This document shows positions 1 to 47,110 of a stretch of DNA of 47,110 nucleotides, piece by piece (position 1 is the first letter of the stretch; every line of letters begins with the position of its first letter). The position numbers were made by a program, and so were the translations under genes. A model generated the notes under the pieces. The model had not been told where the DNA came from and made no database searches. It saw only the letters and a list, made by a program, of their open reading frames with translations. Source of the DNA: Opitutia bacterium (GTDB lineage Bacteria; Verrucomicrobiota; Verrucomicrobiia; Opitutales; Seribacteraceae); contig NYYP01000018.1 in the NCBI GenBank assembly GCA_002686835.1, positions 35,533 to 82,642 of the forward strand. The letters are read 5' to 3'.

Positions 1-155
1 ACTACATGAAATTCGGCACCTCTTTCCGCAAGCTTAGCCCTAAGATCGGAAGTTTGTTCCGAATTTATACCTTTGTAATCTGTAAGGAAAAAGTAGGTCG
101 ATTTTTCCAAATGATTGCTTGCTTCACGAATTAAATACTCTTTTTCGGGTCTCAT
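1..155 (-). CDS. rplJ: 50S ribosomal protein L10, N-terminal part (cut by window edge)
   Basis: Reading the minus strand from an ATG at 155 gives an open frame to the window edge, beginning MRPEKEYLIREASNHLEK and continuing YFFLTDYKGI then LRAKLAERGAEFHVV. This is the typical start of L10, the protein that anchors the L7/L12 stalk to 23S rRNA. About 51 residues are visible; the rest lies outside the window. It follows rplA by only 24 nt, so it is probably co-transcribed with it and there is no room for a long leader RNA. The identification rests on the N-terminal pattern and the rplK-rplA-rplJ order. Confidence 0.9.
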   Translation of the reverse strand, partial: MRPEKEYLIREASNHLEKSTYFFLTDYKGINSEQTSDLRAKLAERGAEFHV

Positions 156-179
156 AATCAGGGTCTCAAAATGGTTAAC

Positions 180-857
180 TTAATTATATTCAATCAATAA
201 ACTGGGGCTCATCGAGCTACTGATGTGGACGCGCTTGATAAATTTTCCCTTGAAGCCATCAGGGCGAGCATCATTTACTGCCTGCAGGGCAGCTTCCGCA
301 TTTTCGATTAATTTGGGTGATTCAAATGAACGCTTGCCCACAAGAACTGACATTGCTCCGGTCTTGTCCATTTTAAATTCTACGCGGCCTGACTTCACTT
401 CTTTGACCGCCGAACTGAGGTCATCAGTTACTGTGCCTGCCTTTGGGGTGGGCATTAGTCCACGGGGACCAAGCACCCGTGCGACAGATCTGACCTCTTT
501 CATGGCACTTGTTGTCGAAAGTGCTACATCAAAATCAACCCACCCATCTTTAACTTTCTTGATAAGATCTTCTAAACCAGCAAAGTCAGCACCGGCCGCT
601 AAAGCCTCGTCGGGTTTGTCGGTAAAAACAAGTACTTTTACCTCCTTACCGCTACCGTGTGGTAGGTTTACAGTTCCCCGAACCGCTTGGGAACTTTGCT
701 TTGGATCAACGCCTAATGAAATTGATACCTCCACAGATTCATCAAATTTTGCTTGGTCAAAACTGTTTAAAATTTCAATAGCATTGCTGATGGTATAGGA
801 GTCAGTGGAGGTTTTTTTCTCCAATGAATTTTGATATCGTTTACTTCGAGTTTTCAT
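180..857 (-). CDS. rplA: 50S ribosomal protein L1
   Basis: L1 binds 23S rRNA at the mobile L1 stalk involved in E-site tRNA release and, in many bacteria, represses its own operon mRNA. The protein has the family signature GPRGLMPTPKAGT at about residue 130 and ends VHISSSMSPSLLIEYN. The frame is open upstream to a TTG at 971, but that extension lies inside rplK. I chose the ATG at 857, which gives 225 residues (usual about 230), starts MKTRSKRYQNSLEKK, sits 7 nt after the rplK stop and has a purine-rich AGAAAG upstream. It is part of the secE-nusG-rplK-rplA-rplJ run. Confidence 0.96.
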   Translation of the reverse strand: MKTRSKRYQNSLEKKTSTDSYTISNAIEILNSFDQAKFDESVEVSISLGVDPKQSSQAVRGTVNLPHGSGKEVKVLVFTDKPDEALAAGADFAGLEDLIKKVKDGWVDFDVALSTTSAMKEVRSVARVLGPRGLMPTPKAGTVTDDLSSAVKEVKSGRVEFKMDKTGAMSVLVGKRSFESPKLIENAEAALQAVNDARPDGFKGKFIKRVHISSSMSPSLLIEYN

Positions 858-864
858 ATGCTTT

Positions 865-1287
865 CTAGATGACCTCAATTCCCATGCTTCGGGCGGTGCC
901 TTCAATAATTCGGCAGGCTGCTTCGTCACTATTGGCATTGAGGTCTTCTTTTTTGGTGTTAGCAATTTCAAGAACTTGATCTTTAGTTACTTTTCCGACT
1001 TTATCTCTGTTGGGTATAGATGACCCCTTGGCCAATCCGGCAGCTTTTTTAAGAAGTACAGACGCAGGCGGGGATTTAAGTATAAAACTAAAGGAACGAT
1101 CTGCATAAACCGTAATGACAACCGGTAATATTAAACCAGCCTTATCTTTGGTCTTGGCATTAAACTCCTTACAAAAACCCATGATATTAACACCTTGGGC
1201 ACCAAGAGCGGGACCGACCGGTGGAGCAGGATTTGCCGCTCCAGCAGGTAATTGTAACTTTATTTGACCAACAGCTTTTTTAGACAT
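865..1287 (-). CDS. rplK: 50S ribosomal protein L11
   Basis: L11 forms the GTPase-associated centre of the large subunit with L10 and the 1067 region of 23S rRNA. The 140-residue product has the normal length. It shows the proline-rich N-terminal segment [20 protein letters not shown], the central [10 protein letters not shown], and the C-terminal RNA-binding domain ending ARSMGIEV. The ATG at 1287 lies 5 nt after the nusG stop, which indicates co-translation within the nusG-rplK-rplA-rplJ operon. Nothing unusual is seen. Confidence 0.97.
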
Positions 1288-1292
1288 AATAA

Positions 1293-1871
1293 TTATTCTT
1301 CTTCGGCCTTTTCAACTTGCCAAAATTCTAATTCAACAGGAGTAAACCTACCGAATATTGAAACAGAAACTTTGAGTGTGCCTTTGGCGGCATCAATCTC
1401 ATCAATTTCACCGGTAAGATTTAAAAACGGACCATCTAAAATTTTAACCACTTCTCCAACTGAGAATTTCACTTTTGGTACCTCTTTGCCGGCGGCGTCT
1501 TGAACTTGCCTTAAAATCCTTCCGATCTCATGGTCGGCAAGAGGTGTGGGGTTGTCGCGACCAATGAAATTGATGACTCCGTCTGTTTCTTTGATCTTGT
1601 ACCATGGATCTTTAAGCAACATGCCATGACGATCGAACAATTTCATCTCAACAAAGACATAACCTGGGTAGAATTTTCTATCCCGCTGCATTTTCTTTCC
1701 ATTTTTAACCTCAGAAACGGTTTCTATGGGTACGAGCACTTCCTTTAGACAATTTGCAAACTCTTCATCCTCTTCTTTGTACTTGTTTAAGTAACGGCTG
1801 ACTTTGTCTTCGTGATTAGAAAGGCACTGTAGAGCATACCAATTATGTTCGGATATTGAAGTTTCGCTCAT
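1293..1871 (-). CDS. nusG: Transcription termination/antitermination factor NusG
   Basis: NusG binds RNA polymerase and couples it to Rho or to the ribosome. The 192-residue protein has an N-terminal NGN domain ([18 protein letters not shown]; later [12 protein letters not shown], about residues 10-75) and a C-terminal KOW domain ([20 protein letters not shown], about residues 135-155). The ATG at 1871 is 15 nt after the secE stop. The secE-nusG-rplK order is the classical one. An acidic insertion [16 protein letters not shown] follows the first helix; comparable insertions occur in other phyla. Confidence 0.96.
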
Positions 1872-1886
1872 AGGAAATAAAGTCTG

Positions 1887-2090
1887 CTAGTTCCTTAATA
1901 ATTGAGTAGCATACTCAATCCAGTTGGATAAAGAAAAGTCAGCAACTGATATGAAAAGCCCAAGTATAAAAACCCCAGCCACAACGACGGCTGTAGAACC
2001 ACGGAGTTCATGGAAATCGGGCCATGTTGCCTTGCGGAGCTCAGACATGGTTTCTTTATAAAATGTTCTGACTTTTGTAAAAGGATTCAA
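1887..2090 (-). CDS. secE: Preprotein translocase subunit SecE
   Basis: SecE clamps SecY in the inner-membrane protein channel. This short form (67 residues) has the amphipathic segment YKETMSELRKATWPDFHELR, which carries the conserved WP, followed by one transmembrane helix (TAVVVAGVFILGLFISVAD, about residues 33-51). The start appears to be TTG at 2090: the next ATG, at residue 15, would remove most of the amphipathic helix. No Shine-Dalgarno sequence is seen upstream. It lies between tRNA-Trp and nusG. The rpmG gene often found between tuf and secE is absent. Confidence 0.93.
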   Translation of the reverse strand: MNPFTKVRTFYKETMSELRKATWPDFHELRGSTAVVVAGVFILGLFISVADFSLSNWIEYATQLLRN

Positions 2091-2117
2091 GGAATGTGAT
2101 TAAATGTATTTGGTTGG

Positions 2118-2193
2118 TGGCGGGAGAAGAGGGACTCGAACCCCCAGCCTACGGTTTTGGAGACCGGTGCTCTACCAGTTGAGCTATTCTCCC
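2118..2193 (-). tRNA. tRNA-Trp (anticodon CCA)
   Basis: On the minus strand a 76-nt cloverleaf runs from GGGAGAA to TTCTCCCGCCA with a 7-bp acceptor stem. The anticodon stem-loop is CGGTCTCCAAAACCG, with loop CTCCAAA and anticodon CCA. The T arm is GGGGGTTCGAGTCCCTC. The 3' CCA is encoded. It sits between tuf and secE and is probably processed from the same transcript. Confidence 0.97.
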
Positions 2194-2218
2194 AACGCAA
2201 CCAAATTAGGAACGAATT

Positions 2219-3418
2219 CTATACGATTTCGGAGATATTTCCTGCTCCAATTGTCTTACCACCCTCACGAATGGCAAAACGTTGACCAGGCTCCATGGCA
2301 ATCGCTTTTTGTAATTCGATGTTAACTGCCAAATTGTCTCCAGGCATGACCATTTCAACTCCTTCTGGCAGTTCAACTATTCCAGTTACGTCGGCAGTGC
2401 CGAAAAAGAATTGCGGACGATAACCCTTAAAGAAAGGTGTGTGCCTTCCGCCTTCTTCTTTGTTCAATACATAAATCTGTGCTTTAGCTTTGGTATGGGG
2501 CTTGATGCTTCCGGGTGCAGCCAAAACATGACCTCTTTGAATTTCATCCTTTTCTATACCCCGAACAAGGATTCCTACATTGTCACCAGCTTGACCTTGG
2601 CCAAGTTCTTTGCGAAACATTTCAACACCAGTGCAGGTGGTCTTCTTTGAGTCACCAAGACCAACGATTTCAACTTCTTCACCTACCTTGATTACTCCAC
2701 GTTCGATACGCCCAGTGGCTACGGTACCACGTCCAGTAATAGAAAATACATCCTCCACTGACATAAGGAAGGGTTTTTCGGTGTCACGAACTGGTTCTTC
2801 AATTTCAGAATCAATCGCCTCCATAAGTTTTTGGATTGCACCCAAACCTAAATCACTTTCATCATTCTCTAGTGCTTTTGTAGCAGATCCACGGATGATT
2901 TGGGCATTATCTCCATCGAATTCGTATTTACTCAAAAGATCGCGAATCTCCATGTCCACAAGCTCTAAGAGTTCTTCATCATCTCCGGTCATCAGGTCGC
3001 ACTTATTCAAGAAGACAACGAGATTTGGAACATCTACTTGTCGTGCAAGTAGTATGTGCTCGCGGGTTTGGGGCATTGGTCCAGTGGTCGCATCAACCAC
3101 GAGGATTGCTCCATCCATTTGGGCTGCACCAGTGATCATATTTTTAACAAAGTCAGCGTGTCCGGGACAATCGACATGAGCATAGTGACGGGTATCTGAC
3201 TCGTACTCAACATGAGAAACTGCGATAGTAACAATCTTGGAGGCATCGCGTACTGTACCTCCCTTAGCAATATCTGCATAAGTTTTAACCTCTGCTAGTC
3301 CTTTTCTCGCTTGAGCGTGGAGGATAGCAGTAGTAAGGGTTGTTTTACCATGGTCGACGTGACCGATAGTACCGACATTGACGTGAGGTTTATTGCGTTC
3401 GAACTGTTCTTTGGCCAT
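2219..3418 (-). CDS. tuf: Elongation factor Tu
   Basis: EF-Tu is the GTPase that delivers aminoacyl-tRNA to the ribosome. The 399-residue sequence is full length. The G domain carries the P-loop GHVDHGKTT (residues 19-27), then DCPGHADF and NKCD. Domains 2 and 3 follow ([16 protein letters not shown]; the C-terminus reads [17 protein letters not shown]). The ATG at 3418 begins [19 protein letters not shown]. It is flanked by tRNA-Thr upstream and tRNA-Trp downstream, the tufB-type arrangement next to secE-nusG. Confidence 0.98.
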
Positions 3419-3447
3419 TGGTTTGACTTGTTATTAATGATGTGTGA

Positions 3448-3523
<76 letters not shown>

Positions 3524-3562
3524 GGAAAATCATGGGGGTTAAAATTTGTGAGAAAAGGAATT

Positions 3563-3590
3563 AAAATAGATTTATTATTTAAGCTGTCAA
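3563..3590 (-). promoter_or_regulatory. Probable sigma-70 promoter for the tRNA-Thr/tuf/secE/nusG/rpl operon
   Basis: On the minus strand a perfect -35 box TTGACA (3585-3590) is followed after 16 nt by TATTTT (3563-3568) in a very AT-rich context. It lies about 40 nt upstream of the tRNA-Thr 5' end. This is the best promoter match I found in the window, at the place where a strong operon promoter is expected. The assignment is by consensus only. Confidence 0.55.
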
Positions 3591-3671
3591 GAAAAGACTA
3601 TCCTCATTATTTGAGCGATTGAGCTTGAAGTGAGGGAGGTGTTTGAATTAAAAGTAATCCCAATATTTTTT

Positions 3672-3747
<76 letters not shown>

Positions 3748-3749
3748 CT

Positions 3750-4490
3750 TTACCGCAATTGTTCAATAACCCCTGGCTTGCAGGCCAAAATATTTGAATA
3801 GTCTGAATTACCGAACTGGTGGAGCTCAATCCCTGCACCAAGCAATATAGGAACAAGTGGGATAATATCGTATGGTTTTAAACCTGTGTCTGCCATTAGT
3901 TCTGCCTCTCCTCTGCATAACATATAGTACCCAAAGCAATCTCCCCAAGTTCTCCCAGTGGCACCAAGTGATATAGCTTTTTCCCAAAATTTACCTATCA
4001 CTGAGGCTTCGATCGTCTGTTGGTCCGTGGTCAATACCAATGATTTTTGCCATGACAAATGTTGTTTTACTTCAAGCGGTTTGCCATTTAATAAGGCCAC
4101 AGAACCATTCCCGGAAATCCAACAGTTTGTAATCATTGGCAGGCGAAGAAAGCCATATTTGGGTTCATTTTGCTCGGTAAGTCCAATAAGAGTGCCGTAA
4201 AGCGGGACCCCCTTTGTGAAACCAAGTGTTCCATCTATCGGATCCAAGATCCATTTAAATTTAGCCTCGGGGTTGTGGGGGGATCTTTCTTCGCCCAAAA
4301 TTCCATGTTCAGGAAATGTGCTCGCAATACAATTCCTTAGCTCATCTTCAATCAGAAAATCAAGAGGAGTAACCTCTGTTCCATCGTTCTTATAGCAAAT
4401 TGTTAGGTCATCTCTTTGTTCGGACAATTTTCCTGCAATAAACTCTGTAATGTTTACACAAAATTTAGTAAATTCTTCAAATGATAGCAT
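3750..4490 (-). CDS. hisN: Inositol-monophosphatase family enzyme, probably HisN-type histidinol-phosphatase
   Basis: This 246-residue protein belongs to the Mg-dependent IMPase superfamily. Visible metal-site motifs are GEER at about residue 70 and WILDPIDGT at about 80-88, with a further Asp in GLKPYDIIPLVP near residue 205. The combination of TWGDCFGYYMLCRGEAELM with ESGLKPYD-like text resembles the IMPase-type histidinol-phosphatases of plants and actinobacteria more than inositol or CysQ phosphatases. The predicted reaction is histidinol phosphate to histidinol in histidine synthesis; this is inferred, as no other his gene is nearby. Its ATG overlaps the divergent exonuclease start by 10 nt. 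Confidence 0.78.
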   Translation of the reverse strand: MLSFEEFTKFCVNITEFIAGKLSEQRDDLTICYKNDGTEVTPLDFLIEDELRNCIASTFPEHGILGEERSPHNPEAKFKWILDPIDGTLGFTKGVPLYGTLIGLTEQNEPKYGFLRLPMITNCWISGNGSVALLNGKPLEVKQHLSWQKSLVLTTDQQTIEASVIGKFWEKAISLGATGRTWGDCFGYYMLCRGEAELMADTGLKPYDIIPLVPILLGAGIELHQFGNSDYSNILACKPGVIEQLR

Positions 4491-5002
4491 GTAAACTCAA
4501 GAATGGGAGGGTTATTGATTTTGAAGGTTCAAAAAATTCAGGCATTCAGCAGGCTTCTTACATTGATTTTGTTAACTTCGATATAATCAATTATAGTGAA
4601 TTTTTATGCTCTGATGGGGTTTTTAGTGATTGGCTGATCACAAATACATCTTCATACAAAATAGATTATTGGGTGGCACACAATGCTAATGTGGAACAAA
4701 ACCTAATCAAGCGACACACACCTTATAAAAGGAAAATTTCTTCAAGTTCTAACCAAATTATCTGGGGGCCATGGATTGATTCTCTGGCAGTTTACAAAAC
4801 ACTCTATCCCAAGCTCAATGATTACAGCTTGCAAAGCTTAAGTTCTGAGTTTTTACAAAAAGAAAAAATAGGTCATTTGGTCTCTAAGATGTGTAATCGT
4901 ACCGGAAAGAGATTCCACCAATCTATGTATGATTGTATAATTACCTTCCTTCTGCTTAAGCGATTAAATAACTGTGTCGACCTAAACCTCTTCCTGAGCT
5001 AA
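4481..5002 (+). CDS. DEDDh-type 3'-5' exonuclease-like protein
   Basis: The 173-residue protein carries the three motifs of the DnaQ/RNase T exonuclease fold: Exo I as DFEGS (the D-x-E pair, residues 14-16), Exo II around HNANVEQNLI followed by WIDSLAVYKTLYPKLNDYSL, and Exo III as HQSMYD, which fits H-x4-D. This supports a metal-dependent 3'-5' exonuclease acting on DNA or RNA ends, although the substrate cannot be told. In Exo II the usual Asp after HNA is replaced (NVEQN), so activity is uncertain. It is divergent from hisN with overlapping start codons, and its 3' end overlaps gyrA by 21 nt. Confidence 0.75.
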   Translation: MIACKLKNGRVIDFEGSKNSGIQQASYIDFVNFDIINYSEFLCSDGVFSDWLITNTSSYKIDYWVAHNANVEQNLIKRHTPYKRKISSSSNQIIWGPWIDSLAVYKTLYPKLNDYSLQSLSSEFLQKEKIGHLVSKMCNRTGKRFHQSMYDCIITFLLLKRLNNCVDLNLFLS

Positions 5003-7483
5003 AATTTCAGAAGATTCACTACCTTTGGTTGTATCACTGGATTCTTCGGCCTCAGTATCCTCATCAAGCATCACAACCTCTGAGACACCAACCAGGTGAT
5101 CTCGATCTGAAAGACCAATTAACTTTACACCTTTGGAACCACGATTGGTTTCACGAATGTTTGTCACCTTGCATCGAACTGCTTGACCTTTTTTGGAAAG
5201 CATTAGTATTTCACTATCCTGGGCAACGCTCAGAGAATCACACACTGCTTCAGTGTTCATGGCAGTTACACCCTGACCTCCCCGCTTACGAGGAGATGTA
5301 TCCTCATTTCCGTCTCCACCGCCATTTGGAAGAAAAGACGAAAATCTCGTCCTTATGCCAAGTCCGTTACGACCACAAATTAAGAGTAACCTAGAATCGT
5401 CAACGACAAGCATGTTAACCACCTTGTCTGCAGGTTTAAGTCTGATACCCCTAACACCTCGAGTTGCTCTTCCTTGGTTTCTTAATTGATCACAGGAAAA
5501 CCTAAGTCCTTTGCCATTTTTAGTGAGTATTAATAAATGATCATCGGGCTTTGCAAGCATCGCTTTTAATACACGGTCTCCTTCATCGATATTAATTCCA
5601 ATAATACCTCCCTTACGATGATTCTTGTATTCCTTGATTAGGCTCTTTTTGACGACACCATTTTGAGTGCATAGCACGATAGATTCATCAGATTCAAAAT
5701 CATTAATTATGAGAACAGCAGCAATCTTCTCATCTTTTTGCATATTGAGAAGATTTATTATGTTCCTTCCTTTTGAAGTTCTTGATGCTTCAGGAATTTC
5801 ATATGTTTTTTCAACATAAACGCGCCCATTGTTCATGATAAACATGAGTGTATCATGGGCATTACAAGTATGTAAAATATCGATAGGATCTTCATCCTTA
5901 AGACCACTGCCGATGACTCCCTTCCCCCCGCGGTTCTGAACCCTGAACTCTTCAACTGAGGTTCGCTTAATAAACCCAGTTTTGGTGACTGTGATTACGC
6001 ATCCATCATTGGGAATCAAATCTTCCATTCGTACATCGCCATCAAATTCTGCAATTTCACACCTGCGAGAATCAGCGTATATTCCTTTAAGATCGTTTAA
6101 TTCATTTTTAATAAGTTCTAAAAGTACATGTTCATTATTGATAATGTTCCTGAGATCTTCAATTATTGTCATCAACTCAGCATATTCAGCATCTATTTTC
6201 TCACGCTCCATACCAGTTAATTGATATAGCCTTAAGTCTAAAATTGCATTAGCTTGCCTTTCACTTAAATTGAATTTTGTGCTCAATTTTTCCTTAGCTT
6301 CATTTCTATTAGAAGAAGCGCGTATTATACGCACAAATTCATCTAAATTATCTAGTGCAATTTTATAGCCTTCAAGAATATGTGCTCTATCTTCAGCTTT
6401 TCTTAATCTGTATTGTGTTCTCCTAAGTGTAACATTTCGGCGATGCTCAATATAGCATTGGATTGCCTCTTTAATGTTTAATTGGCGTGGTCTTAATCGG
6501 TCGAGTGCAAGTAGGATCACCCCAAAGCTACTTTCAAGTGCGGTAAGTTTAAAAAGTTTATTTATGGTAACGCGTTCAATTTCTCCAAGCTTTAACTCAA
6601 TCACAATGCGTGTCTCTTCAGTAGACTCATCGCGTAGGTCGCTAACTCCATCAAGTATTTTCTCCTTCACTAGATCTGCAATTCGAGTAACCAGGGTAGC
6701 ACGATTCACATTGTAAGGGATGTGAGTGATTACTAACTGCTGCTTGCCATTAGGGAGTTCCTCGATGTCTAAGCTACCACGCATCCGCACAATCCCTCTG
6801 CCTGTTTTCATGTAGGATTCAATCCCAGATTTACCCGATATGCTTCCACCAGAAGGAAAATCAGGACCTGGTAATATTTTCATAATATCGTCAATCTCTA
6901 TTGAGGAATCATCAATAACAGCACATACAGCATCAATTAACTCACCTAAATTATGTGGTGGTATATTGGTTGCCATACCAACAGCAATACCAGTGGATCC
7001 GTTCATAAGCAGACTGGGCAAAGCGGAGGGTAGTACGGTTGGTTCAGTTGAACTCTCCTTATAATTTGGTGCAAAATCAACAGTATCTTCGTCTATATCA
7101 CGAAGAAGTTCTTCCGATAATTTTGTTAGTTTACACTCAGTGTATCGATATGCTGCAGCTGAGTCTCCATCCACAGATCCAAAATTTCCCTGTCCATCCA
7201 CTAATGGGTATCTCATAACCCAGGGTTGTGCCATTCTTACTAAGGTATCATAAACGGAACTGTCGCCATGAGGATGATAATTTTTCAAGACTTCCCCAAC
7301 AACACCGGCACACTTGTCGTATGCTCGATTGTGAAGCAGACCCTCTCTTAACATGGCGTATAATACTCTTCTTTGTACAGGTTTAAACCCATCCCTTACA
7401 TCAGGTAATGCTCTGCTTACAATGACCGACATCGAATAATCGATGTAGGCTTTTTGCATGATATCGCTAATATTTTCCTTCAT
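4982..7483 (-). CDS. gyrA: DNA gyrase subunit A
   Basis: GyrA is the breakage-rejoining subunit that, with GyrB, introduces negative supercoils. The 833-residue protein has the winged-helix core with the catalytic Tyr in AAYRYTE (Tyr114). The quinolone-determining positions, equivalent to E. coli Ser83 and Asp87, are Ser75 and Asp79 (HPHGDSSVYD), the susceptible state. The C-terminal beta-pinwheel repeats are present. The GyrA-box reads QNRGGKG instead of QRRGGKG. An acidic tail ends the protein. The ATG at 7483 lies 19 nt downstream of gyrB, so the two form an operon. The 3' end overlaps the convergent exonuclease. Confidence 0.98.
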   Translation of the reverse strand: MKENISDIMQKAYIDYSMSVIVSRALPDVRDGFKPVQRRVLYAMLREGLLHNRAYDKCAGVVGEVLKNYHPHGDSSVYDTLVRMAQPWVMRYPLVDGQGNFGSVDGDSAAAYRYTECKLTKLSEELLRDIDEDTVDFAPNYKESSTEPTVLPSALPSLLMNGSTGIAVGMATNIPPHNLGELIDAVCAVIDDSSIEIDDIMKILPGPDFPSGGSISGKSGIESYMKTGRGIVRMRGSLDIEELPNGKQQLVITHIPYNVNRATLVTRIADLVKEKILDGVSDLRDESTEETRIVIELKLGEIERVTINKLFKLTALESSFGVILLALDRLRPRQLNIKEAIQCYIEHRRNVTLRRTQYRLRKAEDRAHILEGYKIALDNLDEFVRIIRASSNRNEAKEKLSTKFNLSERQANAILDLRLYQLTGMEREKIDAEYAELMTIIEDLRNIINNEHVLLELIKNELNDLKGIYADSRRCEIAEFDGDVRMEDLIPNDGCVITVTKTGFIKRTSVEEFRVQNRGGKGVIGSGLKDEDPIDILHTCNAHDTLMFIMNNGRVYVEKTYEIPEASRTSKGRNIINLLNMQKDEKIAAVLIINDFESDESIVLCTQNGVVKKSLIKEYKNHRKGGIIGINIDEGDRVLKAMLAKPDDHLLILTKNGKGLRFSCDQLRNQGRATRGVRGIRLKPADKVVNMLVVDDSRLLLICGRNGLGIRTRFSSFLPNGGGDGNEDTSPRKRGGQGVTAMNTEAVCDSLSVAQDSEILMLSKKGQAVRCKVTNIRETNRGSKGVKLIGLSDRDHLVGVSEVVMLDEDTEAEESSDTTKGSESSEILAQEEV

Positions 7484-7502
7484 ATATAAAAATAGTTGAA
7501 TT

Positions 7503-10443
<2,941 letters not shown>

Positions 10444-12297
10444 TTATGGAAAGAAACTCCAAAGGTAGCCAACGATCGAAATTGTCCCAATAAAATAAAT
10501 GAGCATTGGCCATATACCAAACTTTGCAAAATCCTTGAACCTATATCCGCCCACAGTGTAAACAAAGGTATTTGTTTGGTATCCTATTGGGGTAATAAAG
10601 CTTGCTGAGGCAGCAATACAACATGTCAAAACAAAAGCTTTGGCTTCACTTGTGCTCAACCCAAATTGAAATGCCACCATTAATGCAACAGGTGTCATTA
10701 TTGCAATTGTGGCATTATTTGAAAGCAATTCCGTCATGAGGGCGGTGAAAAGATAGAGGATAATCAGCGAACCTATTACCTGCCATTCTTTGCTTAAGCC
10801 CGTGGTAGAAGTGGTTTTAATCAAATCAGCCAATAATGCGGAACCACCACTTTTCTCCATAACTAAGCCCAGGGCAAGCATGGCATAGATTAGCAGCAAT
10901 AAATTCCATTCAACCGACCGAATTGCTTCCCTAAAGCTTATCGAATTGCTCAAAATTAAAAATGCCGCTGAGAGTATTGCAACTGCATATAGGGGCAAGA
11001 TTCCTAATGTGGCGATTGCAATGATAGCCAGGAGGGCTCCCACTGCAAAAGCTGATTTAATCGGCTTTTTATCAACAAGCAGCGGTGCGTTGTCTAAAAG
11101 TACTGCCTCATGAGAACCTCGCAAACTTTCCACGCTCGACTCTGAACCAAGCAGCAGAAGAGTATCGCCAATTTCCAATTTTAGTTGATCTAACCTTAGA
11201 CGAAGATTTTTGCCCCTCCGATGTAAGGCGACCACTGTTAGGTTAAAACGACCACGGAAATCTGCCTCAGCAAGAGTCTGAGATAGCAACCCTGAAGTAG
11301 GTTTTATCATTGCCTCAACCATAACTGCCTCTGAGGTATTGATTTGTTCGATTCCTAAGTCAGCTTGATCAAAAAATTTAAAGCCCTGAACCTCTCGTGC
11401 ATCAATTAACCCTTGAGGCTTGCAAGAAAGGATTAAACGATCCCCCGCAGAAAGTTCAACCTCTGCCAACGGTGTTGATAGGCTCTTTCCTTCACGCACC
11501 ACATCCAATAACCTCACACCAGTTATGTTGGATATTGTGGCATTTTTTACCACTTGGCCAACCATCGAGGAATTTTTTATTACAATTGCCTCCGAGATAA
11601 ACTCCTTGCGGTCTATATCTGCCAAAATTTTACTTAATGCTTCTCGTTCGGGCAGAAGTTTCTTTCCAAAAAGAATTACGAAGCCAATACCTAAAATCAT
11701 CAAAGGAAATCCTATTTTTGTTAACTCGAACATATCCATCGGCCCCATATTAGGATAGATGCTTGAAGAGGACATAAAACCACTTGCAAGAATATTGGTG
11801 CTGGTACCAATGAGCGTGCAGCAGCCCCCAAAAATCGATGCATATGAAATGGGTAGTAATAATTTTGAAGAAGCAACCCCAAGAGTTCGTGAAAGTCCGA
11901 TTGCCACAGGTAGTAGAATTACCACAACGGGGGTATTATTGATAAAGGCGGAAAAGCAGGCCACCGCCGTTAGCAATAATAACATAAATGGATGAAAACC
12001 CATGCGGGTTAATTTCTCCAGATAACTGGTTAATCTTTCGATAATACCTTGCTTGCTCAAAGCACCGCTTACAATAAACATAGCTAATATGGCTAAAGGT
12101 GCCTCACTGGAAAAGATCAGCAAAAGTTCTTTTGCATTAGGCCAGTTTTCCATTCCAAATGTGCAAAGAAACAAAACTAAGCCAAGTAAGCATATTGAGG
12201 TAACCTCAATTTTGACTTTTTCTAAAGCAAAGCTGGTGATCGCACCTGTCAGCAAAATTAACGCAAGTATGAGCTCGGTTTGTATTAAAGTTTCCAC
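10444..12297 (-). CDS. SLC13/DASS-family permease with two TrkA-C domains
   Basis: This 617-residue membrane protein has two halves of hydrophobic helices around a soluble middle. The first half contains FINNTPVVVILLPVAIGLSR (about residues 115-135). The second contains the related SNNATIAIMTPVALM (about residue 530) and ends with helices. The repeated SNT-like motif is the substrate/Na+ site signature of divalent anion:Na+ symporters. The middle (about residues 210-380) holds two RCK_C/TrkA-C-like domains (LLDVVREGKSLSTPLAEVEL; GRFNLTVVALHRRGKNL), ligand-binding regulatory units. The substrate may be sulfate, dicarboxylate or another anion and cannot be assigned. The start is apparently GTG at 12297, without a clear ribosome binding site. 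Confidence 0.88.
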   Translation of the reverse strand: METLIQTELILALILLTGAITSFALEKVKIEVTSICLLGLVLFLCTFGMENWPNAKELLLIFSSEAPLAILAMFIVSGALSKQGIIERLTSYLEKLTRMGFHPFMLLLLTAVACFSAFINNTPVVVILLPVAIGLSRTLGVASSKLLLPISYASIFGGCCTLIGTSTNILASGFMSSSSIYPNMGPMDMFELTKIGFPLMILGIGFVILFGKKLLPEREALSKILADIDRKEFISEAIVIKNSSMVGQVVKNATISNITGVRLLDVVREGKSLSTPLAEVELSAGDRLILSCKPQGLIDAREVQGFKFFDQADLGIEQINTSEAVMVEAMIKPTSGLLSQTLAEADFRGRFNLTVVALHRRGKNLRLRLDQLKLEIGDTLLLLGSESSVESLRGSHEAVLLDNAPLLVDKKPIKSAFAVGALLAIIAIATLGILPLYAVAILSAAFLILSNSISFREAIRSVEWNLLLLIYAMLALGLVMEKSGGSALLADLIKTTSTTGLSKEWQVIGSLIILYLFTALMTELLSNNATIAIMTPVALMVAFQFGLSTSEAKAFVLTCCIAASASFITPIGYQTNTFVYTVGGYRFKDFAKFGIWPMLIYFIGTISIVGYLWSFFP

Positions 12298-12391
12298 ATG
12301 GTTTGGGTTATTTAATTAAGTTTGCGAAATCTACGAATTTGGAAATTATCTAATTTTGATTTCGTGTTGTCGAATATATCCTGATTATACC

Positions 12392-13375
12392 ATGACTTAT
12401 CAGTTTCCCCATCGTCCGCGCCGACTTCGCTCTAACCCAGCGGTTCGAGCCCTTGTCGAAGAGTATCGCCTGACCCCTGCTGACTTTGTTTTGCCTGTTT
12501 TTATCACAGATGAATCGATCCCGACGGAAATTATTTCTATGCCTGGCGTTTTTCGGTGGCCGCTTGAACACCTGCAGGATCAATTAAAAATTTGGCGAGA
12601 TATGGGGATTCGGTCATTCGCTTTGTTTCCTAAAATTGACTCTCACAAAAAAGATGTGACTGGTAGCGAAATTTTGAACCCTAACAGCTTGGTATACCGT
12701 GCTGCTAATGCTTTAAGAAACTCAAACCTGGATATCCTGCTTATCGCTGATTTGGCATTGGATCCATACACTACCCATGGACAAGATGGCGTACTTGATG
12801 CCAAGGGAAATGTGGATAATGATCGTACTGTTGAAGTACTTGCCAATGCTTCGGTGGTCTGTGCGGATGCCGGTTTTGACTGGGTAGCTCCGTCAGATAT
12901 GATGGATGGCAGGGTAGGGGTTATCCGTTCGATTTTAGATCAAAACTCTTTTTCCAACACTGGCATTATTTCTTATTCGGCAAAATTCGCTTCTTCTTAC
13001 TACGGGCCATTCAGATCTGCGATCAACTCTGCCACCATAGGAAAAACGGTCGATAAAAAATCTTACCAACTCAATCCGTCAAATTTTAAAGAAGCAAAAA
13101 GAGAGCTTTGGCTAGATTTTGAAGAGGGTGCTGATATGTTGATGGTAAAACCAGCTGAGCCTTATTTGGATGTAATTTCCTATGCTAGTAAAAATATTAA
13201 TCTTCCTATTGCAGCGTATCAGGTGTCAGGTGAATACTCTAGAATTATGGCTGCATCCCAATTGGGCTGGCTAGACTGGAAATCTTGTGCCCTTGAATCG
13301 TTAGTTAGCATAAAAAGAGCAGGAGCAGATTTGATTTTTAATTATTTTGCTGATCGTATAGCACCAGATCTTTAA
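12392..13375 (+). CDS. hemB: Delta-aminolevulinic acid dehydratase (porphobilinogen synthase)
   Basis: HemB condenses two 5-aminolevulinate molecules into porphobilinogen in haem synthesis. The 327 residues carry both Schiff-base lysines, Lys198 in SYSAKFASSYYGPFR and Lys253 in MLMVKPAEPYLD. The metal-loop region reads ADLALDPYTTHGQDG (residues 119-133), with Ala and Asp where zinc enzymes have cysteines, so this should be the zinc-independent Mg-type known from Pseudomonas and alphaproteobacteria. The frame is open to 12356, but the ATG at 12392 (MTYQFPHRPRRLRSNPAVR) fits the family start. It is divergent from the transporter. Confidence 0.97.
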   Translation: MTYQFPHRPRRLRSNPAVRALVEEYRLTPADFVLPVFITDESIPTEIISMPGVFRWPLEHLQDQLKIWRDMGIRSFALFPKIDSHKKDVTGSEILNPNSLVYRAANALRNSNLDILLIADLALDPYTTHGQDGVLDAKGNVDNDRTVEVLANASVVCADAGFDWVAPSDMMDGRVGVIRSILDQNSFSNTGIISYSAKFASSYYGPFRSAINSATIGKTVDKKSYQLNPSNFKEAKRELWLDFEEGADMLMVKPAEPYLDVISYASKNINLPIAAYQVSGEYSRIMAASQLGWLDWKSCALESLVSIKRAGADLIFNYFADRIAPDL

Positions 13376-13381
13376 CCCATC

Positions 13382-14122
13382 CTAAGAATTAGCCTCATCC
13401 GGTGCTCCACCCTCATAGGAAGTTACTTCTTCCTCCCGCTCATCATCTTCTTCCCATTTTAGGTCTTCATCTGGCAAAAGTTTCTCTTCCTTGTCAGAAA
13501 CTTCCACCAAGTGAGTCTCGAGGTCCGAATAATCTTCCTCCCCTTCCTCGTCTTCATCTTTCTCGTCTTCCAAATCCGAATCGATTTGAAAGCCATCTGG
13601 AACAAATTCCAGAATTGCAACTAACTCGTCACTGAAATGGCTACGCCTTCCTTCCAAAAAATCATTATTTTGTTTTTCAGAAAGCACTTCTTCCATTTCC
13701 TCGATTGTGTAGGGTTCTGAAAATTCGATAAGGTCATTGAGCATTGCTACCCTTATATGGGTGACATGGCTCAAAAAGTCTGCATACGGGCCCTTTTCTT
13801 CATCCAACACATCGGGTAGGGCAAATAACATGTCTTCCGCCTTTAGCAAAGAATCTCTGACCCGTTCAAGTTTGACTTTTTTTTCTGGCACTTCTTCGGA
13901 GATCTCAAAGGTAAAAAAAGCTTCATCAACTAATTGGGACTGCAATCCAAACTCGGTCATGGAATCCAGTAATTCGTTAATGTAGATAAATTGTTTTGGG
14001 TCAATTATGCCAAGATCTTCTATATCCCAATTCTCCGCATCGCTTATGGAATCAACCCACCATTTACTTTCGTTATCACAACGAACAACACACCAATCTA
14101 GACTCGGACTTGTTTTTTTCAT
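13382..14122 (-). CDS. Unknown protein with a highly acidic C-terminal tail
   Basis: I do not recognise a family. The first part (about residues 1-160) has mixed composition with aromatic patches (SLDWCVVRCDNESKWWVDSI) and an alpha-helical middle (LERVRDSLLKAEDMLFALP). From about residue 185 the chain is strongly acidic with runs such as EDEKDEDEEGEEDYSDLE. Such tails occur in proteins that bind basic partners or act as chaperones, but no function can be assigned. The frame extends to a TTG at 14158; I prefer the ATG at 14122 (MKKTSPSLDW). Neither has a clear ribosome binding site. It converges with hemB (6-nt gap) and is divergent from pyrD. Confidence 0.7.
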   Translation of the reverse strand: MKKTSPSLDWCVVRCDNESKWWVDSISDAENWDIEDLGIIDPKQFIYINELLDSMTEFGLQSQLVDEAFFTFEISEEVPEKKVKLERVRDSLLKAEDMLFALPDVLDEEKGPYADFLSHVTHIRVAMLNDLIEFSEPYTIEEMEEVLSEKQNNDFLEGRRSHFSDELVAILEFVPDGFQIDSDLEDEKDEDEEGEEDYSDLETHLVEVSDKEEKLLPDEDLKWEEDDEREEEVTSYEGGAPDEANS

Positions 14123-14243
14123 TGGATTGCCATAAGAGAAGTTCAAATTGTATGTCAATCAATACTGACAAAATTTTATTTTTCTTTATCCTTATTTTCA
14201 GCAAAAAGCCACAGGCAGAATCCAAAATTTACCACTCTTCTCT

Positions 14244-15299
14244 ATGCTTTATAACAATATAATAAAGCCGATTTTATTCTCGTTCGAGCCTGAAACGGCC
14301 CATGAACTCGGTGCAAAATCACTTCATTTTCTGGGCAAACTTACACCTATTTGCACCCTCTTACGAAAATTCTTACTTAGCGAGACATGTCCGGTGGAGG
14401 TGCTCGGGCTAAAATTTCCAAACTGCGTAGGGCAAGCTGCCGGTCTAGACAAAGATGGCATTTTTCCCTCTGCGTCCGAAGCGATCGGTTTTGGTTTTAT
14501 CGAAGTTGGTACGGTCACCCCACTTCCACAAGAAGGTAATAACAAGCCCCGTCTTTTTCGCTTTCCGTCTCACCTTGCTTTGGTCAATCGAATGGGGTTT
14601 AACAACCACGGGGTGGATGCACTGAAAAAAAGGGTTTCAGTTTCATTTCCGAAGAATCAAAGACAGGTGCCTCTTGGCATTAATTTGGGCAAAGGAAAAA
14701 CCACACCTTTAGAACTCGCCCTCGAAGATTATTGTGCGGGATTTGACGCTACGGCCCATTTGGCCGATTATATCACCATAAATATAAGTTCTCCCAACAC
14801 TCCAGATCTAAGAAAATTGCAAAGCGGTGAATTTCTTGACCCCCTCCTTTCAGGAATTAAGGATCACCGAACCAGTTGGGCTAAATTACACAATATGCCT
14901 TCACCTCCGTGTTTGTTAAAAATTTCTCCAGATGAAAGTTTCAAAAGTATAGAAACAATCATCAGCAAGGCCGTTGATCACCAATTTGATGGAATAATTG
15001 CTTGTAATACATCGATTAAGCAAACGAATCAATTCAGCAAAAACATCACCTTACCGAAAGGGGGTATTAGTGGAAAACCCTTGGAGAACAAAGCTAACGA
15101 GGTAATTAAATTTGTCAGTAGGTTGACCAATTCTAAACTGCCAATTATTGGCTCTGGAGGTATTTATGATTATGATAGTGCTCAAAGAAAGCTAGAGGCT
15201 GGAGCATGCCTGCTTCAAATATACACCTCTTTTATATTTAATGGTCCGCTTTGGCCCTCTCGCTTGGCCAAGAGGATACCTCTTGCAAAAGAGTGGTAA
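14244..15299 (+). CDS. pyrD: Dihydroorotate dehydrogenase (quinone), class 2
   Basis: PyrD oxidises dihydroorotate to orotate with FMN, passing electrons to membrane quinone. The 351-residue protein has the class 2 N-terminal helical region (ILFSFEPETAHELGAKSLHF), then the TIM barrel: AAGLDKDG, VEVGTVTPLPQ-like text (EVGTVTPLPQEGNNKPR), the catalytic Ser region NISSPNTPDLRKLQ, the FMN-binding GGISGKPLE and IIGSGGIYDYDSAQRKLEAG. The N-terminal extension and the active-site Ser (not Cys) place it with the membrane-associated, quinone-linked enzymes. The ATG at 14244 starts MLYNNIIKPILFSFEPE. It is not adjacent to pyrB or the pyrC-like gene. Confidence 0.95.
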   Translation: MLYNNIIKPILFSFEPETAHELGAKSLHFLGKLTPICTLLRKFLLSETCPVEVLGLKFPNCVGQAAGLDKDGIFPSASEAIGFGFIEVGTVTPLPQEGNNKPRLFRFPSHLALVNRMGFNNHGVDALKKRVSVSFPKNQRQVPLGINLGKGKTTPLELALEDYCAGFDATAHLADYITINISSPNTPDLRKLQSGEFLDPLLSGIKDHRTSWAKLHNMPSPPCLLKISPDESFKSIETIISKAVDHQFDGIIACNTSIKQTNQFSKNITLPKGGISGKPLENKANEVIKFVSRLTNSKLPIIGSGGIYDYDSAQRKLEAGACLLQIYTSFIFNGPLWPSRLAKRIPLAKEW

Positions 15300-15337
15300 T
15301 ACCGGAAGTATTAAAGTAGAGATCTTTATTTGACTAC

Positions 15338-16309
15338 ATGAGAGGGTTTATACTTATTTGCATAGCCGCACTAATTGCTACCGCTTGCATGTCTTTTTTT
15401 ATTCTTTTTGAGGGAAATCCCATTCTTTTGAAAAACTGGTGGCAAACGCTGACTCGTGATAGCGAATCTCTCCCATTTGCTCCTTACAACTCTAGGGTTG
15501 TTTCAAAGTCAGAAATTCGAACAGAAGAAGCAAATGAGTTAATTATTCTGGATCAGCATCTTTTTTGGAAAGGCAGTGGTGTAAAAATTTTACCGGTCGT
15601 TGATGGCGACAATATTGTAAGGGAGTTTAATGTAATCGATGGGGGGAAGGGATATTCAAATCTTGTTGAAGCGTATGTTAGTGGAGCTGGAGGTAACCTT
15701 TTTGAGCTTGATCCTGTCGTGGTCAAAAATGGGTCAATTATTGAAGTGCCAATTAAGAAATCAGCCAAATGGCATGAAGAGCCTTTAGTTTACGCTTTTG
15801 ATGAACCATATCCATTTAGCGGTATTACAGAGAATCAGTATACCGGAGGGCAGCTAATAGAGCAAACTCCCTATCTTTCAGGAAAAATTCACGGGACCAA
15901 GAGGCGCTGGAATGAATATGGGATTCCTTTATATTCGAAGGATTTTGTAAATGGAAAAAGAGATGGTACTCACATTTATTGGTTTGAACAAACAAATGAT
16001 CCAGACGACTATATTCCGATTAAATCAAAATCCGGGGAACTATATCCAACACTATGGATAAAACTAAGGGAAGAAGCAAAAGATAAGTTCAAAGAAGAGT
16101 TTGGCACTCACAAAGCAAATGAATGGGTAACTTTTAATTACCGAAGTAACGGGGGAGATTTTCCAGTTCGCTTACTTGAACACTGGAAAAATAACTTGAG
16201 ACATGGATTATTTGAAGGTTTTGACAGCTTGGGGAACAAGACTTTCAAAGATGACTACAAGATGGGCTTACGGGTAAAACATAAAACCTTCGATAAAACG
16301 AAAAAGTAA
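15338..16309 (+). CDS. Unknown membrane-anchored or exported protein with MORN-like repeats
   Basis: The 323-residue protein begins with a hydrophobic segment (FILICIAALIATACMSFFIL, residues 4-23) that should act as a signal-anchor; its Cys lacks a proper lipobox. A middle segment, DGGKGYSNLVEAYVSGAGG, resembles beta-rich modules. From about residue 180 there is MORN_2-type text: GKIHGTKRRWNEYGIPLYSK then GKRDGTHIYWFE and, near the end, LRHGLFEGFDSLGNKTFKD. Such G-x-x-x-G-x repeats are found in YwqK-like and other surface proteins. The function is unknown. It follows pyrD by 38 nt on the same strand and may be co-transcribed. Confidence 0.7.
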   Translation: MRGFILICIAALIATACMSFFILFEGNPILLKNWWQTLTRDSESLPFAPYNSRVVSKSEIRTEEANELIILDQHLFWKGSGVKILPVVDGDNIVREFNVIDGGKGYSNLVEAYVSGAGGNLFELDPVVVKNGSIIEVPIKKSAKWHEEPLVYAFDEPYPFSGITENQYTGGQLIEQTPYLSGKIHGTKRRWNEYGIPLYSKDFVNGKRDGTHIYWFEQTNDPDDYIPIKSKSGELYPTLWIKLREEAKDKFKEEFGTHKANEWVTFNYRSNGGDFPVRLLEHWKNNLRHGLFEGFDSLGNKTFKDDYKMGLRVKHKTFDKTKK

Positions 16310-16311
16310 TG

Positions 16312-16396
16312 TGGTGCTCAAGGGGGGACTCGAACCCCCACGCCTTTCGGCACTAGATCCTTAGTCTAGCGCGTCTACCAATTCCGCCACCTGAGC
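16312..16396 (-). tRNA. tRNA-Leu with anticodon AAG
   Basis: An 85-nt class II tRNA lies on the minus strand: acceptor GCTCAGG/CTTGAGC, D arm GCGGAATTGGTAGACGC, a long variable arm TGCCGAAAGGCGT, T arm GGGGGTTCGAGTCCCCC and encoded CCA. The anticodon stem CTAGA/TCTAG encloses the 7-nt loop CTAAGGA, so the anticodon is AAG. It would read CUU directly, or CUU/CUC/CUA if A34 is deaminated to inosine. Leu tRNAs reading this box in bacteria usually carry GAG. All other positions look normal, so it is probably functional. Confidence 0.93.
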
Positions 16397-16464
16397 AAAG
16401 TGAGGAACAATATTAGTTATTGTGTGATTACGCAAGAAAGTAGTTTTGGTTAAAACAAAAATCC

Positions 16465-16893
16465 CTATTCACTGCTAATTTCTGAAAAAGTAATGGACCG
16501 GTTACCGTCCTTTAAAGCATTGATTTCGAAGCAATAATGGTCTGCCTCAACGTCAAGAATCTGCGGGGAACACCATTCAATCAGTAATAAAAATTCATCA
16601 CCAAGCAAAGGAGTAATTTCTGTATCCAAGAATTCCTCATTGAGAGAACATCTGTAAAAGTCACAATGAATAATGTTATTTTTTCCTGGAAGTTTGTTAA
16701 CCAAACCAAAACTTGCACTTTGGATAGCTTCAGACCCGTAAAATCTTGTAAGAGTCCTTGCAAAAGTTGTTTTTCCTGAGCCCATTGAACCATTTAAAAA
16801 TATAACTATTTTGGGATGATTTTTAATTGCTTTGTATATTGTACGAGCAATTTCAGTGTAATCCTTATTGCATGGTATAATTTGATTTATCAT
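16465..16893 (-). CDS. tsaE: tRNA threonylcarbamoyladenosine biosynthesis ATPase TsaE
   Basis: TsaE is the ATPase that works with TsaB and TsaD to make t6A37 in ANN-decoding tRNAs. The 142-residue product has the Walker A motif NGSMGSGKTTFAR (Lys41), the family segment SASFGLVNKL (normally SPTFTLVN), HCDFYR (normally H-D-YR) and LLLIEWCSPQ (normally LIEW). Length is usual for the family. Its ATG at 16893 overlaps the stop of the upstream CPBP gene as ATGA, suggesting translational coupling. It is the last gene of the pyrB operon. Confidence 0.92.
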   Translation of the reverse strand: MINQIIPCNKDYTEIARTIYKAIKNHPKIVIFLNGSMGSGKTTFARTLTRFYGSEAIQSASFGLVNKLPGKNNIIHCDFYRCSLNEEFLDTEITPLLGDEFLLLIEWCSPQILDVEADHYCFEINALKDGNRSITFSEISSE

Positions 16894-17480
16894 AAAATTA
16901 AATAAATCATTAATCCATTAAATAATGCGTGTAATATAATAGATGGTAAAACAGATTTTGTTAATATAGCAATAATACCTAGGGTTATACCTAAAACAAA
17001 TAAAGTGGGTGAGACTAGTATATTTAAATGAATGATTGAGAAGTAAATTGAAGACAAAAGAACAGCCCAAAAAGACCCAATTATTAATTTAATGGTACTT
17101 AATAATATACCTCTAAAATAAATTTCTTCAATAACAGGTGCCAACAGACATAAGGACAATATTTTCGAAATAGTAATACTATTTTCATCTTTTATACTTA
17201 CAACAGACTGCTGAGGAGTAAAATCAAACAGAAGAAAGGAGCTAAAATAATTAATAAAAGCAATTACAGGAACTAAAAGAAGGAGGATATATATAGTAAT
17301 CTTTATTGATTCTCTAAAACATGATCTAAAATTAATCATACTCTTACTGCCTACAAAGAAAAGAGCCATTACTAAAGGGCTCAGCAAAGGGAATAAAAAT
17401 GTGGTTCCAGCAACAAAAACTGTAATTAAGTAAAGTGATTTTCTTTCAACAATGACCGCTCGTTTTACTTTTGGACCCAC
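16890..17480 (-). CDS. CPBP-family intramembrane metalloprotease
   Basis: This 196-residue membrane protein has four or more hydrophobic helices and the motifs of CPBP (Abi) intramembrane proteases: EEIYFRG (E-E-x3-R) in the third quarter, FSIIHLN, and a C-terminal HALFNG. These provide the metal-binding Glu and His residues. The family includes prenyl-protein processing enzymes and bacteriocin-immunity proteins; the substrate here is unknown. The start is GTG at 17480, 29 nt downstream of the pyrC-like gene, and the stop overlaps tsaE by 4 nt. Codon composition is more AT-rich than in the pyr genes. Confidence 0.85.
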   Translation of the reverse strand: MGPKVKRAVIVERKSLYLITVFVAGTTFLFPLLSPLVMALFFVGSKSMINFRSCFRESIKITIYILLLLVPVIAFINYFSSFLLFDFTPQQSVVSIKDENSITISKILSLCLLAPVIEEIYFRGILLSTIKLIIGSFWAVLLSSIYFSIIHLNILVSPTLFVLGITLGIIAILTKSVLPSIILHALFNGLMIYLIL

Positions 17481-17509
17481 TTAATTATTTCTATTTTTGT
17501 AAAATTTTA

Positions 17510-18808
17510 CTATATTTTGATATCAATAGATTGAAAGGCGATCCTGCCAGCACTTGTTGTGAAAATTATTTTATTTGTAAAACGATAATTATCCATCGGG
17601 GAATTACGGGATAAACTTTCCCCGTGTTCTGGGTTGTATGTCCAATTTTCTTTACGCTTAATCACAACAAATTCCGCCTCAGACCCATCTCGTAGAGATG
17701 GTTGATTTAATCCCAGTATATGGTGTGGTTTGTAAGACATTTTCTCAACAACCAATTGAAATGGATCCTTTTCTTCGACAGCCTCGATAAAAGTTAATAA
17801 TGCAGTCTCAAGGCCAGTTGCTCCTTTAGGTGCAAGGTCAAATTCTACATCCTTTAGATGTTCAGAGTAGGGTTCATGGCTCGAATTACAGGCGTCAATA
17901 ATGCCACTTTTAATTCCCTCAATTAGCGCTTTCCTGTCAATCTCTTCTCTTAATGGCGGGTTTGTTTTCGCAGATGTATTATACTGGCTTATTTCTCCTT
18001 CTGTTAAAAGTAAATGATGTGCGGAAACATCTGCAGTTACTGGTATTCCATATTCTTTTGCCTGTTTAACTAACTGGACTGAACCTGCTGATGACAATGA
18101 ACTAAGATGTATTGGCACACCCAGATGCCTTGCAATCAAAGTAGCTCGTTGCACTGCCATTTCTTCTGACATTCTGGGGTTTCCTGCCAATCCCATTTTT
18201 AAACTTAATGGACTTTCATGAGCATCACTATTTTTGGATAAGTAAGAATCCTGAGGAAAGTCGATAACGGCTAGTCCGAACATTTTTGCATACTTAATTG
18301 CATTAGTAAAAATTTCGTTATTGGCCGGTGAATTTGGACAATCTGTTACCGCTACCACACCTACATCCTTCAATGATCCTAATGGTGCAATGCTTTCGCC
18401 TTTGGAACCAAGTGTCAGGCAGCCACTTAGATATACTTTAATTTGTGATGTTTGTTTAATGCGGTCTTGAATATATCGAATGGTGGCAGGGCTATCTGAA
18501 TAGGGGCTCGTATTAGGCATAACTAATATCGAAGAAAATCCTCCTTTTGCCGCTGCCCTTGTTAGGCTTTCAACGCTTTCGCTTTTACTTGCACCTGGAA
18601 CTCTGTTGTGTGCTCGCAGATCTAATAAACCTGGAAGAACAACATGGCCTTTTATATTATGAATCTTTTTTGATAGCCCTTCCTTGGGTAGGTTATGATA
18701 AATCTTGCCCTTTCGAATATGCAGGTCCCCAACTTTATTGATTCCTGATAGTGGATCAACCAGCCTACCACCCAACAAATCAAAATCTTCTACGGTTTTT
18801 TGTTTCAT
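17510..18808 (-). CDS. Dihydroorotase-like protein with degenerate metal site (probable PyrX / pseudo-PyrC)
   Basis: The 432-residue sequence has the fold and length of type I dihydroorotase (PGLLDLRAHNRVPG, MPNTSPYSDSP, the TNPPLREEIDR segment, GLETAL). However, most metal ligands are replaced. The HxH pair is Arg65-Ala-His67, the HCED motif is DFPQD (residues 183-187), the HIAH motif is HLSS (Ser237 for the second His) and TDHAPH is SSHEPY (Ser310 for the catalytic Asp). Only His67 and Asp156 look conserved. In Pseudomonas a similar inactive PyrC' is needed to assemble ATCase. Here the gene overlaps pyrB as ATGA, which fits a structural subunit. An active dihydroorotase should then lie elsewhere. 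Confidence 0.85.
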   Translation of the reverse strand: MKQKTVEDFDLLGGRLVDPLSGINKVGDLHIRKGKIYHNLPKEGLSKKIHNIKGHVVLPGLLDLRAHNRVPGASKSESVESLTRAAAKGGFSSILVMPNTSPYSDSPATIRYIQDRIKQTSQIKVYLSGCLTLGSKGESIAPLGSLKDVGVVAVTDCPNSPANNEIFTNAIKYAKMFGLAVIDFPQDSYLSKNSDAHESPLSLKMGLAGNPRMSEEMAVQRATLIARHLGVPIHLSSLSSAGSVQLVKQAKEYGIPVTADVSAHHLLLTEGEISQYNTSAKTNPPLREEIDRKALIEGIKSGIIDACNSSHEPYSEHLKDVEFDLAPKGATGLETALLTFIEAVEEKDPFQLVVEKMSYKPHHILGLNQPSLRDGSEAEFVVIKRKENWTYNPEHGESLSRNSPMDNYRFTNKIIFTTSAGRIAFQSIDIKI

Positions 18809-19740
18809 GAGTGGCTACTCTTTTCGCTTGTTATGCATAAGTGCAAAATGGCCATTCTCACAGCAATACCATTGGCAACTTGTTGAAGTATTACCGCCCG
18901 CCCGGAATCGGCTACCTCAGATTCAATCTCTACTCCTCTATTAAGAGGGCCTGGGTGAAGAATTATCGCATTCCTTTTCATGGCCGAGAGAACTTTTGAG
19001 TCCAACCCAAATACATTTGCATACTCTGCAAGAGAAGGAAAATGTGAAGCCTGCTGTCTTTCGTGTTGAATTCTCAAGAGCATTACCGCGTCGGCATCTT
19101 TCAGAGCGACACTTGGGTCGTGTGTAACCCTGGCTCCCAGTTTTTCAAATTCTCGAGGCACAAGTGTGGAAGGGCCTGCCAGTGTAACTTTTGCTCCAAG
19201 TTTTAATAGTCCCCATAAATTTGAGCGTGCCACCCGACTAAAAAGAATATCTCCTAAAATAGTTATTTTTCTATCCCTCAAGTCGCCTAGTTTTTCTCTT
19301 AAGGTATAGATATCTAGTAAGGCCTGACTTGGGTGCTCATGGGCTCCGTCACCAGCGTTTATTATAGGCACATCTACTATTCTTGAGAGAAAGAGAGGAG
19401 AGCCTGGAGAAGAATGCCTTAAAACGATCGCATCTGCACCCAGTGCCTGTACATTCATAGCAGTGTCTTTAAGGGTTTCACCTTTTGTCAAACTACTTGC
19501 CTCACCGCTTATCGAAATCGTGTCAGCTCCTAATGACTTTGCTGCAATCTCAAAGGCTACCCTAGTACGGGTGCTAGGCTCCATGAATAAATTAATTATT
19601 CTTTTGCCACGTAATGAATGAAAAATCGGTTCTTCATTTCCTTTTGATTCTTTGAGAGATTTTGCTTTATCTAAAATAAACAAAATTTCCTCGGAAGATA
19701 AACCCTCGATCGAGAGAAGAGATTTTTGCTGCCAGATCAT
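18805..19740 (-). CDS. pyrB: Aspartate carbamoyltransferase catalytic subunit
   Basis: PyrB forms carbamoyl-aspartate from carbamoyl phosphate and aspartate, the committed step of pyrimidine synthesis. The 311 residues carry the carbamoyl-phosphate loop FMEPSTRTRVAFE, GDGAHEHPSQALLDIYT, the aspartate-loop LRIQHER and HPGPLNRGVEI. The frame is open to 19767, but the ATG at 19740 overlaps the upstream HAD stop as ATGA and gives the normal length (MIWQQKSLLSIEGLS). The downstream pyrC-like gene also overlaps by 4 nt. No pyrI regulatory subunit is seen, so a class with a PyrC-type partner is likely. Confidence 0.96.
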   Translation of the reverse strand: MIWQQKSLLSIEGLSSEEILFILDKAKSLKESKGNEEPIFHSLRGKRIINLFMEPSTRTRVAFEIAAKSLGADTISISGEASSLTKGETLKDTAMNVQALGADAIVLRHSSPGSPLFLSRIVDVPIINAGDGAHEHPSQALLDIYTLREKLGDLRDRKITILGDILFSRVARSNLWGLLKLGAKVTLAGPSTLVPREFEKLGARVTHDPSVALKDADAVMLLRIQHERQQASHFPSLAEYANVFGLDSKVLSAMKRNAIILHPGPLNRGVEIESEVADSGRAVILQQVANGIAVRMAILHLCITSEKSSHS

Positions 19741-20765
19741 TGATTCCAAAAAGTTTCTTGCTTCCATTCTTGAAAGCTTTGGGGAGTGGTACCTTTAGGC
19801 ATATGCTTGGGGGCAGATGTTGTATTTTTCTGCAAGTTAAGCTCCTTTCTGCTTAAAATAGCTCTCATAATTTCACGGATTTTTTGCTTCATCCATACAG
19901 AACTGGCGGACTGGGGTGAGTAATCTGCAGGGCCATTGTTATGAACCCTCCCGCTTTCAACTAACCCACAGGTTTGGGCAAATTCATCTTCGTCAGTTGG
20001 ATCATAAACTGCATAAGTTTTCCCTCCCATCTGTTTTACAACCGCAAAAACCGGGACATCACTAGGACCATCCGCAACATAAATTAATTGATCAAAAGGC
20101 ACTCTTCGTAGCTCATGTGGTATGGATGAATTTACTTCAATAGTTGAATTTTTATTACACCCCTTATTAATTTCAAAGATAAATCTTGTTTTAATGGTGT
20201 TATCAACTGCTATGCCAATTTGAGAGATTTCTGGATCAAGTGGCAGATACAAGTCAGTTTGGCTTAAATAATTAGGTGGTAATGCAGACTCAATGAACTC
20301 AGATGCAAAAATGCCCTGCACAAAGGGTGCTATTTTGCTTCCAGCTATCATTTGAGCGAGTCCGGTGCTGATCACATAATGTTCTATTTTTAGATCATGT
20401 TCTCGAAACTGTGGCTCTAGTGGTATTGCCTCAAGTTCTTTAAAAAAATTGGGCAATCCGGGATAAAACTCCAGTTCCTTACCAAGTTCAAAAAGCTTTT
20501 GATTGGTAAGCCCACGCATAGGACCATTCTTAACATAACTTAATAGGTGGTTAAGGTAAATTGTCTCAGAAGATACAGATTGCCCCCTCTTTGCATAGAT
20601 TTCGGGTAATTTATTTACCTCAGACCAGAAAAGTTTTTCATTTACACCATAGTGAGTAAATAAAGGGGTTTGCATATAGCCTGGAATTAAAGTCTTGTCG
20701 AAATCCCAGACACAAGCCACCACATTTTGTGTATGCAATTGATTAGAATGCTTAGCTCCGCTCAA
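19737..20765 (-). CDS. HAD-superfamily phosphatase-like protein
   Basis: The 342-residue protein starts its domain with VACVWDFDKTLIPGYMQTPL, the HAD motif I with the nucleophile Asp and general acid Asp (DFDKT). Motif II is probably the Thr in YVISTGLAQMI (about residue 128). Motif IV is LIYVADGPSDVPVF (about residue 225), with Asp residues for Mg binding. A 70-residue C-terminal extension is rich in basic residues and unrecognised. The substrate is unknown. The start is apparently TTG at 20765, with GGAGG 12 nt upstream. The stop overlaps pyrB as ATGA, so it leads the operon and is divergent from prfA. Confidence 0.8.
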   Translation of the reverse strand: MSGAKHSNQLHTQNVVACVWDFDKTLIPGYMQTPLFTHYGVNEKLFWSEVNKLPEIYAKRGQSVSSETIYLNHLLSYVKNGPMRGLTNQKLFELGKELEFYPGLPNFFKELEAIPLEPQFREHDLKIEHYVISTGLAQMIAGSKIAPFVQGIFASEFIESALPPNYLSQTDLYLPLDPEISQIGIAVDNTIKTRFIFEINKGCNKNSTIEVNSSIPHELRRVPFDQLIYVADGPSDVPVFAVVKQMGGKTYAVYDPTDEDEFAQTCGLVESGRVHNNGPADYSPQSASSVWMKQKIREIMRAILSRKELNLQKNTTSAPKHMPKGTTPQSFQEWKQETFWNQ

Positions 20766-20808
20766 TTTAATCGTTTTCCTCCATATATTTATCTATAGTG
20801 AAATACCT

Positions 20809-21888
20809 ATGGAAGGGCTACCAAATATCGAACCATTTAGGCAAAGGTATAAAAAGATTGAAGATAAACTCTCCGAACCCGATGTTTTTAAGGATTCTTT
20901 GCGAGCAAGCTCTTTAAATAGGGAGCATACTCGCATCAGAAAAATCTTAGAAATTTATGATGATGCCAACCGATGTCTTTCTGAAATATCCTCAACAAAC
21001 GAATTATTGGAAGATCCGGAACTGGGGTTAGCCGCTCAGGAAGAAATAGAGCTTTTGGAAAAAAGGTCTGAAAAATTGAGGCATTCTTTATTGGTAGCTA
21101 TGCTTCCAGTAGAAGCCGATACTGGAAAGAATACCATCATAGAAATTCGTGCGGGTGCAGGTGGAGATGAGGCGTCACTTTTTGCTGCAGATTTGTTTAG
21201 GATGTATTGTAAATACGGAGAAAATAAGTCCTGGGGTTTTGAGTGTTTAAGCCAAAGTACCTCTGAAACTGGCGGTTTTAAAGAGGTTGTTTTTATTTTT
21301 AGGGGAGAAGATGCCTGGACAAAAATGAGGTTTGAAAGTGGTGTTCACAGAGTCCAGCGGATTCCAGTAACAGAAGCCGGTGGAAGAATCCATACCTCAA
21401 CTGCTACAGTTGCTGTTCTTCCAGAAGCTCAGGAAGTCGAAATTTCTATCGATCCACAAGATTTAGAAATTAGTGTGTGTAGGGCCTCGGGACCAGGTGG
21501 ACAAGGAGTCAATACCACTGACTCTGCAGTTCAAATAATGCATAAGCCTAGTGGGATATCTGTATATTGTGCCGACGAGAGATCCCAATTAAAAAACAAA
21601 AACAAAGCAATGACTGTACTGCGTTCTCGTTTATTAAAGGCAAAACAAGCTGAAGAGGACGCCAAGTATGCAAAAGATAGAAAAAGCCAAGTCGGGTCAG
21701 GGGACAGAAGTGAGAGAATCAGAACATATAATTTTCCACAAAGTAGATTAACGGATCATAGAATTAACTATTCTTCGCATGCCTTAAATGATTCGATGAT
21801 GGGAGATTTAGATCATCTCATTGATGCCCTTCTAGCCAACGACCAGGCTGTCAAATTAAAGGATGTCCTGAATAATGGAAAACAATGA
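20809..21888 (+). CDS. prfA: Peptide chain release factor 1
   Basis: RF1 releases the finished peptide at UAA and UAG. The 359 residues include the catalytic GGQ loop (RASGPGGQGVNTTDSAV, about residues 222-238) and the tripeptide anticodon PVT in RVQRIPVTEAGGRIHTS, which marks RF1 rather than RF2 (SPF). The N-terminal helical domain is complete. The ATG at 20809 starts MEGLPNIEPFRQRYKKIEDK. The 3' end overlaps prmC by 14 nt; PrmC methylates the Gln of this GGQ, so the pair is a functional operon. Confidence 0.97.
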   Translation: MEGLPNIEPFRQRYKKIEDKLSEPDVFKDSLRASSLNREHTRIRKILEIYDDANRCLSEISSTNELLEDPELGLAAQEEIELLEKRSEKLRHSLLVAMLPVEADTGKNTIIEIRAGAGGDEASLFAADLFRMYCKYGENKSWGFECLSQSTSETGGFKEVVFIFRGEDAWTKMRFESGVHRVQRIPVTEAGGRIHTSTATVAVLPEAQEVEISIDPQDLEISVCRASGPGGQGVNTTDSAVQIMHKPSGISVYCADERSQLKNKNKAMTVLRSRLLKAKQAEEDAKYAKDRKSQVGSGDRSERIRTYNFPQSRLTDHRINYSSHALNDSMMGDLDHLIDALLANDQAVKLKDVLNNGKQ

Positions 21889-22735
21889 AAGCCTTTCTAT
21901 TCTTGAAGTAGTAACTAAATCTTCCGAGTATTTAGAAAGAAAGGGCGTCCCAAACTATAAAATTGATGCGGAATGGTTGGTTGCTTTTGTGTTGGGCTGC
22001 AAAAGAATGGATCTCTATTTACGGTATGGAGAAATTTTGGGAGGCAACATATTATCCAAAATTAAAACCTTGGTAATGCGAAGGGGTAGCAGGATCCCTT
22101 TGCAACACATTTTAGGTCAAGTTCAGTTTGCTGGATTAACCTTAAAATCTGACAACCGGGCACTTATTCCCAGGTGTGAAACTGAGTTTTTGGTAGACAT
22201 TTTGCATAATAGGCTAACTGCAAATTTTAATGGAAAAATTGCAGATTTAGGAAGTGGCAGTGGTGCAATTATTTTGGCCCTTTGTTCTATGATGCCTCAT
22301 GCGACTGGTTGTGGCTTTGATAACTCGCAAAAGGCAATATCTTTAGCTAAAGAAAATCTTTCCTTTTGTGACCAAGAGGGTCATGTTTGTTTTAAAGAAT
22401 TTGATTGGAGAAAGCAAAATCAATTACCAGAACCGTATGATCTGATTATTTCTAATCCGCCTTATCTCTCCCATGATGAATGGGATCAGGCTGAACCAGA
22501 GGTTAAAATGTACGACCCCAGCAACGCTTTGGTTGCTCAAAAGCAAGGACTCTCTGACATTGAAAATGTTATTGAGGTGGCAATAAATTCTTTACCACCA
22601 AAAGGCTATTTAGCTCTGGAATTTGGTGCGAGTCAGGCAGAAATAGTAGGAGATTTGTTAACAGAAGGATTTACTTTTGAAATTATGGCTGACCAATTTT
22701 TGATTAGGCGGTTTGTACTGGCTGTTAAAAAATAA
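21875..22735 (+). CDS. prmC: Release factor glutamine methyltransferase
   Basis: PrmC (HemK) methylates the GGQ glutamine of RF1 and RF2 using S-adenosylmethionine. The 286-residue protein has an N-terminal helical domain, the family segment VQFAGLTLKSDNRALIPRCE (normally the LIPRPETE region; here PRCETE), the SAM loop IADLGSGSGAIILALC and the catalytic NPPY in LIISNPPYLSHDEW. The ATG at 21875 lies inside the prfA end, consistent with coupling. It ends 5 nt before the convergent prc stop. Confidence 0.95.
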   Translation: MENNESLSILEVVTKSSEYLERKGVPNYKIDAEWLVAFVLGCKRMDLYLRYGEILGGNILSKIKTLVMRRGSRIPLQHILGQVQFAGLTLKSDNRALIPRCETEFLVDILHNRLTANFNGKIADLGSGSGAIILALCSMMPHATGCGFDNSQKAISLAKENLSFCDQEGHVCFKEFDWRKQNQLPEPYDLIISNPPYLSHDEWDQAEPEVKMYDPSNALVAQKQGLSDIENVIEVAINSLPPKGYLALEFGASQAEIVGDLLTEGFTFEIMADQFLIRRFVLAVKK

Positions 22736-22740
22736 GTTCT

Positions 22741-24969
22741 CTAAATATTTTTGTTTCCGCTCGAATGGGCATGCGCATTTTGCGATAACGAAATCTCATT
22801 TACCCAATCACTAAGAATTCTCAGGCTTTCATGGAGTCTTATATCAAGACGGTCAGGAATAGAAAAGTTGTTGTCTGATTGATTGTCATCCTCATCAGAT
22901 AGACCTCTAACAGCTAAGGATTTTACTTTTTGTTCAGTCACTACCTGAAGGACTAAATCTCTTGAGGGGTAGGATAGTGCAGAAAGTGTGTCATACTCCT
23001 TGGTAAGAGACTGTGTTTTATTAAGATCCAAAAGTTTTTCGTTGAGCCTATTTTTTAAATTAAGTGAGACAAGTTTTTGGTTTCTTTTGTGCTTAAACCA
23101 AGCGATGTTTTTTTCTAAATAATCAAACTCTTTTGAAGTTTTTTGTCTATTTATACTGGATGTACGCAATGATTCAATTGTTGATTCAGTGTACTTAAAC
23201 TCACCTTCAGGCCGTCGAAAGTTGACCTCTGAAATTTTATCCCAGTCGAGGGCCTTTTTGAGATCAGATTCCCCAATCGGAAGGTATTGATTTATCGAAT
23301 GCATAACGATATCGCTAGTTACACCTGTAAGTTGTGTGCTTTCACCTGATGGAAGGTAATACTTTTGGATTGTTATTTTGGCGGCACTCTTTTTGTTACC
23401 ATCAGCACTAAAGGAAAATGGAAGATTCATAGGCAAGAGGGATTGGACGGTTCCCTTGCCATGGGTTGATGTATCTCCAACAATAATTGCCCTGCGATGG
23501 TTTTTTAACGCTCCTGCAACAATCTCAGATGCAGATGCACTGTAACGAGAGACAAGGACGATAAGTGGACCATCCCAAATTAATTTTGGGTTAAAATCGA
23601 ATTTCTTACGGACTTTCCCATCAGAACTTTTCACCTGAACAACAGGTCCTCGCGATATGAATAAGCCCGCCAGGTTGACTGCTTCGCTAAGATAGCCCCC
23701 ACCATTTCTGCGAAGATCCAATATTAGACCCTGTATTGATTCTTTCTTGAGCACATTTACTAATTCCTCAACATCATCAGTTGCTTTATGGCCATCACCA
23801 CTGGAGCCGTAAAAGGAAGGCAGTTCGACTACGCCCAGTAAGAGCTTCTCGTCATTTCTGGTAACTTTGTGAAGTGAAGCAGTTGCTAAATTAGCTGTGA
23901 GCTTGATCTTGTCTCGAATAATTTTAACCGTTTTAGTGGTGGACGGATTAGCGAATGGACGAATTTTTAAGGAAACCAAAGTGTCCTTAGGGCCCTTGAT
24001 CAACTCTACTATTTTGGAAAGTTTCATATCAACGACATCAACAAACTCACCTTCCCCTTGAGCGACCTGCAGTATGATGTCTTCTGGTTCTAATTCGCGT
24101 GAGGCTTCAGCTGGACCACCCGGTAGCAATTCTTTGATTGTGCAGTAGCCGTCAGAATCAGTCAGAACAGCCCCAATCCCAACAAATTCATTGTGCATTG
24201 CCTGATCAAACTTTTCTTTCTCTTTAATATTTAGAAATGAGGTATGGGGATCAAACATTTGAGTCAAGGTGGTTAGGTACAATTCCTGTACATCCGTAGC
24301 TTCAAATTCTAATATATTTTTGTGCCACCTTTCATACTTTTTCCTAATCTTTTTAAGAGTTTCTTCCTCCCTCTTTGTAAGCAGTTCGATGGTTTCATTT
24401 ATGGATTCATTTTCATCAATTTGTGAAAAGATTTCATTGATGTATTCGTGTGTAACCAAAAGGCTCCAGACTCGGTTTAAATCGTCGGTATTTTGTGACC
24501 AATTAACTTCAGACCTATCAACAAGAAAGGAATGGTTTCCGTCAAGATTGGGTGCTTTCTGTAAATTTTCTAAAGTATGCTCAAGCCTTCCTAAAGCTTT
24601 TCGTCGGTAAACTTCATAGATTTCGAAGGCTGGAAATAAATTTCCCTGCCTGAGGTAGGTGAGCAGAGTTGGCTCGTACCTGTTTATAAATTCGTCGAGA
24701 TCGGACGCAGTGAAGAATAGCTTTTGTTTGTCTAGGTTATTGATGTAGTTTTCGAGAAATATTTTTCGGTCTAGCTGTTGTATTGAAAGTTTTTTAAAGT
24801 GAGCTTTTTCCAATGCACCCAAAAGCCATTTGGTTTCATCAGACATTAGGGCAGTGGGTACAAGTGGTTCTTGTTTGGTATGATTTAAGAGCAAGTGCTC
24901 ACTGTCTTTAGAAGCAAACAGGCTGGCAAATGAAATGAATGTCAGGAAAAATAAAAGGAGATATTTCAT
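22741..24969 (-). CDS. prc: Carboxy-terminal processing (tail-specific) protease Prc
   Basis: This is a periplasmic S41 serine protease that trims C-termini and regulates murein hydrolases in other bacteria. The 742 residues show a signal peptide (MKYLLLFFLTFISFASLFA), an N-terminal Tsp domain, a PDZ domain near residue 280 (EFVGIGAVLTDSDG; LLPGGPAEAS), and the protease core with the catalytic Ser in SRYSASASEIVAG (about residue 476) and Lys in STHGKGTVQ (about residue 503). A long C-terminal helical domain follows, as in E. coli Prc. The start is ATG at 24969. The gene converges with prmC. A Glu/Asp-rich tail and HAHSSG occur at the end. Confidence 0.93.
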   Translation of the reverse strand: MKYLLLFFLTFISFASLFASKDSEHLLLNHTKQEPLVPTALMSDETKWLLGALEKAHFKKLSIQQLDRKIFLENYINNLDKQKLFFTASDLDEFINRYEPTLLTYLRQGNLFPAFEIYEVYRRKALGRLEHTLENLQKAPNLDGNHSFLVDRSEVNWSQNTDDLNRVWSLLVTHEYINEIFSQIDENESINETIELLTKREEETLKKIRKKYERWHKNILEFEATDVQELYLTTLTQMFDPHTSFLNIKEKEKFDQAMHNEFVGIGAVLTDSDGYCTIKELLPGGPAEASRELEPEDIILQVAQGEGEFVDVVDMKLSKIVELIKGPKDTLVSLKIRPFANPSTTKTVKIIRDKIKLTANLATASLHKVTRNDEKLLLGVVELPSFYGSSGDGHKATDDVEELVNVLKKESIQGLILDLRRNGGGYLSEAVNLAGLFISRGPVVQVKSSDGKVRKKFDFNPKLIWDGPLIVLVSRYSASASEIVAGALKNHRRAIIVGDTSTHGKGTVQSLLPMNLPFSFSADGNKKSAAKITIQKYYLPSGESTQLTGVTSDIVMHSINQYLPIGESDLKKALDWDKISEVNFRRPEGEFKYTESTIESLRTSSINRQKTSKEFDYLEKNIAWFKHKRNQKLVSLNLKNRLNEKLLDLNKTQSLTKEYDTLSALSYPSRDLVLQVVTEQKVKSLAVRGLSDEDDNQSDNNFSIPDRLDIRLHESLRILSDWVNEISLSQNAHAHSSGNKNI

Positions 24970-24989
24970 TAAGTAGCAAAAGTGGGGTA

Positions 24990-25850
24990 CTATTTTTCTA
25001 ACAGCTTTTTCGCTTTTTCCAAAGTCTCTTTTTCCTGATCTGTTAACGAACCAAAGCCCTTTGCATTAATTTTATCCAGTATTCTGTCAGTTTCTTCTTT
25101 TATGGAAGCAGAGTTTCCAAAATTAACATGAAATTTTGTTTTGATACTAGCTCCCTTGGAAGAAACGGGATTAGGTGGATTTGAAGTAAATTTGAACCTG
25201 AATGGAAGATTTAGCCTACCGATTGAAACTAAATAAAACAGAAGTCCACACAGCATGCCACCAAGATGTGCAGAATGAGCAATTCCTCCAGAAGAGGGGA
25301 GTTCTGTATAAACAAAACCATACAATTCTAATCCTAAAGTAGCCCAGAGAACCCATTTGGGTTTTAAGGTCATTGGTAGTATGAAAAATAATAAAAGTGT
25401 AATCGGTTGATTGGGGCGTGATAAGCAAAAGATACAAAGTCCTCCAAGTACAATAGCTGATGAACCCATAATGTATTGCTGTGGTAGGGTATTTACAGGA
25501 ATCCATGCTAATAGACCAAATATAAGAGCACATATACAAAATGTTCTAAATTTATCTCTGCCAAGAAGTTGCTCAACTGGTCTGCAGATAAAATGTATAC
25601 CGATTAAGTTCACCAATAGATGAAGGGGCCCGTCATGAATTAAACCATATGTCAGGGGAGTCCACAAACAACCATTAGTTAGATTATAAAGTCCAAATGC
25701 AAAAGTTTGGTTAATTAATTGCGGTGTGTAGAGAAGACTTAATATAGCTTGTAATAAAAAACAGGAAATTAGTAAAATTATCAACTGATCACATATGGAT
25801 CTGTTGAAAAGATTGCTTGGTGTCTTCATGTAACTTCTGTCATATAGCAT
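24990..25850 (-). CDS. Rhomboid-family intramembrane serine protease
   Basis: The 286-residue protein has six predicted transmembrane helices. The catalytic Ser lies in IMGSSAIVLGG (about residue 128) and the catalytic His in AHSAHLGGMLCG (about residue 195). HLLVNLIGIHF is the conserved segment of helix 2. A soluble C-terminal tail ends in a short helix, LTDQEKETLEKAKKLLEK, seen in other bacterial rhomboids. Substrates cannot be predicted. The start is ATG at 25850, with an alternative ATG at 25829. It is divergent from comEC over 43 nt and lies 20 nt upstream of prc on the same strand, so the two may form an envelope-proteolysis unit. Confidence 0.9.
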   Translation of the reverse strand: MLYDRSYMKTPSNLFNRSICDQLIILLISCFLLQAILSLLYTPQLINQTFAFGLYNLTNGCLWTPLTYGLIHDGPLHLLVNLIGIHFICRPVEQLLGRDKFRTFCICALIFGLLAWIPVNTLPQQYIMGSSAIVLGGLCIFCLSRPNQPITLLLFFILPMTLKPKWVLWATLGLELYGFVYTELPSSGGIAHSAHLGGMLCGLLFYLVSIGRLNLPFRFKFTSNPPNPVSSKGASIKTKFHVNFGNSASIKEETDRILDKINAKGFGSLTDQEKETLEKAKKLLEK

Positions 25851-25893
25851 AGAAAATAAAGAATAGTAGATATAGAATAGAAAAACAATACCG

Positions 25894-27378
25894 ATGTTTA
25901 GAGAGTTAAAGAGTGAATCACATTTGGTATTGTTAGTTGCGATGCTACTTATTTCAATATTTCTAGTATGTTACAGTAGTTTGTGTGCAAATATAATGCT
26001 AGTAACGATGGTTATTTTGCTGTTATTTTTAAGTTTGCGAATCAAAAACCATGGAATAAAAAAGTTATTAATAGTTTTTGGGATTAGTACGGTATATTTA
26101 ATAAATTTGATCATCGGAATTCCAAATGAAGATGATGCCTTGCAATTGGGTGATATATGTAAAGAATATAAATGGATGATTTCGCCTATTAGAAGTGTCA
26201 ATGAAAACAACGTTAGTACAATTGTCGCAAAAGTTATATCTACAAGTCCAGAAAATAAAAAACTAAAAGATAGGTTAGTATATGTAAAAAGTAATAGATT
26301 AAAAGGACAGCAATTTAAAAAATTTAATATTGTAGGAAAAACGGTTAAGATAAATCCTGGAAATGAAAATGTACGTGTGGAAAATGCAAGAAACTACAAT
26401 GATACAAAAACAAAAAGACTTCAGTATTTAACAAGAGAAAAAAGGCAGGTTACTGAAATATTAGAATATAAATCAGTTTCTTTTGGGTGGGCGATGTTGA
26501 CAGGGTCGAAAGAATTTTTAACAAAAAACGAACAAGACCTTTTTCTAAAAACGGGAACAATTCATCTTTTTGCAGTAAGTGGTTTACATATTGGTTTCTT
26601 TTATTTATTGCTTACAATATTATTCTATCCAATTAAATTAAATGGTGCTATTTTATTAATTATAAAATTAATTATATGTTTCTTTTATATATTTCTGATT
26701 GATTTCCCTTATTCTGCATTAAGAGCTTTTTTAATGATTGGCGTTTTTGAAATTTGCAGATTTTTATATATCAAACAAAAAGTTATTTCGTTCTTTAGTA
26801 TTTCTATGATTATATTATTAGTTTTTGATAGCTCTATATTTTTCTCATTAAGTGCTCAATTATCATATACAGTGGTTTTATTCATTTTATTTTCAATTCC
26901 TCATAAGGTTTCTAATTTATCAATATTAAAATCGTCTATATATAATATATACAGACTTATAGTTATATCTGTCTCAGCTTCAGCCGGTTCATCACTTTTG
27001 GTGCTCGATTACTTTAATCACTTTTCTTTCCTTGGTGTTTTAGCTAATATATTAATTTCTCCATTAATTTTCATATTTTATACAGTCAATATTTTGTTTT
27101 TTTTAAGCTTTTTAGCATTTGATTCTCTTTTTTTACTCGATTTTCATAACTGTTTCTACGAAATCATTAATTTCATTATTAAAAGTGTTTTTAATCTATC
27201 TTCAATTTTACCGGAATTCTCTGGAATTAGTTTTGAAATCATTAATTTGTGGCATTTTTGTGTTTTTTTATGCTTACTCTTTACATTTTGCTTTCGTTTC
27301 TCATTCCAAATCAAAGCAAAATTTATTTTTCTTTATTACGGTATCTTCTGGCTATATTGCTTCATTGCATCCGTTTAA
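25894..27378 (+). CDS. comEC: ComEC/Rec2-family DNA-uptake channel, short form without the metallo-beta-lactamase domain
   Basis: ComEC forms the inner-membrane channel for single-stranded DNA in natural transformation. The 494 residues have N-terminal helices, a soluble OB-like part (residues 85-185) and the Competence domain, with KTGTIHLFAVSGLHIG (about residues 219-234), SALRAFLMIG and SASAGSSLLVLDYFNHFS. The usual C-terminal metallo-beta-lactamase-like domain of roughly 250 residues is missing. Only 75 nt separate the stop from the next gene, so no remnant exists. The gene is clearly more AT-rich than its neighbours, with many AUA/UUA codons. The ATG at 25894 begins MFRELKSESH. Confidence 0.88.
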   Translation: MFRELKSESHLVLLVAMLLISIFLVCYSSLCANIMLVTMVILLLFLSLRIKNHGIKKLLIVFGISTVYLINLIIGIPNEDDALQLGDICKEYKWMISPIRSVNENNVSTIVAKVISTSPENKKLKDRLVYVKSNRLKGQQFKKFNIVGKTVKINPGNENVRVENARNYNDTKTKRLQYLTREKRQVTEILEYKSVSFGWAMLTGSKEFLTKNEQDLFLKTGTIHLFAVSGLHIGFFYLLLTILFYPIKLNGAILLIIKLIICFFYIFLIDFPYSALRAFLMIGVFEICRFLYIKQKVISFFSISMIILLVFDSSIFFSLSAQLSYTVVLFILFSIPHKVSNLSILKSSIYNIYRLIVISVSASAGSSLLVLDYFNHFSFLGVLANILISPLIFIFYTVNILFFLSFLAFDSLFLLDFHNCFYEIINFIIKSVFNLSSILPEFSGISFEIINLWHFCVFLCLLFTFCFRFSFQIKAKFIFLYYGIFWLYCFIASV

Positions 27379-27453
27379 TATAATATTCTCACAACTGTTG
27401 ATGATTGCCCTTGTTGTTATTGTGACTTATTAATTCTCCTTTGGCTTTTATGT

Positions 27454-28584
27454 ATGTACTCTAAAGATAGTTTAAATTTGTGGCGGAGCGGTCAGGGTTA
27501 CTGGAAAAACATTCCCGCCTCCCAGTGGAACGACTGGAAATGGCAAATGAGAAATCGTTTAAGCCGTAAAACCGAGATTTGTGAATACTTATCCCTGAAC
27601 GAGGATGAATCTATTGGTTTAGACATTGTGAAGGATAAGCTATTGGTTTCAATTACACCTCATTTTTTTAACTTAATTGATCCTGATAATCCACTTTGTC
27701 CCATTAGAAAGCAGGTTATACCCAATAAATCTGAGGGAATATCTTTGGGCTACGAAGATGTAGATCCTGTTGGAGAAGAGGGGTCTATGGTAACGCCTGG
27801 TTTGGTTCACCGTTATCCGGACAGGGTACTCTTTTTGGTAACAGACAGATGTGGTTCTTATTGTAGGTACTGTACACGAAGTAGACTTGTTTCAAATGCT
27901 CAGGGGTATGGGTTTCATCCTAATTTTGAACAAGGTTTAGATTATATAAGAAAGCATACAGAGATTCGTGATGTTCTCATTAGCGGAGGTGACCCTCTCC
28001 TTTTATCAGACAACAAACTTTCTACATTATTGGGTGAACTGGCTAATATTTCCCATGTTGAGTTCGTTCGATTAGGTTCACGTTTACCCGTTTTTCTACC
28101 CCAACGTATTACCTCTGATTTATTACATGCCTTAAAGTCTCATCCAAATTTGTGGATGAGTATTCATGTGAACCACCCCAAAGAATGCACTGTTGAGTTG
28201 AGGAACGCTTGCCATAAACTTGCCGAGTCTGGCATCCCACTTGGTAACCAATCTGTTTTGCTTAAGGGTATCAATGATGATGTGGATGTTATGAAAAGCC
28301 TTATTCATCGTCTTTTGATAATGAAGGTTCGACCATATTATTTATACCAATGTGATTTAGTTCCTGGTACCTCCCATTTACGCACGCCTGTTTCAAAGGG
28401 TATCGAAATTATAAAAGGCTTGAGGGGTTCGACTACTGGTTATGCCATTCCTCAATTTGTTATTGATGCTCCGGGAGGGGGGGGTAAAATACCCCTCAAC
28501 CCAAATTATGTGGAAGAAGTGGATGGTGATATTTGGAAATTGAAGAACTTTGAGGATAGGATCTTTAGTTATTACTCTGTCTAA
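27454..28584 (+). CDS. kamA: KamA-family radical SAM aminomutase (lysine 2,3-aminomutase-like)
   Basis: This family uses a 4Fe-4S cluster, S-adenosylmethionine and pyridoxal phosphate to move an amino group on lysine, either free or on elongation factor P (EpmB). The 376 residues show the N-terminal WNDWKWQMRNRL, the cluster motif CGSYCRYC (Cys133, Cys137, Cys140), the SAM-binding SGGDPLLL and the PLP-lysine region DAPGGGGKIPLNPNY near the end. Conserved YYLYQCDLVPGTSHLRTPV supports the aminomutase. It lacks the C-terminal extension of clostridial KamA. I see no epmA or efp nearby, so free lysine versus EF-P cannot be decided. The ATG is at 27454. Confidence 0.87.
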   Translation: MYSKDSLNLWRSGQGYWKNIPASQWNDWKWQMRNRLSRKTEICEYLSLNEDESIGLDIVKDKLLVSITPHFFNLIDPDNPLCPIRKQVIPNKSEGISLGYEDVDPVGEEGSMVTPGLVHRYPDRVLFLVTDRCGSYCRYCTRSRLVSNAQGYGFHPNFEQGLDYIRKHTEIRDVLISGGDPLLLSDNKLSTLLGELANISHVEFVRLGSRLPVFLPQRITSDLLHALKSHPNLWMSIHVNHPKECTVELRNACHKLAESGIPLGNQSVLLKGINDDVDVMKSLIHRLLIMKVRPYYLYQCDLVPGTSHLRTPVSKGIEIIKGLRGSTTGYAIPQFVIDAPGGGGKIPLNPNYVEEVDGDIWKLKNFEDRIFSYYSV

Positions 28585-28598
28585 GATTGATAGTAAGC

Positions 28599-29738
28599 TC
28601 AATCTGTTCTGATTGGCATGACTACACAGAGAAATTCATTTTTCTTGTTTTTTTCTGCATTCACCTTGAACACCCCTGGGCTCATATCATCCCGAAATTC
28701 AAAAATTACCTTATCATGTGTTATGGATTTTAAAGGGTCCAATAGAAATTTTGGGTTAAAAGAAACCACCGCATCTTGTCCTTCATATTCTATAGTCATG
28801 GACTCGCTTGCATCACCTAGCGTACTTTGCCCATAAATTTCCATTTCATTGGTCTTAATTCTTAGGGTTACCTTGTCGTCCGATACTAAGGCTGCACGGT
28901 TCACGCACTCTAACATAAGTTCCCTTTCGACAACTGCTTGGTTGAAATCGTCTTTTGGAATAACCTGTTTGAAATTTGGGTACTTTCCTTCAACCACTTT
29001 AGATACCAAATAGATCGATTCCTGAAATCCCATGGTTTCATCCTTCTCGTTGGCTACATTCAGTTTGAGGGAAACTTGCCGATCCGTGAAGTTCAGTTCT
29101 ATTTCCTGAGCAACACTAGGAAGCCTTTCCAATTCTGCGACTGTTAATGAAGGGAGTATAAATTCTCCATTATTTTCAGGTGGTGTTTTCTCTTCCTTGC
29201 TGGTTACTGCCAGCCTTCTTCCGTCTGTTGCGACCAAAGATATTGTTTCTTCTTCTTTTTGGAAAAAGACTCCTTTAAGCATGTAACGTTCTTCGTTAAC
29301 TGATTGAGCATAAGACACACTTTTGAGCATAGAGGTGAGCTCTTCACGTGCTAATGTAAAAGATTTGCTGTTTTCTAGTTCGGGTAACGGAGGAAATTCC
29401 TTACTGTCCATGCCCACCAGGTTAAAAATGGACCCCCGGGTGGAAATGGTTGCTTTTGGGCTTCCGGTTGAAGATACATTGACTTCCATATCTGCTAATT
29501 CACGAACTATTCTTAATAATTCCTTTACGGGTAGTGTCACTGAACCTGTCTCTTCTACTTCTGCAGAAACCGTACATTTTATACCAAGATCTAAATTTGT
29601 TGTGGATAAAGATATGGCTCCATCTCTGGTTTCAATTAAAACATTTTGCAAAATGGGCATTGTTTTTCGCGAACCTACAACGCTTGAAACGAGTTGTAAT
29701 CCTGCACCGAAGTGGTCTCTGTTGATTTTGAAATTCAT
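28599..29738 (-). CDS. dnaN: DNA polymerase III beta sliding clamp
   Basis: DnaN is the ring clamp that tethers the replicative polymerase. The 379-residue product starts MNFKINRDHFGAGLQLVSSV. The three clamp domains are visible, with SRKTMPILQNVLIE, YMLKGVFFQKEEETISLVATDGRRLAV and, at the end, the hydrophobic-pocket tail NEFLCVVMPIRTD (usual VMPMR-L). The frame begins at a TTG one codon earlier; I use the ATG at 29738. It is transcribed away from the AT-rich gap with DnaA-box-like sites. No dnaA gene is in the window. Confidence 0.97.
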   Translation of the reverse strand: MNFKINRDHFGAGLQLVSSVVGSRKTMPILQNVLIETRDGAISLSTTNLDLGIKCTVSAEVEETGSVTLPVKELLRIVRELADMEVNVSSTGSPKATISTRGSIFNLVGMDSKEFPPLPELENSKSFTLAREELTSMLKSVSYAQSVNEERYMLKGVFFQKEEETISLVATDGRRLAVTSKEEKTPPENNGEFILPSLTVAELERLPSVAQEIELNFTDRQVSLKLNVANEKDETMGFQESIYLVSKVVEGKYPNFKQVIPKDDFNQAVVERELMLECVNRAALVSDDKVTLRIKTNEMEIYGQSTLGDASESMTIEYEGQDAVVSFNPKFLLDPLKSITHDKVIFEFRDDMSPGVFKVNAEKNKKNEFLCVVMPIRTD

Positions 29739-29741
29739 CAA

Positions 29742-29978
29742 GTATGTTTTGAAGCGGGTTTAAACTTTAAACAATACTTAATTATTAAGAAGATAATTAA
29801 AAGATAAAAACTTACTCTTAGTATAAGCTGCCAAAAACTAAAATAATTTTTTATTTATTTAATTATTAAAGATTTATAAAATAAACTTATGTGAATAAAG
29901 CTAGGAAGAAAAGAGGAAGAACTAAAGATCGTGGATAAAAAATCGGTAATCCACAAAAAAGTAACATAGAAATGAAAC
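29742..29978. other. AT-rich intergenic region upstream of dnaN with DnaA-box-like sites: candidate oriC
   Basis: This 237-nt gap has a perfect 9-mer matching TTATNCACA on the minus strand at 29890-29898 (plus strand TGTGAATAA). Two one-mismatch sites lie close by: the minus strand of 29930-29938 (TTATCCACG) and plus 29947-29955 (TAATCCACA). All three fall within 66 nt. To their left lies about 120 nt of almost pure A/T (29766-29890), which could serve as an unwinding element. A 15-nt palindrome, GTTTAAA-C-TTTAAAC, sits at 29758-29772 near dnaN. The region also carries the dnaN promoter. Assignment as origin is inference; it competes with a dnaA-linked origin elsewhere. Confidence 0.45.
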
Positions 29979-30332
29979 TTATTTTTTACGGAGTGATTCT
30001 AAATAGTCCCAAAAACTCTGATGGTTTTCGATCACCGACTCATCGGAGGAAGGCATATTGCATCGAATCATAAAATCCTGAAAAGAATTTTTTTCTAATA
30101 TGAACTGGCAATGCAGTGCGTTATCCTTTCGTTCGAAATAAATCCTCATTTCATCGAGTCGAATCCTGTAATATACCATCCCTTTTCGGGTAAACTTTCC
30201 TACTCCTGAATGTTTTTCAGAAAGAATATCACTGGATAGAGAGCTCAGTTTATCAACTAAAGCAAGCTGTCCTGATTGAGAAAGACCCGAAATTGCATCG
30301 AGGCTTTGTGCTGAAAATGTTACTTGTCTCAC
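29979..30332 (-). CDS. Small RelE/ParE-like protein of unknown role
   Basis: The 117-residue protein starts with GTG at 30332 (MRQVTFSAQSLDAISGL). The central pattern GMVYYRIRLDEMRIYFER followed by LHCQFILEK resembles the beta-sheet of RelE/ParE-fold proteins (usual YRIRvGdyRiyfe). It is longer than common RelE toxins, has an extra C-terminal helix (FWDYLESLRKK), and no antitoxin-like gene lies next to it. A toxin role is therefore not supported; a housekeeping RNA- or protein-binding role is equally possible. It lies just beyond the candidate origin and points toward dnaN. Confidence 0.68.
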   Translation of the reverse strand: MRQVTFSAQSLDAISGLSQSGQLALVDKLSSLSSDILSEKHSGVGKFTRKGMVYYRIRLDEMRIYFERKDNALHCQFILEKNSFQDFMIRCNMPSSDESVIENHQSFWDYLESLRKK

Positions 30333-30443
30333 TTTTAAGTCTTATCTTATAAACCAACCCAATGAAATGACAAGGGATCTTCTATTGAATCCATTTAGTT
30401 CTTCTCGAAAGACATTGAAATGTTATAAAGGAAATTGATCGAT

Positions 30444-31421
30444 ATGAAGAACTTCACACAAGAAGCACAGGAAGCGAAAGGGGTTCTTGCCAAAGAGGCA
30501 CTAGCGATACAAGGAGTAGCAGACCGCCTTATCCCCAAAGAATTTTCAAAAGCAATTGATATCCTGTTTAAAAAGGATGGAAAAATAATAGTAACAGGCA
30601 TAGGAAAGTCTGGGCATGTAGGCAAAAAATTTGCAGCAATGTTATGTAGTACAGGCTCACCAACAGCCTTCCTTCATCCATCAGAAGCAGTTCATGGCGA
30701 TTTAGGAATACACCAGGAAGGGGATCCGGTAATTTTTCTTTCTAACAGTGGATCAACCCCGGAGTTACTTTACCTAGAACCAGTATTTAGAGCAAGAGGA
30801 GCAAAAATTATTGGAATACTTGGGAAGCAACAAAGCCCCTTGGGAGAAAAGGTTGATGTAATATTGGATGCCTCAGTGAACGAGGAAGCAGACCCCCTGG
30901 GGATTGTACCAACATCTAGTTTTGCGGCCGCATCGGCTTTGGGAGATGCCATAGGATCCGCATTGATGAAACGAAGAAATTTTGATTCCAAGGAATATGC
31001 AAAAACTCACCCAGCTGGTCAGTTGGGAAGGAACCTAATTTTAAAAGTAAGAGATGTTTTTCATCCATTTGATAAGGTTGCTTGTTTAACGAAGGAAGAT
31101 TCGATCAAACAAGCAGTTATTGAGATGTCCAAACATCCTCTAGGGGCAGCTTGTATACTGGAAGATAAAAAGTTAATTGGAATTATTACAGACGGTGACC
31201 TAAGAAGAGCCCTTTTAGAAACAAACGACATAAATACTGCACAAGCTTCAGATATTATGACTTTAAAACCTCAAACAATCAGTCCAGCTGAATACTTAGG
31301 TATTGCCCTGGAACTTATGGAGAAAAGGGAGCCCACTCCAATATCCCTGTTACCTGTGATATGTCCAGAGAGTGGAAGTTTTCTGGGACTTGTTCGTTTG
31401 CACGATGTACTTTCTGGGTAA
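30444..31421 (+). CDS. kdsD: Arabinose-5-phosphate isomerase (KpsF/GutQ/KdsD family)
   Basis: KdsD converts ribulose 5-phosphate to arabinose 5-phosphate, the first step toward Kdo of lipopolysaccharide. The 325 residues contain a SIS sugar-isomerase domain (GIGKSGHVGKKFAAMLCSTG; FLHPSEAVHGDLG; SNSGSTPELL, residues 50-110) and two C-terminal CBS domains (VRDVFHPFDKVACLT; GIITDGDLRRALLE; ASDIMTLKPQTI). The frame opens at a TTG at 30435, but the ATG at 30444 with AAGGA 10 nt upstream is preferred. It is the first gene of the kdsD-ftsB-UDP-sugar enzyme-phosphohexomutase run. Its presence implies a Kdo-containing lipopolysaccharide. Confidence 0.95.
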   Translation: MKNFTQEAQEAKGVLAKEALAIQGVADRLIPKEFSKAIDILFKKDGKIIVTGIGKSGHVGKKFAAMLCSTGSPTAFLHPSEAVHGDLGIHQEGDPVIFLSNSGSTPELLYLEPVFRARGAKIIGILGKQQSPLGEKVDVILDASVNEEADPLGIVPTSSFAAASALGDAIGSALMKRRNFDSKEYAKTHPAGQLGRNLILKVRDVFHPFDKVACLTKEDSIKQAVIEMSKHPLGAACILEDKKLIGIITDGDLRRALLETNDINTAQASDIMTLKPQTISPAEYLGIALELMEKREPTPISLLPVICPESGSFLGLVRLHDVLSG

Positions 31422-31427
31422 TCCAAA

Positions 31428-31727
31428 ATGAAAAAGATAAAGAAAAAAATATTTTTCTCAATCCTGCTAATATTTTCGCTAGCTTGCATCGTTTACCTAT
31501 CGCTTCAGGTAAATCAAGCACTGCAGGAGTATAAGCACTGGAAGAGCAGAGAGTCAGTGCTCAAAAAAGAATTAGAAGTTTTACGGGAAGAGGCCAGGGA
31601 GCACCAACATTTTCTAGATAGGTTAAGAAGAAATCCAGACTTTCAGGACGAAGTGGCAAGAAAAGAGTTGGGATATGGCCATGCCGAAGAATGGCTTTAT
31701 CGGTTTCCAGAAGATTCAACAGACTAA
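31428..31727 (+). CDS. ftsB: FtsB/DivIC-like septum formation initiator
   Basis: FtsB-type proteins join FtsL and FtsQ in the divisome and activate septal wall synthesis. The 99 residues have an N-terminal transmembrane helix (IFFSILLIFSLACIVYLSL), a coiled coil (VLKKELEVLREEAREHQHF) and the family end-motif RRNPDFQDEVARKELGYGHA followed by EEWLYRFPE. It starts at ATG 31428, 6 nt after kdsD, and ends 7 nt before the next gene. Identification is by topology and the C-terminal motif. Confidence 0.85.
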   Translation: MKKIKKKIFFSILLIFSLACIVYLSLQVNQALQEYKHWKSRESVLKKELEVLREEAREHQHFLDRLRRNPDFQDEVARKELGYGHAEEWLYRFPEDSTD

Positions 31728-31734
31728 ATATGCC

Positions 31735-33168
31735 ATGAACGAGGTTTTCGAAGAAGAAGGCGCAATAAAAGAAGCCTTCAGCTCGATAGGACAGGATCAA
31801 GTCTTTAGGTTTTGGAAAGAACTTAACCTCAAGGAAAAAGAATACCTGCTCCAATCCCTGAAGGAAATATCCACTGAGGAGTGTGAAACTGCCTGGAATG
31901 ATATGCAAGCAGACCAAACCAGGGTAACTAAACCAGAAACACCAAACTTTATTGAAGCAATAAACCCAATCTGTCCCAGCTTGAAAAAATATCGTGAAAG
32001 GGGAGAAGATCTTTTGAGTCTGGGTCGGGTCGCAGCGTTTACAGTAGCAGGAGGACAGGGCACACGACTTGGACACTGTGGCCCAAAAGGCACTTATATC
32101 TGTACACCACTTCAAAAGATCTCATTGTTTGAACATTTTGCAAAAAGCTTAAAATTCTTTTCCCTACGATATGGTAAACAACCCTGGTGGTTTATTATGA
32201 CTAGCCAAGAAAACCACGAGGAAACACTTAAATTTTTCTCGGGTATGAACTTTTTTGGTTTAGAAAGAGAGCGTGTAAAATTTTTCAAACAAGGCATGAT
32301 GCCAGTCTTTGATCTCCAAGGGAAAATTCTTTTAAAAGAGAAACACCAAATCTTAATGAGCCCAAATGGTCATGGTGGATCATTTCGTGCATTGCTTGAT
32401 TCTGGGGCTTTGAAGATTATGGAGGCGGAAGGCATTGACTATATTAGTTACTTTCAAGTCGATAATCCAATGGTTTATTGCCTAGATCCTGCTTTTATTG
32501 GACTTCATCAATATGAAAAATCCGAGATGTCGTCAAAAGCGGTCCAAAAAATAAATGCAAATGAAAGAGTGGGGACCTTGCTAAAACTCAACAACCAATT
32601 GCACGTTGTGGAGTATAGTGATATTCCAACAAAAATATCTGAAGAAAGAGCCCAGGATGGAACATTGCGTTTCCGGCTTGGAAGTATTGCTATCCATTTA
32701 CTCAATCGTAATTTTGTCCAAAGGGTAGCAGAAGCCAGAAAATCAAAAACAAACAGGCTTATCTATCATGGTGCATTAAAAGCAGTGCATCATATCGATG
32801 CAACGGGAAACCAAATGAAGTCGAGCACCCCAAATGCCCTTAAGGCAGAAACATTTGTATTTGATGCTTTGCCGCTTGCTGAAAACCCACTTGTCCTAGA
32901 AATCGAAAGGAGTGAAGAGTTTGCCCCAATTAAAAATGCCTCAGGCTCTGATTCCCTAGAATCATCACACGAACTCCAGTTGGCAAGAGCCCAGAAATGG
33001 TTAAAACCATTTTACCCCCAAACAGTTCCTCAAAAAGTTGAAATCTCCGCCTCCTTTGCCCCAACCTTGCCACACTTTGTCGAAAAAATGTCAACAAACC
33101 AACCGCAAACAAATTTTAATTCCAACCAAAACATTCTCTTTGATGAACTTGGACCATCAATACGATAA
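31735..33168 (+). CDS. Eukaryotic-type UDP-sugar pyrophosphorylase (UDPGP/UAP1 family)
   Basis: The 477-residue protein belongs to the UDPGP family that includes eukaryotic UDP-GlcNAc pyrophosphorylase. It carries the nucleotide loop AGGQGTRLGHCGPKGTY (residues 105-121), MTSQENHEETLKFF, the PNGHGGSFRAL segment and YFQVDNPMVYCLDP, all in UAP1 order. The predicted reaction is UTP plus GlcNAc-1-P (or Glc-1-P) to UDP-sugar. This differs from the bacterial GlmU type. The frame is open from 31675, overlapping ftsB; I chose the ATG at 31735 (MNEVFEEEG). The neighbours, kdsD and a phosphohexomutase, support an envelope-sugar role. Confidence 0.88.
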   Translation: MNEVFEEEGAIKEAFSSIGQDQVFRFWKELNLKEKEYLLQSLKEISTEECETAWNDMQADQTRVTKPETPNFIEAINPICPSLKKYRERGEDLLSLGRVAAFTVAGGQGTRLGHCGPKGTYICTPLQKISLFEHFAKSLKFFSLRYGKQPWWFIMTSQENHEETLKFFSGMNFFGLERERVKFFKQGMMPVFDLQGKILLKEKHQILMSPNGHGGSFRALLDSGALKIMEAEGIDYISYFQVDNPMVYCLDPAFIGLHQYEKSEMSSKAVQKINANERVGTLLKLNNQLHVVEYSDIPTKISEERAQDGTLRFRLGSIAIHLLNRNFVQRVAEARKSKTNRLIYHGALKAVHHIDATGNQMKSSTPNALKAETFVFDALPLAENPLVLEIERSEEFAPIKNASGSDSLESSHELQLARAQKWLKPFYPQTVPQKVEISASFAPTLPHFVEKMSTNQPQTNFNSNQNILFDELGPSIR

Positions 33169-33192
33169 CAAAGCCAAACACAGAAAAGCTAA

Positions 33193-35163
33193 ATGACCAA
33201 AGAAATTTTAGAAAACGCGGTGAAAGAGGGAAAACTGCTACTAACCGCACAGCAAAACATAAAAGAGTTACAAAACTTAGACCCTTGCCCAAATTGGGTA
33301 AGAGAAAGCTTAGATACATTAATCAATGAAAACCAATGGGAAGAGTTAAATGATCGCTTTCATTCAAATTTGGCTTTTGGCACAGGGGGTATGCGAGGCC
33401 GGACTATTGGTAAAATCATAACTCCGCCTGAAAAAGGAACGAGTGCGGATGGGGAAACACCTAGTTATGCAGCGGTGGGAAGCAATACTCTCAATGAGCT
33501 CACTTTGTTACGAGCAACAAAGGCACTTTTTGAATATTTAAAAAAATGGATGCAAGAAGAAGGTATACTCGAACAACCCCGACTTGTGGTAGCCTATGAT
33601 GTGAGACATTTTTCTCAAAAATTTGCAAACCTAGTGTCAAAATCTTGGATAAAAATGGGTGGGTATGCGATGATGTTCGATGGCCCTCGTTCTACTCCAC
33701 AGTTAAGCTTCTCGGTCCGCCACCGTTATGCTCATGCAGGAGTGGTGATTACCGCAAGTCACAACCCATACCACGACAATGGGTTTAAGGCATATTTTGG
33801 AGATGGTGCCCAACTAGTACCACCTCATGACCAGGGAGTCGTTTCTGAATATAACTCGATCCGGTTATCCGAAGTTTCGCCATGGCTAGAAGACAATGGT
33901 TTAGAGCATTGTGAGCCAACCACTCTGCAAACAGAGGATGATATGGCCTATAAAGGCTGCCTGGAAGACGCGGTTATAAATCCAGAGCTACTCAAAAAAA
34001 TATCACCCAAATTGGTGTTTACCCCAATCCATGGCACAGGAGCAATTTCTTCAGTGCCCGCACTATGGGATCATGGGGTTCAGGTTGCCCTAGTTGACGA
34101 ACAGGGAGCGGAAGACCCGAACTTTAGCACCGTTAAATCTCCTAACCCAGAAAATGCAGAAGCTCTCTCTTTGGGTATAAAAGTCGCAAATAAAACAAAA
34201 TCCCCCTATGTTTTGGGGAGTGATCCTGACTGTGACCGAATTGGTGTAGCGGTTGCAGAAGGCAAGGGAAAGTTCTCTTGTTTGAGCGGCAATCAAGTCG
34301 CATGTATCCTTGCCGAATATCGCTTACAGGCACTCAAATCACAGCAACTTATAAAAGAGGGCAATGAAGGTGGTTTTGCCTTACTTAAAACTTTTGTCAC
34401 CAGTCCCTTGGTTGAAAAAATTGCACAAGGTTTTGGCGTTCGTTGCGTGAACACCCAGACTGGATTTAAGTGGATGGCACAGAAGATTCGTAAATATGAG
34501 GAAATTGCCCGAGTTAGGATGCAAGAGGAAGAGGGAATTGGGTTAGATTTTGATAGCACAGAGCTCTTTACCCGGATAGATATATTATCAAGATATTCAA
34601 CATGCACTGTTTTGGCAGCGGAGGAAAGCTATGGATACCTTCCGTTGGATCTGGTTCGAGATAAGGATGGTAATGCATCTTCTTTGGCGATCGCAGAAGC
34701 TTTTGCTTTTGTGGAATCGATAAATTCAACGCCACTGAAATTTTTGGATACAATTTATCAAAAATATGGATATCATGTAGAAAAAACAGAAAATATTTAC
34801 TTCGAAGGGGCGGAAGGAAGTGCCACCATTTCTCGCTTGGTTGAGAGTTATAGGCAGAAAGCGTTGCAGAGTGTATCTGGAATTAGGGTATCAAAAGTAA
34901 AAGATTTTTCAGACGCTGGTTACATCGATGAAGATAATGAGGATGTGCCCCAGCAAAATTTCATTCAGTTATTTCTGGATAATGGTTTTAGTGTGGCAAT
35001 TCGTCCTAGTGGTACAGAGCCCAAAATAAAATATTACTTATTTGGTTGTGGCGAACCTAACCCCAGGGATTTAGCGGCATCCAAAACGGAAGTATCGGAC
35101 ACCCTTGCTTCCATGGGAAAGTGGCTTGTCGAAGATGCCCAGGAAAGGGCAAAGAAAGACTAA
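33193..35163 (+). CDS. Phosphoglucomutase/phosphomannomutase family enzyme
   Basis: This enzyme interconverts sugar 6- and 1-phosphates, supplying the adjacent pyrophosphorylase. The 656 residues include GTGGMRGRTIG (substrate entry, about residue 60), the phosphoserine loop ITASHNPYHDNG (about residue 188), the metal loop GSDPDCDRIGV (about residue 342), sugar-specificity loop AEESYGYLP and the phosphate-binding RPSGTEPKIKYYLFG (about residue 603). It is longer than E. coli Pgm and nearer to the PgcA/PGM2 group, with an N-terminal helical extension. The start is ATG at 33193, 24 nt after the preceding gene. Glucose versus GlcNAc or mannose specificity is not decidable. Confidence 0.92.
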   Translation: MTKEILENAVKEGKLLLTAQQNIKELQNLDPCPNWVRESLDTLINENQWEELNDRFHSNLAFGTGGMRGRTIGKIITPPEKGTSADGETPSYAAVGSNTLNELTLLRATKALFEYLKKWMQEEGILEQPRLVVAYDVRHFSQKFANLVSKSWIKMGGYAMMFDGPRSTPQLSFSVRHRYAHAGVVITASHNPYHDNGFKAYFGDGAQLVPPHDQGVVSEYNSIRLSEVSPWLEDNGLEHCEPTTLQTEDDMAYKGCLEDAVINPELLKKISPKLVFTPIHGTGAISSVPALWDHGVQVALVDEQGAEDPNFSTVKSPNPENAEALSLGIKVANKTKSPYVLGSDPDCDRIGVAVAEGKGKFSCLSGNQVACILAEYRLQALKSQQLIKEGNEGGFALLKTFVTSPLVEKIAQGFGVRCVNTQTGFKWMAQKIRKYEEIARVRMQEEEGIGLDFDSTELFTRIDILSRYSTCTVLAAEESYGYLPLDLVRDKDGNASSLAIAEAFAFVESINSTPLKFLDTIYQKYGYHVEKTENIYFEGAEGSATISRLVESYRQKALQSVSGIRVSKVKDFSDAGYIDEDNEDVPQQNFIQLFLDNGFSVAIRPSGTEPKIKYYLFGCGEPNPRDLAASKTEVSDTLASMGKWLVEDAQERAKKD

Positions 35164-35175
35164 ATCACAAAAAAA

Positions 35176-36486
35176 TTATACCAGTAAAGTAGCTGGGTTC
35201 TCGAGAACCTCAGATAAAACTTGTAAAAAACGAGCTCCAACAGCCCCATCAACCAGCCTATGATCACAACTTAGGCCTAAAGTCATGGTTTCTCCGGCTT
35301 GAATGGTCCCGTTTCTACCTAGCACAGGTTTGGCAACGCTTGCACCAACAGCTAAGATCGCAGCATTTGGGGGATTGATAATGCCACTAAAAAAATCAAT
35401 ACCAAACATGCCAAGATTTGTTACCGTAAAGGTGGATCCATTCATTTCATCAGGAGTGAGCTTCCGGTTACGTGACTTTTCGATCAAAGATTTTGTTGCA
35501 ATTGCCATTGATGGAAGATCCAGCAATTCCGCTTTTCTAATAACAGGAGTAACAAGACCATCATCCACTGCCACCCCGAAAGCTAAATTTACCTGCCCGT
35601 GAAAAATGATTTCCTTTTCTGCCCAGGAGGTATTAATCTCGGGCACGAGAGGAATTGCTTTTGCGCAGGAAAAAAGAATGAGATCATTAATACTGATCTT
35701 GCCCAAATTAGAGCCTTCGCTTGCTAGTTTCCGGTTGATAGACTCTCTGGCCAAGCGAAGCGGTTCTGAATTTATTTCCTTTTGTAGATAAAAGTGGGGG
35801 ATAGTAGTTTTAGATTCAAGCAATCGTTTTGCGATCACGGAACGCATTTTGCTGACCGGAATGGATTTAGCATCAAGAGATGAAGAACAGGTTTTTGTGG
35901 GGGTGCCTTTGGGATGTTTGCCACCATCTTCCAATGAATATGAGGTTGAATGCAGAGATTCAGGGGACAAATCTTTCTTTGTAATTCTCCCACGAGGCCC
36001 AGAGCCTTTGATTTTAGATAGATCAATATTGTTTTCCTGGGCAATCTTTTTAGCTAGCGGAGAAGCCAAGATTCGCCCGCCAGAATCATCCTGCTGAGTT
36101 GGCTGATCAGTCACATCAGATGGTTCCGGGTTAGTAGATGGATCTGAAGACTCCTCAGACAAATCAGGCTCTTTATCAGACTCTTCTTGAGTTCCGTCAG
36201 ATTCAGGTATGGATTGTTCAGGTTCTTCAAACAGGGGAATCTCCTCCCCGACATTCCCCACGACGGCAAGGGGTTTACCAATCTCGACCTCGTCCCCTTC
36301 GTTGGCAAGTAGTTTGAGCACAACACCGTCCTCAAAATTTTCGAGTTCCATGGTTGCTTTGTCTGTTTCAATTTCAGCCAAAATGTCACCATTTGCAACT
36401 TCATCACCCGCTTGTTTATACCACTTTACGACAGTTCCTACCGTCATAGTGTCGCTCAACTTGGGCATTTCAATAATTGTACTCAT
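35176..36486 (-). CDS. pdhC: Pyruvate dehydrogenase E2, dihydrolipoamide acetyltransferase
   Basis: E2 is the core of the pyruvate dehydrogenase complex and moves acetyl groups to CoA. The 436 residues have one lipoyl domain with the modified Lys43 (ETDKATMELEN), an acidic Ser/Glu/Pro-rich linker (residues 80-130), the E1/E3-binding domain (ASPLAKKIAQENNIDLSKI, then KGSGPRGRITKKDL), a second linker, and the catalytic domain with SCDHRLVDGAVGARFL near residue 408. The start is ATG at 36486, 7 nt after pdhB. E3 is not in the window. The branched-chain type is less likely given pdhA/pdhB sequence. Confidence 0.93.
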   Translation of the reverse strand: MSTIIEMPKLSDTMTVGTVVKWYKQAGDEVANGDILAEIETDKATMELENFEDGVVLKLLANEGDEVEIGKPLAVVGNVGEEIPLFEEPEQSIPESDGTQEESDKEPDLSEESSDPSTNPEPSDVTDQPTQQDDSGGRILASPLAKKIAQENNIDLSKIKGSGPRGRITKKDLSPESLHSTSYSLEDGGKHPKGTPTKTCSSSLDAKSIPVSKMRSVIAKRLLESKTTIPHFYLQKEINSEPLRLARESINRKLASEGSNLGKISINDLILFSCAKAIPLVPEINTSWAEKEIIFHGQVNLAFGVAVDDGLVTPVIRKAELLDLPSMAIATKSLIEKSRNRKLTPDEMNGSTFTVTNLGMFGIDFFSGIINPPNAAILAVGASVAKPVLGRNGTIQAGETMTLGLSCDHRLVDGAVGARFLQVLSEVLENPATLLV

Positions 36487-36493
36487 AGCAGGT

Positions 36494-37471
36494 CTACAAT
36501 AGTTCCATTGCTTTCGCTAAAACGCGATCATGGTTAGGAATTTGAAAATTCTCCAACGCCTTGCTGTAGGCTTGCGGAACATCAATGGCCGACACTCTTT
36601 TTACAGGAGCATCCAAATGGTCAAAGGCGTGCTCCTGGATAAGGTAAGCAATTTGGGAGTCCACTCCACAAAATGGCTTATTTTCCTCTACCAAGAGGAC
36701 GCGATTTGTTTTCCTGACCGTGTCCAAAATAGCATCTAAATCAAGGGGTCGGATGGAACGAAGATCGAGCACTTCGACTGAAACCCCATGTTTTTCCTGT
36801 AATGTTTCAGCAACCTGCAGGGCGACCATAACAGAACGCCCATGTGCAATAATTGATAAATCATTACCTTGGCATACTGTGCGTGCTTTTCCAAGAGGTA
36901 TTATAAAGTCCTCCTCCTCCGGTACCTCCCCCTTGAGGTTGTAAAGAATAGTATTTTCCATAACACATACAGGATCATTGTCTCGTATGGCCGCTTTCAT
37001 CATGCCTTTGGCATCGGCAGGTGTGGAGGGGCAGATGACTTTTAGGCCAGGTGTATTAGCGGCGAAGTTTTCCGGGGTGTGCGAATGGGTTGCCCCAACA
37101 TTTGTTCCCCCATTTGCGGGACCCCTAAAAACAATGGGGACATTAATCAGACCACCCGACATGTATCTAATACTGGCGGCGTTGTTAAAAATCTGATCAA
37201 ATGCTACATAACAAAAACTCCAAAACATGAACTCAACCACGGGTCTCATTCCCATCATCGCAGCCCCGACAGCAAGTCCGGAAAAGGCAGCCTCACTGAT
37301 GGGTGTATCGATAATTTTATCGGGACCAAATTTTTCCAAAAGTCCCTCTGAAACTTTGTAGGAACCCTTAAACTGGGCCACTTCTTCCCCCATCAGGACA
37401 ACATTTGGATCTCGTGATATTTCCTCAGATAAAGCTTGGTTGAGGGCTTCCCTGTATGTGATTTCAGGCAT
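36494..37471 (-). CDS. pdhB: Pyruvate dehydrogenase E1 beta subunit
   Basis: E1 alpha and beta together decarboxylate pyruvate with thiamine diphosphate and load acetyl on E2. The 325 residues begin MPEITYREALNQALSEE and show GEEVAQFKGSYKVSEGL, FGPDKIIDTPISEAAFSGLA, HSHTPENFAANTPGLK and LVEENKPFCGVDSQIAYLI, all typical E1-beta segments. The Glu in MGEEV contacts the cofactor. The start is ATG at 37471, 17 nt after the pdhA stop at 37489. The operon order pdhA-pdhB-pdhC is the usual one for two-chain E1 complexes. Confidence 0.95.
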   Translation of the reverse strand: MPEITYREALNQALSEEISRDPNVVLMGEEVAQFKGSYKVSEGLLEKFGPDKIIDTPISEAAFSGLAVGAAMMGMRPVVEFMFWSFCYVAFDQIFNNAASIRYMSGGLINVPIVFRGPANGGTNVGATHSHTPENFAANTPGLKVICPSTPADAKGMMKAAIRDNDPVCVMENTILYNLKGEVPEEEDFIIPLGKARTVCQGNDLSIIAHGRSVMVALQVAETLQEKHGVSVEVLDLRSIRPLDLDAILDTVRKTNRVLLVEENKPFCGVDSQIAYLIQEHAFDHLDAPVKRVSAIDVPQAYSKALENFQIPNHDRVLAKAMELL

Positions 37472-37488
37472 TTTTAGAAGGTTTGTTA

Positions 37489-38631
37489 TTAGCGGGAAGA
37501 TTCAAAAAACATTTCACCGGATGAAACTTTTTGATCAGGATTGTCGGTTTCCCAGTAAACATCATCCATTAACTCAGAAACTTCAGGGAAAGGACTGGCA
37601 ATGGCAAATTCTGCTGAAGCTTCAGCTTCATCTTTAGCTGCCTGATCTAACAGGTTGGCTTTTTCATCCGATAAAACACCCTCAGAAATTAACTTGTCCC
37701 GAAATAAATTTATCGGATCTTTATTTTGTTTGTATTCTTCAATTTCCTCTTTGCTCCGATATGTTTGATCAGGGTCGGCAACGGAGTGGCCTCGATAACG
37801 GTAAGTAACTATTTCTAAAACCGATGGGCTGGAGCTTTCTTTAGCAAGAACTAATGCATTATTGATTGCGTCTCGAACTTCATAAAGGTCATGGCCTTGG
37901 TGAACCGACCAATTAATATCAAAGGCTTCTCCCCTGCGAGCGAGGGGTTCTCCAGCAGAGTGCCTGGATTCAGCTGTGCCCATTGAATAACCGTTATTTT
38001 CAATGATGTAAACGACAGGCAAACCCCATAAGGATGCTAAATTCAGGGACTCATAGAAAGGGCCCTGGTTAGTTGCTCCATCGCCCATAAAACACATACA
38101 TGCCCCTTTTTTCTTCCTGTGTTTTAAGGCGTATGCAATGCCAAGACCAAGGGGTGTTTGTCCTCCAACAATACCATGACCGCCCCAAAAGTTTTTGTCT
38201 GGTGCAAAGAAATGCATGGAACCACCCTTACCCTTGGAACATCCCGTGCGTTTGCCAAATAATTCTGCCATGCATTCGTCCATATCCATACCAACTGCAA
38301 GTGCATGGCCATGATCTCGATAAGCTGTAATCACATGGTCATCCTCAGACATCACTGAAACCGACCCAACTGCAACTGCCTCCTGCCCGATGTAAAGGTG
38401 TAAAAACCCTCCAATGTGTCCTTGCTGGTAAGCCCGCAAGGACCTTTCTTCAAACCGGCGTATGCGAACCATTTGTGAATACAGACGGATTTTTTCTTCC
38501 GAATCCAACTGAAGGTTGATGGGCAAATTAGAAAAATCGCTGGTTTGAGCAATATCGGGTGAATCAACCACAGTTTTTTTTTCAGAAACGGGCGAGTCTT
38601 TTAAATCGGCGTCGTGGTATATACCTTCCAT
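37489..38631 (-). CDS. pdhA: Pyruvate dehydrogenase E1 alpha subunit
   Basis: This is the thiamine-diphosphate-binding chain of the E1 component. The 380 residues have a 45-residue variable, acidic N-terminal extension. After it come RRFEERSLRAYQQGHIGGFL, TAYRDHGHALAVGMD, the GKGGSMHFF signature, the TPP motif GDGATNQGPFYESLNLASLW (about residues 175-195) with ENNGYSMGT, and the phosphorylation-loop-like YRYRGHSVADPDQTYRSKEE. Start at ATG 38631, 14 nt after the Nudix gene. It leads pdhA-pdhB-pdhC. Confidence 0.95.
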   Translation of the reverse strand: MEGIYHDADLKDSPVSEKKTVVDSPDIAQTSDFSNLPINLQLDSEEKIRLYSQMVRIRRFEERSLRAYQQGHIGGFLHLYIGQEAVAVGSVSVMSEDDHVITAYRDHGHALAVGMDMDECMAELFGKRTGCSKGKGGSMHFFAPDKNFWGGHGIVGGQTPLGLGIAYALKHRKKKGACMCFMGDGATNQGPFYESLNLASLWGLPVVYIIENNGYSMGTAESRHSAGEPLARRGEAFDINWSVHQGHDLYEVRDAINNALVLAKESSSPSVLEIVTYRYRGHSVADPDQTYRSKEEIEEYKQNKDPINLFRDKLISEGVLSDEKANLLDQAAKDEAEASAEFAIASPFPEVSELMDDVYWETDNPDQKVSSGEMFFESSR

Positions 38632-38645
38632 AAAATATTATAAAA

Positions 38646-39152
38646 TTAACAACCTCTCTTTATGTGGTTGGTGGGACTAGCTTCAATCTCTAAATTGAGA
38701 AAATTAGTGGAACAATCCGCCTTTATGCCCCAAATGCCCTCCTCCCTGCGATCATAGTAGGGCCAGACTAATTGATGGTCAGAAGGGGGAATTGCAAGTT
38801 TGTCGATTTCTTCCCTTGAGTAAAATCCAAAAGTGCCCTCCTCGATATCCTTTGGGGTATGATCTATGCATACTAAACAGTCAAAAAGAAACATTAACCA
38901 ATGGGAACTGCCCTCATATGATTTTTCTGAAACATAGCCAAAAAGCCTTAAGTCTTTATTTTCTAGACAGATATTGACCTCCTCAAAAGCCTCTCTTTTA
39001 GCACACTCAAAAGGGGACTCCCCTTTGCTCATTTCTAACTTTCCACCAGGAGGGCTCCATGTGTTTAAATTGGGAGGTTTTTTCCTTTTGATCATTAACA
39101 AACGACCAGAATTATCCCGAATAAAGAGCAGGCATGATAACTGAAATTGCAT
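38646..39152 (-). CDS. Nudix hydrolase (MutT-like)
   Basis: The 168-residue protein has a Nudix box around residues 36-60 reading GGKLEMSKGESPFECAKREA then FEEVNI. The catalytic REx2EE pattern is intact (REAFEE), but the loop between the first Gly and the conserved Glu has two extra residues and the usual Gly after EE is Asn. The N-terminus LSCLLFIRDNSGRLLMIKRK and the WSPPGG segment match MutT/8-oxo-dGTP-type Nudix proteins. The substrate is unknown. The start is ATG at 39152. It reads toward pdhA with a 14-nt gap, so it may be the first gene of that operon. Confidence 0.88.
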   Translation of the reverse strand: MQFQLSCLLFIRDNSGRLLMIKRKKPPNLNTWSPPGGKLEMSKGESPFECAKREAFEEVNICLENKDLRLFGYVSEKSYEGSSHWLMFLFDCLVCIDHTPKDIEEGTFGFYSREEIDKLAIPPSDHQLVWPYYDRREEGIWGIKADCSTNFLNLEIEASPTNHIKRGC

Positions 39153-39223
39153 GCAGAAAAGACTTGTTTAGTAGGGGTTTGTGTTAAAAGGTATGTTTCT
39201 ATTCAAAAACCATTCTATTCCCA

Positions 39224-39892
39224 ATGAAAAAAATTCTTGCACTGTTCTTTATTCCATTTTTGCCCATATCGCCCAATTTGATGGGGGAAGAACTACAGAT
39301 TGATCAAATTATCAAACTAGATGGCAAAATTACAGTAAATCAGGACTCGGAAAGGTGGCTGAAAATTACGGTTCCGTTTGTAATAAATCAGCATCCAGAT
39401 AAAGTTAGACTTGATCTTGAGGGTAGAAGACCAAAAAAAATTGAGGACTTGTTCAATCCTGACTTCCTTGACGGTCTTCAGATTAAGATATGGATTAGTT
39501 TCCTAAATGAATTTAATAGATCATTTACTCGGGGAGATCGAAAGGATGTACGTCTGTTTGACTACTACTCAGCAGAATTAGAATGTATGGTACTTGAGAT
39601 CGACCGCAAAACGAAAAAAGCTGAATTCTTATTTCCATCTGCTGTTGCTAAAATGAATGAGTTGGGGAACTACCCAAAACTGACCGGTTATGTTGTTGAG
39701 TTTAGTCGAAATGGAGAAACCTTTAAAGTTACGGATCAGGTAACCTTCCTAAATTACGACCAAGAGGAATATTTGGAAAAGTACAGAATGGAAGCGGTGA
39801 ACAAATCTTCAGAAAATGAAGGCGTGCTAATTCCCGCATACCTCATAAGTGACAATTATCTTAATGACCTTGGTCCGGTAGTCCGGGATTAA
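39224..39892 (+). CDS. Exported protein, probable Amuc_1102-like pilus-cluster component
   Basis: The 222-residue protein has a signal peptide (MKKILALFFIPFLPISPNLMG) followed by a soluble domain rich in beta strands (VPFVINQHPDKVRLDLEGRR; LECMVLEIDRKTKKAEFLFP; LTGYVVEFSRNGETFKVT). I cannot assign a Pfam-type family by eye. It stands first in the five-gene run at the position of Amuc_1102 of Akkermansia, a periplasmic OB-fold-like protein of similar size. That match is by position, size and export signal. ATG at 39224; the next gene begins 20 nt after the stop. It is divergent from the Nudix gene, so the operon promoter should lie at 39153-39223, where I see no clear boxes. Confidence 0.7.
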   Translation: MKKILALFFIPFLPISPNLMGEELQIDQIIKLDGKITVNQDSERWLKITVPFVINQHPDKVRLDLEGRRPKKIEDLFNPDFLDGLQIKIWISFLNEFNRSFTRGDRKDVRLFDYYSAELECMVLEIDRKTKKAEFLFPSAVAKMNELGNYPKLTGYVVEFSRNGETFKVTDQVTFLNYDQEEYLEKYRMEAVNKSSENEGVLIPAYLISDNYLNDLGPVVRD

Positions 39893-39912
39893 TAAACTAG
39901 TGCATATATCTC

Positions 39913-41664
39913 ATGGCTCAGCCAAGTGAGACAATTTTTAATTTGGGTAGTTCGCATATTTCAGCGAGCAAATTTTCGTTGCAATCTGGAAAACTATCTC
40001 TTGAGAGTTTTGAATTAATAGATTTGCCCATTGTTAGTGGCGGAGAACAAGACTGGCTTGATGCAGTTGAGGGAGCCATTAATGAGTTGGCATCCCTGCC
40101 GGGGTTTAAGTGTGATGCGAGCTTTATTTTACCTAGCAGCATTGTTCTGTCCAAAACATTGAGGGTTCCAAAGGTTGAAAGCGAAAAACAAAGAAAAGTT
40201 GTCGCCTTTGAACTTTCTCAAAAAATGCCCTTTCCCCTGGAAACATTACTTTGGGATTTTTTAGTTATTGAGGATGATGGAATTGAGCAGGAAATACTTA
40301 GTTTTGCGATCAAACCTGATGTTATTGAAAAACTTACCCAATCGATTTTCAGTAGTGGCATTGTTCCGGTCCGGTTTACACCGGGACCGGCTCTGGATTA
40401 TTGCTCACTGAAAGAAAGCTTAAAAACACAAGATAGTGATAGCTTACTTATAAACTTTGGAGCAAAGTCGACCAACCTAACCTTTTTTAGTTCTTCGGGG
40501 TATCTTTTAAGAAGTCTAAATTTTGGAGGAGGGCACCTTACAGAATCGATCGCAAGCTCATTTGGCGTAAATCAGGAAAAGGCGGAGGATTTAAAGAAGA
40601 ACTTCACCAACGAAAAAAGGGATGCTGATCCTACCGATAATGCCGTATCCATGTTACATGCGATCCAAGAAAATTTCCTAAATAAATACATGCAGGAAAT
40701 TTCACGATCCATAGTTACCTATAAGAGGCTCAAAAAAGGTAAAACCCCATCTCAATTAATCGTAACTGGCAGAACAATAAAGAGTGCTAATTTACTCCAG
40801 AGTTTAGCCCAGTCGCAGATGAAACCAATCAAATACTTTGACCCATTTACCCAGATTATTGTATCTGATACAATCAACGAATCTGATCGTTCGATCTTGC
40901 CTTTTATCTTTAGTGAGAGTCTCGGTCTTGCAAACCTGCTCATTTTAGAGCCAAAAGTAACTGCACTAAATCTTATACCAACCGCCAAATTGAAGCAGTT
41001 GGAAAATAAGAAGAAACTTCCATGGCTACTTGCCTCTGCATTCCTTATGTCGCTTATCCCTCTGCCCTGGTATCTGACACTTAGCGGAACTGAGAGAAAA
41101 TTAAATGAAGAGGCTGTAAATTTAAAGCGACAAACAGTTGAAGAAACAGAGAAACTCAATTTGTCCAAGAAGGAAAATGCCAACTTAGAGTTAATTAAAT
41201 CGATCAACAAGACGGCTGGCTCTCATATAAATCAACTTGAAATCCTTTCAAAAAAAGTGTTTTCGATTCAGGACTTTCTGAACAGTCTGCAGTTAAAGCT
41301 AGATGAAGAAATAAATCAAAACACCTGGATTGATCGATTTGAATTCCTCCCCCCAAGGCGCCAAATAACAGCACCTTTGGCCAAAAGGGAGGAGCAAAAT
41401 GCGTTGAGTGTATTGGCGAGAGTATCTGGTAGATATTTAGTGAAACCCGAGATTCAATTGTATGATTTGCCTGAAGATGATCGCAAACTTGCCCTGATTG
41501 AGGAAAGCGGGCGAATTCAAGAATCCCTCACCAAAGCAGTTTCTGATATCGGGCAAGTTGTAAATGTAAGCAAGAAGACATTTTCTATTGAAGGAAAAGG
41601 AGATTTATACAATCGCCAGTTTACCCACTTTGAATTTGATTTAGAATTGGATTTATTGAGATGA
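39913..41664 (+). CDS. PilM-PilN fusion-like inner-membrane assembly protein (Amuc_1101-like)
   Basis: The 583-residue protein has an actin-like PilM half. It begins FNLGSSHISASKFSL, followed by SKTLRVPKVESEKQRKVVAF (the PilM segment that contacts the N-terminus of PilN in other systems), then LLINFGAKSTNLTFF and LNFGGGHLTESIAS, the phosphate/ATP loops. Near residue 375 a single transmembrane helix follows (LPWLLASAFLMSLIPLPWYL), then a coiled coil (residues 395-450) and an alpha/beta periplasmic domain like PilN. So PilM and PilN appear fused in one chain. Starts at ATG 39913 and overlaps the next gene as ATGA. Confidence 0.85.
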   Translation: MAQPSETIFNLGSSHISASKFSLQSGKLSLESFELIDLPIVSGGEQDWLDAVEGAINELASLPGFKCDASFILPSSIVLSKTLRVPKVESEKQRKVVAFELSQKMPFPLETLLWDFLVIEDDGIEQEILSFAIKPDVIEKLTQSIFSSGIVPVRFTPGPALDYCSLKESLKTQDSDSLLINFGAKSTNLTFFSSSGYLLRSLNFGGGHLTESIASSFGVNQEKAEDLKKNFTNEKRDADPTDNAVSMLHAIQENFLNKYMQEISRSIVTYKRLKKGKTPSQLIVTGRTIKSANLLQSLAQSQMKPIKYFDPFTQIIVSDTINESDRSILPFIFSESLGLANLLILEPKVTALNLIPTAKLKQLENKKKLPWLLASAFLMSLIPLPWYLTLSGTERKLNEEAVNLKRQTVEETEKLNLSKKENANLELIKSINKTAGSHINQLEILSKKVFSIQDFLNSLQLKLDEEINQNTWIDRFEFLPPRRQITAPLAKREEQNALSVLARVSGRYLVKPEIQLYDLPEDDRKLALIEESGRIQESLTKAVSDIGQVVNVSKKTFSIEGKGDLYNRQFTHFEFDLELDLLR

Positions 41665-42680
41665 AAAAAAATATTTTATTATTTTCAATTCCCATCATTG
41701 TTGTAATTCTGCTATTGGGATTATCTTTTAATAAAATTAGCGAAATAGATTCGAAGAGAAATGATATAATAAATATTGAAAAAGAACTTAATTTTGTATC
41801 AAGTGAATTGGAAATAGAAAAACTATTTTCTAATGATTTAAACTTAGCAAATGACGAGTTAAAAATATGGATTGATCGGGGTAATTTACAATCGAAATTT
41901 TGGAGTGAATTTATTAATAAAGATTTAAACATAGCTTACAACCATTCGCCCAGATCATCTTCTTCAATAAATACTGAAATCAATAAATTACTTTCCTACC
42001 TGAGTAGAACATTTGATGGCAGGAATGTAAAATTAGGGAATTCGCAGCCAAGTGAATTATTTTTTTCCACTCAGGACTTAACTAAAGAAAAAAAATATGG
42101 GTTTGGATTTTCCGCATACGATGGTTTCTGGCCAAGTTTTAACAAAAGCGAGGCAAATATCATCTTAATCCAGGCAAACATTGTGAAAGAGATCTGTGAG
42201 TTTCTTTTAGATTCATTTGATTTAGGTGAATCATTCACATTGCTCTCAATCAAGCGGGAGGCAGCTGGTTCTGAGGATAAAAAACATATTGGCGACAGCC
42301 ATTATGTGAATACAAACCAAACAACTTACCTGCGGGATGGCAAGCTTGTCGCTTCTCATGTTTTTGAAATCTCGTTTACTGGTAAAACGCGAAACTGCCG
42401 AACCTTCATCAATCAATTACGAGCTCCATACAGCCTTCGGTCCTTGCGGGTTATGAGAGAGGAAAAAACGGATACCGAAAACCAATCGGACTCTGTTAAC
42501 AACGAGGAAGCGGGAGAGTCAGGTATTTTACCTATTGTCCGTGATATTTCATCAAAATTTACCTTAGAAATCGAGTATGTATATAAATCTGAGTCAAGTC
42601 TGCATAATCGAGTTTCAAAAATACTTCCTGTTGGTTCTGACACTGAAAAAGTGGAAGAAATATTAAAACAATTTAATTAA
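41661..42680 (+). CDS. Membrane-anchored periplasmic protein, Amuc_1100-like (PilO-like)
   Basis: The 339-residue protein has one N-terminal transmembrane helix (ILLFSIPIIVVILLLGLSF, residues 4-22), then a coiled coil (residues 25-75) and a C-terminal alpha/beta part with two likely ferredoxin-like repeats (ANIVKEICEFLLDSFDLGES; CRTFINQLRAPYSLRSLRVM). This is the PilO-type topology and the architecture of Amuc_1100, the Akkermansia protein known from host-interaction studies. Homology is inferred from layout and place in the cluster; I could not align them. The N-terminal half is very AT-rich. It is translationally coupled (ATGA) to the PilM-PilN gene. Confidence 0.75.
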   Translation: MKKNILLFSIPIIVVILLLGLSFNKISEIDSKRNDIINIEKELNFVSSELEIEKLFSNDLNLANDELKIWIDRGNLQSKFWSEFINKDLNIAYNHSPRSSSSINTEINKLLSYLSRTFDGRNVKLGNSQPSELFFSTQDLTKEKKYGFGFSAYDGFWPSFNKSEANIILIQANIVKEICEFLLDSFDLGESFTLLSIKREAAGSEDKKHIGDSHYVNTNQTTYLRDGKLVASHVFEISFTGKTRNCRTFINQLRAPYSLRSLRVMREEKTDTENQSDSVNNEEAGESGILPIVRDISSKFTLEIEYVYKSESSLHNRVSKILPVGSDTEKVEEILKQFN

Positions 42681-42684
42681 AAGA

Positions 42685-43944
42685 ATGAGAGTTAAACATA
42701 TAGAAAAATTCTCATTGGTGTTGGCAATTTGTTTAGTCGTACTGTCCTTTTTCCTGTTTTCTTCTTATTCTGCCAAATCTGAAAATAACAATTATAAAAA
42801 TGACCTTTTTGAATCTAAAAAAAGATCTGGCACTGAATATTTTATTTTTAGAAAAGAAATTTCTATCATGCCTGGAGAACTTTTATCTTTTTACAATGAA
42901 GAGAGTGAACTTGCAGAGTCTTATGAAGTACAAAATATACTCATTCCCTCCAGGCAGGAGATCGAAATTATTACAGAAGATAAGAAAATAAAGGGCACTT
43001 CAAGACAAGAGGTCATTTTTGAGAAAAACTGGAGATCTTTGCCTGGTGTATTTTCGATCAGGCAAAACAAAGAAACGATCCAGATTAAACTATCTGATGT
43101 GGTTGGTATAAGGGGTAAATTATGGTTAAAGATCGATGCTAACCTTAAAACCCTAAACGATGAGGATTTGACAGTGTCTTTTTATCAAAAAACTACCCAT
43201 TCTCAAACAGAAGCTCATTTACCAGAGAGACTCAAATGGATTAACTCAGGAACAGAGGAAAACCAATCTGCATATGATTTGTTTACTCCTCCCATTATCT
43301 ACATTCACAACGGGGAATTGACCACAAGGCTACCAGAAAAAGAGGTAAAGGAGGAAAAAATAGAACCTTTTGGCCTATCCCTCGTAGGGGTTACGAAGTC
43401 AGAATATCCACTAAGGCTAAAAAGTTGGGTTGGAAACACTCCTTATTTTGAAGACCTTGCGACCATTGAAGATGGAACAGGAAAAATTATTCGTAATCGT
43501 ATTGAAGTTGGGAAACCTCATAAAAGAGTGGAAGACCGCAAACCAGGACAACAAAGCTTTGAAATTTGTGACAGCAATGATACTGATAAAATCTTCACGG
43601 TTCAGTATTTTGCTGTGCAGCAATACCGCAACCCCGAGACTGGCGGGTTAAAACCGGTTGGTAGAGCCATGATCCAAGACCACAAACTGGGGGGCAAACC
43701 TTTTGAAATAAATACCCTAATGAAGGGCGTTTATGCAGGGAATATGACTTTTAACTTCATGGCAAGCTTGCCTGGCCTTGACCCGAAGGAATTTAGCTTT
43801 TCAAGTTCTGACTCTCTCGCAACACTGGAGTATGGAGGAAGAAAATATCTGGTATCTGAAATCGATTTGGAAAGCAAAACCTTACGGGTCACCAAACAGG
43901 ACCCCAGATTGGAGGAAGATTCATACCAAACATTTTCTTTTTAA
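42685..43944 (+). CDS. Membrane-anchored protein, Amuc_1099-like
   Basis: The 419 residues begin with one transmembrane helix (LVLAICLVVLSFFLFSSYSA, residues 11-30) and continue as a soluble, beta-rich periplasmic region. Segments such as FGLSLVGVTKSEYPLRLKSW and the C-terminal GGRKYLVSEIDLESKTLRVT are periodic and PilP-like in character. I do not recognise a named family directly. Position between the Amuc_1100-like gene (4-nt gap) and the secretin matches Amuc_1099. The role is probably to link the inner-membrane assembly to the secretin. ATG at 42685; the secretin begins 108 nt after its stop. Confidence 0.72.
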   Translation: MRVKHIEKFSLVLAICLVVLSFFLFSSYSAKSENNNYKNDLFESKKRSGTEYFIFRKEISIMPGELLSFYNEESELAESYEVQNILIPSRQEIEIITEDKKIKGTSRQEVIFEKNWRSLPGVFSIRQNKETIQIKLSDVVGIRGKLWLKIDANLKTLNDEDLTVSFYQKTTHSQTEAHLPERLKWINSGTEENQSAYDLFTPPIIYIHNGELTTRLPEKEVKEEKIEPFGLSLVGVTKSEYPLRLKSWVGNTPYFEDLATIEDGTGKIIRNRIEVGKPHKRVEDRKPGQQSFEICDSNDTDKIFTVQYFAVQQYRNPETGGLKPVGRAMIQDHKLGGKPFEINTLMKGVYAGNMTFNFMASLPGLDPKEFSFSSSDSLATLEYGGRKYLVSEIDLESKTLRVTKQDPRLEEDSYQTFSF

Positions 43945-44052
43945 TCATCAAGGCACATGAAGATTCTTTATAGATTGACCCAACGGATTTTCTGTATGGA
44001 ATCCACAAGGGTTGCGTTAATGTAATTTCCAAAGCCTTTCATACTGTTCCTA

Positions 44053-47000
44053 ATGTTTCTTGCCAAAAACTATATTCCTAAGTTGTTTCAGCAATTTTTG
44101 TTTATTTGGCCAATTTTGTATTTGGCAGTAAATATACAACTATATTCCCAAGGCTTACCCAAAATTGACCTTCCCGCTCAGGCTGCTCCGCCACTACCTC
44201 AAACACCTGCCCGTTCAATAACTGCCGCGGAGATTGGGCCCAATACCAACCTGGTTTTGCTTCTGGATCAGATCCGCACTTTAACTAATGATGGTCAACT
44301 ACAGGAAGCACAAAAAATAGCCTCTTCTGCTTTGGAAAATTTGAACCAAAGCGAGCAAAACGAATTTTACTTACGGCAGATTAAGGCAGAGGAAACCAAA
44401 CTTTATTTTAAGTTGGCAAACCGTGCGATGCTCAACAAGCAATATTCCCAAGCAAGCCAGTATATCGAGCGATACCGAGAAAATGTTGCCCGAGAATTGG
44501 AAAGCCGAAAAATTCGTCGTGAAATAAAAACAGAACTTAAGGATAAGCAGGATGTAAGCCTTGTGGGAAGATTGGTGGAAGAGCTGGATCAGGCCAAAAA
44601 AGACCTTGCCCAGATTAGGGCTAAAACTGGACTGCCCAAAGATGATGCACAACCGGATTTGGAGCGTTTGGTTGAGGAAGAAAAAGTACAGATGGAAAGG
44701 TCATTAATGAGTGCGGAAAACCTTTTACGAAAAGCAAGGTTTGACTCTGCTCAGGGGAGGTATGACCTTGCGGATGACCATTTAAACGAGGCACTGGGTT
44801 TATTAAGTCCAAGTGCTGGAACGATTGCAATGATCAGCGACCTTTACAAGGCCAAGCAGCAAATCATTTGGTACCGTGTGGGGGAGGCGATGCTGAAAGG
44901 AAAGGTTGCGGAGGTGCAAGAGCTTACCCTCAATTACAAAGAGACGGAAGAATCGAGAAGAAAACTGGAAACGAACACGCTGGGTATATCCGCCGAGATT
45001 GATTTCGATGCAGAGATTAGAAAAGCCAACGAAAAAAATAAGGAACAGGCAAAATTTGCTGAAGAAATGCTTGATGAGTCCAAAGACCTGATAAAAGAGA
45101 AAGAATATGACCGGGCTGAAAAAATTCTTCTTAAGATTTCCAATTTTTTAGAGCCAAGTACTCTTACCTGGCCGTTGATTCTTGAGGCCTCTCTTATTAA
45201 AAACCGTATAAATTTAGCGAAAGCCGATGATGCCAGAAAAAACAAAGATTGGGATAAAGCACAGGAGCTTTTAGACGAATTTCGCACAGGGTTTTACTCC
45301 GACCGGAATATTCAGGGGGACACCCTTACCTATGGTCGACCTGGCCTCAAAGAAACAGAAGGCGAAGATGCGATGAAAGAAGAGCTGGCCCTTGCCGATA
45401 AAGAATTGGCGAAAATCAGGAAAGATCAAAGTAATCCTTTCATGCGGGATATTACCGAATTTACTCCGGACTGGAAACAGCAGCAGGAACAACTTAAAGA
45501 GTTGCTGATGCGTGCCAAAGTGCAATTTATTAATGGTGATTTAACAGGAGCAACAGAGACTTACCGAGTGGTTGAAACCCGTTATAGTGATAACTTTGAA
45601 GCCAAAGAAATGCTCAAGCGAATATCACAAATGCGGCAGCAGGAAAGCTATTTGGGGTACATCAAAACACGCCAGGAAATGCTTGAAGAAATCGAGCGTG
45701 AATGGGAGCGGCCCAAAGTATTTGACCGACAAATAGAAGAAACACAAGAGGTGGAAGAAGGGCCGAGTAATATTGAGGCAAAACTTAAACTTATTGAAAT
45801 TCCCGGAGTTGACTTTTTTAATTCACCCTTGTCCGAAGCAATGACGGAGCTGCAAAGACAGGCTCGTTTATTTGACCTGACTGAACCTGACCCTGCGAAA
45901 AAAGGTCTCAATATCATACCACTTATTGGAGAGGAAGAAGAACCGACGGTGAATATCAAACTCAATGCGATGGCACTGGGTAAGATGATTGAATTTATCA
46001 CCGAGATGGTTGGTTGGACATTTGATATTCGTTCCGATGCGGTAGTTATCCAAAAAACTGGCGGTACTTTTAAGGGCCGACCTTTGGAGACGGAATTTTA
46101 CCAGATGAACCCCGGAACTGTTCAACGGCTAACTGGAAGCAGTGGTGGAGGTGCCGCGGATGCGGATCCATTTGCTCCAGCTGGAGGCGGTGGTGGAGAT
46201 GGTGGTGACGAAGGTATTAAAATCCGGGCTTTCCTGGAAAATACAGGAATTCCTTTCATTGATGCCAAGGGACATAAATTTGCATTTGACGGTTTTCAAA
46301 TGATTATCACCCATGAGCGTCGATATTTAGATTTGATTGAGAGAATACTCTCCAAGCTCGACGAGGAGTCCAGCAAACAGGTGGAAATCGAAGCAAAGTT
46401 TTTGGAGGTGCAAGAAGGAGCTTTAGACGAAATTAGCTTTGATTGGTCATATTCATGGGGAAATGCTAATACTTTTTTGGACGAGAGTGGTTACCCAGCT
46501 AGGGATTCTATGGGAAGGTACATCAGGTCTTATGAGAAGGTTTTAACAGGAAATACCAGAACCCTAGCAACAGCTCATTCACCTGCTGGTATTTCTCGAG
46601 ATACGGTAATTAGTATGCCTGATAACCCGGATGCTAGCATGAATATTCCTAATCCCATTCCAAATTTGCCAGGGAAGATAGGTATTGGGGCCGGTGTTTC
46701 GCCATTGACCAACTTTACTTTGACTAAGGAAGGCAGCATCGGAGAAGTTGATCGAAATGAGATGATTATCGGAAGTAGTCAGGCGGCATTGATGATTAAT
46801 GCACTAAAACGCAAGCAGGGAACCGATTTATTAAGTGCTCCTAGAGTGACTGTCATGGACGGCCAATCTGCTACGATAACGGTTGCCCAAGAGTTTATTT
46901 ACCCGACCGAATATGAACCGGCACCGGCACCAACTATTGGGGGAGGTGGGGGTAATAACGACGGGGGAGGATTGGGTGGAGCCATACAAATCCAGTCGGC

Positions 47001-47110
47001 TATTCCCCAATTTGAGACAGTTGCCCCTTTAGATGAGCAACCAGGTTTTAGGGAAGTAGGAGTTGTTCTAAATGTTACCCCAACCATTGAAAAATATAAT
47101 TCTATCAATC
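44053..47110 (+). CDS. Secretin with long TPR-like N-terminal region (Amuc_1098/GspD-PilQ-like), cut by window end
   Basis: From the ATG at 44053 (MFLAKNYIPKLFQQFLFIWP) the frame stays open to the window edge, giving at least 1019 residues. A signal segment covers residues 1-33. Residues 60-590 are helical, TPR/coiled-coil-like, with repeated AQ-x-L-L motifs (ARFDSAQGRYDLADDHLNEA; YDRAEKILLKIS; KNKDWDKAQELLDEF). An N0/STN-like domain lies near 634 (IKLNAMALGKMIEFITEMVG), then a Gly-rich loop, and the secretin core from about 775: VEIEAKFLEVQEGALDEISF, SAPRVTVMDGQSATITVAQ and VGVVLNVTPTIEKY. Outer-membrane channel of the cluster. The 3' end is missing. Confidence 0.93.
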   Translation, partial: MFLAKNYIPKLFQQFLFIWPILYLAVNIQLYSQGLPKIDLPAQAAPPLPQTPARSITAAEIGPNTNLVLLLDQIRTLTNDGQLQEAQKIASSALENLNQSEQNEFYLRQIKAEETKLYFKLANRAMLNKQYSQASQYIERYRENVARELESRKIRREIKTELKDKQDVSLVGRLVEELDQAKKDLAQIRAKTGLPKDDAQPDLERLVEEEKVQMERSLMSAENLLRKARFDSAQGRYDLADDHLNEALGLLSPSAGTIAMISDLYKAKQQIIWYRVGEAMLKGKVAEVQELTLNYKETEESRRKLETNTLGISAEIDFDAEIRKANEKNKEQAKFAEEMLDESKDLIKEKEYDRAEKILLKISNFLEPSTLTWPLILEASLIKNRINLAKADDARKNKDWDKAQELLDEFRTGFYSDRNIQGDTLTYGRPGLKETEGEDAMKEELALADKELAKIRKDQSNPFMRDITEFTPDWKQQQEQLKELLMRAKVQFINGDLTGATETYRVVETRYSDNFEAKEMLKRISQMRQQESYLGYIKTRQEMLEEIEREWERPKVFDRQIEETQEVEEGPSNIEAKLKLIEIPGVDFFNSPLSEAMTELQRQARLFDLTEPDPAKKGLNIIPLIGEEEEPTVNIKLNAMALGKMIEFITEMVGWTFDIRSDAVVIQKTGGTFKGRPLETEFYQMNPGTVQRLTGSSGGGAADADPFAPAGGGGGDGGDEGIKIRAFLENTGIPFIDAKGHKFAFDGFQMIITHERRYLDLIERILSKLDEESSKQVEIEAKFLEVQEGALDEISFDWSYSWGNANTFLDESGYPARDSMGRYIRSYEKVLTGNTRTLATAHSPAGISRDTVISMPDNPDASMNIPNPIPNLPGKIGIGAGVSPLTNFTLTKEGSIGEVDRNEMIIGSSQAALMINALKRKQGTDLLSAPRVTVMDGQSATITVAQEFIYPTEYEPAPAPTIGGGGGNNDGGGLGGAIQIQSAIPQFETVAPLDEQPGFREVGVVLNVTPTIEKYNSIN

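Follow-up and report, generated by a model that had tools for sequence, protein, structure and literature searches.

Five co-directional genes at the end of an Opitutales contig

The stretch of DNA analysed here (the window) comprises 47,110 nucleotides from a genome of the order Opitutales (2.16 Mb in 46 contigs, 89% complete), and it ends with five genes that all lie on the + strand between positions 39224 and 47110. The first gene (39224..39892, +) encodes an Amuc_1102-like exported protein of 222 aa with a Sec-type signal peptide. It is followed by a gene (39913..41664, +) for an Amuc_1101-like protein of 583 aa, consisting of PilM and a C-terminal transmembrane and PilN-like part, by a gene (41661..42680, +) for an Amuc_1100-like, PilO-type protein of 339 aa with a membrane helix, a coiled coil and an alpha/beta domain, and by a gene (42685..43944, +) for an Amuc_1099-like one-helix periplasmic protein of 419 aa. 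The fifth gene (44053->47110, +; 1019 aa) encodes an Amuc_1098-like secretin with N-terminal helical repeats. The ORF coordinates confirmed the co-directional arrangement and the spacings of 20, -4, 4 and 108 nt that the first-pass annotation had reported. The window stops at the last base (82,642) of contig C36 of the source genome, so that the secretin gene is cut and the region 3′ of it is unreadable; judged against a family member of 1204 aa, ∼155 C-terminal residues are missing. A divergently oriented NUDIX hydrolase gene (38646..39152, -), which is not part of the machine, neighbours the cluster, and this gene and those for a 2-oxoacid (pyruvate-type) dehydrogenase form a conserved flank within the window's family. 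Among named records, the nearest loci belong to uncultured marine Opitutales/Opitutia, followed by Cerasicoccus and Coraliomargarita.

Sequence relationships and predicted folds of the five proteins

The second protein matched the Pfam family PilM_2 (PF11104, E=3.7e-18), and its profile found PilM structures in the PDB (PilM 3jc8) at 1e-44. Its PilN portion was assigned by topology and position only, as a transmembrane and coiled C-terminal half in which no PilN family of Pfam was matched. For the third protein, a 20-member profile found the Amuc_1100 crystal structures at 2e-10. The predicted model of this protein (pLDDT 78) returned Amuc_1100 chains as the first ten matches in a PDB fold search (E 3e-8 to 8e-7), followed by a weak match to PilO of Pseudomonas (2rjz_A, E=0.034, prob 0.95) and by 3jc8_O (prob 0.92). 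As modelled, the third protein thus has the Amuc_1100 fold and a weak resemblance to the PilO fold, which backs the earlier PilO-like call.

The remaining proteins are more divergent. The top PDB match of the first protein was Amuc_1102 itself (7dsz), at only E=0.09. The fourth protein had no relative in Pfam or the PDB by sequence, and its predicted model (pLDDT 83, pTM 0.44) found nothing better than E=0.08 among PDB folds. An identification of this protein as PilP was unsupported, as no PilP match was obtained by sequence (Pfam, PDB) or by fold. Single-sequence searches with the fourth protein across the phylum found only 2 of 145, and profiles were therefore required. Besides a core at residues ∼200-419, it carries an extra N-terminal domain (∼residues 40-165), which a profile search over 141 entries showed to be confined to the window's own family. 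All 39 entries that matched the profile of this domain, some of them loci entered twice, belong to that family where their kinship is known, and no short form was seen among them. An origin of the extra domain by duplication of the core was rejected, since hhalign gave the alignment of the two a probability of 0.9%.

In the secretin, only the first 37 of the 169 positions of the Pfam Secretin domain were matched because the window and contig end there; the domain is complete in relatives. Conceivably, the cluster could represent a second type II secretion system, in which folded enzymes would be exported by the secretin with the help of pseudopilins and a GspE-type motor. Among the general models the secretin indeed scores higher with GspD (3e-11) than with PilQ (9e-8). 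However, Amuc_1098_fam is by far the best secretin model (2e-68), the fused protein is PilM rather than GspL, and a complete, separate T2SS-type cluster with GspE, GspF, a GspD secretin, pseudopilins and GspK is located on contig C2 of the same genome. GspE, GspF and pseudopilins are absent from the five-gene cluster and were found in that separate C2 cluster. We therefore regard a second type II secretion system as improbable.

Homology to the Amuc_1102-1098 cluster

The Akkermansia muciniphila locus (L246, 43 ORFs) was located in genome G113 via a 100% match to a 158-residue stretch of Amuc_1100, and profiles built solely from Opitutales loci were run on it. These profiles recovered all five proteins, namely 1102 at 1e-6, 1101 at 3e-90, 1100 at 6e-13, 1099 at 8e-6 and 1098 at 3e-135. 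Each of them had a single match among the 43 ORFs, and the gene order was the same as in the window. This bore out the earlier equation of the cluster with Amuc_1102-1098. When the window sequences were used singly, 1101 and 1098 were the only proteins recovered. NCBIfam already holds families for all five proteins (NF042912, NF042425, NF038287, NF045709 and NF042424), and none of the window proteins reached the respective cut-off. The secretin obtained 231 bits with Amuc_1098_fam (cut-off 750), the PilM-PilN protein 185 bits with Amuc_1101_fam (3e-54; cut-off 650) and the 1100-like protein 23 bits (cut-off 180), while no NCBIfam match was obtained for 1099 and 1102. At the sequence level, the window cluster is thus homologous to Amuc_1102-1101-1100-1099-1098 but divergent, and since the scores lie far below the NCBIfam cut-offs, we do not term its proteins equivalogs.

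Distribution of the cluster across Verrucomicrobiota

The five-gene cluster was described by Ottman et al. in 2017 (PMC5332112), and PilQ homologues in other Verrucomicrobia and Lentisphaera had been reported by Ottman et al. in 2016 (PMC4960237). Recently, Wilkie et al. (2026; PMC13174399) reported synteny of this system, MUL2, in aquatic Akkermansiaceae and other Verrucomicrobiales; Chthoniobacterales showed it less strongly, and Methylacidiphilales lacked it. The same authors proposed a pilus-based attachment to particles and glycans. In addition, they showed that marine Akkermansiaceae take up labelled fucoidan (PMC13174399), and mucin accumulation in A. muciniphila requires MUL genes (cited in PMC13174399).

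The first-pass annotation had proposed a synteny comparison across the phylum, and in this comparison 99 of the 132 distinct loci carried the complete five-gene arrangement, which argues that the order is not due to chance. It is present in A. muciniphila, in further families of its class and in other classes of the phylum. Of the 33 loci with an incomplete order, 23 reach the end of their contig, 1102 is the sole gene not recognised in 7, and 3 represent a second, more divergent PilM-PilN system. Within the window's family, the fourth protein was found in 38 of 42 genomes, where some matches are to a solo paralogue. The PilM-PilN profile matched in 364 of the 388 genomes sampled across the phylum, a figure that overstates presence since 19 of the matches are weak (E above 1e-20). 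The two weak matches that were placed exactly, in G377 and G036, resemble FtsA in position and length. The near-identical gene order throughout the phylum supports the view that the machine is ancestral rather than a gut adaptation. This agrees with the earlier reading of a machine of general use; the idea that it is not a host adaptation is, however, mostly published already, and the designation of the system as under-described did not hold in view of the published MUL2 synteny (PMC13174399) and the NCBIfam families. What is new here is that the cluster also occurs in Opitutales and further groups, that other contigs of the genome encode a candidate motor, and that coaE and rho provide a link between the cluster and this motor.

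A candidate motor and the coaE-rho link

The first-pass annotation saw no motor ATPase in the window and called motor and substrate unknown. Candidates for both are, however, present in the source genome, where other contigs carry two PilB-type ATPases, PilC, PilT and genes with prepilin motifs. Specifically, coaE, rho, PilB1, PilB2 and PilC form one co-directional run on contig C2 (L009, 15690 down to 8414), both PilB proteins have MshEN domains, and PilT is encoded on contig C40.

The genes coaE and rho are housekeeping genes, and they are the neighbour that the cluster and the motor genes have in common. In 17 genomes outside Opitutales, including A. muciniphila, coaE-rho lie co-directionally 3′ of the 1098 secretin gene, although coaE was undetected in one of these genomes and rho is located several kilobases further on in one. 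Within Opitutales, 13 motor loci were examined, and in all of them coaE-rho precede PilB1-(PilT)-PilB2-PilC (12 complete; rho undetected in L291). In A. muciniphila (genome G113), the tandem PilB1/PilB2 genes are located at C1:1905740-1908590, with PilC next to them. The two halves were not found in one run in any genome examined. As coaE-rho adjoin both halves, we infer that the pair is a trace of one ancestral locus and that PilB1-PilB2-PilC is the motor of this machine. Extending this idea, the ancestral locus would have read [1102-1101-1100-1099-1098]-coaE-rho-[PilB1-PilT-PilB2-PilC] and would have been split at different places in each lineage. The tandem PilB1-PilB2-PilC would then be the MUL2 motor, 1102 would act as a soluble partner and not as a pilin, and the whole would constitute a core attachment or glycan-capture apparatus of the phylum. 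We offer this extended scenario tentatively, rating its chances at somewhat below even.

The motor genes also occur in genomes in which the cluster was not detected. The motor ATPases were found in four genus-mates (G145, G146, G149 and G150), in which PilM-PilN and a matching secretin were undetected. In all four members of the genus that do bear cluster genes (G000, G147, G148 and G151), there is a contig break inside the cluster. Local strain variation may thus have disturbed the assembly, which could account for the missing cluster in the fragmented genus-mates. In G151, stop codons inside PilM at first suggested loss of the cluster, but they reflect one frameshift near a contig end, 1102 and the flanks are intact, and we do not claim decay. 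A better counter-example to the motor link is G108, a genome from another Opitutales family that is 99% complete in 6 contigs and has the motor ATPases, with PilM-PilN undetected. In these genomes, either the motor has another role too, or the cluster was not assembled.

The 1102-like protein and the candidate pilins

A structural comparison of 1102 with an archaeal type IV pilin was presented by Wilkie et al. (PMC13174399), and the 1102-like protein itself could thus be the pilin of this system. In contrast to that view, the 1102 homologues inspected begin with an ordinary Sec signal peptide that has an AxA-type site at its end, which speaks against a pilin role, and the prepilin motif is absent from them. 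Furthermore, ordinary prepilins are encoded elsewhere in the source genome, where four genes with a prepilin motif lie in a run on contig C39 and one lies on contig C32. A pilin role of 1102 is therefore highly improbable in our judgement. Together, the ordinary signal peptide and the prepilin-motif genes elsewhere lead us to favour a putative soluble envelope or secreted partner, which would not polymerise, and the filament candidates are probably the C39 and C32 pilins. These pilin assignments, like those of the motor, could have been mixed up with components of the T2SS-type cluster.

A probable type IV pilus-type machine with a possible role in attachment or glycan uptake

Taking these findings together, we consider it likely that the cluster, as the Opitutales form of MUL2, contributes the inner-membrane alignment complex and the secretin to a type IV pilus-type machine, with its motor encoded elsewhere in the genome and a filament that is probably built of the C39/C32 pilins. 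This machine may serve attachment or the capture of large glycans. The PilM-PilN protein 1101 would sit at the cytoplasmic face, cross the inner membrane and couple the PilB/PilC motor to the periplasmic 1100 and 1099 proteins. The PilO-like 1100 and the one-helix 1099 would span the periplasm and align with the outer-membrane secretin 1098, through which the pilins would extend and retract; 1102 would be an exported accessory protein. The two PilB-type ATPases and PilC from C2 and PilT from C40 would supply the motor. By analogy with Akkermansia, from which the use is carried over, the pilus would extend and retract to attach the cell to surfaces or to capture large glycans. While the homology, the gene order, the modelled 1100 fold and the presence of motor and pilin genes were observed, we infer that the complex is served by this particular motor and these pilins, and likewise what the machine is used for.

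Alternatively, the PilM-PilN-PilO-like scaffold and the secretin could form a fixed trans-envelope conduit for the secretion or uptake of proteins or glycans, lacking a pilus filament. Such a conduit would fit with the finding that no pilin or ATPase gene lies in or beside the cluster in Opitutales loci with enough flank, except that L166 and L108 have an ATPase of lower score, with the Sec signal of 1102, which lacks a pilin helix, and with the genus-mates that seem to retain the motor without the cluster. However, PilM, PilN and PilO are parts of type IV pili, the source genome encodes both a motor and pilins, and coaE-rho tie the two halves together, so that we deem a filament-free conduit unlikely.

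Amuc_1100 has been studied as a probiotic effector, and its machine is poorly understood. By naming likely motor genes, the question of what powers MUL2 becomes testable by gene deletion in A. muciniphila and its marine relatives, and the value of the cluster lies in this testable motor assignment and in its phylum-wide reach. Moreover, if the apparatus is old and phylum-wide, the effects of Amuc_1100 on the immune system would seem to be a side effect of envelope machinery that is ancestral.

Comparison with known systems

The type IVa pilus system PilMNOPQ resembles the machine proposed here in PilM (by sequence), PilO (by fold, weakly), the secretin and, if the PilN-like part is counted as N, the order M-N-O-x-Q. 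It differs in that PilM is fused here to the putative PilN part, that an additional exported protein is encoded by the first gene, that no similarity to PilP was found for 1099, and that the motor and pilins are unlinked to the cluster. PilB, PilC, PilT and pilins are nevertheless all present in the source genome as type IVa pilus parts, which we would tie to the cluster. With type II secretion systems, the cluster shares the secretin and the logic of the platform, whereas the T2SS-type cluster of the source genome is separate and has its own secretin.

With MUL2 of A. muciniphila, the window cluster shares the five homologous genes, their order and orientation, the 1100 fold as modelled, the fusion of PilM to a PilN-like part and a TPR-bearing secretin. 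In contrast to MUL2, the window 1099 has the extra N-terminal domain, and the Opitutales loci lack coaE-rho after the secretin, the pair preceding the motor genes instead. The MUL2 loci of aquatic Akkermansiaceae and Verrucomicrobiales share the same synteny outside the gut (PMC13174399). The main text of Wilkie et al. covers Verrucomicrobiales, Chthoniobacterales and Methylacidiphilales (PMC13174399), and the present analysis extends this coverage to Opitutales and to the remainder of the phylum.

Genomic context of the cluster

Upstream of the five-gene cluster, the minus strand carries the E2, E1-beta and E1-alpha genes of a 2-oxoacid (pyruvate-type) dehydrogenase together with a NUDIX gene (window 35176-39152), and this flank proved to be conserved in two genera of the window's family. 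The 1099-like protein encoded within the cluster (42685-43944) has an additional N-terminal domain at about residues 40-165, which was confined to the window's own family among the loci sampled.

In all four genus members that have cluster genes, a contig break falls within the cluster (window end 47110; loci L076, L077 and L346). Since the breaks lie inside the cluster in each of the four, they hint at local strain variation. In the genus-mate G151, the PilM gene carries a single frameshift near its start, close to a contig end (L346:10336-10835), which may represent either a sequence error or decay.

Related genes outside the cluster

The 1099 core has a solo paralogue of 310 aa with one helix, encoded at a distance from the cluster (L075:6269-7201, corresponding to G000:C40:21269-22201 in the window's own genome); the gene directly following that of the paralogue looks like one for a SIMPL-type periplasmic protein. 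Genus-mates also displayed solo 1099-core-like matches, even those without the cluster.

Pilin-motif genes were found on two other contigs of this genome, namely a run of four on C39 (L347:5927-8680) and a lone gene on C32 (L348:8572-9348), neither of them within the T2SS-type cluster.

A tandem pair of 1098-type secretin genes was observed 3′ of the 1099 gene at loci L251, L253, L267, L270, L271 and L272, which represent several non-Opitutales lineages. Loci L274 and L276 carry a second, divergent PilM-PilN system, in which the secretin gene is placed ahead of PilM and a secretion-type ATPase is encoded nearby.
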